Assembly (NCBI GenBank): GCA_019752535.1
Contig: JAIEMA010000035.1
Span: 1-64,000 of the forward strand
Source: Bacteriovoracaceae bacterium
GTDB lineage: Bacteria > Bdellovibrionota > Bacteriovoracia > Bacteriovoracales > Bacteriovoracaceae
Direction: 5' to 3'
DNA: 64,000 nt
Position numbers and translations under genes: made by a program. The notes beneath the pieces were generated by a model. The model made no database searches, was not told the DNA's origin, and saw nothing but the letters and a program-made list of their open reading frames with translations. Shown one piece after another: positions 1 through 64,000 of this stretch (position 1 is the first letter of the stretch; each line of letters starts with the position of its first letter).

Positions 1-540
1 AAAATCAATAAAGCGCGGATAAGCTGATGCTCCGGCAATAATCATTTTAGGCTTATCACGTTTCGCGATCTCTTCAACTTGATTGTAATCAATCATCTCA
101 GTTTTTGGATCAAGACCGTAGTGAAGAGCTTTGTAGAGCTTCCCGGAAAAATTAACCGGAGAGCCGTGAGTGAGATGCCCGCCTTGCGAGAGATCCATGC
201 CTAAAAAAGCATCTCCAGGATTTAACACGGCCATATAGACGGCCATGTTGGCGCCTGAGCCCGAGTGAGGCTGAACGTTGGCGAATTTAGAATTAAAAAT
301 TTTCTTTAAGCGTTCAATGGCCAATGTTTCAACGTGATCAACAAATTCGCAGCCATTGTAATAGCGTTTGCCCGGATAACCTTCAGCATATTTATTCGTG
401 AGGCAGCTTCCTTGAGCTTCCATCACAGCGCGAGAGCAGTAGTTTTCGGAAGCAATAAGTTCGAGGCCTTCTTCCTGGCGGCCCGCTTCGCTTTGGATAT
501 ATTTAAAAACTTCTGGATCCACTTGCTGTAATTGGCTCAT
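1..540 (-). CDS. glyA: Serine hydroxymethyltransferase, N-terminal part (cut by window edge)
   Basis: PLP enzyme that converts serine and tetrahydrofolate to glycine and methylene-THF in the cytoplasm. The visible 180 codons start at ATG (538-540) and carry family hallmarks: the [10 protein letters not shown] segment near residue 30, the [17 protein letters not shown] segment, and [15 protein letters not shown]. The PLP-binding lysine lies in the missing C-terminal part. The gene follows fabF with only 2 bases between them, so it is probably cotranscribed with the fatty-acid genes. The truncation is a window effect, not a gene defect. Confidence 0.96.
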
Positions 541-542
541 GA

Positions 543-1784
543 CTATCCTTTCTTAAAGAGTGTGCTTGAGTTTGTACCACCAAAGCCAAATGAATTATTC
601 ATGGCATATTGGATGTCTAACTTGCGAGCGGTGTTGGCGACATAATCAAGGTCACAGGCAGGATCTTGGTTTTCTAAATTAATAGTAGGAGGCAAGATTC
701 CAGTCTCCAAAGCTTTAATACAGAAAACACTCTCAAGACCACCGGCCGCACCGAGAAGATGGCCCGTCATTGATTTCGTAGAACTGACAAATAATTTTTT
801 TGCGTGATCACCGAAGACTCGTTTGATGGCATTGGTTTCAGCGACGTCACCGACTGGAGTCGAAGTGCCGTGAGCATTAATGTAGCCCACTTGCTCTTTA
901 GAAATCCCTGCTTGAGTGAGCGCTTGATTCATACAAGGCACAGTGCCTTCACCTTCAGGATGTGGGGCAGTGATGTGGTAAGCATCGTTGGTTGCTCCCC
1001 AGCCAATCACTTCGGCTAAGATTTTCGCTCCACGAGCTTTCGCTTTTTCATAATTTTCTAAAACTAAAATTCCTGCGCCTTCTCCCATAATAAATCCATC
1101 ACGATCTTTATCAAAAGGTCGAGAGGCACGAGCAGGTTCTTCGTTTCTTTTTGAGAGAGCTTTCATCGAAGCAAAACCGGCGATTGTATAACCAGTAATC
1201 ACCGCTTCGGTTCCACCAGTCACGACGGCATCTTGGCGTCCAAGCATAATTTCTGTCGCCGCGGTCCCAATAGCGTGAGCTGAAGAAGCGCAAGCGCTGG
1301 CAATCGAGAAGTTAATTCCTCTAAATCCCCAATGAATGGCCATGAGTCCTGGAGTCATGTTTGGAATGACTGAAGGAATGAAGAAAGGAGAAACTCGGCG
1401 AGCTCCCTTTTCTAAAAAAGTTTTATGGTGCATTTCAATGTGTGGAAATCCACCAAGACCAGTTCCAAGTATCACACCAATTTTTGTGCTTTCATACCCG
1501 GCTTCAAGCAGACCGGCTTGTTTGATCGCTTCATGACCAGCATGAAGACCATACTGATTAAAAAGATCAAAGCGATCTTGCTCTTTCAGCGGCATGAGAT
1601 CTTCTGAGAGTTTGAAGTTTTTGACTTCGCCAGCAAATGTCACCGGCCAATTTGTTGTATCTTGGCGTTCAATGGTTGAGATGCCAGGTTTTCCCGCAAT
1701 GGCATTGGCCCAAACTTCATCGAGTGAATTTCCAAGGCCACAGATGGCCCCAATACCAGTAACAGCTACACGTTGTAATTGCAT
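543..1784 (-). CDS. fabF: 3-oxoacyl-ACP synthase II (KAS II)
   Basis: Elongating condensing enzyme of type II fatty-acid synthesis, joining malonyl-ACP to acyl-ACP. The 413 residues match the usual length. The catalytic triad is visible: the cysteine in [14 protein letters not shown], the histidine in [11 protein letters not shown] and the histidine in [12 protein letters not shown]; the C-terminus has [12 protein letters not shown]. It follows acpP, the classical acpP-fabF order, separated by a strong hairpin that may tune the ratio of ACP to synthase. Confidence 0.97.
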
Positions 1785-1804
1785 AAAGAGCCCCTAAAAC
1801 GACA

Positions 1805-1824
1805 AAGGCCCCGTAAGGGGCCTT
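1805..1824 (-). terminator. GC-rich hairpin between acpP and fabF, attenuator or partial terminator
   Basis: An 8-base perfect stem (AAGGCCCC / GGGGCCTT) closes a 4-base loop in the 47-base acpP-fabF spacer. Read on the minus strand it is followed by TTTGTCGTTTT, an imperfect U tract. It may terminate part of the transcripts, leaving more acpP than fabF message, or stabilise the acpP 3' end. The structure is seen; its function is inferred. Confidence 0.6.
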
Positions 1825-1831
1825 GTGTGAG

Positions 1832-2065
1832 TCAGTGTGACTTAGTTTTTAGATAGTTGACGACGTCGCCGATAGACTTCAAGTTTTCAGTTTCATCCTC
1901 TGGGATTTCAACTCCGAACTCGTCTTCCATCTTCATCATCAATTCAACCATATCGAGTGAATCGAGGTTGAGGTCATCAACAAAAGTTGTGCTGATGCTG
2001 ATATTAGCGGCATCCATTTTTGTTGCCTCTGAAACCAATTTGATCACTTTTTCTTGAACTTCCAT
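1832..2065 (-). CDS. acpP: Acyl carrier protein
   Basis: Small acidic carrier protein of 77 residues that holds growing acyl chains on a phosphopantetheine arm. The attachment serine is in the NLDSLDMVEL motif in the middle of the protein, and the helix II/III acidic pattern is typical. A clear Shine-Dalgarno sequence (TTAAGGAG) precedes the ATG. It sits between fabG and fabF as in many proteobacteria. Confidence 0.97.
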   Translation of the reverse strand: MEVQEKVIKLVSEATKMDAANISISTTFVDDLNLDSLDMVELMMKMEDEFGVEIPEDETENLKSIGDVVNYLKTKSH

Positions 2066-2105
2066 TCAGTAACTCCTTAAAGGGGAAATGGTCAGGCTGA
2101 GGGTA

Positions 2106-2858
2106 TTAAATGTAGAGTCCGCCGTCAATTTTTATCACTTCGCCAGTAATATAATTCGATGCGTTACTTAGCAGAAAACACACAAGATTTGCGACATCTT
2201 GCGTTTCTCCAAAGCGACCCAATGGAATATTTTTAGAGTATTCCTCACGGGCCTTCTCTGGAAGGGCCGCTGTCATATCGGTGGCGATGAAACCAGGGCA
2301 GATGGCATTGCATCTGACTTGGCGACTGGAGAGCTCTTTAGCGACTGATTTTGTGTAACCGATGAGTCCCGCTTTTGTAGCTGCATAAACAGTTTGAGCG
2401 GTGTTCCCCATAAGTCCTACGATCGAGCTCATATTCACGATGCTGGCTCCGCCGGCTTTCATTAAATGTTTTGAAAGATAGTTGGTGAGCACCATCGTCG
2501 ATTTCAAATTCACATTCAAAAGATCTTCAACATCATCTGGCTTCACTCTTAGCATGAGTTGATCTTTTGATTTTCCCGCATTGTTCACAAGACCTTGAAG
2601 CGTATTACCTGCAGCAAAATAAGCATCAAGAGCTTCAGTCATGGCCTTCACATCTGTGATATCAAATTTTAAAGCTGTCGCTTTGCCACCAGCTGCTTCA
2701 ATGGCACCAGCGAGCTCTTTAGCTTGAGCTTCATCACCACGATAGTTGAAAACAACGTGAGCTTTTTGAGCCGCAAGACTTAAAGCAATGGTTTTACCAA
2801 TGCCACGGCTGGCACCAGTGACGAGAATAGATTTTGAACTTAAGTCAGATAAAATCAT
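2106..2858 (-). CDS. fabG: 3-oxoacyl-ACP reductase
   Basis: NADPH-dependent short-chain dehydrogenase that reduces 3-ketoacyl-ACP. The 250 residues show the Rossmann motif GASRGIG near residue 15, NNAG, the catalytic serine in NMSSIVG and YxxxK in VYAATKAG, followed by CPGFIATDM. The start codon overlaps the fabD stop by 4 bases (ATGA), which implies translational coupling. Confidence 0.96.
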   Translation of the reverse strand: MILSDLSSKSILVTGASRGIGKTIALSLAAQKAHVVFNYRGDEAQAKELAGAIEAAGGKATALKFDITDVKAMTEALDAYFAAGNTLQGLVNNAGKSKDQLMLRVKPDDVEDLLNVNLKSTMVLTNYLSKHLMKAGGASIVNMSSIVGLMGNTAQTVYAATKAGLIGYTKSVAKELSSRQVRCNAICPGFIATDMTAALPEKAREEYSKNIPLGRFGETQDVANLVCFLLSNASNYITGEVIKIDGGLYI

Positions 2859-3802
2859 GCTAAAAACTCCGGCAATTTTTCGAAGGCACCGGCCGTATCA
2901 AGAGAGAGGCAAGTGGATTCAGGTTGGATTCGTTTGATTAGTCCGGCCAAAACTTTTCCTGGGCCGACTTCAATATATTTTGTTCCAGCAGGTAGAGATT
3001 CAATAGACTGCGTCCAGCGGACACTTCCGCACACTTGATCCACCAGACGTTTTTTGATTCCTTGTGAATCACTTCCTGCGGGATACATTTTGGCATCAAT
3101 GTTGGCGATGTAACTGGCGTGTGTGGGATGAAGTTGAATTGAGTTTAAATATTTCTCCATCACAACTGCCGCCGGCTGCATCAGTGTGGAGTGAAAAGGA
3201 GCAGAGACATTAAGTGGAATGGCTCCGTGCTTCTCTGGACAATTTTCAGCCAGCCATGCAACGGCGCGATCACAAGCAGCCGCGTGACCAGAGATGACGA
3301 TTTGTTTCGGGTCATTGAAATTGGCAGGCATCACACTTTCATTATGTGTGCTCGCAGCTTGGCAGGCTTTCTCCACCCAGTCTTGACCAATTTTTAAAAT
3401 AGCGATCATCTTTCCTGCGCCAACAGGCACAGCTTCTTGCATGGATTTTCCACGAAGATTGACGGCTTTGACGGCATCTTCAAAATTTAAAGCACCCGCT
3501 GCTACAAGAGCAGCGTATTCACCCACCGAGTGTCCTAAAACGCGATCAATAGAGACGCCCATGGCTTGAAGTTTTGGTTTTAGCATCTCAAACATCGCAA
3601 CCGAATGAGTGACGATCGCGGGTTGAGTAAATTCTGTGAGTTTAAGTTTATCCTCTGGGCCTTCAAGGCAGAGCTGAGAGATTGAAAATCCCAGCGCTTT
3701 GTCGGCAAGATTAAAATAGTCAAAAGCAGGATCAGTTTTAAATGTCGATCCCATTCCTACATACTGTGAACCTTGACCAGGAAAAACGAGAGTGACTCCC
3801 AT
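2855..3802 (-). CDS. fabD: Malonyl-CoA:ACP transacylase
   Basis: Loads malonyl groups onto ACP. FVFPGQGSQ-type start (TLVFPGQGSQYVGMG), the nucleophile elbow GHSVGEYAA and the histidine in VSAPFHSTLM are all present. The frame stays open to 3853, but the ATG at 3802 has TAAGGAG directly upstream and begins at the usual family N-terminus, giving 315 residues; the longer form would overlap fabH. It lies between fabH and fabG. Confidence 0.95.
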   Translation of the reverse strand: MGVTLVFPGQGSQYVGMGSTFKTDPAFDYFNLADKALGFSISQLCLEGPEDKLKLTEFTQPAIVTHSVAMFEMLKPKLQAMGVSIDRVLGHSVGEYAALVAAGALNFEDAVKAVNLRGKSMQEAVPVGAGKMIAILKIGQDWVEKACQAASTHNESVMPANFNDPKQIVISGHAAACDRAVAWLAENCPEKHGAIPLNVSAPFHSTLMQPAAVVMEKYLNSIQLHPTHASYIANIDAKMYPAGSDSQGIKKRLVDQVCGSVRWTQSIESLPAGTKYIEVGPGKVLAGLIKRIQPESTCLSLDTAGAFEKLPEFLA

Positions 3803-3812
3803 AATTTGCTCC

Positions 3813-4811
3813 TTAGTATTTAAGTAGAATTCCACCTGAAGTAAGACCCGCACCGAAAGCAGCGAGCATTAATGTTTGTCCGCGCTTGATACGTCCATCA
3901 CGAATAGCTTCATCGATGGCAATGGGTACAGTCGCTGAAGAGGTATTGGCGAATTTGTTCACATTCACGACGGCTTTCTCAAGAGGGAAGTTGAAGCGAT
4001 TAGCGACGGCTTCAATGATTCGAAGATTGGCCTGATGAGGAATAAACCAATCGACCTGGTCCATATTGATTTTGGCATCACTTAAAAGTTGCTCGCAATG
4101 ATGAGCCATGGTTTTAACGGCTGATTTGAAAACTTCTTTGCCATCCATCACCACACACTGGACATCAGTGCCCACGTTGGTCTCATTGATAGGAATCGCA
4201 GCGCCACCGCCACGAAGCATGAGATGTTCACCTTTAGTGGCATCGGCTCCAAGAACTTGAGCGAGCACACCTGATGAATCCCCAGCAGGAACTTGACCTA
4301 AAATAGTTACGCCACAGCCGTCACCAAAAAGAATGCAGGTGTTGCGATCTTTCCAGTTGTTAAATCCACTGGTCATCTCACTTCCCACAACCATGATTTT
4401 TTTGTACATGCCAGAGCGAATCATGGCATCGGCGATCGTGAAGGCATAAACCCAACCTGTGCAGGCTGCGTTCATATCAAGGCAGCCACAACCATTAGTG
4501 ATCCCAAGTTTTAATTGCAACTGTGTCGCTGTGTTGGGAAAAAACATGTCTGGGAAAGTAGTAGAAAATAAAATGAGATCAATATCGTTTGGCTGAAGGT
4601 TCGCCGCCTCAAGAGCTTTGCGAGCTGCTTTCTCGGCCATCGTGCTTGGGATATCAACTTTTGGATCTGCGATTCTTCGCTCGTGAATCCCCGTTCTCTC
4701 GACGATCCACTGGTGAGAGGTATCAACAAGTTTAGAAATTTCTTCGTTAGTCATGATTCTAGGTGGGACATAGTGACCAGTGCCTAAAATCTTTGTTTGG
4801 AAACGAGACAT
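3813..4811 (-). CDS. fabH: 3-oxoacyl-ACP synthase III (KAS III)
   Basis: Starts fatty-acid synthesis by condensing acetyl-CoA, or another short acyl-CoA, with malonyl-ACP. The 332 residues carry the active cysteine in MNAACTGWVYAF, the histidine in IPHQANLRI and the asparagine in NKFANTSSATVP. It lies downstream of rpmF but a strong terminator separates them, and plsX, which normally lies between, is absent. The gene may therefore use its own promoter or read-through. Confidence 0.96.
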   Translation of the reverse strand: MSRFQTKILGTGHYVPPRIMTNEEISKLVDTSHQWIVERTGIHERRIADPKVDIPSTMAEKAARKALEAANLQPNDIDLILFSTTFPDMFFPNTATQLQLKLGITNGCGCLDMNAACTGWVYAFTIADAMIRSGMYKKIMVVGSEMTSGFNNWKDRNTCILFGDGCGVTILGQVPAGDSSGVLAQVLGADATKGEHLMLRGGGAAIPINETNVGTDVQCVVMDGKEVFKSAVKTMAHHCEQLLSDAKINMDQVDWFIPHQANLRIIEAVANRFNFPLEKAVVNVNKFANTSSATVPIAIDEAIRDGRIKRGQTLMLAAFGAGLTSGGILLKY

Positions 4812-4830
4812 GTTTCTCTCCCTCTTTGAA

Positions 4831-4863
4831 ACAAAAAAGCCTTCTTTTGAGAAGGCTTTTTGT
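4831..4863 (-). terminator. Strong intrinsic terminator between rpmF and fabH
   Basis: An 11-base stem, AAAAAGCCTTC (4834-4844) paired with GAAGGCTTTTT (4851-4861), closes a 6-base loop. A/T runs on both sides make it able to act in either direction. In context it ends the yceD-rpmF transcript before fabH. Confidence 0.85.
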
Positions 4864-4890
4864 TAAGGTCAGATTCAGAATTTCAACAGA

Positions 4891-5100
4891 TTAGGCTTCA
4901 GCCTCAGCAGTTGCTTTTTCTTTCACTTCAACAACTTGCTTACCTTTGTAGTGACCGCAAGATGGACACACGTGGTGTGGCATAGTGTAGTCGCCGCAAT
5001 TCGCACAAGACATTGGGAATTTGCGGTAAAGCTTGTGATGTTGGCCGGCACGACGGAGACCTTTACGAGATACGCTCGTGCGCTTCTTTGGAACAGCCAC
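4891..5100 (-). CDS. rpmF: 50S ribosomal protein L32
   Basis: Zinc-ribbon ribosomal protein of 69 residues. The N-terminus MAVPKKRTSVSRKGLRRAG is the L32 signature, and two CxxC pairs (CANC and CPSC) form the zinc ribbon. Start is GTG at 5098-5100, supported by GGAGG six bases upstream and by the family N-terminus. The tail is longer and more acidic (KEKATAEAEA) than in E. coli. Confidence 0.97.
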   Translation of the reverse strand: MAVPKKRTSVSRKGLRRAGQHHKLYRKFPMSCANCGDYTMPHHVCPSCGHYKGKQVVEVKEKATAEAEA

Positions 5101-5147
5101 AGTAATCCTCCAGGAAATCGTTCAATTCAGTTAAAAAATAGTCCCTA

Positions 5148-5176
5148 TTTCTATGACACTTGTTCGCGCTTGCCAA
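5148..5176 (-). promoter_or_regulatory. Probable sigma-70 promoter for rpmF
   Basis: On the minus strand a -35 box TTGGCA (5171-5176) and a -10 box TAGAAA (5148-5153) are spaced exactly 17 bases. The site lies in the 91-base yceD-rpmF spacer and would give a leader of about 40 bases. It would let rpmF be expressed apart from yceD. Identified by eye only. Confidence 0.5.
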
Positions 5177-5191
5177 GGATATTTTTAAGTT

Positions 5192-5743
5192 CTATTGGCG
5201 CATCTTGTCAGCATCAATCGTCCCATCGAGAGGACTGTCTGCGTCAAGCTTCGGATAAGTGTTATAGTTCATATAAATCTGCTCATGAATCATTTCATTG
5301 AGCTCAACATGGTTTTTCTTGTACCCATAAAGATCGCGGGTCTCTCCGTCGATCCAGATTTCGCCTGTTTCGGCATACTCTTCAGACTGCAATACGGCTT
5401 CCGGAGCAAAGCAGGTATTAAATTCTGCATGAACAGAGTCTTTCATGGTCTTAAGAGTGCGGACGCATTCTGTGGCGTAATTCGCGTCCACAGTGCCCTT
5501 AACGAGAAGATATTCACCAATTTCGCCCTTAAACTTTTTAGTCAGCTCGATTCGAATGTTGATATCAGTCTCTAGAATCCATTCTTCAGGAGTTTTTTCA
5601 GATGCGTTCTCATTGAGCTCAACTAAAATGGCCTTTACCCAAGGAGCAGATTTATCTAATGAATGGGTGACTGTGGCATTGATCGGCAATTTGCTGATGT
5701 TGAGATTTGATTCAAGATGGTTTTCTAATGGGTTCTTCATCAT
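5192..5743 (-). CDS. yceD: YceD/DUF177 family protein
   Basis: Conserved protein of unknown biochemical role that usually precedes rpmF; in plants and bacteria the family is linked to 23S rRNA accumulation. The 183 residues contain the family core around residues 85-150 (ECVRTLKTMKD, then FNTCFAPEA, then the acidic GEIWIDGETRDLYGY). Neighbourhood with rpmF supports the call. Two adjacent ATGs (5741-5743 and 5738-5740) follow AAAGGAT; either could be used. Confidence 0.85.
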   Translation of the reverse strand: MMKNPLENHLESNLNISKLPINATVTHSLDKSAPWVKAILVELNENASEKTPEEWILETDINIRIELTKKFKGEIGEYLLVKGTVDANYATECVRTLKTMKDSVHAEFNTCFAPEAVLQSEEYAETGEIWIDGETRDLYGYKKNHVELNEMIHEQIYMNYNTYPKLDADSPLDGTIDADKMRQ

Positions 5744-5781
5744 CTATCCTTTAAGGGTGTGCTCTTAATTAAACGAATGAG

Positions 5782-6312
5782 ATGAGAATGGAAAGCCCCC
5801 CTAATTTACAAATTGTCCTCACTGGCTTTAGTGGATCAGGGAAAACTACTGTTTTAAAGTGTTTGCAGCACAATTTGAGATCCAAAAACTTTGAAGCCGT
5901 TGATTTAGATGACTTATCTGTGACTGGTTTCTCCTCGATTGCTGAGCTCGTAGAAGAAAAGGGCTGGGATTTTTTTAGGGCAAAAGAGAAATCCTCTCTA
6001 GAGCAGGTCCTAAAGCAGAACAAAAATCTCGTTTTGGCCCTAGGTGGTGGCAGTCTCGATAAGGGGAGAGAAATTCTCGATCAATTCCCTCAGGTGAGGC
6101 TCATTCACCTTCAAGTGAGTTTTGAGCAGTGTTGGGAGAGAATTTCGCAATCTCAAGCCTCAAGGCCCTTGGTCGCCAGAGGACGAGATGAACTTAAAAA
6201 GCTCTATGAAGAGCGTCAAAAGCAGTACCTAAGAGCTCATTTTTCTGTCGATGGGACTCAGTCACCAGAGCAAGTGGCGCTAGCCATTCAAGGTCTGCTC
6301 GGGCTAGCCTAA
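5782..6312 (+). CDS. aroK: Shikimate kinase
   Basis: Phosphorylates shikimate at the 3-hydroxyl in chorismate and aromatic amino-acid synthesis. The P-loop GFSGSGKT is at residues 15-22, DLDD at 41-44, the shikimate-binding FRAKE at about 65-69, GGG at 88-90 and the lid arginine in SRPLVARGR at about 128. Length 176 is usual. ATG 5788 is an alternative start. The gene opens a plus-strand operon and is divergent from yceD with only 38 bases between. Confidence 0.92.
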   Translation: MRMESPPNLQIVLTGFSGSGKTTVLKCLQHNLRSKNFEAVDLDDLSVTGFSSIAELVEEKGWDFFRAKEKSSLEQVLKQNKNLVLALGGGSLDKGREILDQFPQVRLIHLQVSFEQCWERISQSQASRPLVARGRDELKKLYEERQKQYLRAHFSVDGTQSPEQVALAIQGLLGLA

Positions 6313-6338
6313 GAGTGTCAAAACCAAGGAGCGGTTTT

Positions 6339-7775
6339 ATGTCTCAAACTGAATTTAAAAAACGTGATCTCTCTGTCGCCATTTTGATGGAAGATGCCAT
6401 CAGTGCCCAGGAAATTTCTGAGGCCTTGAGAGAGGTTGGGATTTTTGCCCATTATTATCGCGAGCTCGATGAGTTTTGGATGGCCGCTAAAATCGAAGTC
6501 CCTGATCTGGCCATCGTTGATGTCGCCAAGATGAGTTTTGGTGCGACAAAGTTTAAAGATCATCCTCGTGTTAAAGACGGATCACTCACAACAGTTTTTT
6601 ATCACAAGACTGAAACTCAATTTCTTCTTCAATCCACTTTTAGCCTTCATGCTTATGCCTATGTTCATGGCGAGACAGCACTCGTGCCACAAGTGACTGC
6701 GATATGTGAGCGCCGTAAAAAAGAATTAGCGATGGAAATTAGAAATCGCGAACTCGAGGAGAGAGTTTCAAGATTGCAGACTCGCTCAAGCCGATTGATT
6801 AGCGAGAAGAGTGCCGGAGAGCAGTTTAAAGCTCAATTTGAATTTATAGATTCGATGATTCGCTCCCTTGAAGAAGAAGCTTCTAGCAAAGATTTTGTCG
6901 CTGCCCTTTTTGAAAAGTTTTCTCAATGGGAGCCCGTTCGCCATATTGCTATGTATGAGTTGGGTCACAACCGTCAAAAATTAGTCTCACCGGCCATTCA
7001 TCGTCCAAAGTGGATTACACTTCCAGGACTTTGGATTGGAAAAGATTGTCAGCAGGGAATTGAACCTTTTGCGATTGATATGGGATGGCAAGTGGTTCGT
7101 GATTTATTTGAGAATGAGCCTGTCGAATTGAAGCTACTTGGTGGAGCTGTTCATCCCGATATGTTGATCTATGTTGAGGTTGATCAAGAACGCCTAATGG
7201 AATTCCCATGGGATCTTATGGGTCAGATGTTGACCGGAGCTTACCGTCGCTGGAAGCTCACGCGTGAGATGCCAAGACCACAAATGCAAGCTCGCCCCGT
7301 TTGGGATGCGCTTGATCAGCTTGATAAACTTCACCATCATCAAGTGGAAGCGAGTGAGAAAATTGTATTGATTAGCCTCACTCCATTAATGAATCTTATT
7401 AAAAAGAAAACGGGCAATCGCTTTCATTTCACACCTTGCTTCAATGATTTCTTCTTGCAGTTAGGAAATGCTCTTCATGAATCGACACGTTTCAGTTTCA
7501 TGGGGCCTTGGCATGTGGTTTTATTTGTTCAACAACCTTTCTTGGAGCGCGACTTTAATCAGGCCCGCGATCTCGTCACAAGTTTTGCTTTCTGGCGCTA
7601 CTTTGAAGATGAAACAAAACTTTTAGGCGAAGAGGCCAAGCCTACAATTAAACTAATCGCACCATCTGCTGTGAATTATCTTAGAGTTTTAGAGAGAGAG
7701 TTTGATGAACTCCCTATCCTAGAAGCTCAAGCGAAAATGCAGATGCGAAATACTACGAATCCAGCGGCTCATTAA
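6339..7775 (+). CDS. Unrecognised signalling-type protein with pseudo-receiver N-terminus
   Basis: Function not recognised. Residues about 10-110 have a receiver-like alpha/beta rhythm with an aspartate after the third strand (AIVDVAK), but lack the N-terminal acidic pair and the switch lysine, so they are probably a degenerate receiver. A charged coiled coil follows (about 125-170, with ELEERVSRLQTR), then about 300 residues of mixed alpha/beta sequence that I cannot assign. The frame opens with a GTG at 6315, but ATG 6339 has AAGGAG seven bases upstream and gives 478 residues. It lies between aroK and alr with 3 bases to alr. Confidence 0.75.
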   Translation: MSQTEFKKRDLSVAILMEDAISAQEISEALREVGIFAHYYRELDEFWMAAKIEVPDLAIVDVAKMSFGATKFKDHPRVKDGSLTTVFYHKTETQFLLQSTFSLHAYAYVHGETALVPQVTAICERRKKELAMEIRNRELEERVSRLQTRSSRLISEKSAGEQFKAQFEFIDSMIRSLEEEASSKDFVAALFEKFSQWEPVRHIAMYELGHNRQKLVSPAIHRPKWITLPGLWIGKDCQQGIEPFAIDMGWQVVRDLFENEPVELKLLGGAVHPDMLIYVEVDQERLMEFPWDLMGQMLTGAYRRWKLTREMPRPQMQARPVWDALDQLDKLHHHQVEASEKIVLISLTPLMNLIKKKTGNRFHFTPCFNDFFLQLGNALHESTRFSFMGPWHVVLFVQQPFLERDFNQARDLVTSFAFWRYFEDETKLLGEEAKPTIKLIAPSAVNYLRVLEREFDELPILEAQAKMQMRNTTNPAAH

Positions 7776-7778
7776 GTT

Positions 7779-8873
7779 ATGCGTGCCCACACTTTTTTAG
7801 AAGTTTATTGGGCGCGCTTAGCGCATAACTGGGAAGTTATCCAGAAGCTGGCTCCACAATCTCAAATTATGCCTATGATTAAGGCCAATGCTTACGGGCA
7901 TGGGTTAGTGGCGATAGGGCAATTTTTATCTGAGGAATTAAAAGCCAAAGCCCTTGGAGTGGCCACACTTGGAGAAGCGGAAGCTGTCTCTCATTTGAAT
8001 AAGGTTTATGTTTTCTCAGACACTTTGGTCAGTGATCGTGAGTATCACGCGAGATACAGTGGTCATAATATAATTCCAGTCATTCACGATATGAAATCTC
8101 TTGAGATGTTTCTCAACGATCGCTGCTTCAAGCATTTGCCACTAGTGATTAAATTAAATACTGGGATGAATCGCTTAGGTCTGCCCGAAAGTGAGTGGGA
8201 AAGTGCAGCGCTTGAGATTGTCAAAAGTGGCAGAAAAAATATCCATCACCTCATGACTCATTTCGCTCGCTCTTTTAATGAAATTAAAGCTGGAGACACG
8301 ACCCATCAGCAAGCTGATCTTTTTAAAAAAGCTCTCAGTCTTTTTAAATCACATGGAATAAGTGTGGATGAAACATCTCTCGCCAACTCTGGTGCTATAG
8401 AGCAGCGGTTTGCCACAAATGAAACTTGGGTGAGACCAGGACTCATGCTCTATGGCCCTCCAAGTGCCAAAGAGCAAACAAAGATGGTGTCCTCATTAGT
8501 CACTCACGTCATGAATGTTTTTGAGGTGAAGAAGGGGATGAGTATCGGATATGGGGAGAGTCTTGCGCCTCATGATGGAACGATAGCCGTTCTTCCGATT
8601 GGCTATGGCGATGGTTACCCTACTCAAAGTAGCGGATTTGAACTGAGTGTGAATGGAATGAATGCCAAAGTGTTTGGTCGTGTGAATATGGATATGACTT
8701 TTTTACTATTTGGTCATGATAGTCAAAATAAAATTAAGTTGAACGATGAAGTGCGTTTTTGGAATGAAAATCCTCAAGAGCTTCTTTCTTGGGCTGAGCA
8801 CATGAAGACTCATGCTTATCAAGCTCTGTGTGGCGTGAGTTCTCGCGTTCCACGGCTTTATCGTTTAGGATAA
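7779..8873 (+). CDS. alr: Alanine racemase
   Basis: PLP enzyme that interconverts L- and D-alanine for peptidoglycan. The PLP lysine is K35 in MIKANAYGHG and the second catalytic base is Tyr258 in IGYGES. Substrate and PLP segments NTGMNRLG, RPGLMLYG and GRVNMDM are all present. The 364 residues match the family. It is followed after 4 bases by the lipid-transport genes, so envelope functions appear grouped. Confidence 0.95.
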   Translation: MRAHTFLEVYWARLAHNWEVIQKLAPQSQIMPMIKANAYGHGLVAIGQFLSEELKAKALGVATLGEAEAVSHLNKVYVFSDTLVSDREYHARYSGHNIIPVIHDMKSLEMFLNDRCFKHLPLVIKLNTGMNRLGLPESEWESAALEIVKSGRKNIHHLMTHFARSFNEIKAGDTTHQQADLFKKALSLFKSHGISVDETSLANSGAIEQRFATNETWVRPGLMLYGPPSAKEQTKMVSSLVTHVMNVFEVKKGMSIGYGESLAPHDGTIAVLPIGYGDGYPTQSSGFELSVNGMNAKVFGRVNMDMTFLLFGHDSQNKIKLNDEVRFWNENPQELLSWAEHMKTHAYQALCGVSSRVPRLYRLG

Positions 8874-8877
8874 TGAC

Positions 8878-9669
8878 ATGCAAGATGTGTTAAAAAACTA
8901 TGTTGAAGGCATTGGAGCTTCCATTCTTGGACTCGTGAATGGTCTTGGGAAGTTTTCAAACTTTGCCGGACAAGTTTTTTTCTGGGCCATCCAGCCACCT
9001 ATTCGTTTAAAACTTTTGATGGATCAAATGTATTTCATTGGTAATAAAAGTCTTTTTATTATCGGACTGACTTCATTGTTTTCTGGAGCTGTGTTTGCTC
9101 TGCAAATGTACTTAGGCATTAAAGCCATCAATATGGATTCAATTGTTGGCCCAGTGGTGGCCATTTCATTGGCCAAAGAATTAGCACCTGTCTTTGCGGG
9201 TCTCGTTGTCGCGGGAAGATGCGGTTCGGCCATGGCCGCGCAAATTGGCTCAATGAAAGTCACTGAACAATTAGACGCTCTTGAAGTCATGGGTATCAAT
9301 GCTCATCAATATTTAGCGGTGCCACGAGTGGTGGGTGCGACTCTTTCGATGCCTCTTCTTTGCGGCATTTTTATGTTGATTGGAAATTTGGGCTCATGGC
9401 TTGTGGGTGTTCAAGTCCTAGGCATTGATGAAGTGATGTATTTTCAAAAGCTCTCAGATTTTATGACTCTCTCGCATGTGGCAGAGGGCTTAATTAAGTC
9501 AGCGGCTTTTGGTTTTCTCATTGGCATGATCGGTTCTTACCACGGCTTTGAAGTGAAAGGTGGTGCTGAAGGAGTAGGGAAGGGAACAAACCTTGCCGTT
9601 GTTTGGGGAATGGTCACAGTGCTTGTGAGTGATTATTTCATTTCTAGTTTTTTAACAAAGATTTTGTAG
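8878..9669 (+). CDS. mlaE: MlaE-type ABC lipid transport permease
   Basis: Inner-membrane permease of an MCE/Mla phospholipid transporter. The 263 residues contain several hydrophobic segments and family motifs: the ALQMYLGIKAI segment near residue 70, AKELAPVFAGLVVAGRCGSAMAAQIGSM at about 98-125 (coupling region), EQLDALEVMGI, and the C-terminal GSYHGFEVKGGAEGVG. MlaF and MlaD homologues follow directly, completing the core transporter; mlaB and mlaC partners are not visible here. Confidence 0.93.
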   Translation: MQDVLKNYVEGIGASILGLVNGLGKFSNFAGQVFFWAIQPPIRLKLLMDQMYFIGNKSLFIIGLTSLFSGAVFALQMYLGIKAINMDSIVGPVVAISLAKELAPVFAGLVVAGRCGSAMAAQIGSMKVTEQLDALEVMGINAHQYLAVPRVVGATLSMPLLCGIFMLIGNLGSWLVGVQVLGIDEVMYFQKLSDFMTLSHVAEGLIKSAAFGFLIGMIGSYHGFEVKGGAEGVGKGTNLAVVWGMVTVLVSDYFISSFLTKIL

Positions 9670-9675
9670 GATCGC

Positions 9676-10416
9676 ATGGCAGACGCAATTACATTTACTC
9701 ATGTTGTAAAAAAATATGGAGACGCCACAGTCTTAAATGACCTTACGTTTGGTATCCCTCAGGGCAAAATCACTACCATTTTAGGATTTTCTGGAGCAGG
9801 AAAATCAACTTTGATGAAACATATTTTGGGTCTTACTCGTCCTACAAGCGGCAAAATTGTCTCTCTCGGAAAAGATATGAGTGAGCTGGATGAGCTAGGT
9901 TTAAGAGAATTTCGTCGCAATTTTGGAATGGTTTTTCAGTACGCTGCTTTGTTTGATTTTTTGTCCGCGTTTGAAAACGTCGCTTTTCCTCTTAGAGAAT
10001 TTACTAAACTTAAAGAATCAGAAATTAAAAAGAAAGTTGAAAGTCTGATGCAGGCGGTGGAATTAGTTCCTGAGTCATGGCATCGACTTCCCTCAGAACT
10101 CTCTGGGGGCATGAGAAAAAGAGTAGGTCTGGCGCGGGCTTTGGCCCTCGAACCACGCATCATGCTCTACGATGAACCGACCTCTGGACTTGATCCCATC
10201 AGTACACAGGTGGTCAGTGATTTGATTGCGAGCACTGCTGCAAAAAATCAAGACCGTAAATTAACATCTCTCGTCATCTCACATGACGTGCGAGCATCAC
10301 TAAGAATTTCAGATCACATTATGTTTTTGGAGCGCGGTCAAATAGTCGAGTATTCCACTGTGGAAGGTTTCAAAAATTCCCAAAATCCAATTATTCGCAG
10401 ATTCCTTGAGTTGTAA
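9676..10416 (+). CDS. mlaF: MlaF-type ABC transporter ATP-binding protein
   Basis: ATPase of the lipid transporter. Walker A GFSGAGKST is at about residues 37-45, the signature LSGGMRKRV at about 141-149, Walker B with IMLYDEPTSGLDP after it, and the switch histidine in VISHDV. Length 246 is usual. It begins 6 bases after mlaE and should pair with that permease. Confidence 0.94.
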   Translation: MADAITFTHVVKKYGDATVLNDLTFGIPQGKITTILGFSGAGKSTLMKHILGLTRPTSGKIVSLGKDMSELDELGLREFRRNFGMVFQYAALFDFLSAFENVAFPLREFTKLKESEIKKKVESLMQAVELVPESWHRLPSELSGGMRKRVGLARALALEPRIMLYDEPTSGLDPISTQVVSDLIASTAAKNQDRKLTSLVISHDVRASLRISDHIMFLERGQIVEYSTVEGFKNSQNPIIRRFLEL

Positions 10417-10485
10417 GCGGATTGAGTTATCATAGATTTATATGAGCACATGGACGTGCCGTGGGATTTCATGGAGTGAAATCAA

Positions 10486-11865
10486 TTGAGTGAATTTAAA
10501 GTCGGACTATTAGCTCTTTTTGCCTTGGCCAGTGTGGTCTTCATGTCTTTGAAGATTACTTCTAATAAAGGTGCCTTCGGAGACTATGTTCCTTATCAAA
10601 CTATTTTAGATGACGCTTCAGGGGTTGTTGAAAAAACTCCAATTAAAGTCGCCGGTATAAATGCAGGCCGAATTAAGAGTATTAAGCTTCAAGGTAACAA
10701 GGCCTTAGTCGATTTTGAAATGATCGATGATATTAAAATGACTCCAAATTCTAAACTTCAAGTCAAAAGCGTCGGCTTCTTAGGTGATAAGTATCTTGAT
10801 ATTGATTTAGGTGAAGCAACTGAGAAGCGCCTCGAGCCTGGCTCACTCGTTCCTGCAGCTGTGGCCGGAGGATTAGATAGTATTGGCAAAGATGCTGGAG
10901 CGATGATTAAAGAGATTAAGGAAGTGGCCATCCTTATTAAAGAATCTCTTCGTGAGCAGGATGGAACAAATCGCCTCGAGAAAATTACGGGGAACGTGAA
11001 GGATTTGACTGCAAGTCTTAAGCGTATGCTTGAAAAGAATGAAGGTAAGGTGGATGAGATCGTCGAAAATATCAAGCAGATGACTGAGCAGCTGCAATTT
11101 GAAACGGATCGTTTGCAAAAAGATTCTCTCATGGCCGATTTGACAAAAATTGGGCCAATTTTAGAGAAGGCTGATAAAGCCGTGGGTGATCTCAAAGATA
11201 TCATTTCGGATGTGAAAGATGGCAAGGGAACAGTGGGTAAGCTATTGCGTGATGATGCAGTCGTCGACCAGGTTTCTCAAACTCTCTCTAGCGTAAACCG
11301 TCTCGTGAATCGTATTAATAATATTGAAGCAGATATTGGTCTTTCTACGGGTGCTAATACTCGTCTTGGTAGTGATACACGCTTCGATCTGGATATTTAC
11401 CCTGCTCCTGAGAGATTTTTCCGCTTAGGTGTTGTCACCAATCAATTTGGTCCTAATGTGCCCAAAGAGCAGGAAAGTTGTTCTACGACTGATGGGGGTG
11501 CAGAGACTTGTACTCAGTCGACTAAAACTTATAAAAACCAATTCAAGTTCAACTTACAAATTGGCCGTCGAATTCAGCGATTTGGTATCCGCGCGGGTAT
11601 TATTGAAAGTACCGGTGGTGTGGGGCTAGATTACTATCTTCCAGACTGGGGTATAAGAACTGGACTTGAAGTCTTTAATTACCAAAAAGATGCTGGGCCT
11701 TATGCACGCTTAATATCAGAAGTGAAAATTTGGAATGTGCTCTTTGCCCGTGTAGCGGCTGAAGATTTGATTTCAAAAGAAGGTAAGCAGTCTGGAACTT
11801 TCAGCTTAGGTCTAAGATTTAATGATCAAGACTTAGCTGCTTTAATTGGCTTGTTGGCGCGGTGA
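10486..11865 (+). CDS. mlaD: MCE-domain lipid transport protein with C-terminal beta-rich domain
   Basis: Periplasmic substrate-binding part of the Mla-type transporter. An N-terminal membrane helix (about 5-22) is followed by an MCE domain (about 35-110), a charged helical, probably coiled-coil region (about 130-285), and about 160 residues of alternating strands rich in aromatic and glycine residues that resemble an outer-membrane barrel or beta domain. At 459 residues it is much longer than E. coli MlaD (about 180). The start is TTG at 10486, the first possible start after an in-frame stop, with GGAG upstream. The layout suggests a chain reaching from inner to outer membrane; this is inference. 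Confidence 0.88.
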   Translation: MSEFKVGLLALFALASVVFMSLKITSNKGAFGDYVPYQTILDDASGVVEKTPIKVAGINAGRIKSIKLQGNKALVDFEMIDDIKMTPNSKLQVKSVGFLGDKYLDIDLGEATEKRLEPGSLVPAAVAGGLDSIGKDAGAMIKEIKEVAILIKESLREQDGTNRLEKITGNVKDLTASLKRMLEKNEGKVDEIVENIKQMTEQLQFETDRLQKDSLMADLTKIGPILEKADKAVGDLKDIISDVKDGKGTVGKLLRDDAVVDQVSQTLSSVNRLVNRINNIEADIGLSTGANTRLGSDTRFDLDIYPAPERFFRLGVVTNQFGPNVPKEQESCSTTDGGAETCTQSTKTYKNQFKFNLQIGRRIQRFGIRAGIIESTGGVGLDYYLPDWGIRTGLEVFNYQKDAGPYARLISEVKIWNVLFARVAAEDLISKEGKQSGTFSLGLRFNDQDLAALIGLLAR

Positions 11866-11866
11866 G

Positions 11867-12625
11867 ATGATGCAAAAGAACTGGTTGATCCGAACAAAAT
11901 CCAATCATATTTTAGGGCCCGTCTCAAAAGAGAAGGTTCTGGAGCTCTATCATAATGGATCCATCCGTCCTGAAGATGAGATTTGTAGCGGTAATGGCTA
12001 TTGGTTCTTCTTGCGTGAGAAAGATCAAGTCGATCTCTATTTACTAGGAAGTCAGAAACAATGTTTTAATCCAATTAGTGAAGCAAAAGACGTGCTCACT
12101 GCCACTGGACATGTAGAAATTGATAAAGATCGATTAAAAGATGTCACTATCGTGGGTGGAATTGATATTTCATCCTTAAACGCAAAGCCTTCTGCTCCCA
12201 AAGCTCCTCCTGCAGCAGTCACGAAGCCTGTTGAGAGAGCTGCAGCTCCAGCGAAAGCGGCACCTGTAGCAAAGGCTGAAATAGATGAAGAGCCTGAGCC
12301 AGCGGCCCCTATCCCGCTAAGGCCTAAAGCCTCTGTCACTCCGTCTCCAACGCCAGTGGCACCCGGCAAGCCTAAGAAAAAAGAATCCGAAGCGGCTCCA
12401 GAGGTGCCAAAGTCCAAAGTTTCTACAAAAAAGAAACTCATGAATGACAAAGTGGTCATGGTGAGCACGGTTCTTATTCTGGTTGTATTGGCAGGTGTTC
12501 TTTATTTTAGAAAAAGAATATTGAAAGAATTCATTCAAGGCGCCGTTCAAACTGTTATTCCAGCAGCGTATGCTCAAGATCCCATAAAAGTAGAAGCTAA
12601 AAAAAAAGTCTTTTTCAATCTATAA
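11867..12625 (+). CDS. GYF-like domain membrane protein, frame-0 product
   Basis: An N-terminal GYF_2-like module (about residues 3-55, WLIRTKSNHILGPV then GYWFFLRE) precedes a long Ala/Pro/Lys-rich linker (about 100-195) and one membrane helix (about 203-220, VVMVSTVLILVVLAGVLYF). The frame ends soon after an AAYAQD segment, just past a run of nine A (12599-12607). ATG 11867 starts 1 base after the mlaD stop; ATG 11870 is also possible. The following open frame (12607-13755) continues as protein-like sequence in -1, so this ORF is probably the 5' part of a larger gene. Linker composition makes the middle low-complexity. Confidence 0.8.
   Translation: MMQKNWLIRTKSNHILGPVSKEKVLELYHNGSIRPEDEICSGNGYWFFLREKDQVDLYLLGSQKQCFNPISEAKDVLTATGHVEIDKDRLKDVTIVGGIDISSLNAKPSAPKAPPAAVTKPVERAAAPAKAAPVAKAEIDEEPEPAAPIPLRPKASVTPSPTPVAPGKPKKKESEAAPEVPKSKVSTKKKLMNDKVVMVSTVLILVVLAGVLYFRKRILKEFIQGAVQTVIPAAYAQDPIKVEAKKKVFFNL
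12599..12607 (+). other. Run of nine A at a frame break, possible recoding site
   Basis: Nine consecutive A lie six codons before the frame-0 stop at 12623-12625. A one-base backward slip moves reading into the frame that continues to 13755. The run contains the all-A form of a slippery heptamer and is long enough for RNA-polymerase slippage. The hairpin GTAGCC/GGCTAC at 12659-12675 is too far downstream for a classical ribosomal frameshift stimulator. Confidence 0.6.
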
Positions 12626-13755
12626 GCGGAAATGACGTTTACTCATTTCAACTCTCCGGTAGCCTCGATGGCTACGCCCTAGAAAGCGTTTTTAAAAAAG
12701 TAAGACTCGATTGCAAAAATATGGATGACCCTCTTTTGCATGTGGCACTCATTCTCCATAACCCTCAGACTGCGAATGAAGTCTTTTTGCTCTCGCTGAG
12801 AGATTGTGTTGTGACACTACCCAAGGATCATATTCTCAGAGACTGGGTTCAGCGCAAGAGTTTGATTCAAGAGACGGCAGCTTCAAAAATGATTTTAAAC
12901 CTTCTTGAAGGTGAACTGAAAGATATCTGGGGATTTGATCAAGCGATCACTCCCAAGCAGCGTCAGACGCTTATTCATCTATTGGATGAACTTGAAAGTC
13001 TTCCTCCCTATCTTGACTACACACTCTTTCAAATTGTGGGTTATTTAAAACTTGGCAATTGGGTTAGAGCGGAAAAAATTATGTCTAATTGGCTTGAGGT
13101 TGATCCCATTGAAAGGATGAATCAGACTCCCAAAAGACGAGACACCTTATCAAAGATATCCATTCAGTATGTGGAGAGGCTGTTAGAGACGATTGAGAAG
13201 CATAGAAATGAGCGAGTCATTGTTGATGAGTTTTTCCAGGGAATAAAAGATTTTTACTCTGAGGTTGAAGTGGTCAAGCTAGCGGAGTCATTCCAAGGCC
13301 GCAGCGAGAGAGATTTATTAGATAAATTTTCACTTAGCTACTATCGTCAGCAAAATCCTGGTTTTTCATCATGGATTATGAACCGTGAGCTTGAGGGGAG
13401 ACAGAGAAATAAATTTCTTGATGAATTTTTCGATAAGCCTGAGTCTAAGAATGAAAGTTGGGTTTTTTTGGGAAGAATGCCTCTTGTGGCCAAACACCGT
13501 GAGCAGCTCGCTTTAAGAATGGTTGATCTCGTTTCTAAAAATCCAAAACTTTTTTACACATTATCGAGTGATGAGGAGATGAAAGGTGTGTTGGCCCGCA
13601 TTGCTCCGATTGTTTTAAAGAGTTTTTTAAATGAGAAAAGAAAATTCTATCTAAAAGCTTTCAAGGAAGACTCTAAAGATGCCTGGTCTTTAGCCCAACT
13701 TGTGGAGATGGGTCAGATAGATGAGGATTTGATCAAAAGAATATTAGAGAGATGA
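12607..13755 (+). CDS. Unrecognised protein, probably the 3' part of the GYF-domain gene
   Basis: Function not recognised. The first ATG is at 12721 (344 residues) but has no ribosome-binding site, and the same frame is open back to 12601 with convincing protein sequence (SGNDVYSFQLSGSLDGYAL) and no ATG, GTG or TTG. Translation therefore most likely enters from the preceding GYF ORF by a -1 shift at the A9 run, giving a fused protein of about 629 residues with this part beyond the membrane helix. The sequence is helical and charged, somewhat like a helical repeat. Its TGA overlaps the next ATG by 4 bases. Confidence 0.7.
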   Translation, partial: SLFQSISGNDVYSFQLSGSLDGYALESVFKKVRLDCKNMDDPLLHVALILHNPQTANEVFLLSLRDCVVTLPKDHILRDWVQRKSLIQETAASKMILNLLEGELKDIWGFDQAITPKQRQTLIHLLDELESLPPYLDYTLFQIVGYLKLGNWVRAEKIMSNWLEVDPIERMNQTPKRRDTLSKISIQYVERLLETIEKHRNERVIVDEFFQGIKDFYSEVEVVKLAESFQGRSERDLLDKFSLSYYRQQNPGFSSWIMNRELEGRQRNKFLDEFFDKPESKNESWVFLGRMPLVAKHREQLALRMVDLVSKNPKLFYTLSSDEEMKGVLARIAPIVLKSFLNEKRKFYLKAFKEDSKDAWSLAQLVEMGQIDEDLIKRILER

Positions 13756-14339
13756 ATCTTCCTAAAGATTATTTACAGCCAGAGTTTTTCCGTTTCGGAT
13801 GGGATCAAGTCTTCTTTGTGGAGAATGTCGCCCAATTGACTAAGTTTAAAGAAAACTGCCATTTGGTGGAGCTTGGTGCAGGAAGTGGTGTGATTAGTTG
13901 TGAGTTATCGAAGAAAATTCAAATCGAATCCTGTGATTTATTAGAATTTCAAAAAGAGGAATGGGAGTCCTATCTTATTCCCAATCTTGAGCATCAATCA
14001 TCGATAAAAAATCCACGATTTCATTGGGGAAAAGTTTCTGAGTTTAATTTAGATTGCAGTATTAAGGCCGATCTTGTGGTTTGCAATCCACCCTATTTTG
14101 TTCCAAGAGATGGTAGGGCTTCGGCCGATCCTCGACGAAACATCGCTCATCGCTTTGTTATTGATTCTTGGCAAGACTGGATTGATGCCATGGTGAGAAC
14201 TCTCAAGCCTGATGGGGAGGCTTTTTGGCTTCATAGGGATCCTGGTCCCTCAGGGAAGCCCATTTTTCCAGAAGGCTATGACTGGCAGCATGTCGTGAGA
14301 TCAAGTCGAATGCGGATTATTCGTCTGGGCCATTTGTAA
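13752..14339 (+). CDS. TrmN6-like SAM-dependent methyltransferase
   Basis: Class I methyltransferase of the N6-adenine type. The SAM motif ELGAGSGVIS is at about residues 40-49 and the catalytic NPPYF at 112-116, followed by DPRRNIAHR, typical of tRNA1(Val) A37 N6-methyltransferases (YfiC/TrmN6). At 195 residues it is shorter than E. coli YfiC (about 245). The ATG overlaps the preceding stop (ATGA). The last 39 bases overlap the convergent dciA gene. RNA substrate is inferred from the NPPY family; another N6-methyltransferase role is possible. Confidence 0.75.
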   Translation: MNLPKDYLQPEFFRFGWDQVFFVENVAQLTKFKENCHLVELGAGSGVISCELSKKIQIESCDLLEFQKEEWESYLIPNLEHQSSIKNPRFHWGKVSEFNLDCSIKADLVVCNPPYFVPRDGRASADPRRNIAHRFVIDSWQDWIDAMVRTLKPDGEAFWLHRDPGPSGKPIFPEGYDWQHVVRSSRMRIIRLGHL

Positions 14340-14816
14340 ATAAAGTGAGATCCACTGTTCTCTTTCTTCAATATTTTCAACCGTCGCAAAGAGGACTTCA
14401 GCTTCTTGGCGTAATTTCTTATAGAGTGGAGATTGCGGATGAAGTTTTGGAGGGGGCGGCTTAATAAAAGTTTTTGCTTTCTCTTTAAAAAAACTCTCAT
14501 TGGATTCAAAGGCTAAGTGCTCAAGCATATGAGAGGCTTCGGGAAAGCGTTCTCCAATCTTTTGCAGTAAAAGCTTCTCCATAAATTTTAAACGTTCAGC
14601 AAAAGCAGGATGCTTAGTGAGAATAAAAAGAGTTCGATTTTTTAATCTTAGAGGGAGGGACTGTTCGGCCATCATGTCGCCAACTATTTCTCTCCAGGCT
14701 TCAATAAGACCGAAAAAATCAAAGCCCTCGACAAAGCGTTGCCACTCTTCATGGGGGGATGCCCCCTCTCCGCGCAGTGCAGGAGAAACGCTATTAAATT
14801 CAAGTTTTTTCCACAT
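14301..14816 (-). CDS. dciA: DciA/DUF721-family protein, probable replicative helicase loader
   Basis: DciA proteins load DnaB helicase in bacteria lacking DnaC-type loaders. The family core is at about residues 38-85: AWREIVGDMMAEQSLP, then LFILTKHPAFAERLKF. The 171 residues include an N-terminal and a C-terminal extension (PPPPKL, charged helix). It is divergent from lptE-holA, the latter also a replication gene. Assignment rests on the W..IVG...A pattern and is moderate. Confidence 0.72.
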   Translation of the reverse strand: MWKKLEFNSVSPALRGEGASPHEEWQRFVEGFDFFGLIEAWREIVGDMMAEQSLPLRLKNRTLFILTKHPAFAERLKFMEKLLLQKIGERFPEASHMLEHLAFESNESFFKEKAKTFIKPPPPKLHPQSPLYKKLRQEAEVLFATVENIEEREQWISLYLQMAQTNNPHST

Positions 14817-14853
14817 GGATTCTCTTTATACCCCTGTCATGCTATAAAAGGCC

Positions 14854-15507
14854 ATGCGTCATTTTTGTTTAGTTTTAAGTCTCGTGATCTTGTCCTCTTG
14901 TACTGGCTATCGCTATTCGCAAACATCTAATCCATTCCAGCAATACGGAGTGGATAGTCTGGCGATTCCTATGTTTTATAATTTCTCATCTCTTCCTGAG
15001 GTATCCACAAGTTTTACTCATGAAACCTATAAGCTTTTAGCAGGTTTTACCGGTCTTAAATTGAAATCTGGTTGGGATATGAGTGCCGATGCGGTTCTTA
15101 TTGGAATTGTGCGCTCGCAGGAAAAAATGAATGAAGTTCTCAGCACTGATGCCTTACGTTCTGCTCAGGGAGCTTCACCCAATGCTGTGGGAAGCTCAAG
15201 ACCTGATTTTTATGTGGCCGGTACAACGCGAGTGAATCTCATTTTGCAGGTGGTAGTTGTTAAACGTCCTACTCCAGAAGAGATAGAGTTATTACGAAGT
15301 AATTTAGGTTCTAAAATTCCTGCTCAAGGCAAAATCTTGTTTAATGAATCTTTTCCGATTAGCGAATCCTATAACCGAGAGATTTATGACAATGAAGCGG
15401 TGAGTGTGGTGGGAACTCAAAATGCGGGTGTATTACGTCGTACGAAAGACACAATGGCGATGAGAGCAGCGGAACAAATAAGAGATATGATTTTATATGC
15501 ATTCTAA
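14854..15507 (+). CDS. lptE: LptE-like outer-membrane lipoprotein
   Basis: Probable lipoprotein partner of LptD in lipopolysaccharide insertion. The lipobox ILSSC places the lipidated cysteine at residue 16. After it, GYRYSQTSNPFQQYGVDSLAIPMF resembles the LptE start, where a short strand leads into a P-F/F-N segment. The immediate overlap with holA (11 bases) is the conserved lptE-holA pairing, which supports the call. Length 217. Confidence 0.78.
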   Translation: MRHFCLVLSLVILSSCTGYRYSQTSNPFQQYGVDSLAIPMFYNFSSLPEVSTSFTHETYKLLAGFTGLKLKSGWDMSADAVLIGIVRSQEKMNEVLSTDALRSAQGASPNAVGSSRPDFYVAGTTRVNLILQVVVVKRPTPEEIELLRSNLGSKIPAQGKILFNESFPISESYNREIYDNEAVSVVGTQNAGVLRRTKDTMAMRAAEQIRDMILYAF

Positions 15508-16477
15508 ATGGCAGCTCTGGGATTTTTTTCAATCCTACCCAAAAGGTTCTTGGCCCACACTTAAAGGAAGAGTTGTTCTTCAGGCTTTTGATCCTCTGGC
15601 CGCTCGTTTGATGAGAGATCATTTGTTTCACGGCTTAACGGGCGAAGATAAACCCAAGCAAATTTCTGGTAGTGACGTTTCCATCTCATGGATTGAAGAC
15701 CAATTCCTCTCTTTAGGTTTATTCGGTAACACTGAATCATGGTTGATCAATTCACCAGATGAAATGTCAGCGGCTGCAAAAGAGAAAATCTTGGACGACG
15801 GACTCATGCTCGATGGTCGCTCTTTGGGATTCTTGTTTCATTCAGATTCGGCTTTTTTAAAAAAGATTTTAAAGTCTGGTGAACAATCGCATATACAAAT
15901 TGAAGCTCCTCGCTTTTGGGAGACAGCAAAGCTGGTTGATTTTCTCGCTACGTTCTTTCATTTGCCATTACGTTTTGAAGCCAAACAATATTTGCTACAA
16001 GCTGTTGAGAATGAGTTTATGCCTCTTTTTGATGCTTTCAGACTTATAAAGCTTAATTTTCCTGAGAGTAGGGATGTGTCAATTCAAAATGTTCAAGACT
16101 TGATTGGAGTGGACCGACTTGATCAATTTGCCCTCGCTACTGATATGGGAAAAAAGTCTTGGAAATCTTTCTTTGAGAGGCTTTTATCGATTGAGCCAGA
16201 CTTTGAGAGATGGAGAGGCCTCTTTTCATTCTTGCAAGGTCATCTTCTCCGTATTGCTGATCCCAGCTATCTTGGTGCAAAAAATCGACTGAGTAAGTAT
16301 GATCAGGAAATTCAAACACTCGCCCGTGGATGGCGCCCAGAAGAGGTGAGAGATATGCTCTCAAGGCTTCAAGATTGGGAAATAGCCTGCAAGTCAAAAG
16401 ATCCCTATTTGCATACTCAGCTTAGGCAGGCCCTCCTGGAGTCTCATCAGGGAAGCTGGTCACTGTCTAAAGTTTAG
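15497..16477 (+). CDS. holA: DNA polymerase III delta subunit
   Basis: Clamp-loader subunit that opens the beta clamp. The 326 residues fit HolA, with a divergent N-terminal ATPase-like region (VSISWIEDQFLSLGLFG near residue 65) and helical domains II and III with the C-terminal collar. Sequence similarity is low, as usual for delta, so the call also rests on overlap with lptE. rpsT, often next, is absent. Confidence 0.75.
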   Translation: MHSKWQLWDFFQSYPKGSWPTLKGRVVLQAFDPLAARLMRDHLFHGLTGEDKPKQISGSDVSISWIEDQFLSLGLFGNTESWLINSPDEMSAAAKEKILDDGLMLDGRSLGFLFHSDSAFLKKILKSGEQSHIQIEAPRFWETAKLVDFLATFFHLPLRFEAKQYLLQAVENEFMPLFDAFRLIKLNFPESRDVSIQNVQDLIGVDRLDQFALATDMGKKSWKSFFERLLSIEPDFERWRGLFSFLQGHLLRIADPSYLGAKNRLSKYDQEIQTLARGWRPEEVRDMLSRLQDWEIACKSKDPYLHTQLRQALLESHQGSWSLSKV

Positions 16478-16579
16478 ACACCCTCCTAGAGCTAAAGCAT
16501 TGGTTTATATAAGCCATTTATGGCCTTCTCTTTGCATTTATAGCCCCTATTACTTTGTCTTTTGATGGGGAGCCCGTCT

Positions 16580-18451
16580 ATGAAGCGCTTTATTGCATTC
16601 CTTCTTCTTTGTGCCATGTTGAATTCTATGGCCCAAGATCAAATGATGATTCGTGTGAATCATACGGGTGTCATTCAGATCATGCGCATGGCCCTCAAAT
16701 ACAATCAACAAGGACAGGGGAAGCCTGGATTCAAAATCCCAAGAGGAATTTATAGCTTCTCTATCCCACGCTCACAGGTTGCTAATAATCCGATTATTAA
16801 AATTTTAAATGAAATATCAGATGTAAATTTCAATCGTGATTATCCTTTCTATATTACAAATTCCGACGTGACAGTGGTGGGTGAAATCGATGAATCCAGT
16901 CTGCGTTCCGCCGTTTCAAATTACACTGATAAGGGCTTTGATCTTAAACTTACATTCAGCATTGATAAGCTCTCATTAAAAGTGGCCGATCTCTCTATGT
17001 GTGAGACTAAATATGGATCACGCTGCGGGAAAGGTTTAAAAGCCAGTTTTAATAATGTTGGCATCTCAATGAAGAGCGGAAGCCGAATTAGCATGTCGAC
17101 GGACTTTAAAGTCGTTTTTGAAGCCGATCAGGCCCGCTTAAAACTTGTTAAAGCCACGAGTAATCTTGGTCAAGCTAACGGTCCCAAATTAGATATATCA
17201 ATTGGGGGAGTCACGATTCCACCCATTTCAATTGTCATCAATGGACAAGAAGCTCAGCTTGATACCTCAGCTCTTAAAGATGAAATTCTGCAATACAAAG
17301 CTTTCCTCGCTCAAAAGCTTCTCTCTTTTGCTGGAGAATTTATTGCTGAAGACATGGCGGAGATGGTGAATAAAGCTCTTAAAAATGAATGTATTCCCAC
17401 TCAATTAAGAGTGTTAGAAATGGGCTCAGAAGATAAGCCGGCGACCTTTGGCGGGTTTACCCCTGTGCCATATGTGATCGTTGCCGACAACACACGTGTG
17501 TATAGAAGACCACTGCCACCTGAACTGATGAGATACCGCGGTGATATTAAAGCTCCTCCAACATACATGGAACTCTTGCAACAGGATTTAGCCAACATCA
17601 TTAAATCTGCTCGCGTAGACATAAAGCTTAAATCAATCAGAACGCCAGTGAATCAAGATATTGAAATCAGGGCCAATGGGTCTTTAAAGATGAATCGCAG
17701 ATTCTGGAATGTTCAAAATACTGTGGGACATAGCACTCGAGTCTTGCCAGCACTCAATATTGATACAACTGTGAGCCGAAACGATCATTTTGCAGTCGTG
17801 ATTGCTGAGCCAGTCATTAATGCCGCTTCTGATTTGTTCTCTTCGATAGGTGTGTATCAGAAAGTGCTCGACTCTCAGGTGAAGATGGGGGGCGTGTATG
17901 TCGATTCGATCAAAGTTCATTTTAAGAATGGTTCAACTCAAGCCACTGATAAGATCTATTTGATTGCTAATGCGAAAGTGAATCTTAGAGAGATGGATGC
18001 TGATGGAGTGTGGGCGTGGATCAAAAAGGCCTTAGCCGTCTGGTTAGAGCGAAATAATAACAATGCAATCTTAAGATTCCCGATACAAATTGAAGCAATT
18101 CCCCGAATTGTTCAAACGAGCACTGGGATTAAGCTCATGCTAAGAGTGAATTCTCCTTTCGCCAGTGAGAATGCTCTTAAGAATGATTTCAACTATCCAA
18201 ACAATGTGACTTCGGCCACAAGTATCGTCCGCAGCACAGTCATGGATCTCTTAAGAGAGAACCTTGCGAGCAACACCAATAAGGAATTTGAAATTCCCCT
18301 TGACTCTTACTTGAGTCAAAAGGGTGTCACTGTTACACCAAAGTCGATTCGAATGATTAACTCAGCTTACATGATGGTTTCTGCTGATTTGAAAGATTTA
18401 GATTTCTCAGCACTTCAATCAACGGGCAATGCCGGTGGGAGCTGTCAGTGA
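16580..18451 (+). CDS. Large exported protein of unknown function, TULIP/BPI-like pattern
   Basis: Not confidently recognised. A signal peptide is clear (MKRFIAFLLLCAMLNSMA, cleavage near residue 18). The 623 residues are mostly beta, with long stretches of alternating strands (FDLKLTFSIDKLSLKVADL near 115) and amphipathic helices near about 235-275. This recalls lipid-binding TULIP/BPI-type folds, a weak inference. ATG 16580 follows GGGGAG and is preferred to TTG 16562. The stop overlaps the GTG of the next gene (GTGA), and the two look like paralogues. Confidence 0.75.
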   Translation: MKRFIAFLLLCAMLNSMAQDQMMIRVNHTGVIQIMRMALKYNQQGQGKPGFKIPRGIYSFSIPRSQVANNPIIKILNEISDVNFNRDYPFYITNSDVTVVGEIDESSLRSAVSNYTDKGFDLKLTFSIDKLSLKVADLSMCETKYGSRCGKGLKASFNNVGISMKSGSRISMSTDFKVVFEADQARLKLVKATSNLGQANGPKLDISIGGVTIPPISIVINGQEAQLDTSALKDEILQYKAFLAQKLLSFAGEFIAEDMAEMVNKALKNECIPTQLRVLEMGSEDKPATFGGFTPVPYVIVADNTRVYRRPLPPELMRYRGDIKAPPTYMELLQQDLANIIKSARVDIKLKSIRTPVNQDIEIRANGSLKMNRRFWNVQNTVGHSTRVLPALNIDTTVSRNDHFAVVIAEPVINAASDLFSSIGVYQKVLDSQVKMGGVYVDSIKVHFKNGSTQATDKIYLIANAKVNLREMDADGVWAWIKKALAVWLERNNNNAILRFPIQIEAIPRIVQTSTGIKLMLRVNSPFASENALKNDFNYPNNVTSATSIVRSTVMDLLRENLASNTNKEFEIPLDSYLSQKGVTVTPKSIRMINSAYMMVSADLKDLDFSALQSTGNAGGSCQ

Positions 18452-20151
18452 AAAAAATAATTTCATCAATTCTGATTTTAAACCTCCTGCTGCCAAGTCT
18501 CTCCTATGGCTAGCAAGAAAATAAGGTTCCAGATATTATCGTGGATTCAAAACTCGATTTTAACTGGAGTGAAATGTTGGTGAATAAGATTCGCCGCTTG
18601 ATGGTGAACTATGGTTACGGGGATCCTTTTAAGAGTAAAATACAAAAAGAAATACTAATAACTGATATTGCTTCGGGAGATCTTGTTTCTCCCGGTTCAA
18701 AAAAACTTCTCGAAGATTTAGGTCAAATGATTGGAGTGAAGCTGCTTAACTCCAAATCAAGTATCAAAATAAAAAACTTCATGTATGAGATTGGATCAGT
18801 TACCACTGATCTTAAAACATCAAAGAGAAATAACAGTGGTCTCATCATCGATGGTGACTTCGCTGCCAGTGGTATAAAAGTGGTTTCGGATGAGATAAAG
18901 CTCACCCTTGAGCTCCCAACCGCCAATGGGGGACGTATGCCCCTTTTAGAAGTGGGAATAAAAAAGCCATTTCTCCTAACTAAAGATCAAAAACAGATTT
19001 CTGTTGCTGCTTCTGTTCAAATTCTTGAAGGAAAAGATGATGTGAGTTTTAAGGTCTTAAATTCTGACTTTAATAAGTTTGCAGATCTTCTCTCCGAAGA
19101 CCCTGAGAGTATTCAATTGGGATTCGAGGATCTTGTGATACCAGAAGTCTCATTAAGAATAGGGACGAAACAGATCAATATTAAGCCAGAGAAAGTAAAA
19201 GATTTCATTGCTAAACGAGAAGACCAGCTCAAGGCCCTTCTTATTGATCAATTAAGGGCCAAACTGCGTGAAGGGGCATTCCAGCCAATGCTTAAAGTCA
19301 TTGAAGAGCAAAAAATTGCCCGAGAGTATTGGGTTAATACTGAAACCGTCTACAGTCAGTTTGCCATTGGAAAAATCTCTTCATCTGTTTTTGCAAAAAA
19401 CCTAGAAGTGAATCTTCCTGCAGATTTTTGTACGACTAGTAAGTTTCAGTCTTTTAATAAGAATTGTTTGAACTTAAAAGAGACGAAAACGCCAAAATCT
19501 GTCATCACGAATGAGAGTCATGAACGCTCTTTAGTGGAAATCAAAGATGCTCTTACGACTGGTGATGCCAATCTTGTGGCTTCAATATCTGAAGACTATT
19601 TAAATAAGCTTTTAGCTGCAACTTATGATGCTGGTCTCTACAATGATATGCTCGATGAAGCTGGGGCGAGTTTAGGTGCGAAGAGAGCGTTTATTCGCCT
19701 TGATGAGAAAGGGCAAAGCGGGACTCTTTACGCTGATGTTATTTATAAAATTACGGGCATTCAAGGAACACTGGTAGGCAAAAAAGAAATTCGCTTCCCG
19801 TTGGTTATTAAATGTTCAATGCGCTTTGAAAACAAGCTCGGTAACACTCCAGTCATGCTGATTCGTTTGGATGATGCCGATTTGAGCGATCAGGTTTTGC
19901 GTAATGGTTTACCTGAGTTGGGATTAGTGAGTACGGTTAAAGATGTCCCTCGTTTTAAAGGTAAAATTATTAAAACGATTAGAGAGAGTACTCTGAAATT
20001 TATTGGAAAAGACGTTATCTCTATGGATTATCCTGAGTTTAAAGGATTAGGCCTTGAGACTGTTCAATTTAGCTCTGACGGTAACGGAAGAATGGGAGCA
20101 CAGGTTCGTTTAGAAGAACTTCTGCGCTCCGATCTTGAAATTAATAATTAA
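18448..20151 (+). CDS. Second large exported protein, interrupted by an in-frame TAG after the signal peptide
   Basis: From GTG 18448 the frame encodes a clean signal peptide (MKKIISSILILNLLLPSLSYG, 21 codons in two parts: basic start then hydrophobic core), then TAG at 18511-18513, then QENKVPDIIVDS and an uninterrupted frame to 20151. The next start in frame, GTG 18541, has no clear ribosome-binding site and would remove the signal peptide. The mature part is beta-rich and similar in design to the preceding protein. It is either a recent pseudogene, a recoded gene or a sequence error. Function unknown. Confidence 0.7.
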
Positions 20152-20963
20152 GCAATCGCGCTGGCCTGAATGAATGAGTAGAAGAAAACTGCATTTGGGT
20201 CACGCGCCACATTCTTTAATTCTTTTTCTGCAGCATCAACAACTTCTTGGTCCACATACTTCGCTTCCACTAAGGCATCTGAGCCTGAAAGTAATAATTC
20301 CGTCCAATACTCAATCGCTTCTTTTCTCTGCCCAGGAACACGGTTATCAAAATGCCAAGTCTTCACTTCTGTTCTCACATCTTTAAAGCCACCTGATGAG
20401 AGAAGATTTCCGAGTTTCGCTCCTACAAACGGATCACCGGCCTGATCATGTTGATAGTCGTTAAAAGCCATCCAATATTTCCAAACGTTTGGTGAGTAAG
20501 GATCAAAGAAGAATGAGGAGTTCATTACTTCAGTGATCACCACTTTCGCTCCTGGACGCAGTACTCTTCTCACCTCGGATAATACCTTTGCAGGGCTGGG
20601 CACATGTTCAAGCAGCCAGCAAATAAAGGCACCATCAAAATTTTGATTTTCAAGTTTCAAATCATCGGCCGACATTTGATGAAGTTCCCACCTGTCTTTG
20701 GCCCAACTGAGTTTTTCTAAATTCACTTTTGCAGCGGCCAGTTGCTTGGGATTTAAATCGACACATGTAAGATGAATCTTGGGAAAACGTCTCAGAAGAA
20801 TTTCGGTCTGCGCTCCCACGCCACAGCCGACTTCAAGAATGTTTTTTCCCTCTCCAAGCGAGAGTCCTGCATAAACAGTTTGTTCTGCAAAAGCTGCTTG
20901 GGCCCTGAGGCGTGCTTGTTCTTTTTCTGAAAAGCCATGTAGATAAGGAAAGTGATCACTCAT
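20148..20963 (-). CDS. Class I SAM-dependent methyltransferase
   Basis: Methyltransferase of the Methyltransf_11/25 type with motif I ILEVGCGVGAQTE at about residues 42-54, motif II CVDLNPKQ, and the post-II segment DGAFICWLLEHVPSP with VLRPGAKVVITEV. Length 271. The substrate is not evident. Its ATG overlaps the stop of the oxidase gene upstream by 4 bases, which hints at a shared pathway but does not prove one. It converges with the preceding plus-strand gene with a 4-base overlap. Confidence 0.85.
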   Translation of the reverse strand: MSDHFPYLHGFSEKEQARLRAQAAFAEQTVYAGLSLGEGKNILEVGCGVGAQTEILLRRFPKIHLTCVDLNPKQLAAAKVNLEKLSWAKDRWELHQMSADDLKLENQNFDGAFICWLLEHVPSPAKVLSEVRRVLRPGAKVVITEVMNSSFFFDPYSPNVWKYWMAFNDYQHDQAGDPFVGAKLGNLLSSGGFKDVRTEVKTWHFDNRVPGQRKEAIEYWTELLLSGSDALVEAKYVDQEVVDAAEKELKNVARDPNAVFFYSFIQASAIA

Positions 20964-22159
20964 AGAGATTCTCCTGGTGATGATTGAAGCTTAAATTGTT
21001 TAGCAAAGGAAGACGCGCAGAGAATCATATCTCTGATTGAAATTCCATCCACGTAGTTACCAAAGAGTACGAGATTCTTTGGTCTTAACGGATCAGAGCG
21101 CAAATTCTTGATCGCTTTAGTTCGCCTCTCATTATAGCAAGGCAGTCCATGTTCCCATTGATTCTCTTTCATTTCGGCCTGAGGCCAGTTGAGTCGTTTT
21201 AAATCTCGAGAGACTCTCTGCTGAGTCTCATGGGTACCAGAGAGAATAAAGGTGAGGCCTGCCCTTTGAGGGAAGATTTCTTCATTAAATAAAACTCCCA
21301 GAGAGTTCATTTCACTTGAAGTTGTAAATAAATAACCAAAGGTTCTCTTCGCTTCGTTGGGAGTTGAAGATAAAACCTTAACACTTGAGACAGGCAGATA
21401 ATTGATCTCACTCAAATATTTTGAACCCTGAGGCCAACTCTTTTCCAGTAAGTGGGCAGCCGAGTAAGCCTCTGTGCAGAGGATTGTGTTGGTCTTAAGA
21501 GTAAAGACTTCTTGAGAATTAAGATGAATCTTTCCATTGAGATTTTGAGCTAAAGCACTAATAAAATCTTCCATGCCACCGGGGAAGCTAACCGATTCGG
21601 CACGAGGTCCCTTGAGTTGTTTGAGGACTTGAAAATAGCGGGCCTGCTTCAGTTGAGGCCAAATACTGGTGACTGTTAATTCGTTGGCCCCACAAGCATA
21701 AATTCCTTGGAGGGCTGGGGAGAGAAGATTCTCCACATAGCTTCCTAAAAGTGGTCTAAAGAAATCGGCGACGGTTAACGAATCAGTAATCGGTGGAGAT
21801 TTGAGAAAAATGCGTGTCAGTATTCGCAGAAGTAATTTGAATGATTGAGGAGAAATGGGTTTATTATCCCAGATTTTTCTTTTTAATTTTTTTGTCGCAG
21901 GCCAGATTTCAAGTTTTAATTCTTTAAGCCAGTTTTTAATTTCTTCCGTGGCGTAAATAGCATTCGGTCCAGCTTCAAGAACAGAATTGTTGAATCTTTC
22001 AGATTGAATCTTTCCGCCAATCCGATCTGATTTTTCATAAATGTGAACGTAGAAACCTTGGCGTGAGAGAAAGTGCCCCATAAGCAAACCGGCCACTCCA
22101 GCGCCCCAAATGTGGACGACTCGAGTGGCCGGATCAAGATTGCCAATAGGAGTTTTCAT
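20960..22159 (-). CDS. hemY: Protoporphyrinogen oxidase-like FAD amine oxidase
   Basis: Probable oxygen-dependent protoporphyrinogen IX oxidase of haem synthesis. The FAD-binding GxGxxG (GAGVAG, residues 19-24) is followed by the acidic end of strand 2 (YEKSDRIGGKIQSE), FNNSVLEAGPNAIY, and SPALQGIYACGANELTV, which is typical of HemY/PPOX. The C-terminal FAD segment NLVLFGNYVDGISIRDMI is present. At 399 residues it is a little short. Other FAD amine oxidases are possible but less likely. Confidence 0.83.
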   Translation of the reverse strand: MKTPIGNLDPATRVVHIWGAGVAGLLMGHFLSRQGFYVHIYEKSDRIGGKIQSERFNNSVLEAGPNAIYATEEIKNWLKELKLEIWPATKKLKRKIWDNKPISPQSFKLLLRILTRIFLKSPPITDSLTVADFFRPLLGSYVENLLSPALQGIYACGANELTVTSIWPQLKQARYFQVLKQLKGPRAESVSFPGGMEDFISALAQNLNGKIHLNSQEVFTLKTNTILCTEAYSAAHLLEKSWPQGSKYLSEINYLPVSSVKVLSSTPNEAKRTFGYLFTTSSEMNSLGVLFNEEIFPQRAGLTFILSGTHETQQRVSRDLKRLNWPQAEMKENQWEHGLPCYNERRTKAIKNLRSDPLRPKNLVLFGNYVDGISIRDMILCASSFAKQFKLQSSPGESL

Positions 22160-22524
22160 TAGCCTTTTAGGACTGATTCGAGCTCACCGTTTTGAAACAT
22201 CTCAGTCACGATGTCATTGCCACCGACGAGTTGACCGTTAACGTAGAGCTGAGGGTACGTAGGCCAATTGCTAAATTCTTTTAAGCCTTGGCGAATCTCA
22301 GCGTCGTTAAGGATATTAAAAGTTTTAAAACTCACACCTAACTGCTTTAAGATTCCAGATGTATTAGCAGAAAAACCACACTGAGGCATCTCTGAGTTGC
22401 CTTTCATGAAGAGGACAACTTTCTCAGATTTAAGAAGACCTTCGATCTGCTCTTTAAGTGGTTTAGTCTTGTCTGCAGAAGGAATTTCGTTAGCGGCGTT
22501 TTGAATAATGTTAAATGGGTTCAT
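22159..22524 (-). CDS. grxD: Monothiol CGFS glutaredoxin
   Basis: Iron-sulfur cluster carrier and regulator partner of BolA. The CGFS active site is at residues 49-52, followed by NWPTYPQLYVNGQLVGGND, typical of Grx4/GrxD. The 121 residues carry a short N-terminal extension. It is translationally coupled with bolA (4-base overlap), matching the known Grx-BolA complex that coordinates a [2Fe-2S] cluster. Confidence 0.95.
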   Translation of the reverse strand: MNPFNIIQNAANEIPSADKTKPLKEQIEGLLKSEKVVLFMKGNSEMPQCGFSANTSGILKQLGVSFKTFNILNDAEIRQGLKEFSNWPTYPQLYVNGQLVGGNDIVTEMFQNGELESVLKG

Positions 22525-22772
22525 TTTTTTTCTCCCGAATATTTGTCTAGGGTCATTGTTTTAAGTTTCACGGCATGGACTGGGCCAGCGAGTGCATCTT
22601 TTAAAATATCCATTATCATACGGTGCTGTTGAAGGAGCATTTTCCCCTTGAAGGCATCGCTGGCGATGGTTATTTCAAGGTGATCCATCGTACCGGTCAT
22701 ATCAGTGACTTCCACCTTAGCGTCAGTCAGTTGAGTTTTAATGAGGTTTTCGACTAGTAAAAAATTATCCAT
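22521..22772 (-). CDS. bolA: BolA-family protein
   Basis: Small BolA/IbaG-like protein of 83 residues. The fold signature is visible: VEVTDMTGTMDHLEITIASDAF, LLQQHRMIMDILKDALAGPVHAVKLKTMT, including the conserved histidines. Adjacent to a CGFS glutaredoxin, its usual binding partner. Probably acts in Fe-S trafficking; a regulator role cannot be judged. Confidence 0.92.
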   Translation of the reverse strand: MDNFLLVENLIKTQLTDAKVEVTDMTGTMDHLEITIASDAFKGKMLLQQHRMIMDILKDALAGPVHAVKLKTMTLDKYSGEKK

Positions 22773-23160
22773 TCACTTGCTCCGATACGGCCATAAAGCT
22801 GGTGGCGAAGGTGAGAATTCTTAAACTCATGGTGATCCAACCAAGTCGCTTGTGTCGTTTAAGAAATGAATTGTCTCCGGCCAAAACTTTTCTTCCCGTG
22901 ATAAACATAAAGAGATAAAAAATGACTGTCGTCACGGCAATGGAAACATGAATATTTAACATGGCCGGATTGCTCAAAGCTTTAGCAGCTTTCAGAATGG
23001 CGCTTCGAGAAAGTTCGATTTGAAGAATTAATAAAATATCCCAAATCATGGCACTAAGCATGATTTTAACATGTTTGCTGCGGCTTTTATGTTGTGTGAT
23101 GCCGTAGATCATCAGGGCAACAATTAAAAAAGACTGAGTTTGCATCAACCAAGTAGGCAT
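22765..23160 (-). CDS. Small four-helix membrane protein, DUF420-like
   Basis: 131 residues with four hydrophobic helices (about 5-20, 33-48, 70-92 and 108-123). Conserved-looking histidines occur in SKHVKIML, MLNIHVSIAV and KRHKRLGW, spaced as in the haem-linked DUF420/YozB group. This family resemblance is by eye and uncertain. Its end overlaps the bolA start by 8 bases, placing it first in a bolA-grxD-hemY operon, which would fit a haem or redox role. Confidence 0.6.
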   Translation of the reverse strand: MPTWLMQTQSFLIVALMIYGITQHKSRSKHVKIMLSAMIWDILLILQIELSRSAILKAAKALSNPAMLNIHVSIAVTTVIFYLFMFITGRKVLAGDNSFLKRHKRLGWITMSLRILTFATSFMAVSEQVNG

Positions 23161-23232
23161 AAGGTTTTCCTTTTATCGACGAAATAGATAGCATACGGTT
23201 TCTTGAAAGTCCTCAATGGGACGGAGCGCAAA

Positions 23233-26100
23233 ATGGGTTTAGGCAAATGGGCAGTCATAGACATTGAAACAACAGGCATCAATCCGCTTGATGATGACAT
23301 CATTGATCTAGGGTTCTGGCAGTTTGAAGGCACCCAATTGGTGAGAAAATTTACAAGTCTTGTGAGATCACAAAGACCCATTTCTCCGTTTATTCAAAAA
23401 CTCACTGGTATAGATAATTCGATGCTCAAAAAAGCTCCCATGTGGGAGCAAGTGGAGCCTGATTTATTAGAGTTAGAAAAACATTCCTTAGTCGCCCATA
23501 ATGCGGCTTTTGAAGAAAAATTTCTTAAAAGGCATTTTGATCGCATCGATAAATCCTCTGAGAGAGAGTCATTTCAGGACTCAATCCTCTATTTAGGTTT
23601 GCTCTTTCCTGGGGCCGGACAGCTGAATCTCGAGAGCTTTATTCAAAAATTTGGGATCGCTGATAAGGAAGAACATAGAGGGGAAGCTGATTCTCGTGAT
23701 CTGTTAAAAGTCCTTGTGGCCGCAACGGCCTTGACTTGGAAAAATCGCCTTTGGAGAATGAAGCTTTCTGAAGTTTTCATGACCATGCCTGATGATTTTT
23801 GGTTCAAGCATTTCTTTCAACTTTCATGGGAAGAGCTCATGGATTTGGGTGAGGTGTGTGAGATGGATGTGGGCGCTGCGATGGAGAGTTGGCTCTCTTT
23901 TGATCGTCCCGAACTGGCTTCGCGCGATTATCCAGATGCAGCAAAAATGCCACGTAAATTTTCAGGTGAAGTTGTTAGAGATTTCTTAACAGATACGAGT
24001 GCGCGACAAGAAAAGGTTCCAGGCTATCGTGCCAGACAGGCCCAAATTGATATGGCCCTGCGAGTAGGGCAGGCGTTTAAAAATAATATTCATGCTCTTA
24101 TTCAAGCTCCCACTGGAACCGGCAAAACATTAGGTTATCTTCTGCCTTCAACACTCTTTTCTCTTGAGAGTAAGGAGCAGGTGTTAGTAGCGACTGGAAC
24201 AAAAACTCTGCAGGACCAAGTCATGGAGAAGGATGTTCCGCAACTCCGTCAAATGCTCCAGCTTTCAGAGAGTGATTTTAAAATTACTCGCCTTGTGGGA
24301 TCTAATAATCATTTATGTGAGCTTCTATTTAGAGATGATGAAAATCAAAAAAATCTTTTAGAGGAATCTTCATTTTCAGGCCAATATGCTCGGGCCTATT
24401 TTGATATGCTCTTCTTTCATAATGAATCGGCTCCCTATGCAAAAAAAATAACCAGAGAGCAAGTTCCTTTTATTCTTAAAAAACTCATGCCGGATGTGAG
24501 AGATAAAGATGAAGAGTTGGCAGTGGATTACCGTGCTTGCGTGGGATCACAGTGTCCATTCGTACTTAATTGCAGCTACGTTCAAGGACTAAGAGAAGCC
24601 AAAGAAGCTCAACTTATCGTAGGTAATCACTCGATGCTGCTTTCATGGCCGAGAAGTTTTCCAAGGCCCACTCATGTGATTGTCGATGAGGCACATAAAA
24701 TTGAGGGCGAAGCGACTAAGGCTTTTGCCGTGGAGATTTCTGATCGCTCTGTCGAGGCACTGTTAAAAGTTCAACCTCAAGGGGTAGGCGCCTTGTTGTA
24801 TTTGCTCTCCAATCAAGAGCATAGCATTCGAGAAGAGGAATTTGCGCGTATTAGAGATGCGGGGCAGTTTGCTTCAAGAATGGCCCGAGATCATGTCACG
24901 CCATTGTTGCAAGTTTTAGAATCCATTTTTAAGAAGACCTCCAACTATCACCCCGTTCATATGAACGAGCTGCCGTTTCCTAGTCGCGAGCGCGCCAATG
25001 ATGCGCTCTCGATTCAATTGCTGAATCATTTAGAAAGTCTGCTACAAATCTGGGGGGATCTCTATTCAGTTCTCATGCCTCACTTTGAGCGATTTGAGAA
25101 AAAAGAATTTGGTGATGATAAAAATAAGATGAAGGCTTGGGCTTTATTTGAAAGCTTTTGGGGCCAGCTTGAAAAGCATGTGATGGGACTCACGCATTTT
25201 ATAAAACCACCCACCCTTTGGATCACGGCTTTAAAGTATAGTGAAGAGCAGGGCTGGTTGATTGAGAGTGCTCCGATTGATGTAGGACTGACACTTCATA
25301 AGGGACTTCTTGAGAGCGCTAGCTCTGTGGTCTATACCTCAGCAACTCTCGCCAATGATAAAGGCGATGCCGGCACGCAAGGTGTGGAGTGGATGACTGG
25401 TTACTCTTATCTGCCCCAAGAAAAACGCTTTAAGGGTGGGCTTTATCTTCCGGCCACTTTTGATTATGAAAAACGCGCCAAAGTGATGTTAGTCAATGAT
25501 ACGCGGGCGATTAGTGATCCAATGTTTGTGCCCGATCTTCTCAAGCCGATTATACCGCTTGTGAAAGAATTAAACGGCCGCACGCTCTTTCTTTTTTCTG
25601 CTCGTGCTCGTTTTGAGTTGGCCGTAGATTTATTGCTTAAAGAATTCGAGGGGCATCTCCCGGTTTTTGTTCAAGGCATGGGAAAGAATGTGGTTGAAGA
25701 ATTTAAAAAATCGGCCAATGGTATCTTAGTCGGAATGGAGAGTTTTGGAGAGGGTATTGATGTCCCTGGAGAGCAGTTGCAGCTCATTATCATTGATAAA
25801 ATTCCCGATGTCCGACGCGAACTTGTGATTGACCGCCGCCGTGAGTGGTACGAGTCGAGTTTTGGAAATGAGTTCCAAGATTATTTTTTAGCGAACCGTG
25901 CTCGGGCGCTTCATCAAAAATGTGGACGACTTCTTCGCCGTGAAGAAGATTTTGGTGGAGTGATCATTGTTGATCAGAGAATAAAAAAGTGGAAGGGCCA
26001 CACCTTGAAGCAATTTGCGAAGTTGCTGGAGCCTTATAAAGTGGAAGTCACAGAGCTAAATAAGGCGTGTGAAGAGATGAGAGATTTTTTGATTAAGTAA
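23233..26100 (+). CDS. dinG: DinG-family helicase with N-terminal DEDD exonuclease domain
   Basis: N-terminal DnaQ-like 3'-5' exonuclease (about residues 1-165; VIDIETTG, HNAAFEEKFL, and the HRGEADSRDLL active-site end) is fused to an XPD/DinG superfamily 2 helicase. Walker A APTGTGKT is near 291-298, DEAH near 484, and four cysteines for a Fe-S cluster are at about 361, 436, 441 and 447 (CVGSQCPFVLNC). Helicase motif VI appears as QKCGRLLRRE. It resembles B. subtilis-type DinG with an added exonuclease. ATG 23233 follows GGAG; the frame is open from TTG 23203. 955 residues; acts in DNA repair. Confidence 0.9.
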   Translation: MGLGKWAVIDIETTGINPLDDDIIDLGFWQFEGTQLVRKFTSLVRSQRPISPFIQKLTGIDNSMLKKAPMWEQVEPDLLELEKHSLVAHNAAFEEKFLKRHFDRIDKSSERESFQDSILYLGLLFPGAGQLNLESFIQKFGIADKEEHRGEADSRDLLKVLVAATALTWKNRLWRMKLSEVFMTMPDDFWFKHFFQLSWEELMDLGEVCEMDVGAAMESWLSFDRPELASRDYPDAAKMPRKFSGEVVRDFLTDTSARQEKVPGYRARQAQIDMALRVGQAFKNNIHALIQAPTGTGKTLGYLLPSTLFSLESKEQVLVATGTKTLQDQVMEKDVPQLRQMLQLSESDFKITRLVGSNNHLCELLFRDDENQKNLLEESSFSGQYARAYFDMLFFHNESAPYAKKITREQVPFILKKLMPDVRDKDEELAVDYRACVGSQCPFVLNCSYVQGLREAKEAQLIVGNHSMLLSWPRSFPRPTHVIVDEAHKIEGEATKAFAVEISDRSVEALLKVQPQGVGALLYLLSNQEHSIREEEFARIRDAGQFASRMARDHVTPLLQVLESIFKKTSNYHPVHMNELPFPSRERANDALSIQLLNHLESLLQIWGDLYSVLMPHFERFEKKEFGDDKNKMKAWALFESFWGQLEKHVMGLTHFIKPPTLWITALKYSEEQGWLIESAPIDVGLTLHKGLLESASSVVYTSATLANDKGDAGTQGVEWMTGYSYLPQEKRFKGGLYLPATFDYEKRAKVMLVNDTRAISDPMFVPDLLKPIIPLVKELNGRTLFLFSARARFELAVDLLLKEFEGHLPVFVQGMGKNVVEEFKKSANGILVGMESFGEGIDVPGEQLQLIIIDKIPDVRRELVIDRRREWYESSFGNEFQDYFLANRARALHQKCGRLLRREEDFGGVIIVDQRIKKWKGHTLKQFAKLLEPYKVEVTELNKACEEMRDFLIK

Positions 26101-26518
26101 TGAACCATCCTGCGCAGGCATAACGAGCATGCTGTCCACTAATTTCCGTTACACAGTGTTGTAAGTCTAGGCCAATATTAAAAAAAATAGCGTCGCCGTA
26201 ACCGTGGTTTTGAATTTCATAAAAAATCGAAGGATCATTTATATTTCTGATTTTAAAGTATCCTCCTTCAAACTTCTCTTTAGTTAAATTTACCGAGAAG
26301 CCGATTGTCCTCCCGTTAATATTGTCTCCATGCCAGTTGAATTTCTGACCAGAGTTTGGTTCGAATTTATAAATTCGAGGTACGCAATCTCTAAGAGTAT
26401 TGATATTCACCATTTGAGATACAAACTTGATGAGGACTTTGTTTTGCATGATTCGTTTAACAAAAACAAATTGTTCACTAGTGCTTACATCTTCATCAAA
26501 ATGATTGGTGTCCACCAC
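26093..26518 (-). CDS. 2-oxoglutarate/Fe(II)-dependent oxygenase, 5' end disturbed
   Basis: The C-terminal catalytic half of a 2OG oxygenase is clear: HxD in NWHGDN, the FEGGYFKIRN strand, the distal histidine in DLQHCVTEI and the arginine of HARYACAGWF. The longest standard start is GTG 26518, without a good ribosome-binding site. The same frame continues upstream with plausible coding sequence (next entry) to a TAA, so the 141-residue ORF is probably incomplete. The region is more AT-rich than its neighbours, possibly acquired. Substrate unknown. It overlaps dinG by 8 bases, tail to tail. Confidence 0.65.
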   Translation of the reverse strand: MVDTNHFDEDVSTSEQFVFVKRIMQNKVLIKFVSQMVNINTLRDCVPRIYKFEPNSGQKFNWHGDNINGRTIGFSVNLTKEKFEGGYFKIRNINDPSIFYEIQNHGYGDAIFFNIGLDLQHCVTEISGQHARYACAGWFIT

Positions 26519-26668
26519 TTTCTCATATGACTTTCTCTCAAATTCGCTAGGTAAAATATTTTTTTCACAAAAACTTAAGAGTTCATCACAAAAGAATTTT
26601 TTTATCCTCCAAACTTTAATATCACTGTGTAATATTTCAATGGGTTATAAATTTAAAAAATCAATCAT
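26519..26668 (-). other. Upstream in-frame extension of the oxygenase gene, containing a TAA
   Basis: Read on the minus strand, ATG 26668 preceded by AGAGAAG starts MIDFLNL, then TAA at 26645-26647, then PIEILHSDIKVWRIKKFFCD and further residues in the same frame into the oxygenase ORF. The extension resembles the usual N-terminus of this oxygenase family (helix with FxxDELLxF). It suggests a nonsense mutation, or a non-standard start (ATT 26641). Apart from this the 160-base gap holds nothing clear. Confidence 0.5.
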
Positions 26669-26681
26669 AAGTACACTTCTC

Positions 26682-27407
26682 TTAAATTTTTATTTTCTCA
26701 ATCTCTTGCTTTAGCTTTTTCAGTTTTCGAATCACAATCTTGGATCCATCTTTTTCTTCGAATTGATAGGGCAGTCCAAAGAGTTTGCTGACCCATAACT
26801 GGGCACAATTTGAATTCATGGAGGCCATGGCATCTTCTTCATAAAGATCGTATTTATTGGCCGTGAGTGGACTGCCATTAATCACCAACTCCTCATTGTC
26901 ATGGGCTTTCATTTCAACCCAGAGTATATGATCCTTTGGAGGTTCCACATATTCCCAATCATTTTTTGTAGTGATGAATGTCACAGGTGTACGGGCCGTG
27001 GTTTCAATTTTTTTAGTGAGCGTAAATAAGGCAGACGTCAGAAAGCAGGGGGCCGAGATGAAATGTTTTGAACTAAAGGGTCTCTCAATCGTTTTCTCGT
27101 ATGAGGAATTTTTAAAAGTGTATATGAGCTGCTGAGTGTTTTGATCGATGTTAAAGGTTTCTTTGGCATATCTTTCACCAAGAGACTTCTCAATTGTCAC
27201 ACTTTGCACTGCGTGAAATTGATTGACCGCGTAAGTGACATGCATTTTAAAGAACTCACCTGAATCAGCTCGGCTTAATATTTCAGCGCTATAAATGACG
27301 TCTTTAGTCTCTTCGATCTGTTCAATATAAAAATTTTCTTGGCTGTAGTTTTGGCCATTTTGAAAATATTGATATGTTCCCTCTATAAGTTTTTCGATGT
27401 TTTGCAT
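26682..27407 (-). CDS. Unrecognised cytoplasmic protein
   Basis: 241 residues from ATG 27407, no signal peptide or membrane segment. The sequence is a mix of beta strands with many aromatic residues (EGTYQYFQNGQNY, then HILWVEMKAHDNEELV) and ends in a basic helix. I do not recognise a family. The frame is open to ATG 27470, inside a CATG that is also the start of the divergent gene; the shorter start is chosen because the extra 21 residues look non-coding. Confidence 0.65.
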   Translation of the reverse strand: MQNIEKLIEGTYQYFQNGQNYSQENFYIEQIEETKDVIYSAEILSRADSGEFFKMHVTYAVNQFHAVQSVTIEKSLGERYAKETFNIDQNTQQLIYTFKNSSYEKTIERPFSSKHFISAPCFLTSALFTLTKKIETTARTPVTFITTKNDWEYVEPPKDHILWVEMKAHDNEELVINGSPLTANKYDLYEEDAMASMNSNCAQLWVSKLFGLPYQFEEKDGSKIVIRKLKKLKQEIEKIKI

Positions 27408-27468
27408 GAAGAAATAATACCACAAGCTATGGTTTACAAAATCAGAACTTGGAGCGAATCTAGCAAAC

Positions 27469-27726
27469 ATGATTGCACGAAAAATTACCTATACTGGAAA
27501 TCTTGATGTCTCAGTCGCTGAGGCGATTTACGACATCGTCCGCAAAATCGAAATTACCGGAGAGGTTCACTTTACTACTCCTGGTAAAATCGTGCTCGAC
27601 CTAGAGGGTGATCCTTCCATGATTAAGCTCGTTCAGCATCAAGTGGAACACAAAATGAAAGGGCTTCAAAAGGATATCAAGCCTGAGCCCTTTAAAAATT
27701 TTCAAGGTTTAGATTTCTATCGATAA
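27469..27726 (+). CDS. Small acylphosphatase-like protein without catalytic motif
   Basis: 85 residues. The pattern ITGEVHFTTPGKIVLDLEGDPSMIKLVQHQVE matches the second half of an acylphosphatase fold (TG-V, G-V-L, EG, helix), but the catalytic GVGFR loop is absent, so activity is unlikely. This is an eye-based fold guess. It is followed by a strong bidirectional terminator and so forms a one-gene transcript. Confidence 0.65.
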   Translation: MIARKITYTGNLDVSVAEAIYDIVRKIEITGEVHFTTPGKIVLDLEGDPSMIKLVQHQVEHKMKGLQKDIKPEPFKNFQGLDFYR

Positions 27727-27756
27727 AAAAAGGCTCCTTTCGGAGCCTTTTTTTTT
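27725..27756. terminator. Bidirectional intrinsic terminator
   Basis: Stem AAAGGCTCC / GGAGCCTTT (27729-27737 and 27742-27750), flanked by seven A on the left and a run of nine T on the right. It ends both the plus-strand gene before it and the minus-strand nuo operon, whose last stop codon (27755-27757) touches the T run. Confidence 0.9.
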
Positions 27757-29188
27757 AGAGTTTCTCAAAAAATGAAATGATATTGGCCGGAGCAAGTCCG
27801 TAATAGATTGTGGTCGCCATACAAATGAGAGTCACAACGGCAGCTCCAAACTTTAAAGCAGGAGCTGGATGACCTGATTCTACGGGTTTCATGTAAAGTG
27901 AAACCACAATTCTTAAATAGTAATAAACCGCGGCTACACTTGTGAGAACACCAAGCACGACTAAAGGAACATGCCCTGAAGTCACACCTGAGCCAAAGAC
28001 TAAGTATTTACCAATAAATCCTGCCGTCATAGGGATACCGGCCATACCAAAGAGGAATAGAGTTAATCCAGCAGAGGTAAACGGATGAGTCAGTCCACGA
28101 CCTGCTAACGCTTCGATAGGAACATCGTCGCTGCCAGGAGCAAGCGTTTGAAGGCATGCAAAGGCACCAAGTGTAGCGAAGGCATAGAAGATCAAATAAA
28201 GGGCCACAGGCGCGCCTGCAGTGGCTCCAGCGGCAATAACCCCCACAATCAGATAACCCGTGTGAGCCACTGAAGAGTAAGCTAAAAGACGCTTGAGTCC
28301 TCTTTGTGTCAGGGCCGCAAAATTTCCCCAGGCCATTGTGAGCGCCGCCGCTACAGTGAGTATCCATTTAATGACTAGACCCGTTTCATCTGCAAAGCCA
28401 GCAGCGGCCACATTGGCCAGAACCGTGAAGGCAGCAAACTTAACTGCTGCGGCCATGAAGCCCGTGACAGGAAGAGAGGAGCCTTCATAAACGTCTGGAA
28501 CCCATCCGTGGAAGGGAACAGCTCCTACTTTAAAGAGTAGGCCCGCGATCACTAAAACGAAGCCGGCTGTTTTAAGAACTGTTGTGGGAGCAAGCGCGAT
28601 TTCAGGAAGAGTGAAAAAGCCAGTCGATCCATAAATGAGGGCCGAGCCGTAGAGGAAAGTCGCAGAGGCAATGCTACCCAAAATAAAATATTTCATCCCG
28701 GCTTCTGCTGAACTTTTGTGAGTCCGGCGCATCGTCACAAGCACATAGATGGCGAGAGACATGATTTCAATCGCGATAAATTGAAAGAGCAGATGGTGAG
28801 AAGAGATCAAAAGACACATTCCACAAAGAGCATAAATCACCAAAGGTGAAGACTCAGCGAGGAGACTCTCTTTCTTGTCTTCTCCAGAGAGAAGGAAAAG
28901 GGCGAAAGCTGCCACCACATGAAGAGCGAGCATGAGATAAGAAGTTTTAGCTCCAACTAATAAGACTCCACCCACGACTTGCTGAGCCTCTGACTGCAGA
29001 CATAGGGTGATAGCAGACGCCAAAAGAGTGGCCATGGCAATCAGTCTTGAAATCAGTTCACCTTTCTTTTCTAGCGGGGCCAACATTAATGAGAGCGTGC
29101 CACCACAACCTAAGATGATAAGGGGAACAAGAGCGAAGAGACCGTCATCTGTGAATGGGATATAAGGAAATAATTCAGTGATACTCAT
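27755..29188 (-). CDS. nuoN: NADH-quinone oxidoreductase subunit N
   Basis: Antiporter-like membrane subunit of complex I; 477 residues with about 14 hydrophobic helices. The proton-channel region KVGAVPFHGWVPDVYEGSS with its lysine and histidine is at about residue 220, and the helix with LLAYSSVAHTGYL follows. It is the last gene of the nuo operon, in the usual order, and its stop reaches into a terminator. Confidence 0.96.
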   Translation of the reverse strand: MSITELFPYIPFTDDGLFALVPLIILGCGGTLSLMLAPLEKKGELISRLIAMATLLASAITLCLQSEAQQVVGGVLLVGAKTSYLMLALHVVAAFALFLLSGEDKKESLLAESSPLVIYALCGMCLLISSHHLLFQFIAIEIMSLAIYVLVTMRRTHKSSAEAGMKYFILGSIASATFLYGSALIYGSTGFFTLPEIALAPTTVLKTAGFVLVIAGLLFKVGAVPFHGWVPDVYEGSSLPVTGFMAAAVKFAAFTVLANVAAAGFADETGLVIKWILTVAAALTMAWGNFAALTQRGLKRLLAYSSVAHTGYLIVGVIAAGATAGAPVALYLIFYAFATLGAFACLQTLAPGSDDVPIEALAGRGLTHPFTSAGLTLFLFGMAGIPMTAGFIGKYLVFGSGVTSGHVPLVVLGVLTSVAAVYYYLRIVVSLYMKPVESGHPAPALKFGAAVVTLICMATTIYYGLAPANIISFFEKL

Positions 29189-29189
29189 A

Positions 29190-30758
29190 TCATTTCGCTC
29201 CTAGAGCAGTGGCCAGGGCTTCCAGGGATACTTTTGAAGCACCAAAGAAAGTTTCTGGGAAAAAACCAACAACAAAAACAAAAACAGTAAGTAGTGACAT
29301 CGCTAAGATTTCTTTGGCAGTCATGTCATGAGTGACGACTGCAAAAGTTTCTTCACCATGGCCATGCCCGTGATCATCATGGGCATCTGAATGGGCGTGA
29401 GCATGCCAGTGTCCGTGGACTTCAACGTTTGAAGGCCCGAGCATGACTTTCTGGTAAGCCTTGAGTGAATAAACGGCGCCGAAAATAACACCAAGTCCGC
29501 ACAGACCAGCAAGCACGATCGATTGCTGGAAAGTGCCCAAGAGGATCGTGAATTCACCCACAAAACCATTAGTTCCAGGTAGCGCGACTGAAGAGAGAGT
29601 CATAATCATGAAAGCCACGGCCATCATGGGAGTAGATTTAGCAAGCTGTCCGAATTTGTTTAAGTCACGAGTATGGAGGCGCTCATAGAGCATGCCGACC
29701 ACAATGAAGAGTCCGGCCGAAGCAATCCCGTGATTGACCATTTGATAAAGTGAGCCAGAGATCGCAATGGTATTAAAAGAGAACAGACCGACCACGATAT
29801 AGCCCATGTGAGAGACAGAAGAGTAGGCCACAAGTTTTTTGAAATCATCTTGGGCCATGGCACAGAAGGCGCCGTAAAGAATTCCCACGCAGCCTAAAGC
29901 TTGAAGGACTGGAGCCGCCCAGAGACTTGCTTCAGGGAAAAATGGCAATGAGATGCGGATAATGCCATAGGTTCCCATCTTAAGGAGAACGGCCGCAAGA
30001 AAGACTGAGCCCAAAGTTGGGGCTTGAACGTGCGCATCTGGCAGCCATGTATGAAAAGGGATCATCGGAACTTTGATCACAAAGGCGAGTGTGAAAGCCA
30101 TGAAGAGGAGTGCTTGCGGACTCATCCAAGGATTTGCAGCATTGAATGGGAGTGAAAGTTTCGCGAGATCACTCATTAAAGTGGTCGTTGTGCCCAATTG
30201 CTCTTTGGCCATTCCAGCGAGCCAAAAAATAGCCACAAGCATAAGGAGAGAGCCGATCATGGTGTAAATGAAAAATTTGACGGTGGCGTAGATACGATTT
30301 TGTCCGCCCCAAATTCCAATCAAGAAGAACATCGGGATTAAAACGATTTCCCAGAAGAAATAAAAAAGGAATAAATCAGTGGCGAGAAAAGTACCATACA
30401 TGCCTGTTTGCAAAAGCAGAGCGCAAGCCACGAAAAATTTTTCTTTTTGAACGGCTTCCTGAGGCCATGTCCCAAGCCAGGCGATCGGTGCAATAAAAGC
30501 AGCGAGAGCAACCAAGGGGAGAGCGATGCCATCCACACCTAAGGCGTAGTGAATCCCTAAAGTCGGAATCCAAGGAATCACTTCACTAAATTGCATGGCC
30601 GCGCTTGTGGTATCAAAGCTGAACCAAAGATTGAGAGCGAGAAGAAAGCTCGCAATTGAAACTCCAAAGGCATATTTACGTGCCACTGAGCTTGGAATAA
30701 AGAACAAGAGTAAAGCCGCGATTGTCGGTAAGAAAACAATTAGACTTAACATATTCAC
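29190..30758 (-). CDS. nuoM: NADH-quinone oxidoreductase subunit M, with a His-rich loop
   Basis: Antiporter-like subunit of complex I, 522 residues. Motifs include FFWEIVLIPMFFLIG (helix 5 glutamate), KVPMIPFHTWLPDAHVQAPT and KKLVAYSSVSHMGYI. Unusually, a loop at about residues 445-468 carries nine histidines mixed with Asp/Gly (29354-29422), before the last helices. Such a segment could bind metal ions. It is in frame and inside a good gene, so not an error. Confidence 0.96.
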   Translation of the reverse strand: MNMLSLIVFLPTIAALLLFFIPSSVARKYAFGVSIASFLLALNLWFSFDTTSAAMQFSEVIPWIPTLGIHYALGVDGIALPLVALAAFIAPIAWLGTWPQEAVQKEKFFVACALLLQTGMYGTFLATDLFLFYFFWEIVLIPMFFLIGIWGGQNRIYATVKFFIYTMIGSLLMLVAIFWLAGMAKEQLGTTTTLMSDLAKLSLPFNAANPWMSPQALLFMAFTLAFVIKVPMIPFHTWLPDAHVQAPTLGSVFLAAVLLKMGTYGIIRISLPFFPEASLWAAPVLQALGCVGILYGAFCAMAQDDFKKLVAYSSVSHMGYIVVGLFSFNTIAISGSLYQMVNHGIASAGLFIVVGMLYERLHTRDLNKFGQLAKSTPMMAVAFMIMTLSSVALPGTNGFVGEFTILLGTFQQSIVLAGLCGLGVIFGAVYSLKAYQKVMLGPSNVEVHGHWHAHAHSDAHDDHGHGHGEETFAVVTHDMTAKEILAMSLLTVFVFVVGFFPETFFGASKVSLEALATALGAK

Positions 30759-30759
30759 C

Positions 30760-32727
30760 TCAAATCCTTGCGAGGATCAAAATCCCCGCTACAGCAAGTG
30801 CCGTGCCTACAACCATCCAGAGAGCCGCTGTTTGAACATCACCATCTTGGATGGCTTTTAAGCGCTGACCCACACGACGGGCTCCATTTCCAACGCCATT
30901 GACTGCTCCATCAATGCCTAAACGATCCACTACATCAGAGCAAATCTTCGCAAAGCTTGCGAGAGGTTTGAGGATAGCGGCTTCATAGATCTCATCAATG
31001 TAGTATTTGTTAGCGAGAATTTTCTCAAGTGGAGCAAAGCCACTCATGAGTTGAGTGACAGTTTGTTTGTTTTTGAAAAGGACAACACCCAAAGTGAAAC
31101 AAACAATCGCCAAGACTGATGAGCCTGCCATGACGACAGCTTCATGAATTGGAAGTTTGATGGCCATCAATGGAAGTTCACGTGCTGGAACGACGGGCCC
31201 AAGCCATTGAGAGAGATGGTGTGGCATATGGTGCAAGAAATTACCAAGCAAATGCGGAACACCGAAGAATCCACCAATCGCCGCAAGACCTGCAAGGACG
31301 TAAAGAGGAAGCAGCATGAGTCCCGGAGACTCATGAAGATGCTCTTTTGTATGATGATCTAAGCGCTCTTTGCCGTAAAAAGTGAGACTCATCATGCGGC
31401 CGGTGTAGATCGCGGTGAGGGCCGCCGTTAGGACTCCGATAATAAAGACTGGAGCGTGGCCACCTGGAAGAGCGATCGCTGAATAAAGGATTTCATCTTT
31501 TGAGAAAAAGCCTGAGAAGAAAGGGATACCCGAGATAGCAAGAGAGCCAATCAACATGGTGAAGTGAGTGTGAGGAAGATATTTCTTCAGTCCACCCATC
31601 TTCGTCATGTCTTGCTCGTGATGGCAGGCATGAATGACTGAACCAGAACCTAAGAATAAAAGCGCTTTAAAAAAAGCGTGAGTCATTAAGTGGAATACGG
31701 CTGTTTGGTAAGCGCCCACACCGCAAGCCATGAACATAAAGCCCAGCTGAGAGACGGTTGAATAGGCCAAGACTTTTTTGATGTCTTTTTGAGCGATAGC
31801 AATGGTTCCCGCAAAGAGGGCCGTAAAAGCTCCGATGTAGGCAATAACAGTTAAAGCATCGGGAGCGAGATCAAAGAGACCATTGAGGCGAGCGATCATA
31901 TACACACCCGCAGTCACCATCGTAGCGGCGTGAATGAGAGCAGAGACCGGTGTCGGTCCGCTCATCGCATCGGGAAGCCAAACAAAGAGAGGAATTTGAG
32001 CTGATTTACCAGTAGCTCCCACGAAAAGGGCCAAGCAGGTCGCTGTGACGAGGTATGAATCATAATTTCCAGAGCTGCCCCACTCAGCAAATTTAGCTGT
32101 GAGCACATCAAAGTTAAACGATCCCACCATCTTATAGAGAAGGAACGCTCCGATGAGAAAACCTAAGTCTCCGACACGGTTGGTGATAAAGGCTTTCTTT
32201 CCAGCGTTGGCTTTCTCTGTTTCGGTATACCAAAAACCAATCAGAAGGTAGGAGCAAAGACCTACGCCTTCCCATCCAAAAAAGAGCAGTGGCAACTCGT
32301 TACCTAAAACGAGTAGAAGCATCGAGAAGCAGAAGAGCGAGAGATAAGCATAGTAGCGGCCAATGCCTTTCTCTGTGGCCAGGTAAGAGGCAGAGAAGAG
32401 ATGAATGAGTGTCCCGATACCAGTGATGATTAATGTGAGAAGTCCTGAGAGGCGATCAATTTTGAGAGAAAAATTAATCTTCAAGGTGCCAATTGAGAGC
32501 CACTGATAAGGTTCAATCAAAAGTGAGTGAGATTCAAGCTCTCCAAAAGCCACTAGAGCTAAAATAAAAGCGAGGGCCAGTGGCAGAGTTGAGGCCGCAG
32601 CCGCCGCTCCCACAGAGGTGCGACCAAAGCCTTTAAGTAATAAAGGAATGATTAATCCATTAAGGATAAAACCCATGAGAGGCAAGAGCAGGATAAAAAG
32701 CGGGAGTTGAGAGTAAGTGGCTTCCAT
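30760..32727 (-). CDS. nuoL: NADH-quinone oxidoreductase subunit L
   Basis: Largest antiporter-like subunit, 655 residues, with the lateral helix at the C-terminus. Key segments: FFGWEGVGLCSYLLIGFW (helix 5 Glu), KSAQIPLFVWLPDAMSGPTPVSALIHAATMV and KKVLAYSTVSQLGFM. It starts 2 bases after nuoK and ends 1 base before nuoM. Confidence 0.97.
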   Translation of the reverse strand: MEATYSQLPLFILLLPLMGFILNGLIIPLLLKGFGRTSVGAAAAASTLPLALAFILALVAFGELESHSLLIEPYQWLSIGTLKINFSLKIDRLSGLLTLIITGIGTLIHLFSASYLATEKGIGRYYAYLSLFCFSMLLLVLGNELPLLFFGWEGVGLCSYLLIGFWYTETEKANAGKKAFITNRVGDLGFLIGAFLLYKMVGSFNFDVLTAKFAEWGSSGNYDSYLVTATCLALFVGATGKSAQIPLFVWLPDAMSGPTPVSALIHAATMVTAGVYMIARLNGLFDLAPDALTVIAYIGAFTALFAGTIAIAQKDIKKVLAYSTVSQLGFMFMACGVGAYQTAVFHLMTHAFFKALLFLGSGSVIHACHHEQDMTKMGGLKKYLPHTHFTMLIGSLAISGIPFFSGFFSKDEILYSAIALPGGHAPVFIIGVLTAALTAIYTGRMMSLTFYGKERLDHHTKEHLHESPGLMLLPLYVLAGLAAIGGFFGVPHLLGNFLHHMPHHLSQWLGPVVPARELPLMAIKLPIHEAVVMAGSSVLAIVCFTLGVVLFKNKQTVTQLMSGFAPLEKILANKYYIDEIYEAAILKPLASFAKICSDVVDRLGIDGAVNGVGNGARRVGQRLKAIQDGDVQTAALWMVVGTALAVAGILILARI

Positions 32728-32729
32728 GT

Positions 32730-33041
32730 TTAACCTTGCAATGATTTCGCGCGATCAGTATTGATCGAGCCAAAATTACGATAAAGATTGACGAGAATAG
32801 AGAGGCCCACCGCTGATTCTGCGGCTGCAATAGTGATCACAAAAAACACCATGACTTGGCCGTCGAGTTGACCATTGGCCCTCGAGAAAGCCACAAGACT
32901 TAAATTGGCCGCATTGAGCATCAGCTCAATACCCATCAACAAGACAATCGTATTGCGTCGAAGGAGCACAATCGTCATTCCTACAACAAAGAGGAAGAGG
33001 GCAAGGATCTGAGGAAGATGAGCTTCGGAAATCATAACCAC
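32730..33041 (-). CDS. nuoK: NADH-quinone oxidoreductase subunit K
   Basis: Three-helix membrane subunit of 103 residues. The conserved glutamates of the proton path are in LLMGIELMLNAANL and TIAAAESAVGLSILV. It lies between nuoJ and nuoL as expected. Confidence 0.96.
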   Translation of the reverse strand: MVMISEAHLPQILALFLFVVGMTIVLLRRNTIVLLMGIELMLNAANLSLVAFSRANGQLDGQVMVFFVITIAAAESAVGLSILVNLYRNFGSINTDRAKSLQG

Positions 33042-33049
33042 TACCTTAA

Positions 33050-33580
33050 TTAAAATTTACGTTTTGCAAGCGTGACGGCTCCAATGAGCGCCACGATGAG
33101 TGCAATACTGACAGCTTCAAAAGCAATTCCATGCTGAGTGAATAAACTGTGAGCAAGAACTTTTGTATTTCCACCCGCGGCTAACATCGCTTCGTTACTC
33201 CACTGAGCTCTCTCAGTAGGAGACCACTGCATAATTGCCCAAGAGCCTATTCCTACTAATGAGAGAGCGGAGAGTGAGGCCAATAAAAACTTTGGAGAGA
33301 GGACATGAAAATCCTTTCCAAACTTTTTCAGATTTAAAAGCATAATAGAGAAAATAAAGAGCACCATGATAGCGCCGGCATAAACCACGAGCTGAACAGT
33401 GGCCACAAAATGGGCCCCAATCATTCCATAAATTCCGGCCGTTCCCAGTAACACTCCAAGAAGGGACATGGCACAAGTGAGGGCATCTTTTGAAAACAGC
33501 ATAACGACTGCTAAAGCAGCACAAATGAGGCACAACGCTGCCATAGGATAGATAATATTAACCACGGCCTTTAACCTCAC
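33050..33580 (-). CDS. nuoJ: NADH-quinone oxidoreductase subunit J
   Basis: Membrane subunit with five predicted helices, 176 residues. The helix-3 motif VQLVVYAGAIMVLFIFSIML with its pi-bulge glycine and tyrosine is clear. The GTG start at 33580 lies 23 bases inside nuoI; a second GTG at 33565 is possible. The overlap supports coupling. Confidence 0.94.
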   Translation of the reverse strand: MRLKAVVNIIYPMAALCLICAALAVVMLFSKDALTCAMSLLGVLLGTAGIYGMIGAHFVATVQLVVYAGAIMVLFIFSIMLLNLKKFGKDFHVLSPKFLLASLSALSLVGIGSWAIMQWSPTERAQWSNEAMLAAGGNTKVLAHSLFTQHGIAFEAVSIALIVALIGAVTLAKRKF

Positions 33581-34058
33581 GTTTAAGGTGATTTAAATCA
33601 AAAATAGCTTCATCGCGTGTTGCGACTGACATTTCATAGTCTCTTGAAAGTTTGATCGCATCTTTTGGACAAGCTTCTTCACAAAATCCACAAAAGCAGC
33701 AGCGAAGAAGATCAATGTCAAAAGAAGCAGGCTTCTTCTCTTTCCATACTCCGTAAGTATTCTCATCTTCCGGACGCTCTTCAGCGATAATGTGAATACA
33801 TTCAGCAGGACAAACTGTTTCGCACAAAAAGCAAGCCGTGCAGTTTTCAGTTTTGTTTTTATCAACGCTGATGAAATGCGCCCCTCTAAAACGTTGCGAA
33901 TATTCTCTTCGCTGTTCAGGATATTGAATGGTCCAATTTTCCTGCAGGAATAAGCCACGGAAGAAGCGCTTAAGGTTTATCAACATCCCTTTGATGATGT
34001 AATAAAGGTAGATTTTTTGAGCGAGCGTGTATTTTCGTGAAACGTTTATGGTACCCAC
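33558..34058 (-). CDS. nuoI: NADH-quinone oxidoreductase subunit I
   Basis: Ferredoxin-like subunit carrying clusters N6a and N6b. Two 4Fe-4S motifs are visible: CTACFLCETVCP (about 73-84) and CCFCGFCEEACP (about 122-133). Length 166 is usual; the amphipathic N-terminus fits its place at the membrane. Located between nuoH and nuoJ. Confidence 0.96.
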   Translation of the reverse strand: MGTINVSRKYTLAQKIYLYYIIKGMLINLKRFFRGLFLQENWTIQYPEQRREYSQRFRGAHFISVDKNKTENCTACFLCETVCPAECIHIIAEERPEDENTYGVWKEKKPASFDIDLLRCCFCGFCEEACPKDAIKLSRDYEMSVATRDEAIFDLNHLKREVKGRG

Positions 34059-34068
34059 AAAAATCCTC

Positions 34069-35157
34069 CTAATTCATATACCAAGTGAGCAAGGCGCTAT
34101 AAACCAAGTTCACAAGGGATAAAGGGAAAAGCCATTTCCAGCCGAGATCCATCAATTGATCAAAGCGGAAGCGAGGAAGAGACCATCGCACCCAAACAAA
34201 GACAAACATGATGAAGGCAACTTTGCTGGCCAGTGAAATAAATTGTAAAAGTGCTGTGACGTTTTGAATGCCTACTTCAGCTAAGCCGAATTGAGCAGTC
34301 GCCATCTCAAGCAGCATTTGCATTCCGGGAAGGAAGCCATAACCGCCAAAGAAGACAGTCACTAATAGGGCCGAAGCCATAATCATGGCGCAGTATTCGG
34401 CCATGAAGAAGGCGGCAAACTTAAAGGCTCCGTATTCTAAGTGATAGCCCGCCACAATTTCAGATTCACCTTCAGGTAGATCGAATGGGAGACGGTTGGT
34501 TTCAGCAAAAATGGAGATCCAGAACACCAGAGCAGCGAATGGATTTAAAAAAGCGCCCCAAGAAGGAATGGGACCTAAAAGACTTTGAGACTGCCAAGTC
34601 ACCATTTCATTCATGTTGAATGTGCCATAGAAGAGCAACATTGAAAGGAGGGCTAATCCCATCGAGATTTCGTATGAGACAACTTGCGCTGAACCACGAA
34701 GAGCACCCAGAGTTGAGTACTTATTATTAGAAGCCCATCCGGCAAGGATCACGGGATAAACTTCTAAGCCGGCAAATGCCAAAATGAAAATGACTCCACT
34801 GTCGATATTGGCCAGTTGAAGATGAACAACATGATCACCAATAATAATGTGACTGCCGAATGGAATCACACTAATTGCGGCTAGAGGGGCGACAAGAGCA
34901 ATCACTGGCGCCATCAAATAGTAAAATTTGTTGGCGTTCGCGGGAACCCAGTCTTCTTTGAAAAAGAATTTAATCACGTCAGCTAAGGGCTGAAGTAAAC
35001 CAAAGGGGCCCACTCGGTTAGGTCCTGGACGACCTTGGAACCAGCCGGCTCCACGGCGCTCAAACCACACCATAATAGGAACAACTCCTAGAGTGACTCC
35101 AAGAAGAACTAAAATTTTTGCGATGATGGCGGTAGTCGTAAATATAACTGGATCCAT
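34069..35157 (-). CDS. nuoH: NADH-quinone oxidoreductase subunit H
   Basis: Membrane subunit forming the quinone-binding site; 362 residues with eight hydrophobic helices. Signature motifs: WFERRGAGWFQGRPGPNRVGPFGLLQP in two parts near residues 30-55, and FAETNRLPFDLPEGESEIVAGYHLEY at about 217-242. It joins the peripheral arm genes to the membrane genes in the operon. Confidence 0.97.
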   Translation of the reverse strand: MDPVIFTTTAIIAKILVLLGVTLGVVPIMVWFERRGAGWFQGRPGPNRVGPFGLLQPLADVIKFFFKEDWVPANANKFYYLMAPVIALVAPLAAISVIPFGSHIIIGDHVVHLQLANIDSGVIFILAFAGLEVYPVILAGWASNNKYSTLGALRGSAQVVSYEISMGLALLSMLLFYGTFNMNEMVTWQSQSLLGPIPSWGAFLNPFAALVFWISIFAETNRLPFDLPEGESEIVAGYHLEYGAFKFAAFFMAEYCAMIMASALLVTVFFGGYGFLPGMQMLLEMATAQFGLAEVGIQNVTALLQFISLASKVAFIMFVFVWVRWSLPRFRFDQLMDLGWKWLFPLSLVNLVYSALLTWYMN

Positions 35158-35165
35158 TTTCCCCC

Positions 35166-36701
35166 CTATCGCTTTTCGCCCACGAGAGCCGCAAGAATTC
35201 TTGGCATCGCGAGGGACTTACCGCGATGAGTGACCGCAGCAGTAAAGGATTGTGTATGGCCATCACAGTTTGTGAATGAGCCGTCTTTTTCAATGGTCGC
35301 TAAACTTGGAAGAACCGCATGGACACGAACGTTGGAAGTTTTGAGTGTTTCAATTTCCTCACGCGAGTAAACGCCAACAAGAATCACATCTTGTCCTTCA
35401 ACTTTTGGCAAACGAGCACGACCTTGACGAATCACGATCACAAGGTCATTGCCGTTGATGTCAGTTGGTGCAAGAGGTGAGAGACCGATGGCTTTGAGGC
35501 CATTCGTGTTTGGTGTTTTATCTGATTGGCGAAGCAAATGATCGAGCGCCTTGTTATCACCAAAGCCAGAGTGATATTTCACCTCTGCGCGATTGGCAAA
35601 TGCGCCTTTGACCAACATGCCTTCTTCAGTGGTCGCATCAGTTCCAAGCACGACGAGAGTCTTCGTTGCAGACTTTACTTTTGCATTCACCACTTGAGAG
35701 GCGGTTTCCCAATTCGTTGAAGCGAGTCTTCCAGAGGCTTGATCATGAACAAGTGGAGAGACGATACGATCAGCGTCAGCATAGGTGTGGTAAGAGAGAC
35801 GTCCTTCATCACACATCCAGTGGCCATTCACTTTCTCATTATAGATAGGCATGTAGCGCTGAACGATTTCTTTGTCGTGATGAACTTCGATGTTGCATCC
35901 CTTCGAGCAGCCGTCACAGAGAGAGGGCTTTTTGTCGAGAAACCATACACGCTTTTCAAAACGGAAATCATTAAACGTAAGAGCTCCCACTGGACAGAAA
36001 TCAGTGAGGCAGCCTTGGTAATCATTAGTGAGTCCCACTTTCTCATCAGTAGCCGCCAGCTCTTTATGCCAGCCGCGATTAAGCATGACGAGATCGTTGG
36101 TTTTAGTGACATCGTCAGTGAAGCGAACACAGCGCTCACAGTGAACACAACGGTTCATGTTCAAAGTCACTTTATCAGAGAGCTTCTTAGTAGTGGCTTC
36201 TTTAAAAACGCGCTTCTCTTCTTTGAAATTAGATTCCTGAGGGCCATATTCAAAAGTGTAGTCTTGAAGTTCACACTCGCCGGCCTTATCACACACAGGA
36301 CAATCAAGTGGGTGATTGGCGAGAAGGAAATCCATCACACCATTGCGAGATTTAAGAACTTTCTCTGATCGAGTATGCACCACCATGCCATCTCCAGCAG
36401 GAGTTGAGCACGAAGTCATCAATTTTGGAGCTTTTTCAACTTCTACTGTGCACATTCTGCATGTCCCAGCGATGGGCATGCCTGGGTGATAGCAATAGCG
36501 AGGAATATCCTCATGCAAATTGTAGCGTTCTGCGACCTGCATGATGGTATCGCCTGGTTTAAACTCATAAGCTTTTCCATCAATTGTGACTTTCGGTAGG
36601 GGCTTAGCTTCTGGGTTTGGATCAGAATGAACCGGCGTCTTGGCCGAAGTGTAATTCAAATCAACCTTAGGCATTGTAATTTCAAATGATGAATTAGACA
36701 T
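35166..36701 (-). CDS. nuoG: NADH-quinone oxidoreductase subunit G, short form
   Basis: Fe-S subunit of the peripheral arm. The N-terminal 2Fe-2S module (CYHPGMPIAGTCRMC), the His/Cys 4Fe-4S motif (HPLDCPVCDKAGECELQDY), CVHCERC with the following cluster cysteines, and CDGCSKGCN are all present. At 511 residues it is much shorter than E. coli NuoG (908), keeping only about 230 residues after the N4-type domain in place of the molybdopterin-like domain. ATG 36701 is chosen; GTG 36710 is possible. It overlaps nuoF by 8 bases. Confidence 0.94.
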   Translation of the reverse strand: MSNSSFEITMPKVDLNYTSAKTPVHSDPNPEAKPLPKVTIDGKAYEFKPGDTIMQVAERYNLHEDIPRYCYHPGMPIAGTCRMCTVEVEKAPKLMTSCSTPAGDGMVVHTRSEKVLKSRNGVMDFLLANHPLDCPVCDKAGECELQDYTFEYGPQESNFKEEKRVFKEATTKKLSDKVTLNMNRCVHCERCVRFTDDVTKTNDLVMLNRGWHKELAATDEKVGLTNDYQGCLTDFCPVGALTFNDFRFEKRVWFLDKKPSLCDGCSKGCNIEVHHDKEIVQRYMPIYNEKVNGHWMCDEGRLSYHTYADADRIVSPLVHDQASGRLASTNWETASQVVNAKVKSATKTLVVLGTDATTEEGMLVKGAFANRAEVKYHSGFGDNKALDHLLRQSDKTPNTNGLKAIGLSPLAPTDINGNDLVIVIRQGRARLPKVEGQDVILVGVYSREEIETLKTSNVRVHAVLPSLATIEKDGSFTNCDGHTQSFTAAVTHRGKSLAMPRILAALVGEKR

Positions 36702-38040
36702 GAGCACCACCCATTTTGTGAGAAACAGATTCTTCGCGGTTTATTCCTTTGAGGCCACCTCTCAGAATAAGTTCTTCGAATTCAGAGCGGAATTTACGAA
36801 CGCTTGAAAGAGCAGGGCCAGTCACAGCATCAGCAAAGGCACAGATTGTTTGTCCGGCCATATTTCCACAAATTTTTGCAATGTAATCGAGATCATCTTG
36901 CGTACCTCCGCCATCGAGAATGCGTTTAAACATTCGAGCTAGCCAGTGTGAACCTTCACGACACTGAGAGCACTGACCACAGGATTCATGCTCATAGAAT
37001 TTAAGCAAAGTATAAGTCGCCTCAGGTATACAGACGGTATCATTCATCACAATGATTCCCCCCGAGCCGGCCATGGTTCCCGCTTTGGCGAGTGAATCAT
37101 AGTCAGTGAGGACGGTGCACTCAGAAGCCTTCAGCATGGGAGCCGAGGCTCCACCAGGAATGACGGCTTTAAGTTTTCCGCCCTTCACACCACCGGCGAT
37201 CTCAATAATTTCATTGATTGAAAGATTCATAGGCAGCTCGTACACACCTGGCTTATGAACGTGGCCGGAGACTCCGATCATGCGAGTTCCACCCGAGCGC
37301 TCGGTGCCCATCTTCGCGTATTTCTCCCACCCTTTATGGAGGATGTAAGGCACAGCTGCAAAAGTCTCCACATTATTCACGCAAGAAGGCATGCCGTAAG
37401 CTCCCACTTGAGCAGGGAAGGGCGGCTTCAAGCGAGGCTCGCCACGTTTACCTTCAAGAGAGTTTAAGAGAGCGGTTTCTTCGCCACAAATATAAGCGCC
37501 GGCCCCTTTGTAGATCACGAGATCAAAGTTGAATCCAGAACCCAGAATATTTTTTCCTAAAAAACCCTTTGCATACGCATCATCGATGGCTTTTTGCATG
37601 AGACGGCATTCTTTAAACCATTCTCCGCGAACATAAATGAAACCTTTATTTGATCCGATGGCATGACCACCAATGATCATGCCTTCGATCATGCGGTGAG
37701 GAGTTTTGGTGAAAATGAGTCGATCTTTAAAAGTTCCTGGCTCACCTTCATCGGCATTACACACAAGATATTTCGGCTTTGGGTTTCCTTGCCCATCCAC
37801 TGGGTTGGGTGGCATGAAAGACCACTTCATTCCAGTAGGAAATCCTGCTCCACCACGGCCACGAAGATTTGATTTTTTCACTTCATCGACAACTTCAGCA
37901 GGCTTCATCTTAAGGGCTTTCTCAAGCGCCTTATAGCCATCTTCATTTTTGATATAAAAATCGATCGTCTCACAACCAGGCTTAGAGACGTTTGGAGTGA
38001 TGACTGGCTCAAAATGCTCATTATTGTACATCATAGCCAC
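36694..38040 (-). CDS. nuoF: NADH-quinone oxidoreductase subunit F
   Basis: NADH- and FMN-binding subunit, 448 residues. The NADH site GRGGAGFPTGMKW (about 60-72), the FMN site GAGAYICGEETALLNSLEG and the N3 cluster cysteines ESCGQCSQCREG with a distal cysteine are visible. It overlaps nuoE by 10 bases. Confidence 0.97.
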   Translation of the reverse strand: MAMMYNNEHFEPVITPNVSKPGCETIDFYIKNEDGYKALEKALKMKPAEVVDEVKKSNLRGRGGAGFPTGMKWSFMPPNPVDGQGNPKPKYLVCNADEGEPGTFKDRLIFTKTPHRMIEGMIIGGHAIGSNKGFIYVRGEWFKECRLMQKAIDDAYAKGFLGKNILGSGFNFDLVIYKGAGAYICGEETALLNSLEGKRGEPRLKPPFPAQVGAYGMPSCVNNVETFAAVPYILHKGWEKYAKMGTERSGGTRMIGVSGHVHKPGVYELPMNLSINEIIEIAGGVKGGKLKAVIPGGASAPMLKASECTVLTDYDSLAKAGTMAGSGGIIVMNDTVCIPEATYTLLKFYEHESCGQCSQCREGSHWLARMFKRILDGGGTQDDLDYIAKICGNMAGQTICAFADAVTGPALSSVRKFRSEFEELILRGGLKGINREESVSHKMGGAHV

Positions 38041-38558
38041 ATTCCTTCTTGGCGAGTGCTTTTCCCGACAACTTTACCAGCAGCGAGATCTTTGGTTGCA
38101 TCGTCGATAATTTTCTCAAGCAGAGCTTCATCGACATTCTCGTAGTAATCTTCATTGAGCATTAATGCAGGAGCTGTTCCACATGAAGCGAGGCACTCGA
38201 CTTGAGTGAGTGTGAATTTTCCGTCTTTAGTTGTCTCGCCATTTTCAACATGGAGTTTTCTCTTAGCACAAGCCACCAGTTTGTCAGCTCCATTGAGCCA
38301 ACATGAAATATTGGTGCAAATTTGTAGATCGACTTGGCCTTGTTTCTCGAGCTTGAACATAGTGTAGAAGCTTGCGACTTCACGCACTTTGGAGAGTGGC
38401 AAGTGAAGGAATTCTCCAATGTCTTTCATGTTGTCGATTGAAACCCACCCATATTCATTTTGCACTTCGTGCAAAGCGGGAATGAGCAAGGCTTGCTCTG
38501 TAGGAAATTGATGGCGAATTCCATCAAGTGTTTTTTTAATTTTTTCAGCTAGTGCCAT
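38031..38558 (-). CDS. nuoE: NADH-quinone oxidoreductase subunit E
   Basis: Thioredoxin-like subunit with the N1a 2Fe-2S cluster. The cysteine pairs are in CTNISCWLNG and VECLASCGTAPAL, after the helical N-terminal domain (ALLIPALHEVQNEYGWVS). Length 175 is normal. Part of the NuoEFG NADH-dehydrogenase module. Confidence 0.96.
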   Translation of the reverse strand: MALAEKIKKTLDGIRHQFPTEQALLIPALHEVQNEYGWVSIDNMKDIGEFLHLPLSKVREVASFYTMFKLEKQGQVDLQICTNISCWLNGADKLVACAKRKLHVENGETTKDGKFTLTQVECLASCGTAPALMLNEDYYENVDEALLEKIIDDATKDLAAGKVVGKSTRQEGMWL

Positions 38559-38572
38559 ATTTCTCTCTCTTC

Positions 38573-39769
38573 TTAGCGGTCTAGCTCACCAGCAATGATA
38601 TTCACACTGCCGAGAGTTGCGACTGCATCAGCGATCTTGTCGCCTTTAATCATTTTTTCGTAAGCCTGAAATTGCATGAGAGATGGACTCTTCACGTGCA
38701 TGCGCCAAGCTTTGGGACCGCCACGGCTCACGAGATAAAATCCGAGCTCTCCGTTTCCACCTTCTACGCAGGTAAAAGTTTCGCCTGCTGGAACATCAAT
38801 TCCTTCCATAAAGATTTTGAAGTGATGAATTAAGACTTCCATCTTGGTGTAGACATCCATCTTTTCTGGAATTTTCACTCTTGAGTCTTCAACCCAAATC
38901 GGGCCAGCAGGGAGTTTTTCAATACATTGTTTCAGAATGAGAGTGGATTGGCGCATCTCTTCCATGCGCACGAGGTAGCGATCGTAAGTGTCTCCATTAG
39001 AGCCAACGGCTACGTCAAATTTGACTTTGTCATAAGCGTAATAAGGACGATCGCGACGAAGATCGATATCTAAGCCCGAAGCACGTGCAACAGGGCCTGT
39101 GACTCCGTAGGCAATCGCGTCCGCGCGCGAGAGCACGCCCACGCCGCGTGTACGGTCGATCCAAATTCTGTTTCCAGTGAGGAGTGCATCGACTTCATCA
39201 AGGGCCTTGGGGAACTCTTGGCAGAATTTTTTTAAACGAGGAATAAAATCTTCAGGTATGTCATAGCTCATGCCACCTATGCGCGCATAGGTTGTCGTCA
39301 GACGCATCCCGCAGGCTGACTCGATCATGGTGTAAACTTCTTCACGCCAGCGGAACAGAAGCCAGAAGCAAGTCATGGCCCCCGCATCAAGAATGTTGGC
39401 AGCTAAGCAGACAAGATGATCAATGATGCGCGAGAGCTCCATCATAATCATACGAACCCACATGCAGCGATCAGTGATCTTGATTCCCATCACGTTCTCG
39501 ACAGTCATGGCGTAGGCGATATTGTTGATAAGTGCAGAACAATAGTTTAAGCGGTCAGTATAAACCATCCACTGATGGTAGGTTTTTTCTTCAGCGAGCT
39601 TTTCTATTGCCCGGTGAAGATAACCGATCTCGCAACTTGCATCCTCAATCACTTCACCGTTGATACGACACATGACTCTCAAAGTTCCATGCATGGCCGG
39701 GTGAGCGGGACCTAAATTGATGAGGACATTAGGGTTATAAAAATCTGCCAAAGGTTGTTTGTTATCCAT
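38573..39769 (-). CDS. nuoD: NADH-quinone oxidoreductase subunit D
   Basis: 49-kDa-type subunit that shapes the quinone cavity with NuoB; 398 residues. Motifs include LGPAHPAMHGTLR near residue 17, GYLHRAIEKLAE at about 47-58, and the C-terminal GSVNIIAGELDR. It is separate from nuoC, unlike the E. coli fusion. Confidence 0.97.
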   Translation of the reverse strand: MDNKQPLADFYNPNVLINLGPAHPAMHGTLRVMCRINGEVIEDASCEIGYLHRAIEKLAEEKTYHQWMVYTDRLNYCSALINNIAYAMTVENVMGIKITDRCMWVRMIMMELSRIIDHLVCLAANILDAGAMTCFWLLFRWREEVYTMIESACGMRLTTTYARIGGMSYDIPEDFIPRLKKFCQEFPKALDEVDALLTGNRIWIDRTRGVGVLSRADAIAYGVTGPVARASGLDIDLRRDRPYYAYDKVKFDVAVGSNGDTYDRYLVRMEEMRQSTLILKQCIEKLPAGPIWVEDSRVKIPEKMDVYTKMEVLIHHFKIFMEGIDVPAGETFTCVEGGNGELGFYLVSRGGPKAWRMHVKSPSLMQFQAYEKMIKGDKIADAVATLGSVNIIAGELDR

Positions 39770-39771
39770 AA

Positions 39772-40353
39772 TTATTTCTCACTCTTTGGTAGAGGTTGGG
39801 CTCCCAAATGAAATGGAATATTGTCTGCAAAAGGCTCGCGCTGTTTGATGGGATACTCTTTACGGAGAGGGTGGCCTGTGAAGCGTTCATCCATCATGAT
39901 TCGGCGTAGGTTTGGATGGCCATCGAACTTGATACCGAACATGTCCCAGACTTCACGCTCAAGCCAATTGGCCGCAGGCCAAATATGAGTAATCGTCGGA
40001 GCGGCTTCACCGTCATCAACAGCTAGCTTTAAGCGAACGCGAACATGTGTCGTCGTTGAGAAGAGATTGTAGACTACGACAAAACGTTTAGGGCCATCGA
40101 CTTTATCTTTGTTATCGTAAGCCGTGAGGCTTGAGAGATAATCTATCATGCAAGCATCATCTTGCTGGAACATCTTAATGAGGGTGATCAGATCTTTACT
40201 ATCGCGCACCCAAATGACTGGCTCGTTGAGTTTGTCGAATTCAAGTTTGCGCCCTTCACTTAATCCACCTTGAAAATATTTGTAATTCAAACGTGAAGCA
40301 AAAACGGCTTGGCGATGAAGAAAGGGAGCGTTTTCAGAATAAGCGTTACCCAT
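39772..40353 (-). CDS. nuoC: NADH-quinone oxidoreductase subunit C
   Basis: 30-kDa-type peripheral subunit, 193 residues. The signature EREVWDMFGIKFDGHPNLRRI is at about residues 131-151, followed by GHPLRKEYP. A good Shine-Dalgarno (AAGGAG) precedes the ATG. It stands 2 bases upstream of nuoD. Confidence 0.96.
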   Translation of the reverse strand: MGNAYSENAPFLHRQAVFASRLNYKYFQGGLSEGRKLEFDKLNEPVIWVRDSKDLITLIKMFQQDDACMIDYLSSLTAYDNKDKVDGPKRFVVVYNLFSTTTHVRVRLKLAVDDGEAAPTITHIWPAANWLEREVWDMFGIKFDGHPNLRRIMMDERFTGHPLRKEYPIKQREPFADNIPFHLGAQPLPKSEK

Positions 40354-40356
40354 GGG

Positions 40357-40950
40357 CTACTCCTTTCTTGTTCCAGGAACGATACCTTCCTGGGTGACAC
40401 GCCAACTAGAGGCGATATCTTTTGTCATTGGCTTGCGATAACTCATCGCGTTCATCGCATCATCTGGAGTTGGTTTTTCAGCAGGGCGTCGCTCGGCTGA
40501 GCCATCAATAATATTTTGCAAATGAATAACAGCATGAATCACGCCTTCAGGAATCGGTGGGCATCCTGGGACGTAAACATCCACCGGCATGATTTCATCA
40601 ATTCCTTGAAGCACTGAGTAAGTATCAAAAATGCCGCCCGAAGATGAGCAGGCACCCATAGCGATAACCCACTTTGGTTCAAGCATTTGGTCATAAATGG
40701 TGCGAAGAACAGGTGCCATTTTTGTAGTGATTGTTCCGGCGACCAAGAGCAAGTCTGCTTGGCGAGGAGAGAAGCGAACGACTTCTGCTCCAAATCTTGA
40801 GAGATCGTAGTGAGAGCCTAAAACGGCCATCATCTCAATTCCACAACAAGAGGTTCCAAAAGGCATAGGCCATAAAGAATTTTTTCGAGCCCATTTGGCA
40901 GCTTCAGAGAGCACCATTGGATAGGCGAAAGCACTTCCATCTTTAGACAT
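40357..40950 (-). CDS. nuoB: NADH-quinone oxidoreductase subunit B
   Basis: Carries the terminal N2 4Fe-4S cluster that reduces quinone. The ligands are the tandem cysteines in [10 protein letters not shown], the cysteine in [11 protein letters not shown] and the one in [10 protein letters not shown]. Length 197. It lies between nuoA and nuoC in the standard order. Confidence 0.97.
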
Positions 40951-40953
40951 AAA

Positions 40954-41346
40954 TTAATCCCAGTCAAAAGCGCCGCGAAGGCGCAAATAGATATAACCAC
41001 CAAGCAGAATCATGCTGAAAAGTACAACTTCCCAAACGATGAATCCTCCACTGGTAGCAAGGTAGTTTTTGTAAGTGAGTGTCCATGGATACATAAAGAC
41101 CACTTCTACGTCGAACAAAAGAAAAATCAGAGCGACGAGGTAGTATCTGACAGAGAATTGCTGATGGCCGCTGCCTACATAATCCACTCCACACTCGTAG
41201 GTATCGTCTTTTTTTCGAGTTCTTTCAGTGGGTCTTTGTCCCAAAATTTTATTAATAGTGAGCAATACGGTTGTGAGAATTAAAGCCACTGCAATCATGG
41301 CAATGACAGCAGTATAACTAATGAGCGCAGCACTATCGGCCTGCAT
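40954..41346 (-). CDS. nuoA: NADH-quinone oxidoreductase subunit A
   Basis: First gene of the nuo operon; 130 residues with three membrane helices. The conserved loop cysteine is in YECGVDYVG, and LIFLLFDVEVVFMYPW marks helix 2. GGAG lies five bases before the ATG. Confidence 0.96.
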   Translation of the reverse strand: MQADSAALISYTAVIAMIAVALILTTVLLTINKILGQRPTERTRKKDDTYECGVDYVGSGHQQFSVRYYLVALIFLLFDVEVVFMYPWTLTYKNYLATSGGFIVWEVVLFSMILLGGYIYLRLRGAFDWD

Positions 41347-41378
41347 AAGATCTCCATTTAAAAATTTGGCGAGAAATT

Positions 41379-41406
41379 ATCATAGATAAAAAGGAGCCAC
41401 AATTAA
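41379..41406 (-). promoter_or_regulatory. Candidate promoter for the nuo operon
   Basis: Minus-strand boxes TTAATT (41401-41406) and TATGAT (41379-41384) are spaced 16 bases and would give a leader of about 25 bases before nuoA. The -10 is good and the -35 is weak. Found by eye. Confidence 0.4.
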
Positions 41407-41528
41407 TCAAAGGTGTTTAAGAATTAACAAAAATAAATAATGTGTTGCTGTGTGTTGAAGAAATGATCGATAGTTGAGAAATAGCTTATGTGTTTAAATT
41501 AAAATCTAGCTTTCTTGGCAATTCCAAT

Positions 41529-41558
41529 TTGGCTTCAAAGCTCATTTGATGATAAAAT
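41529..41558 (+). promoter_or_regulatory. Candidate promoter for the nqr operon
   Basis: TTGGCT (41529-41534) and TAAAAT (41553-41558) are spaced 18 bases, about 38 bases before the nqrA start. It fits a sigma-70 promoter. Found by eye. Confidence 0.4.
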
Positions 41559-41595
41559 TTTCATCTAAATTTAATTAATGAATTTGAGGGTTTAA

Positions 41596-42939
41596 ATGAT
41601 CAAAATCAGAAAGGGTCTCGATATACCTATAACAGGTGCTCCGGATCAAAAAATTTCAAGCGGTCCAAAAATTTCTACTGTCGCTATTATGGGCGAAGAC
41701 TATGTGGGAATGAAACCTACACTCCTCGTTAAAGAAGGGGATGCAGTAAAGAAGGGTCAAAAAATTCTCGAGGATAAAAAAACTCCTGGAGTCTTTTTCA
41801 CTTCTCCTGTTTCTGGCGTCATTAAAGAGGTCAATCGTGGTGAGCGACGTGCATTTCAGTCCGTCGTAATCACGAACGCTGGAGATGAGCAGATTCAATT
41901 TGCTCACTTTAAGAGCAAAGCCATCAATGACATCTCTGAAGCCGACGCGAGAGCACTTCTTCAGGAGTCTGGTCTATGGGCCACTCTGCGTACACGTCCT
42001 TTCTCTAAATCTCCTTCAGTTGATGCTAAAACAAATCATATTTTCGTCACTGCGATGGACACTCGTCCGCTTTCGGCTGATGCAGAATTGATTCTGTCTG
42101 AATCGATGAAAGAATTTAAAGCCGGTGTTGAAGTCCTTTCAAAAATGACTGGTACCGTTTTTGTTTGCACGAAACCAGAATCAAAAGTTGATGTGAAAGG
42201 TTTAAAAAACGTTAAGCATGAAACTTTTGCCGGAGCTCATCCTGCGGGTAACGTAGGAACTCATATTCACTATCTTGCCCCTGTTGATTCGAAACATTCT
42301 GTCTGGCACATGAACTATCAAGATTGTATTGCTGTAGGGAAGCTGTTCCTTACAGGTCAGCTCTCAAGTGAGAGAGTGATCTCGATTGCGGGACCAGTGG
42401 CCAGTAAGCCACGTCTTGTTCGCACGATTGTTGGCGCCAATTTGAGCGAGCTCACTCAAGGTGAAGTTCAAGCTGGAGTTGTGGCCCGTGTGATCAGTGG
42501 ATCGATTCTTGGCGGAAGAAAGGCAGCAGGAACAGTGGGCTATCTTGGTCGCTTCCATTTGCAAGTTGCTCTCGTGAAAGAAGATCATTCTCGTGAATTC
42601 TTAGGATGGCATAGTCCAGGCCTAAATAAGTTCTCTCTTAAGAATGTATTCCTCTCTAAACTTATTCCTGGCAAAAAATTTGCTTTCACCACGAATGCTG
42701 CTGGCTCACATCGCTCTATCGTTCCCATTGGATCATACGAAGCGGTTATGCCTGGCGACTTCTTGGCGACACAACTTCTTCGCTTCTTAATGGCAAAAAA
42801 TACAGATCGCGCTGTTGAACTTGGAGCATTGGAGCTTGATGAAGAAGATTTGGCACTCTGTACGTTTGTCGATCCTTGTAAAAATGAATTTGGACCAGTG
42901 TTAAGGGAAACCTTGAACATGATTGAGAAAGAGGGATAA
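41596..42939 (+). CDS. nqrA: Na+-translocating NADH:quinone reductase subunit A
   Basis: Cytoplasmic subunit of the sodium-pumping Na+-NQR, near the quinone site. The 447 residues fit. The N-terminal [17 protein letters not shown] start and [18 protein letters not shown] near residue 213 are characteristic. It opens a complete nqrABCDEF-apbE-nqrM operon. Confidence 0.96.
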
Positions 42940-42941
42940 CC

Positions 42942-44141
42942 ATGAAATTTCTCGAAAATTTTATTGAATCAAAAAAACCTTTATTCGTTAAAGGTGGAAA
43001 ACTCGAAAAGCTCTATCCTCTCTATGAGGCTCTAGACACTTTTGCTTTCACTCCAGCTGATGTCACAAAAACTTCAGCTCACGTGCGTGACAGCATCGAT
43101 CTTAAGCGCACTATGATCACAGTTGTTGTGGCCCTTCTTCCTTGTATCTTGATGGCCGTTTGGAACACAGGTTACCAGGCCAATCTTGTGCTCTCGCAAG
43201 GACAGTTCCAAGCGACAGGGTGGCGCCATGAGATTTTTGCTTCATTGGGCTTTGCTCATGATCCAACAAGTATGATGGCCAACATCGCTTATGGGGCCAT
43301 GTTCTTTGTTCCCGTTTGGCTTGTGTGTAATATCGCAGGTGGATTCTGGGAGGTGTTGTTTGCCTCGATTAGAAAGCATGAAGTGAATGAAGGCTTCTTA
43401 GTCACTGGCTGGCTTCTTCCACTTACACTTTCTCCAACGATTCCTTTATGGCAAGTGGCGATCGGAACCTCTTTTGGTGTCGTGTTTGCGAAGGAAGTAT
43501 TTGGCGGAACAGGAAAAAATATTTTCAATCCTGCTCTTATGTCTCGCGCCTTCTTATTCTTTGCTTACCCTGCACAAATCTCTGGCGACGCTGTGTGGAC
43601 AGCTGTTGATGGTTACACCGGAGCAACTGCTCTCGCGCAAGCCGCTGAAGGCGGAATCGCAAACATTGCTTTCTCATGGAAAGAACTCTTTATCGGAACT
43701 GTTCCGGGCTCAATGGGTGAGACATCGACTCTCGCTTGTTTGTTTGGAGCAGCTTATTTAATTTTCTCTGGCATCGGTTCTTGGAGAATCATGCTGGCTT
43801 GCCTCATTGGTATGGTGGGCATGAGTTTAACTTCCAATGCCATTGGTTCGACCACTAATCCAATGTTTGCTGTGACTCCTCAGTATCACTTAGTCATGGG
43901 CTCGTTTGCCTTTGCAGCGGTCTTTATGGCGACTGATCCAGTTTCAGCGGCTATGACTGATACCGGCCGCTGGATCTACGGGATTTGTATCGGCATGATG
44001 GGAGTCCTTATTCGTGTCGTGAATCCTGCTTATCCTGAAGGTTGGATGCTTGCAGTTCTCTTTATGAATGCTTTTGCTCCGACAATCGATTTCTATGTGA
44101 TTAAAGCGAATATTAAAAGAAGGAAGGCTCGCCATGTCTGA
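42942..44141 (+). CDS. nqrB: Na+-translocating NADH:quinone reductase subunit B
   Basis: Membrane subunit with about ten helices, binding riboflavin and a covalent FMN. The FMN threonine is T229 in DGYTGATAL; the first residue of the usual SGAT motif is Thr instead of Ser. [16 protein letters not shown] and FMATDPVSA are family segments. Length 399. Confidence 0.96.
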
Positions 44142-44913
44142 AACAGCCGGTAAAACAATTACAGTCGCTGCCGTCTTGTGTGGCGTGTGTTCGGTTTTGG
44201 TCGCTGGCGCTGTTGTGGTGCTAAAGCCAAAGCAAATTATTAATCAAGACCTAGATTTGAAGAAGAACATTCTTATGTCTTCTGGTCTTTATCAAAATGA
44301 TCAAACCATCGATCAGGTTTATCAAGCAAGTGTGACTCCTGTTGTGGTTGATCTCACAACTGGTGAGCAGGTTGCGGATCTTGATGCCACTAAGTTTGAT
44401 CAAGATAAAGCAGATAAAGATCCTCAGTATCTGGTTGAGCTCTCAAAGGAAGATGATAAGGCCGGAATCCGCAGGATCTCTCGCTTACAAAAAGTCTTCT
44501 TGGTAAAGAAAGAAGGTCAGCTCGATCAGATCGTGTTGCATCTTTATGGTAAGGGTCTATGGTCAACGATGAAAGGTTTCCTCGCTGTCGATAAAGACGG
44601 AATGACTGTGAGAGGATTCAATTATTACTCTCACGGTGAAACGCCAGGTCTTGGTGGTGAAGTGGATAATCCTCGCTGGAAAGCCATCTGGCCGGGTAAA
44701 AAACTTTATGACGGTTCAGGAAGCTTCGAGCCTAAAATTGATATTGTTAAAGGCAGTGTGAATCCTCAGAGTGAAGATGCGGCTTATCAAGTCGATGGTC
44801 TCTCTGGTGCAACTCTGACTTCTAACGGGGTAGAGAATACATTCAAGTTTTGGTTTGCAAAAAATGGTTACAGCAACTTTTTGGCGAAAGTCAGAGAAGG
44901 GGTGATCCAGTGA
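44134..44913 (+). CDS. nqrC: Na+-translocating NADH:quinone reductase subunit C
   Basis: Single-helix periplasmic subunit with a covalent FMN on T227 in [21 protein letters not shown] and [15 protein letters not shown] are typical. ApbE, encoded downstream, attaches the flavin. It overlaps nqrB by 8 bases. Length 259. Confidence 0.96.
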
Positions 44914-45527
44914 AAACAAAAGAACTCTTATTAGACCCTATTGTAAAAAATAATCCCATCGCCCTCCAAGTTTTGGGTATCTGTTCAGCTCTGGCAGTGA
45001 CTTCACAAATGAAGCAAGCCCTCATTATGGGACTAGCTGTTTCGTTGGTGACAGGCGTTTCTTCGGCGATGGTTTCTGTCATGAGAAACTTCATTCCGAA
45101 TAGTATTCGTATCATCGTCCAGATGACGATTATTGCTTCTGCCGTTATTGTCGCTGATCAGCTTCTAAAAGCTTATGTTTACGATGTCGCTAAGCAGATG
45201 TCTGTTTATGTCGGTTTGATTATTACGAACTGTATTGTGATGGGACGAACTGAAGGTTTTGCGATGAAGAATAAACCCTTCGCAAGCTTCATCGATGGCA
45301 TCGGTAACGGTTTAGGTTACACATGCATGCTTTTGGCCGTGGCTTTCATTCGCGAGCTCTTTGGTTCTGGTAAACTTTTTGGTTACTCTGTTCTCCCTCT
45401 TACAACTGAAGGTGGATGGTATCAGTCAAATGGTCTACTTTTGCTCCCAGCTTGTTCATTCTTTATTATCGGTTGCATGATTTGGCTTCTCCGCACGTTC
45501 CGCCCAGAACAAGTGGAAAAGGAATAA
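44910..45527 (+). CDS. nqrD: Na+-translocating NADH:quinone reductase subunit D
   Basis: Six-helix membrane subunit of 205 residues, homologous to NqrE; the pair binds a 2Fe-2S cluster in the membrane. The cysteine segment is in [20 protein letters not shown] 44910 is chosen because it overlaps the nqrC stop (GTGA) and gives the family start KTKELLLDP; the frame is open back to 44850. Confidence 0.95.
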
Positions 45528-45536
45528 GAGGAATTT

Positions 45537-46145
45537 ATGGAAGATCTACTCAGTTTATTTGTTAAGTCGATTTTCGTTGAGAACATGGCCCTCGCTTTCC
45601 TTTTGGGAATGTGTACCTTTCTCGCGGTTTCTAAAAAAGTTGATACGGCCATGGGACTTGGGATTGCTGTGACATTTGTTCAGGCGATCACAGTTCCAGC
45701 TAACAACTTAGTGTATAACCACCTTCTTCGTGCAGGCGCACTTTCATGGGCCGGCTATCCAGATGTAGACCTCTCTTTCTTGGGTCTCATTTCGTATATC
45801 GGAGTCGTGGCAGCGATCGTTCAAATCCTCGAGATGTTCCTCGATAAATTTGTACCAAGTCTCTACAACGCTCTTGGAATCTTCCTTCCCTTGATCACAG
45901 TGAACTGTGCCATCATGGGTGGATCACTCTTTATGGTTGAGCGTGATTATAATTTCTCACAATCAGTTGTTTATGGAGTGGGCTCTGGCGCAGGATGGGC
46001 ATTGGCCATCGTGGCCCTGGCCGGCATCCGCGAAAAGATGAATTATTCAGACGTTCCTGCAGGCCTTAAGGGTCTGGGAATTACCTTTATTACTGGCGGA
46101 CTCATGGCAATCGTGTTCATGGCTTTCGCTGGTATCCAACTCTAG
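45537..46145 (+). CDS. nqrE: Na+-translocating NADH:quinone reductase subunit E
   Basis: Six-helix membrane subunit of 202 residues. The family start [28 protein letters not shown] carries one cluster cysteine and [15 protein letters not shown] the other. It lies between nqrD and nqrF. Confidence 0.96.
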
Positions 46146-46154
46146 AGGTTCGCC

Positions 46155-47378
46155 ATGGAAATTATTCTTTCCGTTAGTATGTTCACTGGCATCATTCTTT
46201 TGTTGGTTGCCATGATCTTAGTTGCTCGCCGCTCGCTGGTTTCAAGCGGTAAAATTGCTGTCAATGTGAATGGTGAAAAAAACATTCAAATTGACGGTGG
46301 CACAAAACTTTTAACTGCTCTTGCTGGTGAAAAGATTTTCCTCTCCTCTGCCTGTGGCGGTGGGGGATCATGCGGTCAGTGTAAGGTTGTAGTTGATAGT
46401 GGAGGTGGAGATATCCTCCCAACGGAGCTCTCTCACATCAATAAGAAGCAAGCCCGCGAAGGCATGCGTCTGGCTTGTCAGGTGACTTGTAAGCAAGACA
46501 TGAAAATTCATGTTCCTGAAGAAGTTTTTGGAATCAAAAAGTGGAAGTGTAAAGTGCGCTCAAATCATAACGTGGCGACTTTCATTAAAGAGTTGGTTCT
46601 TGAGCTTCCTCCGGGGGAAAGTGTTCCTTTCCGTGCCGGTGGATTCATTCAAATTGAGCGTCCTGCTGGACTTGATATCGACTTTAAGAATTTTATTGTT
46701 GAAGAAAAGTTCCGTGAAGATTGGGATAAGTTCAATATTTGGCAGTACAAAAGTAAAGTTGATGAAGAAACAGTTCGCGCTTACTCAATGGCAAGTTACC
46801 CATTAGAGGAAGGCATCATCATGCTTAATGTGCGTATTGCTACGCCACATCCGAAAGCCCCAGCGGGAACTCCTCCTGGAAAAATGTCTTCTTACATCTT
46901 TGATCTGAAGCCAGGCGATGAGTGCATCATCTCAGGTCCATTCGGTGAATTCTTTGCTCGCGATACGAAGAAGGAAATGATTTTCGTGGGCGGCGGTGCA
47001 GGTATGGCGCCAATGCGCTCTCATATCTTTGATCAATTCCGTCGCATCAAGACTGATCGTAAAGTGACTTTCTGGTATGGGGCTCGCTCTGTGCGTGAAA
47101 TGTTCTACGTGAATGATTTTGATATGATTCAAAAAGAGAATCCGAATTTCAAATGGCATGTGGCCCTCTCTGAGCCTCAACCTGGTGATAACTGGAGCGG
47201 ATTTACTGGATTTATTCATAACGTGCTCTTTGAGCAATACTTAAAGAATCATCCTGCTCCAGAAGATTGTGAGTACTATCTCTGTGGTCCACCTATCATG
47301 AACCAATCTGTGATCACGATGCTCTTAAACTTAGGTGTTGAGCGTGAAGATATTATGTTGGATGACTTCGGCGGCTAA
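46155..47378 (+). CDS. nqrF: Na+-translocating NADH:quinone reductase subunit F
   Basis: NADH-oxidising subunit: N-terminal membrane helix (about 4-24), a 2Fe-2S domain with [15 protein letters not shown] and the last cysteine in LACQVTC, then an FAD/NAD reductase. RAYSMASYP binds [14 protein letters not shown] the NADH, and the C-terminus MLDDFGG is typical. Length 407. Confidence 0.97.
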
Positions 47379-48418
47379 TGAAAACTTGGTTATTTCTTCT
47401 TTGCACCCTGCCTCTGGCAGGGTGTTTTTTTTCTTCTTCAAAAACTGAGCCTATAGAGTACTCGGGGCTGGCTTTTGGTTCTCACTATAAAGTGAAATAC
47501 ATCTCAGGCCCTACAGTGACTGGACCTCAAGCTCTTAAGGCGGAGACAGAGAAATTATTGAACGATTATAATAATGATTTCTCGGCTTGGAAGAGCGACT
47601 CCTTTCTTTCAAAATTTAATAACTCCCGCTCCACAGAGCCAGTGGCCGCACCTTACTTAGGAAATGAACTGATGGCCGTGGCCGGTGAAGTCTGGCTGGC
47701 ATCAGGTGGCGCCTATGATCCAACAGTCGGGCCACTCGTGAAGCTTTGGGGATTTGGGCCGAAGAAAAATCCGCACATTCCCTCGAAAGCTGAAATCGCT
47801 CAGGTCAAAAAGAAAATCGGATTGGATAAATTTATCGTTGATCCTCTAAAAGGAACCTGGCAGAAGACTCATCCCGAAGTAGAGGTTGATGTGAACTCGA
47901 TTGCTCCTGGACAAGCGGCCGATTTGATTGGACGTCAATTAGAAGCCCGAGGAGTGACTTCCTATTTAATTGATGTCGGCGGGGAGCTTCTGGCCCGTGG
48001 AGAGCGCTCAGAAGGCTCGCCTTGGATGGTTGGGATTGAGAGACCTTCACAGACTTACGGAGAAGCCCTTGTCGCGACGGTGCCGCTCGTTTCGGGCGGA
48101 ATAGCCACGTCGGGCAGCTATCGCAATTTTAAAGATCTTCCAACTGGAAGAATTTCTCATACCTTAGATCCCCGTACTGGGGAGCAGCCCTCACATCGTA
48201 CTGTATCAGTGACTGTCATTGCAGAATCGGCCATGGCCGCGGATGCTTGGGCCACCGCTTTAATGGTTTTGGGTCCGAGTGTTCTAAGTGGTGAAAGTGA
48301 CGTGGCCAAAAATATCCAACGAAGAATGTTAAAAGTTTTGTTGCTGGAAGCGCGTGCTGATGGCACATTTCAAGAATACCTAAACCCTCCTATGCGGGAA
48401 TTGCTGGAGAAGAAATAA
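47378..48418 (+). CDS. apbE: FAD:protein FMN transferase
   Basis: Periplasmic lipoprotein that attaches FMN to NqrB and NqrC threonines. The lipobox LPLAGC places the lipidated cysteine at residue 16. Family motifs include DPTVGPLVKLWGFGP, DVNSIAPGQAADLIG, DVGGELLARG and SHTLDPRTGEQP. The ATG overlaps the nqrF stop by 1 base. Confidence 0.95.
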   Translation: MKTWLFLLCTLPLAGCFFSSSKTEPIEYSGLAFGSHYKVKYISGPTVTGPQALKAETEKLLNDYNNDFSAWKSDSFLSKFNNSRSTEPVAAPYLGNELMAVAGEVWLASGGAYDPTVGPLVKLWGFGPKKNPHIPSKAEIAQVKKKIGLDKFIVDPLKGTWQKTHPEVEVDVNSIAPGQAADLIGRQLEARGVTSYLIDVGGELLARGERSEGSPWMVGIERPSQTYGEALVATVPLVSGGIATSGSYRNFKDLPTGRISHTLDPRTGEQPSHRTVSVTVIAESAMAADAWATALMVLGPSVLSGESDVAKNIQRRMLKVLLLEARADGTFQEYLNPPMRELLEKK

Positions 48419-48624
48419 TGGAAACATTTTGGGCCACTCTTAGCGTGTTTGGAATAGTCATTATTGTCATGTCCGTTGGAGTGCTGTTTAAGCGAACTCC
48501 CATTAAAGGATCATGCGGTGGAATAGCTTCAGTCATGGGTGAGTCGGGGTGTGATCTGTGTGAAATGAAAAACGAATGCCAGATTGAAAAGCGTCCGCTC
48601 TGTGATGATCACGATTGTGACTAG
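48418..48624 (+). CDS. nqrM: Na+-NQR maturation protein
   Basis: Small membrane protein of 68 residues needed for Na+-NQR maturation, probably delivering the NqrDE iron. One helix (about 7-24) is followed by cysteines at 33, 45, 48, 54, 62 and 67; the family motif KGSCGG and CDLC are visible. It ends the nqr operon and overlaps the convergent response regulator by 4 bases. Confidence 0.92.
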   Translation: METFWATLSVFGIVIIVMSVGVLFKRTPIKGSCGGIASVMGESGCDLCEMKNECQIEKRPLCDDHDCD

Positions 48625-49034
48625 TGTTCTAAATCTTCTTCTAATTTAAGAATTTCAGAAACCTTGCTAATGAGCTGCTGTCTTGTAAAGGGCTTGACCA
48701 AGATATGCTTTATTCCTAAATCCACAGATCTAATCACATCATCTTGCTGTAAAAAACCTGATATAAGTAAAATCTTAAGATTATGGAATTTCACACTCTT
48801 TCGTAATGATTCAGCAAACTCTAATCCGAGCTTCCCTGGTAAGACCTGATCAAGAATAAGCAGATCAAATTTTTGATTCTGAAACTTCTGCATGGCCTGA
48901 AGAGTGTTATTAGCGATTACAATCGAATTGAAGGGGCCCATTGTTCCCAAAAACACTCTTAAGAGCTCGCAGATCTTCTCTTCATCATCAATCACAATGA
49001 CATTTATATTTTTGACTGCTTCTTTAACGCTCAT
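48621..49034 (-). CDS. Single-domain response regulator, CheY-like
   Basis: A lone receiver domain of 137 residues. DDEE at about 16-19, phosphoacceptor D62 in LLILDQVLPG, and the switch lysine in HILVKPF are intact. No output domain is present. Its start overlaps the stop of the histidine kinase gene by 4 bases, so that kinase is the likely phosphodonor, or the regulator acts as a phosphate sink. Confidence 0.9.
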   Translation of the reverse strand: MSVKEAVKNINVIVIDDEEKICELLRVFLGTMGPFNSIVIANNTLQAMQKFQNQKFDLLILDQVLPGKLGLEFAESLRKSVKFHNLKILLISGFLQQDDVIRSVDLGIKHILVKPFTRQQLISKVSEILKLEEDLEH

Positions 49035-50563
49035 TTTTTACTCCCCAAGGCGTCTTTAACAGTTCTGACGACTTCGTCTCGGGAGAAAGGTTTAACCAAC
49101 ATGCCTGCAATTTTCATCGATTCTTTATCGCGATTATAGGCATCAGTATTCTTTGAACTCGACATATAGAGAATGGGGGCCCAGTCATTATGCATGCGAA
49201 GTTCTTTCGCTAAATCATGTCCCGTCATCTCTGGCATGTTGAGATCAGTTAAAATCAGATTCACATCCATTTTGCTCATGAATTTAATAGCTTCATGAGG
49301 GCGAGTTGAGGCGATCACGTGATAGCCTTCATCCTCTAGGAAGCGAGAGAGAACGTTGAGGATTTGAGGTTCATTGTCGACAATTAAAATTCTTGGACCT
49401 TGCTTTGAAGAAAGTCCTCTTGAAACTTTATCTCCACGAGTAAAGCTGTACCCCTCAATCGTTGGGAGTCTAACTTTGAAGGTCGCTCCCACCTCACAAG
49501 GTTCAACTTCAATTTGACCTTGATGGGACTCAATGATTTTTTGAGAGATCGAGAGACCAAGACCCGTTCCAAGGCCCACTTTCTTTGTCGTCGTAAAAGG
49601 TTTAAAAAGATTTTCCTTCACGATTTCAGGCAGACCTGGTCCATTATCTTTAACTTTTAAAATAAGTGCGTGATCCTCTGGGCTTCTTAAAAGTTCAATG
49701 GTGACAGTGGGATCTTTGGTTTGAGTTTCCTCTAAAGCGTCGATCGCATTTTTTACAAGATTGATGACCACTTGCTCCATCTTAAGCTTATTCGCTAGTA
49801 CGACAGTATCTTGAGTCCGGAATAGGGTCTCGATGCGAGTGCCAGAGGACTCAATAGGGGATTTAAGCCACTCGAGTGCATTATTAATTGCATCGGAGAG
49901 AGAGCAGAACTCTTTGGTGTCTTCACTTTGCCAAAGGAAGTGCTTCATGTTGCGGATGATATTATGAATCCGATCGATTGATTCACGGATGTCATTGTTG
50001 GCTTTTCTTAAGTCAGGCACAACGGCTTTAGGATCTTCCATTTCAAGAAAGGCATCAATGAGCTCTGAATTCCCGGAGGCGATCGTGAGAGGATTTGAGA
50101 TTTCATGAGAAATGGTCGCCGTCATCTCTCCTAAAGTGGCAAGTTTGTCGGCTTGAATAATTTGGGCATGAGTCGCACGCAATTCTTCAAGCTGCTGGCG
50201 GTATTTATCATAAAGATTTTTCTCAATAGAGAGATCATGAAAAGCCACAGCAATATAGGTTCCATCCTCTAGTGTGATTGGAAACTGGCGCAGGACAACT
50301 TGAGAGCGAAGATCCTTTTCACGAACATGCTGAATTTGTAATTCAGGAGAAACTCTTAGCTCAAGTTTTGTGAAACCTTGATCGAGCCAATTCTCAATAT
50401 CAAAGTCTGCACTCTCAAACAATTGATGAAAATGCTCAATCCCTCTAAGAATGCGCGGAGGCTGTTTGCTGAAAATATTAAAAGCAGGATTAAAATGCAC
50501 AATCTTCTTTTGAAGATTCAAAATAATTAAAGGCTCAAAAATATGGTCATAAAGCGAGAGCAT
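49031..50563 (-). CDS. PAS-containing hybrid histidine kinase with C-terminal receiver
   Basis: Cytoplasmic kinase of 510 residues with no membrane helix. A PAS-like domain (about 1-115) leads to the dimerisation helix with the phospho-histidine H153 in ISHEISNPL, an ATPase domain with N (NLVKNAIDAL), G1 (DNGPGLP) and G2 (GTGLGLS) boxes, and a C-terminal receiver with D440 in LTDLNMPEMTG and the lysine in MLVKPF. It sits in a five-gene signalling operon next to a STAS protein. Confidence 0.93.
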   Translation of the reverse strand: MLSLYDHIFEPLIILNLQKKIVHFNPAFNIFSKQPPRILRGIEHFHQLFESADFDIENWLDQGFTKLELRVSPELQIQHVREKDLRSQVVLRQFPITLEDGTYIAVAFHDLSIEKNLYDKYRQQLEELRATHAQIIQADKLATLGEMTATISHEISNPLTIASGNSELIDAFLEMEDPKAVVPDLRKANNDIRESIDRIHNIIRNMKHFLWQSEDTKEFCSLSDAINNALEWLKSPIESSGTRIETLFRTQDTVVLANKLKMEQVVINLVKNAIDALEETQTKDPTVTIELLRSPEDHALILKVKDNGPGLPEIVKENLFKPFTTTKKVGLGTGLGLSISQKIIESHQGQIEVEPCEVGATFKVRLPTIEGYSFTRGDKVSRGLSSKQGPRILIVDNEPQILNVLSRFLEDEGYHVIASTRPHEAIKFMSKMDVNLILTDLNMPEMTGHDLAKELRMHNDWAPILYMSSSKNTDAYNRDKESMKIAGMLVKPFSRDEVVRTVKDALGSKK

Positions 50564-50566
50564 CTT

Positions 50567-51040
50567 TTAGCCCTGGTTTTTCAAAAAATGAAAATATTGC
50601 TCTTCAAGAGCATCAAACTCCATTCCATCTGCAGAACACAAAGGACAGCTTGCGGCCGGAGCTTTGCGGTTTTTTATTTGAGAAGTATTAAGCAGCAGCT
50701 TTGATTCCTTGTCGCACGATTCGCAGTAGTAAGGGGCATAAAAACTTTCAATCACTGCCCCTTCTCTAAAGAAGCCATGAACCATATTAATCTGTTCAAT
50801 GATAATTTGTGGACATTTGCGATAAGTGATTTTTGAGGCCGCGGGAATTTTACTCATGAAGCTAATCCACTCACGAATACCGCAAGAATTGAGCATTTGG
50901 ACCTGATCAAAATCAAAAATAATTTCTGGTTGAGTAAGTCCTTCTAGGGGAGTGAAGTCAGCATCCTCATCAATTGTTCCGGACAAGAGGACGGTGAGTT
51001 TGCTACCTAAAAGTTGCTTTTCAATTTTTAACTTGCTCAT
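50567..51040 (-). CDS. STAS-domain protein with C-terminal zinc-ribbon
   Basis: The N-terminal about 95 residues have the anti-sigma-antagonist (STAS) strand pattern with NSCG at 51-54; S52 is at the place of the phosphorylated serine of SpoIIAA/RsbV. The C-terminal part has CESC (106-109) and CPLC (132-135), a zinc-ribbon arrangement unusual for STAS proteins. It stands between an RsbW-like ATPase and a histidine kinase. Probable switch protein of a partner-switching module, inferred. Confidence 0.8.
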   Translation of the reverse strand: MSKLKIEKQLLGSKLTVLLSGTIDEDADFTPLEGLTQPEIIFDFDQVQMLNSCGIREWISFMSKIPAASKITYRKCPQIIIEQINMVHGFFREGAVIESFYAPYYCESCDKESKLLLNTSQIKNRKAPAASCPLCSADGMEFDALEEQYFHFLKNQG

Positions 51041-51043
51041 GAA

Positions 51044-51943
51044 CTAAGCCTCTTCAAAAAAATGGAAGGATTTAATTCTTCCTTTAAACTGTTTATAACG
51101 ACGATTCTTTTCAATTAGACAAATAACTTCTGTTCTTGTCCCGGCCTTGCGATTAACGATGAATTGATTGGCCTGAGTGAATGCAAGGTAGAGCCCAAGA
51201 CCAGCTCCACCTTTTTTGTTTTGAACTGTTTTCTCTTTAAAGCTTCTTGCGAGACTCTCAATCACTTTCTCTTTTGAAAGCGATCCAAAGCAATCCATCA
51301 CTGATAAAACAGCACAATGTGAATCAAGCCCAATATTGAGCTGGATCAGTTCACTGCCTTTAAGAAAAACGGGCTCTTTTCGATCAATCGGATAATGAGC
51401 GTGTTCGCGCTTTAATTCTGGCCCATTATAGAGCGCATTAGAAATGAGTTCATTTGAGACTAAGGTGAGATACTCCACTGGAGAATCAAAAAAATCACTC
51501 CAATCCTGAGAAGTTAGTATCTCTTTAATCTTGTCCATTTCTCTTTTTGATTCGGAAAGGCTGAATCCATCTGTCATCGTTCCAGCGTCTAGATATTGTG
51601 AGGCTCCCCACATTTTCTTATTTAAAATTTTCTTTAAATTGAGAGCAGCTTCCCAAGGTGTACGGATGGGATCAAAACCTAACAAATGGGAGAGTTGATG
51701 CTTTTGTATGAACTCAATGTGGGTCGCATCGTCTTGTCGTCCGATCCAGAAGAGTAGCGAGCGAGGAACAACTTTTAACAATTCTTCTATCTCTGGTGCT
51801 CCCTCTTCATCGGCAATCACTAGAGTGTGGTCATCAAGCTCTTGAGGAGATCTCTCCACAGTTAATAAAGGTGCAAGGGCCACACCTAGGTTCAAGGCCA
51901 AGTCATCATGTTTGGTAAAGATTGCTACGCGTGTAGGGATCAC
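51044..51943 (-). CDS. Pseudo-receiver with C-terminal GHKL ATPase, RsbW-like
   Basis: 299 residues. Residues about 1-110 look like a receiver fold without the conserved acidic residues or lysine. The C-terminal part has GHKL boxes: SNELISNALYNG (N box, N164 and N169), VMDCFGSL (G1, D217) and KKGGAGLGLYLAF (G2). This resembles anti-sigma serine kinases such as RsbW/SpoIIAB. No sigma factor is encoded nearby, so the target is unknown. It overlaps the phosphatase gene by 4 bases. Confidence 0.82.
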   Translation of the reverse strand: MIPTRVAIFTKHDDLALNLGVALAPLLTVERSPQELDDHTLVIADEEGAPEIEELLKVVPRSLLFWIGRQDDATHIEFIQKHQLSHLLGFDPIRTPWEAALNLKKILNKKMWGASQYLDAGTMTDGFSLSESKREMDKIKEILTSQDWSDFFDSPVEYLTLVSNELISNALYNGPELKREHAHYPIDRKEPVFLKGSELIQLNIGLDSHCAVLSVMDCFGSLSKEKVIESLARSFKEKTVQNKKGGAGLGLYLAFTQANQFIVNRKAGTRTEVICLIEKNRRYKQFKGRIKSFHFFEEA

Positions 51944-53634
51944 TCAAACCTCGCATAAACCAAAGTCACATCATCTTCATAATCGCTTGATTGATGATGC
52001 ACATTCATAGCAGCAACAACAGTTTCAGGATTTCCATCCATAGAAAGGGATTCAATCAGAGACTTTAAAAAACGACGTTGTCCCCAGGCCTGGCCTTCAG
52101 GGTTGGCAGCTTCCGTGAGCCCGTCCGTATAGAGAACCATCCTAGCATTGGCCGGCAGTTCAACGTAATTCTCACTATATACAGAGCTATAATCTTGTCC
52201 CAGACGTGCTCCGTTCGCCTCTAGGAGTGGGCGTAGATCATCTTTAGTCGCTTCACGATCTTGAGGGGCCACATAGATCAAGGCCGGCTGATGAGAGGCA
52301 TTACAGTACTGAAGACTTCTTGAAGGGGAGTGCCAGGAGGCGACAAAACAAGTCATCTGGATTTGATCTCCAGATGAACAGACAGTTTTATTTAAATATT
52401 GCATTACTCGCGCCGGACTTTGAGCAATGCTTGGATCAAGTTCAAATAAAGATTTCAATCCTTCCTTGCAGGCATTGGCCGTTGCGGTAAGTAGTGCAGC
52501 TGAAACACCATGGCCTGTGGCATCGGCAATCATAATTAAAGTTGTATCTTTTAATTGCACATGACCCCACCAATCTCCTCCGCATTCACTGGCCGGAGCA
52601 TTGAAAGCCTTAAGTTCAAGACCTGGAAGCTTAACACTTGCCGGTGGGAAGAAGGCTTTCTGAACAATCTGTGCCACTTTTAATTCATTTTCAATTCGCG
52701 CTTTCTCTTTCATCTCGCCCATGTAAATCGTAATTTTTTCGGCCATCATGTTAAAAGAATCCGCCAGTGCACCAGCTTCATCATGAGTGCGCGGTTTGAT
52801 TCTTTGCGAGAAGTCACCGCTTCCTACGGCTTGAGTCAGAAGGCCCAATTCTTCAAGCTGTTTCGTTAGTGGCTTTACGGCAAGGATACCAAAGAGAATG
52901 GCGACTCCTAAAATCAGTAAACCGAAAAATAAAGATTTATCGATGAGATAGCCGGCCACTGCAAAAGCTTTCTGGCGAGAGATGCTTGAAGTGAGAATCC
53001 AACCGAGGCTAGGAATTTTCGCATAAGCCACAATAAGATCACTTCCCACTTCTTGGACTCCTTGAGAATTTTTATTCTCAAGAAAACTCCAAAGCCAGTG
53101 ATCCTTTCCCACTAAAGCTGATTTTAATTTTTGTGAAATGAGGATCGACCCATCGTTTGAGTACAACTCCATTTGGAAGGGGCCTGAGTCATTTGCATTA
53201 CTAATCTTGTTCAGATTCACGACTAATCGACGAGAATTCCCATCGAGAATGAGATATCTTTGATCGTTCTGGTTCACCACCTGCCAAGACTTCACCGGAA
53301 AGCCGCTCCAGGAGCCAGAATCAGTTTCTGACTTATAGAGAACATCCTCACCTTGTGAGAGAAAAGTGATCTCTGGAGATTCAAGCGCGAGGCGAGAGAG
53401 ATTGGGAGTTTTTTGAAGCACACTTCTCCAGCCTGAAAGTCGAACCTGCAGACTTGAGGCCTGCTGTTCTGTACGCATGAGAATGGCATCAAAAACGTAA
53501 GCGGCTTTGTCCTGTCGAATCAGAGAGGTCGCAAGCCATAAAAATGTAATAAGTGTTCCTGTAAGCAGGAGCCCGAGAGTGAGTGTAAATTTTAATTTGA
53601 GTGGAAACCTGACCACTCGAATCGACTGCTGCAT
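51940..53634 (-). CDS. Membrane-bound SpoIIE-type serine phosphatase with sensor and HAMP
   Basis: 564 residues: membrane helix (about 16-38), a periplasmic sensor (about 40-230, Cache-like by pattern), a second helix (about 235-252), a HAMP domain (about 253-305), and a PPM/SpoIIE phosphatase. Metal-binding residues are visible at D354 (CGGDWWG), D371 (IADATGHGVSAALL) and YTDGLTEA. It would dephosphorylate the STAS protein in answer to an outside signal. First gene of the five-gene operon. Confidence 0.92.
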   Translation of the reverse strand: MQQSIRVVRFPLKLKFTLTLGLLLTGTLITFLWLATSLIRQDKAAYVFDAILMRTEQQASSLQVRLSGWRSVLQKTPNLSRLALESPEITFLSQGEDVLYKSETDSGSWSGFPVKSWQVVNQNDQRYLILDGNSRRLVVNLNKISNANDSGPFQMELYSNDGSILISQKLKSALVGKDHWLWSFLENKNSQGVQEVGSDLIVAYAKIPSLGWILTSSISRQKAFAVAGYLIDKSLFFGLLILGVAILFGILAVKPLTKQLEELGLLTQAVGSGDFSQRIKPRTHDEAGALADSFNMMAEKITIYMGEMKEKARIENELKVAQIVQKAFFPPASVKLPGLELKAFNAPASECGGDWWGHVQLKDTTLIMIADATGHGVSAALLTATANACKEGLKSLFELDPSIAQSPARVMQYLNKTVCSSGDQIQMTCFVASWHSPSRSLQYCNASHQPALIYVAPQDREATKDDLRPLLEANGARLGQDYSSVYSENYVELPANARMVLYTDGLTEAANPEGQAWGQRRFLKSLIESLSMDGNPETVVAAMNVHHQSSDYEDDVTLVYARFE

Positions 53635-53702
53635 TACTGCTCTCTTAAAAGAATATTGTTCCCTCTCACGTTATCACGTCACTCTGATAGAATAAAAGGG
53701 CA

Positions 53703-56669
53703 ATGAATGCCCGCCGATTTGAGACGACCCTTATTGCAGCAGCCTTGCTGATGATTTTGGTGTCGGCTTATCAACTTTTCTTGCGCCCCATAGGGGTGGA
53801 ATCTGGCCCTAGGAGCTGGCAGGCGTGGCTTAGTTCACTTGAGAATTCAGCGAAACATCGAAGAGGGAATGATCTCGTTTGGAGAGATCTCTACCAAGGG
53901 GATCGCTTATCTATCGGGGATTCAATTTTCACTGGTGGAGATTCGAGAGCTCAGCTGAATTTTAAAGAAGGCCAAGTGCTCTCACTCTCAGAGAACACGT
54001 TAGTGAGGCTGCAAAACAATCAAGATCTTAATCAAATTTTACTCGAGCAAGGTGTAGTGAGCGCTCAGCTTGGAGACGGAGCCCTTGAGCTTGAAATGGA
54101 TGGGAAAAAGTTAGAACTCTCAGGCAAGGGCGCGCAAGTTCAAATTATCAAGGATGGAGAAAAGACAAAGCTCTCTGTTGTTGAAGGCGTCGCAAACGTG
54201 AGTGAGGGCGAGTCAAAATTAGAAGTAAAAAAGAATGAAGAAATCAGTATTGAAAATAAAAAATTAAACAAGAGATTGCTCTCTTATTCTCTGCTCTCTC
54301 CCGGTGAGGGAGATACCCTTTGGATTCAAGAGAATGATTCAGTCATGTTTAAATGGGAAAATCTGAAGGCGGAGCAAACTCAAGTCGAGATCGCACAAGA
54401 TTTAAAGTTTAAAAAGATTATTGCTACTCATACAACGACGCTCGACCATGAAAGCTTTAAACTCACTTCAGGTCAATATTTTTGGAAAGTAAAAAGTGAA
54501 TTTGGCGAGAGTCGGATTGGAACATTTACTTTGAAAGTTGAATCTCCTATTCGACTGATCTCACCCTCAGCAGATTCGGTCACTCTTCTCCCTGTTGAGA
54601 GAGAGGAAAATGAAACGAATGTCGTCCTCGAATGGGAATCGATTGATGTTAAGAATTATAAAATAAAAATCAAGATCGATGAGAGAGAAGACGTGTATGA
54701 AAGTTCGCACTTTCAAAAAGCTGTCTTGGTACCGATCAACAAGGAGATCTTTTGGAGTGTCTCTCCAGATGATGAAAGCAGACCTCATGCGCTCGCCTCA
54801 AGAGAGAGTAAATTTAAATTTGAAAAGATGCCGCTTCCAACAGTACCTCAATGGGAGACTCAATCTCCACTTTCTCTTTCACACGGAAAGGTTGAGGAGA
54901 GTGATTTAGCATGGAAGGGAAATTCCATGCAGTATGAATGGATCATACAGCAGGAGGATAAAGTTATTGCCAAAGAGATGACCTCCAAGAGCGAGATGAT
55001 ATTTCCGCTCATTGGCGCAGGTGAGTATCAAGTCAAAGTCAGAGGAGTTGATTCCAATCAAAGAATGAGTGAGTGGTCTGAGAGGTTGACTGTGAATTGG
55101 CAACCATTTGAGGCGAGAAAACCTCAAGAGGGACAAAAAATTATTTTAGAGAAACCAGATCAAAAAATTCATTTTGAATGGATTGGATCGGGTGAGCAAA
55201 TTTTTGAACTCTCTGAAAATGACAGCTTTGAAAAAATCATTCTCACCCAGAAGGGTAAGGGAGAAGCTGATATCGTCTTCCCAAGAGTTGGAACATTTTT
55301 CTGGCGAGCAAGAAAAGCCGATGGCAGCTTCTCTGAGCCAAAAAAGGTGCTTGTAGAACCCACGCCCCCTCTTGAGGCTCCTGAGGCCCCACCCGAAATT
55401 AAGCGTGAAATTGAAATACATTTTAAAAAGCCAAAGACGAGCTGGATAGATCTGCTCATTCCTAGCGCATATGCAGAAGATTTTGAATCTTCTGTGAATT
55501 TGAGTTTGCCTGCCAATGATCATGCTGTTGGCTATAAAGTCGAAATATTTAAAGATGAAAGCTTGAAAGAGAAAATATTTTCAACCACCACGAGTAAAGT
55601 AGATTTTGAATGGATTGGAGCGAAGCCAGGAAAGTATTGGTGGAGATACGCTCTGATTGATGCCTGGGGGAGAGAGAGTGCCATGGGGCCAGCGGCTCAG
55701 TTGCAGCTTGTTGCGGGATCTGTGAGATCTCCCGAGCGCGCTAAACTTATTCGTCCTATACGTGCCGTTGAACTGGAAGATTCTCCCGTCACGATTTTTG
55801 CTTGGACTGAAAGTGGCAGGACTCAGTTCTATGACTTTGAAGTTGCCAAGGATGAGGATTTCGAAGATGTCTTAACTCAATTACAAGAGTTAAAAAAGAA
55901 TCAGCAAATAGTAGAAAATAAAAATTGGCCTCGTGGGGAAATGCTTTTTTGGAGAGTCAAATCAAAGCATCAATGGGGAGAGACAGTGAGTAGTACTGGC
56001 CGCTTTCAAATTGGCCCGACCAAGATATTAACTGCAGAAGAAGTGAAGGCTCTTCCTTGGAGAAGTGAGAAAGCGTATTCCTGGATGAACTTTTCATTAG
56101 AGCCCCGAAAGATTTCAGCGGTTTTAGATGATCGTGAATACAATGGAAAAATTGAGGGCAACGCACTTAATAGTTTTTCTCTGAACTCAAGAACCCTTTT
56201 CTCAAAAAAATGGGCGCTTGCTGCTCGCTTCTTTAGACAATCAGGAAAAGTTTTTGAAGGTCAAGACTATACTCGAATGGATTTAGGTCTGAGCGCTCAA
56301 TGGTTCAACCGTATTTCGGAAAATAGTTTTTTATTCCTTGGGGCAGGAGGAGAAAGTGTCCGCCTCTCCACTTACCGTCTTGCCACACCTTCTACTCTTA
56401 AGCAGGAATCACTTTCCACTTTTTCGCCAAAATTCAATCTTGAATGGGAATACCGCTTAAGTGAGAAGTCATCACTGCATACCAATGCCAGTGCTAACTT
56501 TGGAAAATGGTCAGCATTCAATATGGCTTTAAATCTTAGATCCTTTTGGAGAAGAAACCTTTACTGGGAAGCTGGCGTTGGATTTGAAAAGGCGATCGTG
56601 AAAGCTCCACGCGGTGATAACACATTGACCAGTATGGGACTTAATCTTGCTGCTGGAGTGAGCTTCTAA
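53703..56669 (+). CDS. FecR-domain protein with Ig/Fn3-like repeats and probable C-terminal beta-barrel
   Basis: 988 residues. A membrane anchor or uncleaved signal (about 7-27) precedes a FecR domain (about 60-150; GDSIFTGGDSRAQLNF, then LSLSENTLVRL). Several about 95-residue beta-sandwich-like repeats follow, each with a FxWxS/G-type strand (for example KYWWRYALIDAWGRES, MLFWRVKSKHQWGE). A Pro-rich break carries SAYAED near 585-590. The last about 200 residues have alternating strands and end in a phenylalanine (GVSF), as in outer-membrane barrels. Possibly an envelope-spanning protein. The partner gene is convergent and overlaps by 29 bases. Confidence 0.78.
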   Translation: MNARRFETTLIAAALLMILVSAYQLFLRPIGVESGPRSWQAWLSSLENSAKHRRGNDLVWRDLYQGDRLSIGDSIFTGGDSRAQLNFKEGQVLSLSENTLVRLQNNQDLNQILLEQGVVSAQLGDGALELEMDGKKLELSGKGAQVQIIKDGEKTKLSVVEGVANVSEGESKLEVKKNEEISIENKKLNKRLLSYSLLSPGEGDTLWIQENDSVMFKWENLKAEQTQVEIAQDLKFKKIIATHTTTLDHESFKLTSGQYFWKVKSEFGESRIGTFTLKVESPIRLISPSADSVTLLPVEREENETNVVLEWESIDVKNYKIKIKIDEREDVYESSHFQKAVLVPINKEIFWSVSPDDESRPHALASRESKFKFEKMPLPTVPQWETQSPLSLSHGKVEESDLAWKGNSMQYEWIIQQEDKVIAKEMTSKSEMIFPLIGAGEYQVKVRGVDSNQRMSEWSERLTVNWQPFEARKPQEGQKIILEKPDQKIHFEWIGSGEQIFELSENDSFEKIILTQKGKGEADIVFPRVGTFFWRARKADGSFSEPKKVLVEPTPPLEAPEAPPEIKREIEIHFKKPKTSWIDLLIPSAYAEDFESSVNLSLPANDHAVGYKVEIFKDESLKEKIFSTTTSKVDFEWIGAKPGKYWWRYALIDAWGRESAMGPAAQLQLVAGSVRSPERAKLIRPIRAVELEDSPVTIFAWTESGRTQFYDFEVAKDEDFEDVLTQLQELKKNQQIVENKNWPRGEMLFWRVKSKHQWGETVSSTGRFQIGPTKILTAEEVKALPWRSEKAYSWMNFSLEPRKISAVLDDREYNGKIEGNALNSFSLNSRTLFSKKWALAARFFRQSGKVFEGQDYTRMDLGLSAQWFNRISENSFLFLGAGGESVRLSTYRLATPSTLKQESLSTFSPKFNLEWEYRLSEKSSLHTNASANFGKWSAFNMALNLRSFWRRNLYWEAGVGFEKAIVKAPRGDNTLTSMGLNLAAGVSF

Positions 56670-58182
56670 GTTTTCTTTTAGGAATAAACACAAAAAGCGC
56701 TAACAGAAGTCCGGTCAGAAGTGATATTCCCCCTGGGCCATTGGGTGGATTCATATCCACCGAGCCGCAACTTACGCTTGATTTAAATTCTTCGGTTGAT
56801 TTTTCGATCACATCATAATTCACAATAATCGAGTCTAATTCGGGAGAGGAAGTTGTTGAAGCCGAAGTAAGAGAGATATCAAATCTTAAGTATCTTTTTG
56901 TAAATGTCGTGACAGAAGTGAGTGCCACTAAACCGCCCCAGGTCACACCATCGCTACTTTCTTGAACTTGAATTGTAAGAGTTCCGCCATTAAGTGTTTG
57001 GATGGCACTTCCAAGTGTAAAACGGTTAAGAATCCCAATCGTATCAAAGGCAGTCGTCACCGAAGAGCAGGCCGCTAAACTGTAGCTGACATTTAAACTA
57101 TTGTTTGCCGCTGGAGTGGAGGCACTCCCTGAGAGTGAGCCCGCAAATGTATCTATTCTCACAAAACCATTTCCACCGGCACCACCGCTTCCTCCACGCT
57201 CTGTTGTTGAGCTTGAAACAGTTCCTCCAGCACCGCCATTGGCACGAATAATTCCATTATTGGTTACTGAGCCAGCGGCTTGAAGAAAAATTGCTCCACC
57301 GGCCCCACCGCCTCCGCCAGCCCCAAGTTGTGAGGCATTACCACCCTTGCCACCATTGGCACTGATGATTCCTGAGCTTGTGATAAGGATTTCTCCACCA
57401 ACAATAAGATGAAGTGCCCCACCACCTCCGCCGCCAGAGCCTCCGTAATAGAATGTGGAACTCGCACTCTCTACTCCGGAGCCACCCGAGCCGCCACCGG
57501 CCCCACCAATTAATGTAATATCAAAATCGGTATCAACCGTTGTTGTCTCAGTTGCTGAATTCGCTCCACCGAAACCTTGGTTACCCGCAGTAGCGATTCC
57601 ATCGGCACCCAGTAAACCAATGGTGCTGTTACCGCCACCACCTCCGCCGCCAGCACCATTAAGCTCAGCTGCGTTTTGTAATCCGTTACCACCGGCCTGT
57701 CCTGCGGCAGCGACATCATCAGAATTTCCATTTGAAGGAACTAAAATGGACCCATCAAAATCTCCGCCTTTAAATCCACCTGGGCCCGCTGCTCCTCCGG
57801 CCACATTCACTGAAGTGGGAGGTGAGGTTTGAGTGCCGTTTGTTCCTGGAAAGCCATCAACTGAAAGAGTCGCGCTGATGGTGGCTTGACCTTGAACACG
57901 AATCACCACTGGTGAGGATCCAGTGAATCGTACATCAGAACTTATTGTGAGCGTTTTACAGTTGTATGTTCCTGCTGCTTTGGTTCCACTGAAGTTGCAG
58001 TGGCCGTCAGCTCCTGTCCCAAAGTTCAAAGCTGTACCATTGGCACTTAGGGGCGCTCGAATCTTACCCAGAGTCGTGTTCCAATCGCAGGTGTTAGTCC
58101 CCACACCACTAGAAAGGTCAGCGGTAAGTTGCACAGAGTGTGCAGTTGAGGAAATGAGAAGTAATAAAAAAAACCACCTCAT
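56641..58182 (-). CDS. Glycine-rich exported protein with C-terminal membrane anchor
   Basis: 513 residues. Signal peptide (about 1-16, MRWFFLLLLISSTAHS). Residues about 120-345 are extremely glycine-rich with repeated GGGGGG(G/A) tracts between short strand and AGxxxxNGxI units, a pattern seen in bacterial surface beta-solenoids. A C-terminal domain (about 360-465) looks like a beta-sandwich. The end has a PNGPGG motif, a hydrophobic helix and a basic KRKLRS, a tripartite anchor like sorting tags. Function unknown, likely surface-exposed. Confidence 0.75.
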   Translation of the reverse strand: MRWFFLLLLISSTAHSVQLTADLSSGVGTNTCDWNTTLGKIRAPLSANGTALNFGTGADGHCNFSGTKAAGTYNCKTLTISSDVRFTGSSPVVIRVQGQATISATLSVDGFPGTNGTQTSPPTSVNVAGGAAGPGGFKGGDFDGSILVPSNGNSDDVAAAGQAGGNGLQNAAELNGAGGGGGGGNSTIGLLGADGIATAGNQGFGGANSATETTTVDTDFDITLIGGAGGGSGGSGVESASSTFYYGGSGGGGGGALHLIVGGEILITSSGIISANGGKGGNASQLGAGGGGGAGGAIFLQAAGSVTNNGIIRANGGAGGTVSSSTTERGGSGGAGGNGFVRIDTFAGSLSGSASTPAANNSLNVSYSLAACSSVTTAFDTIGILNRFTLGSAIQTLNGGTLTIQVQESSDGVTWGGLVALTSVTTFTKRYLRFDISLTSASTTSSPELDSIIVNYDVIEKSTEEFKSSVSCGSVDMNPPNGPGGISLLTGLLLALFVFIPKRKLRSSLQQQD

Positions 58183-58226
58183 ATCCCTCTATTGTACTCG
58201 GGAGATGAGGTGGGACAAATATTATC

Positions 58227-59741
58227 TTATTTAAGTTTTTGAATATTCACTTGAGTATAAACCTCAGGTCCATCAAATCCCATGACAGTTCCAAATCCAA
58301 CGTTGGCCCTTGTGGTGCCACAACGGTGCTCGATTCTGAATGTCTTGGCCGCAGTGAGGACTAATCTTCCTTTCACTACTGAATTAGTTTGCGAGCCAGC
58401 GCTTGGATGCGAATGGGAATTTGATCCGTGAATAACAATATCCCCTGTATCTGAAATTAAACGGGCCTGGTGAACACCCAAGAAGTAACCTGGGGCTTCT
58501 GCTTCAATCGAATACGTTCCGGCTTGGAGAGTGAATTGATTATTTGATAAAGCCGCCAACGTGTTATCACCATCAAGAGTGTTGAGATCTCTTGTGATCC
58601 AACTTCCTGCAGTACATGTTCCTCCATTGGTATTCGTGGGCTTTAAATCTTTGATGGTCAGTTGAGACACTGAGCCTCCACTACTAGAGGGAAGAATAGA
58701 GGATGGTAGTTTTCCATTACTATCTAAGACTGGAATTTGTCCGGGGCCAGTTCCAGTATTTACAACTGCGTCTGATCCTGCTGGACCTTGAAGTCCTTGG
58801 GGACCTTGAGGACCCATCGGGCCCACGTCACCTTGTGGACCTTGGGCTCCAGTTGCGCCAGCAACACCGGGATCTCCTTTGTCGCCTTTATCACCTTTAT
58901 CACCCTTTGCTCCAACGGCTCCGGCCACACCTTGAGGACCCATTGGTCCCATCGCACCAGTTGCACCGACTGGACCTTGAGGTCCCATCGCTCCAACTGA
59001 TCCGTCTGCACCATTTAATCCGGCTGGACCTTGTGGTCCCATCGGGCCCATCGCCCCTTGAGCACCGGCCACACCAGCATCACCTTTATCTCCCTTGTCG
59101 CCCTTATCACCTTTTGGACCTTGAGCTCCCATTGGCCCCACTGGACCCATAGGTCCTATTTCACCTTGTGGACCTTGAGGTCCTACAGCTCCTGCACCGG
59201 CATCAAAAAGATCTTCTGGGTTCGTTGGGACCCAGGCTTGTCCATTGTAGGCCAGGACTTGTCCTTCTTGTGGGCGAAGATAAGGAAAAATAATTCCATA
59301 AGATTCATCTGCTCGCTCAATGACTTTAATAGAAACTGAAGCTTTGGCAGAAACTCTTGATTGAAGCGCGAGCGTAATCTTTTGATTCACTTGCATGTCA
59401 TCGTCTGGTCTTGAATTGTCACTGCAACTAGAGAATTTAAATTTTCCCCCTGCGCGGCGATTGTAGTAACAAACAACAGATCCATCAAAATTAAGAGTGG
59501 CTCCTGATGCCAAGATATTACCGCTCAAATTGACTGAAACGCTTTCTGGTAAACGCACAATTCCCTTGAAGAGTAAAAACTGCGCCGAAGTATTGCTAGA
59601 GACAATTCGAATTTCTCTGTCAGCATGAGCGTAATGATTAAGCCTAATTGTTTTAAAATAATTTTCCCAACCGTCATGGGCCAATGCCGATGTGGTGAGA
59701 AAAACTGAGGCTAGTATCAGGCGCATGAATAAACGTTCCAT
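58227..59741 (-). CDS. Secreted collagen-like protein with C-terminal head domain
   Basis: 504 residues. Signal peptide (about 1-21, cleavage ALA-HDGW), an N-terminal beta domain (about 22-175), GXY repeats (about 186-325: GPQGPQGEIGPMGPVGPMG, GDKGDKGDKGD), then a C-terminal domain with WITRDLNTLDGDN, FTLQAGTYSIEAEAPGYF and GFGTVMGFDG that matches a common jelly-roll-like head of phage tail fibres and surface collagens. It probably forms trimers. ATG 59741 follows AAGGA; ATG 59726 is possible. Surface-adhesin role is inferred. Confidence 0.8.
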   Translation of the reverse strand: MERLFMRLILASVFLTTSALAHDGWENYFKTIRLNHYAHADREIRIVSSNTSAQFLLFKGIVRLPESVSVNLSGNILASGATLNFDGSVVCYYNRRAGGKFKFSSCSDNSRPDDDMQVNQKITLALQSRVSAKASVSIKVIERADESYGIIFPYLRPQEGQVLAYNGQAWVPTNPEDLFDAGAGAVGPQGPQGEIGPMGPVGPMGAQGPKGDKGDKGDKGDAGVAGAQGAMGPMGPQGPAGLNGADGSVGAMGPQGPVGATGAMGPMGPQGVAGAVGAKGDKGDKGDKGDPGVAGATGAQGPQGDVGPMGPQGPQGLQGPAGSDAVVNTGTGPGQIPVLDSNGKLPSSILPSSSGGSVSQLTIKDLKPTNTNGGTCTAGSWITRDLNTLDGDNTLAALSNNQFTLQAGTYSIEAEAPGYFLGVHQARLISDTGDIVIHGSNSHSHPSAGSQTNSVVKGRLVLTAAKTFRIEHRCGTTRANVGFGTVMGFDGPEVYTQVNIQKLK

Positions 59742-59768
59742 AAGTGCGTCCTTATTAAGTGTCAGATA

Positions 59769-59797
59769 ATCTTAACGGCCATCAAGATGACCACCAA
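59769..59797 (-). promoter_or_regulatory. Candidate promoter of the collagen-like gene
   Basis: Minus-strand TTGGTG (59792-59797) and TAAGAT (59769-59774) are spaced 17 bases, about 28 bases before the ATG. Identified by eye only. Confidence 0.35.
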
Positions 59798-59859
59798 CCT
59801 TCAAGGACTTAGGATGAGCGGAATATTTAAAAGGGAGTATTTGCCAGGGATTGTGGCCA

Positions 59860-60330
59860 CTATTTAAGTACGGAACTGTTTATCACTCTTTGGGCATTCT
59901 CGGCCTGGAAGTCTTCAAGAGCAACGACAAGTCTATGCTCAAAAGTGGATAACATCCGAATCGCCAGGAGGGCAGCATTGGTAGAATTATCGATTGCGAC
60001 TGTGGCCACTGGGATTCCGCGTGGCATTTGGACAATAGAGAGAAGAGCATCTTCTCCTTTAAGTACGCCATTTGAAACAGGAACACCGATAATGGGAAGT
60101 GTTGTCCACGCAGCCGTCATGCCGGGAAGATGGGCCGCGCCGCCAGCACCGGCAATGATAATTTTAATACCACGCTCTCGGGCACTCATGGCGTATTCGC
60201 GCATGAGATCTGGGGTGCGATGGGCAGAAATAATTCTCACTTCATGGGGAACATCAAATTTTTTTAAAATCTCGATTCCTTCCTCCATGACTTTAAGATC
60301 TGACGTAGAGCCCATGATGACAGCAATCAT
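59860..60330 (-). CDS. purE: N5-carboxyaminoimidazole ribonucleotide mutase
   Basis: Class I PurE, converting N5-CAIR to CAIR in purine synthesis. MGSTSDLKVMEEG at about 6-18, SAHRTPDLM with the active histidine, and GAGGAAHLPGMTAAWT are typical. 156 residues. Works with PurK; the genes overlap by 4 bases. Confidence 0.96.
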   Translation of the reverse strand: MIAVIMGSTSDLKVMEEGIEILKKFDVPHEVRIISAHRTPDLMREYAMSARERGIKIIIAGAGGAAHLPGMTAAWTTLPIIGVPVSNGVLKGEDALLSIVQMPRGIPVATVAIDNSTNAALLAIRMLSTFEHRLVVALEDFQAENAQRVINSSVLK

Positions 60331-61475
60331 AGTTGATACCTTAGTTGTAAATCAGAGAGCTGAGAGAGAACTTCTGAAGCGACTTCGCCTTTTAAATTAA
60401 AATGGCCCATCTTTCTTCCAGGTCTAGACCATGGCTTTCCATATAAGCAGAGTTGTCCGTTTTTGAATTGATCAAAATCTTCTTTTGGCTCAAGCTTGGC
60501 TGGGCCATGATGTGTTCCTAAGAGATTGAGCATTCCTACGACAGGAGAAGTGAGGGTTGGAGCCTTAAGGTCATTTTCAAAAGCCAGATCGATGATGGCT
60601 TCAAATTGAGAAATGGAGCAGGCATCAATCGTAAAATGAGCTGAGTTGTGAGGGCGAGGAGCTGTCTCATTGTAGAAGACTTGATTCTCTTGCGTCACAA
60701 AAAACTCAATACCAAAAAGTCCTACACCGTTAACTGATTCGATGAGTAAAGTGGCTTTCTGAACTATTTTTTCTTCAAGCTCTTTTGGAATTGAAGCTGG
60801 CGCAATCACAAAATGACAAATGTGATTTTTTTGAATCGTTTGAGCGATTGGAAAGTGTATGACTTTCTTGGCCGCTCTCGCAACAACGATCGCAACTTCG
60901 TACTTAAAGTGAATGAAGGCTTCCGCTAGAACATCCTTCTTCGCAAGAAACTTTTCAATCATTTGTGGACTTGTTTGATGATCGACAAAAAGGTTTCCAT
61001 GGCCATCGTATCCGCCGGAGGCTGTTTTAAGAACCAAGCTTTTATGAATGTTCAAAAAGTCTTGAACATCCTCCAAGCTTTCGACACTTCTCCACGGGAC
61101 AGTTAAAAGTCCAGCTGCTTGAGCCACCTGCTTTTCAAGCTTCTTATTTTGAAAAAGACGATAGGAGTTTAAATCAGGTACGAAACATACCCCGGTTTGA
61201 TCTTGAATCTCTTTTAAAATTTCAAAAGGGACAAACTCATTTTCAAGCGCAATCACAGAGCAGTGCTGAGCAAAATCTAAAAGTGTTTTTTTATCTTCCC
61301 AACCCGACCCGATAAATTCTTGATCACTTATACCGTTCACTGAGGCCTGCTCTTCGGAAGGAAGATAAACACATGTTTGAAGTCTCCTCTTCTTTGCAGC
61401 GAGGCATATTAGCATCGCGAGTTGACCGCCCCCTAGGATACCTAGTGTTTGAGTTGTTTTCGCTCTGTGTTGCAT
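60327..61475 (-). CDS. purK: N5-carboxyaminoimidazole ribonucleotide synthase
   Basis: ATP-grasp enzyme that carboxylates AIR with bicarbonate and ATP. The N-terminus TLGILGGGQLAML, the loop KTASGGYDGHGN, and NETAPRPHNSAHFTIDAC are all characteristic. 382 residues. It diverges from purF across 110 bases. Confidence 0.96.
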   Translation of the reverse strand: MQHRAKTTQTLGILGGGQLAMLICLAAKKRRLQTCVYLPSEEQASVNGISDQEFIGSGWEDKKTLLDFAQHCSVIALENEFVPFEILKEIQDQTGVCFVPDLNSYRLFQNKKLEKQVAQAAGLLTVPWRSVESLEDVQDFLNIHKSLVLKTASGGYDGHGNLFVDHQTSPQMIEKFLAKKDVLAEAFIHFKYEVAIVVARAAKKVIHFPIAQTIQKNHICHFVIAPASIPKELEEKIVQKATLLIESVNGVGLFGIEFFVTQENQVFYNETAPRPHNSAHFTIDACSISQFEAIIDLAFENDLKAPTLTSPVVGMLNLLGTHHGPAKLEPKEDFDQFKNGQLCLYGKPWSRPGRKMGHFNLKGEVASEVLSQLSDLQLRYQL

Positions 61476-61542
61476 TAGTTGTCCTAATGAAGAGTATTAG
61501 TTAATCTAATAAAAAGATTTCTGAAAAAGATTGTCAACTAAT
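61474..61542. promoter_or_regulatory. Repeated ATTAGTT elements between purK and purF
   Basis: ATTAGTT occurs at 61474-61480 and inside the near-palindrome ATTAGTTAATCTAAT (61496-61510); the inverted AACTAAT lies at 61536-61542. These could be operator half-sites controlling both purine operons. No convincing sigma-70 pair was found. The link to a regulator is inference. Confidence 0.35.
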
Positions 61543-61585
61543 GTTTGAGTTATCTAAGCTCTCTTTATAAACAAACGGAGACAGC

Positions 61586-63058
61586 ATGTGTGGAATTGTT
61601 GGCGTGGTTGGAACACCACAGGCCTCAAGCGAAACACTTCAGGCCCTTATGGTGCTTCAGCACCGAGGCCAGGATGCGGCTGGGCTTCTAAGTCACGATC
61701 TTGCTTCTCATCGTTTTCATCTCCATAAGCAGCACGGATTAATTGCATCTATCTTTGATGCCGAGAAAATGCAAAAGTTTAACGGCACTATCGCCATCGG
61801 ACATAATCGCTACGCGACAGTTGCTTTAAAAGATGATCAAAATCATCGTGATCTTCAACCTCAGTTTGTGAATTACCCCGATGGTGTAGCGATAGCTCAT
61901 AATGGGAATTTACCTGATGCTCATAAGCTTAAAATTGACCTCGCTCAAGATCATCGACGTGTGTTGATCTCAGATAATGATGTTGAAGTCATTTTAAATT
62001 TAGTCGCACAAGGACTAACAGAGAATAATGTGGGTGATGAATTCACTCGTCTCTCACGTGCTGTTAATCAAACAATGGAAAAAGCCGTTGGCGGTTACGC
62101 TGTTGTTGGCGTTTGGGGTGGACATGGACTTTTTGCCTTTCGCGATGCCCATGGGATTAGGCCTCTCGTTTTAGGAAGAAAAATTCATGAACAAACCATC
62201 AGCTGGATGGTGGCGTCTGAATCATCAGCTCTGCTTTTTACAGGCTATACTCCCATCCGTGATATAGCCCCAGGGGAGTTGGTCTATCTAAAGAATAATG
62301 AAGAGCCGCAAACAGTCATTTTAAAAAATGAAAAAACGGCCCATTGTTTTTTTGAGTGGATCTATTTCTCGAGTGCAGAATCTACTATCGCTCAATATGG
62401 TGTGCATAATGTGCGACTGAGCTTAGGGGCAAAGCTTGCTGAGCAGGCCAATATATTAAAGAGCGAAGGTCGGCTCGATGTTGATGTCGTGGTTCCGGTG
62501 CCTGATACTTCAAGGCCCGCGGCCATTGCCTTAGCTGAAAAGCTCAAGCTCCCTTATCGAGAGCTTTTGATTAAAAATCGCTACATCCAGCGAAGCTTCA
62601 TTTTACCTACGCAAGCTCAAAGAGAAAATGCTGTTTATAGAAAACTCACTCCAGTGAGAGATGGCATTCAGGGAAAGAAAATTCTCCTCGTCGATGACTC
62701 AATAGTCAGGGGAACAACCTCAAAGCGCATGATCAGTATGCTCATGGAAGCTGGAGCGCATTCTGTGACTTTGGCCAGTACAAGTCCCGCTATCACTGAC
62801 CCCTGCTACTTTGGGATTGATTTTCCAAATAAGAGCGAATTGATCTCTGCAAAATTAAATCCTTTAGAACTCGCACGTGAGCTCGCAGCCGACCAAGTCA
62901 TATTTCAAAATATTAATGATCTAAGAGAAGTTCTAAAAAATGTGAAGCTTTGCACCGGCTGTCTTGATGGTCAATATCCCATGCCTATAGCAGAAGCCGG
63001 AAAACGTTTTAATGATGAAAGAACTCAAACACGAGAGATTTATGGTCAAAACATATAA
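61586..63058 (+). CDS. purF: Amidophosphoribosyltransferase
   Basis: First committed step of purine synthesis, making phosphoribosylamine from PRPP and glutamine. Cys2 in MCGIVGVVG is the glutaminase nucleophile, and the PRPP loop is ILLVDDSIVRGTTSKRM at about 370-385. 490 residues. Cysteines near the end (CTGCLDGQYP) recall the Fe-S type PurF. CGGAG precedes the ATG. Confidence 0.96.
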   Translation: MCGIVGVVGTPQASSETLQALMVLQHRGQDAAGLLSHDLASHRFHLHKQHGLIASIFDAEKMQKFNGTIAIGHNRYATVALKDDQNHRDLQPQFVNYPDGVAIAHNGNLPDAHKLKIDLAQDHRRVLISDNDVEVILNLVAQGLTENNVGDEFTRLSRAVNQTMEKAVGGYAVVGVWGGHGLFAFRDAHGIRPLVLGRKIHEQTISWMVASESSALLFTGYTPIRDIAPGELVYLKNNEEPQTVILKNEKTAHCFFEWIYFSSAESTIAQYGVHNVRLSLGAKLAEQANILKSEGRLDVDVVVPVPDTSRPAAIALAEKLKLPYRELLIKNRYIQRSFILPTQAQRENAVYRKLTPVRDGIQGKKILLVDDSIVRGTTSKRMISMLMEAGAHSVTLASTSPAITDPCYFGIDFPNKSELISAKLNPLELARELAADQVIFQNINDLREVLKNVKLCTGCLDGQYPMPIAEAGKRFNDERTQTREIYGQNI

Positions 63059-64000
63059 AGGTTCATCGAAAAATGTCACTTTCCTCGAAGATCGCAAGCA
63101 GGTTGTCTTTGAATTCACCAATCGTTATTCAATCTTCGATTGGGGCGAGATGCCTGATCAATTGGAAAATAAAGGTGTCTCCCTTGCAGTGACGGGTAAA
63201 GTTTTCTTTGAACTACTTAATAAGCAAAATATAAAAAATCACTTCATTTCACTTTGTGATTCTTCTGGAACCCCCCTTAAGCCTAATGAGGTATCATCCT
63301 ATATGCTTGTAGAAGCCATTGATGTTCATCCTCCTGTGAAGACAGTGACTGGATACAACTACGATCACTACAAAAACAAACCCACAGACTGTCTCGTCCC
63401 CCTAGAAGTGATATTTCGATGGGGAGCTCCAGAAGGAAGCTCTCTACTTAAAAGACATCCTGAAATGAAAAAAAATGAGAGATTTAATAAGCCGATAATA
63501 GAGTTTACCACAAAGCTTGAAGCGCAAGATCGCTCACTGACACGTGTAGAAGCCCAAGAAATAGCGGGGCTCTCAAGTCAAGAGATGGGAGAGTTGATTC
63601 AGTTAACAACTAAAGTGGCGATTCATCTTAAAGAGATCTTAGAGATCATGAATTTAGAACTTTGGGATGGAAAATTAGAATGGGCATTTAATGGAGAGAA
63701 GCGTGAATTCAAACTTGTTGATGCCATCGGACTTGATGAACTGAGGGTCACTTATTTAGGCGAGATTCTCAGCAAAGAGTTTCTAAGAAAGGCTTATCGA
63801 GGAAGTGAATGGGAAAAGAAGCTCACTGAAGCCAAAAGGAAATCCCTTGAGTCGGGTGAGGACTTTAAAAAAATCTGTGATGTAAGACCAGAGAAGCTAA
63901 CCCCAGCGAAAAAACTTGCCGCGCAATCTCTTTATTTATGCTTTGCCAATGATCTTTCAAATGTTTTTTCAAATCATAGACCCTTTGGAACTTCGGCTAA
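63015..64000 (+). CDS. purC: SAICAR synthetase (phosphoribosylaminoimidazole-succinocarboxamide synthase), cut by window edge
   Basis: Adds aspartate to CAIR in purine synthesis. The N-terminal KTYKGSSKNV, FEFTNRYSIFDWGEMPD and VPLEVIFRWGAPEGSSL fit the longer PurC type. The frame is open to the end of the window without a stop. ATG 63015 or the internal ATG 63042 may be used; both lie inside purF, so the two are coupled. Confidence 0.9.
   Translation, partial: MKELKHERFMVKTYKGSSKNVTFLEDRKQVVFEFTNRYSIFDWGEMPDQLENKGVSLAVTGKVFFELLNKQNIKNHFISLCDSSGTPLKPNEVSSYMLVEAIDVHPPVKTVTGYNYDHYKNKPTDCLVPLEVIFRWGAPEGSSLLKRHPEMKKNERFNKPIIEFTTKLEAQDRSLTRVEAQEIAGLSSQEMGELIQLTTKVAIHLKEILEIMNLELWDGKLEWAFNGEKREFKLVDAIGLDELRVTYLGEILSKEFLRKAYRGSEWEKKLTEAKRKSLESGEDFKKICDVRPEKLTPAKKLAAQSLYLCFANDLSNVFSNHRPFGTSA

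Follow-up and report, generated by a model that had tools for sequence, protein, structure and literature searches.

The stretch of DNA analysed here (the window; 64,000 nucleotides) contains the genes mlaE, mlaF, and mlaD and, one base beyond the mlaD stop codon, the start of a gene for a protein with a GYF-type domain (Table 1). Direct reading of the sequence places the frame 0 start at ATG 11867, with a second ATG at 11870. Near its 3′ end, this open reading frame (ORF1) includes nine consecutive A residues (A9) in codon phase: GCT AAA AAA AAA GTC TTT TTC AAT CTA TAA. The −1 frame is closed by a TAA codon (12598-12600) directly before A9, and thereafter is open as far as TGA 13753-13755. 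Its earliest potential start codon (ATG, GTG, or TTG) lies 3′ of the codon for an invariant Cys residue. Translation that changed frame at the run would join 247 residues to 382, for a product of 629. The initial annotation had placed ORF1, the A9 run, and the −1 frame exactly where Table 1 does, with no start codon before 12721 and a shift product of about 629 residues; all of this held.

Table 1. Features of the GYF gene and its neighbours in the window
Feature	Position	Strand	Basis
mlaE	8878-9669	+	Pfam MlaE
mlaF	9676-10416	+	Pfam ABC_tran
mlaD, upstream neighbour in the same operon	10486-11865	+	Pfam MlaD
ORF1, frame 0, short product of 252 aa: cytoplasmic GYF domain, Ala/Pro/Lys linker, one transmembrane helix, short tail	11867-12625	+	Sequence; conservation of N-terminus
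GYF-type domain	11870-12103	+	PF14237 below cut-off; AlphaFold model and PDB fold matches
Predicted transmembrane helix VVMVSTVLILVVLAGVLY, 5′ of the putative slip site	12452-12505	+	Hydropathy 2.76
Putative A9 slip site, codons AAA AAA AAA	12599-12607	+	Sequence; A9-A14 at the orthologous position in relatives
Stop codon (TAA) that ends the short product, sixth codon past A9	12623-12625	+	Sequence
−1 frame ORF (ORF2), reachable by frame change only	12601-13755	+	TAA 12598-12600; earliest potential start codon at 12721
C-terminal domain, 382 aa: N-terminal beta hairpin and TPR-like alpha-solenoid, probably periplasmic	12607-13752	+	AlphaFold, HMM, purifying selection
Invariant Cys36 codon	12712-12714	+	Invariant in 53/53 sequences
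Invariant Cys67 codon; likely disulfide with Cys36	12805-12807	+	Invariance
First ATG of the −1 frame, within the C-terminal domain after Cys36	12721-12723	+	Sequence
Methyltransferase-like gene, downstream	13752-14339	+	Start overlaps ORF2 stop as ATGA

Upstream, the order mlaE-mlaF-mlaD is kept in 60 of the 64 loci with full flanks; downstream, the methyltransferase gene adjoins in 56 of the 64. The mlaEFD neighbourhood implies that the function of the GYF gene probably concerns the cell envelope, an inference drawn from the operon. At the ATGA overlap (13752-13755), slippage might conceivably alter methyltransferase translation through coupling. Such an effect of coupling is reported for spa13/spa32 (PMC5009743).

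Runs of nine A are scarce in the window (2 observed versus 7.0 expected), and the genome of 3.49 Mb contains 89 A9 matches. The window's sole other A9/T9 forms the T-run of a terminator (hairpin GGCTCC..GGAGCC-T9; 27730-27756) between two convergent genes. Inspection of just 30 A9 loci of the genome revealed another A9 outside the window (L271; G000:C9 near 21888, minus strand), where about 209 codons are open, the stop comes 2 codons past the run, and the −1 frame, beginning at the run, stays open for 131 codons. This locus could be a second slip gene.

The A Run in Related Genomes

The survey covered 129 genomes of the Bacteriovoracaceae sensu lato (Bdellovibrionota), predatory bacteria that include Bacteriovorax and Halobacteriovorax. 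The C-terminal domain (C-domain) used alone as a query against genome contigs found no relatives, so the search relied on the conserved GYF N-terminus, which detected the gene in 123 genomes. All 123 loci were extracted and read, and the C-domain was located by a frame-blind HMM, which matched in 94. The GYF part and the C-domain belong to a single gene or flank a single junction in 89 loci from 32 genera.

Between these two parts, 87 of the 89 loci contain a run of at least 9 A (range A9-A14), a recurrence not attributable to chance; by genus, the run is kept in 31 of 32. The junction is constant: the run lies mostly 5-9 nucleotides 5′ of the C-domain model start, and mostly 34-37 codons separate it from the first Cys. 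At other sites in these genes, only 20% of KKK stretches are encoded as A9, so the amino acid sequence does not by itself account for conservation of the run. Runs of at least 9 A occur in 3 of 22 loci without the C-domain, and in none of the 5 loci with a stand-alone C-domain gene. The association of run with C-domain gives a Fisher p of 2e-19, uncorrected for relatedness. This value overstates independence, given the relatedness of the species and the poor resolution of the gene tree. When judged by independent pairs on supported branches, of which the 78-residue tree provides few, the association did not reach significance.

Relative to the GYF part, the C-domain is shifted by −1 in 72 of the 89 loci and by +1 in 2 (L017 and L044), and 15 loci have it in frame; the first run is +1 in L024, L042, and L073. 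The run is thus under tighter conservation than the frame. Most of the in-frame (fused) genes still hold A9 or A10 at the same position, and on the gene tree the fused and shifted states swap repeatedly, at weakly supported forks. Where a shift is required, the run is A9 in 13 loci, A10 in 52, A11 in 8, A12 in 4, and A14 in 1, the mode being A10; no required-shift run of 8 A was found, in a search that admitted them.

Five relatives were compared with the window: four sister species and one genome of another genus. In each, the GYF frame ends in KKK at A10 or A11, and the second domain follows one frame back (identity 38-50% within the genus, 22% outside). The sister species runs are A10 at the same −1 relation. 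Alignment with related genomes had been proposed in the initial annotation as a check, and its outcome is favourable: the run and the −1 relation are kept in all five species of the genus, as in the 72 family loci.

Off-frame stops fall within 8 codons of the run in 85% of cases, versus an off-frame baseline of 54-68%. Selection for early off-frame stops after the run was considered, and is weakened by the height of that baseline.

Two groups of loci depart from the common arrangement. Only in L108 and L120 (genus g17) do the GYF part and C-domain share a frame without 9 or more consecutive A in the sequence that joins them; presumably these make the long product only. Eleven genomes of genus g14 (L072, L083, L085, L094, L096, L098, L100, L102, L104, L111, and L114) lack the C-domain. 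There, the gene stops just past the membrane helix, and a YrdC/Sua5-like gene mostly is next (in those printed). The short form therefore suffices in g14.

Domains on Either Side of the Run

The N-terminal part matches Pfam GYF_2 (PF14237) in the window at 12.9 bits, under the gathering cut-off of 25.8; among relatives, 12 of 16 match at E <= 0.1, the best at 5e-5. Its AlphaFold model (pLDDT 83) has as its ten best PDB fold matches only GYF domains (probability 0.92-1.0, E 0.01-0.1), that of Myxococcus GltJ among them. The N-terminal part, as modelled, has the GYF fold. The linker, in the window (12200-12440) as in relatives, includes a recurrent Pro-rich stretch, ..PSPTPxxPGKxKKK... Proline-rich motifs are bound by GYF domains, and the linker may be a ligand for its own or a sister GYF domain.

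Both frames are under selection. For the downstream frame, comparisons of close species give pS values of 0.65-0.84, near saturation, versus pN values of 0.07-0.25, revealing strong purifying selection; the gene is not in decay. The C-domain AlphaFold model, made with 53 relatives, is confident (pLDDT 93.8, pTM 0.92), and shows a beta hairpin followed by an alpha-solenoid. Its best PDB matches are largely TPR-type solenoids and are weak (E 0.05, TM-score about 0.2); a TPR sequence motif is found only as a weak TPR_1 match in 1 of 53 members; and searches of Pfam and PDB sequences with the C-domain returned nothing useful. The initial annotation had judged the −1 frame to read as good protein, and this held on two grounds, purifying selection and the confident fold model.

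Residues Cys36 and Cys67 are invariant in all 53 sequences. From sequence alone, they likely form a disulfide, which fits an oxidising compartment. In five deep-branching relatives, the C-domain is encoded by a stand-alone gene with its own start and signal peptide; a hydrophobic leader is present on the separate C-domain genes of L074, L122, L123, and L129. In slip-site genes, the C-domain is without its own signal peptide. Other start signals also are lacking: between the run and the first Cys there is no ATG, GTG, or TTG in 41 of the 73 slip-site loci, and no ATG in 64 (the window is included in both counts). Of the 73, 64 encode a transmembrane helix ahead of the first slip site. It is likely that the C-domain is periplasmic, and that the ORF1 transmembrane helix is its exit from the cytoplasm.

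Proposed Slippage and Its Alternatives

The probable explanation is programmed slippage, most likely by RNA polymerase, to make both a short and a long protein. Programmed slippage is well supported by comparison; the molecular step is inferred, without mRNA or protein evidence. In this model, the gene would be one functional unit with two readings. Template-length mRNA would be translated in frame 0 to position 12625, to make the 252-residue inner-membrane protein with its cytoplasmic GYF domain. In a fraction of transcripts, RNA polymerase would slip on A9; where this led to the gain of one A (or the loss of two), the ribosome would enter the downstream frame. The slipped transcripts would encode the 629-residue protein (630 counting the inserted A), which adds a periplasmic TPR-like domain of about 380 residues. 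Tract length would set the ratio of long to short product. In the fused genes with A9 or A10, slippage would give the short form, as it does in Thermus dnaX. The initial annotation had proposed two products, the short one ending past the membrane helix and the long one carrying a further domain, a view that comparison supports.

That both products are needed is likewise inferred, and some loci count against it. L108 and L120 are fused without a run of at least 9 A, and the long form alone is enough there; g14 and others survive on the short form only.

The rival that survives best is ribosomal −1 frameshifting, in which the long product arises on A AAA AAA inside the run, as in E. coli dnaX or IS elements. 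In its favour, every run of at least 9 A holds such heptamers in phase, making ribosomal shifting possible; the −1 relation predominates; and cassettes with A7, A9, and A11 gave 10, 40, and 63% shift in E. coli (PMC3711429). Against it, no 8-A run serves as a shift site, yet 7 would do for the ribosome. No stem-loop was found downstream of the run (mean z −0.2 over 73 sites, 2 of them below −2; window −0.77), and upstream matches of at least 4 nucleotides to a Shine-Dalgarno (SD) sequence, present at 19% of sites, barely exceed the 15% at control positions in the same genes. Finally, there are the +1 junctions and +1 first runs. Ribosomal shifting therefore seems unlikely: because runs are never shorter than nine, no hairpin stimulator was found, SD matches are barely above control, and +1 cases exist, RNA polymerase is favoured over the ribosome by a clear margin, although this too is inference. 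The initial annotation's description of the locus as dnaX-type recoding was fitting, although the evidence favours slippage by RNA polymerase, as in Thermus, over the ribosomal −1 shift of E. coli.

Phase variation, in which replication mutates the tract and thereby toggles the long form on and off, has little to recommend it. Homopolymer tracts are hypermutable, and the frame relation has flipped between species. However, the three frames are far from equally represented (chi-square p 5e-21, uncorrected for relatedness), tract length is held tightly at A10, and the run is kept in fused and split states alike.

Also improbable are two separate genes, the second translated via re-initiation. 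The five deep-branching relatives are so arranged, and thus partly meet the refutation specified in the initial annotation, namely relatives having two genes with their own start signals. Nevertheless, they support the one-gene reading, because their C-domain comes with a start codon and a signal peptide of its own and that of the window has neither: its first start codon comes only at residue 39, beyond the invariant Cys.

That the homopolymer was missequenced, or has newly mutated to shift the frame, was the alternative raised by the initial annotation. It had in its favour a 76-contig assembly and the error-prone nature of homopolymers, but is virtually ruled out by the same split at A10 in the same −1 relation in four sister species, by the −1 relation in 72 loci and the concordance of many independent assemblies, by the agreement of two isolate (non-metagenome) records (L182 with L046, L185 with L090), and by purifying selection on the downstream frame. 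The exact number of A residues in this one assembly could still be miscounted, read support being absent.

Slippage may not be confined to the main run. A second run of at least 9 A, additional or alternative, precedes the membrane helix in 48 of the 89 loci, and in the large genus g24 a run occupies this position in 23 of 24. This upstream run keeps the frame in most cases, and a slip at it would, for most loci, bring translation to a stop only a few codons on; in L011, L040, L044, L106, and L119, it is the required shift site. Judged from sequence alone, upstream slippage could give a third product, a soluble GYF-linker protein. A bolder reading, tenable but somewhat less likely than not, is of a family-wide, frame-indifferent slippage switch, in which selection holds the tract (at about A10) and the second run gives a soluble GYF-only product. 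If so, the template would encode the short product in most species but the long one in the rest, and the relative amounts of soluble, membrane-bound, and periplasm-spanning forms would be determined by one gene.

Comparison with Known Systems

Slippage as a mechanism has been described before; what likely is new, as far as could be checked, is the gene family, together with its breadth and frame-indifference. A search of the open-access literature, with Bdellovibrio and Halobacteriovorax as angles, found no report of the gene (subscription journals and the GeneTack tables were outside its scope), and the two main recoding papers do not mention it. Few cellular genes have slippage so broadly conserved; dnaX is the one usually cited. 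The persistence of the A-run across genera, as the surrounding sequence and even the frame change, makes it possible to ask what fixes the product ratio. Annotation pipelines probably call this gene broken, or two genes, in most genomes of the family, and a periplasmic protein encoded beside mlaEFD probably has been overlooked.

In domain order, the protein resembles Bdellovibrio bacteriovorus Bd0075, a predation-linked protein with a cytoplasmic GYF domain and, C-terminal to it, extracytoplasmic TPR domains (PMC12034629). However, Bd0075 is a single uninterrupted protein, and no orthology has been shown. Other families of the phylum include uninterrupted GYF-TM-TPR-like genes of about 590-690 residues, similar to Bd0075 (L237, L245, L246, and L247; those of the Bdellovibrio-like L245 and L246 encode about 590), as well as genes with GYF-TM only (L230-L236).

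Coding runs of A9-A10 are shared with dnaX, both that of Thermus thermophilus, where transcriptional slippage occurs on A9 (PMC1088944, PMC5009743), and an A10 dnaX cluster (PMC3711429). As in Thermus, short and long products would have a common N-terminus, and either may be the slipped one. The proteins differ, and the in-frame product is the long form in Thermus but usually the short form here. Transcriptional slippage also operates in Shigella mxiE and spa13 (PMC1088944, PMC5009743), where, as proposed here, the longer product requires it; those are type III secretion genes, and mxiE has a T run.

A further parallel is tssM1 of Citrobacter rodentium (PMC4256274), which likewise encodes an inner-membrane protein, has a poly-A run just ahead of an early stop, and appends a C-terminal extracytoplasmic part through slippage. 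The proteins are unrelated, and slippage there was found in only two tssM genes, in contrast to a run kept in nearly the whole family here. For tssM1, polymerase slippage was argued on like grounds and later shown by mass spectrometry of cDNA (PMC4256274). Its A11 run yields 20-25% long product, and both length variants, together with their ratio, are required for function.
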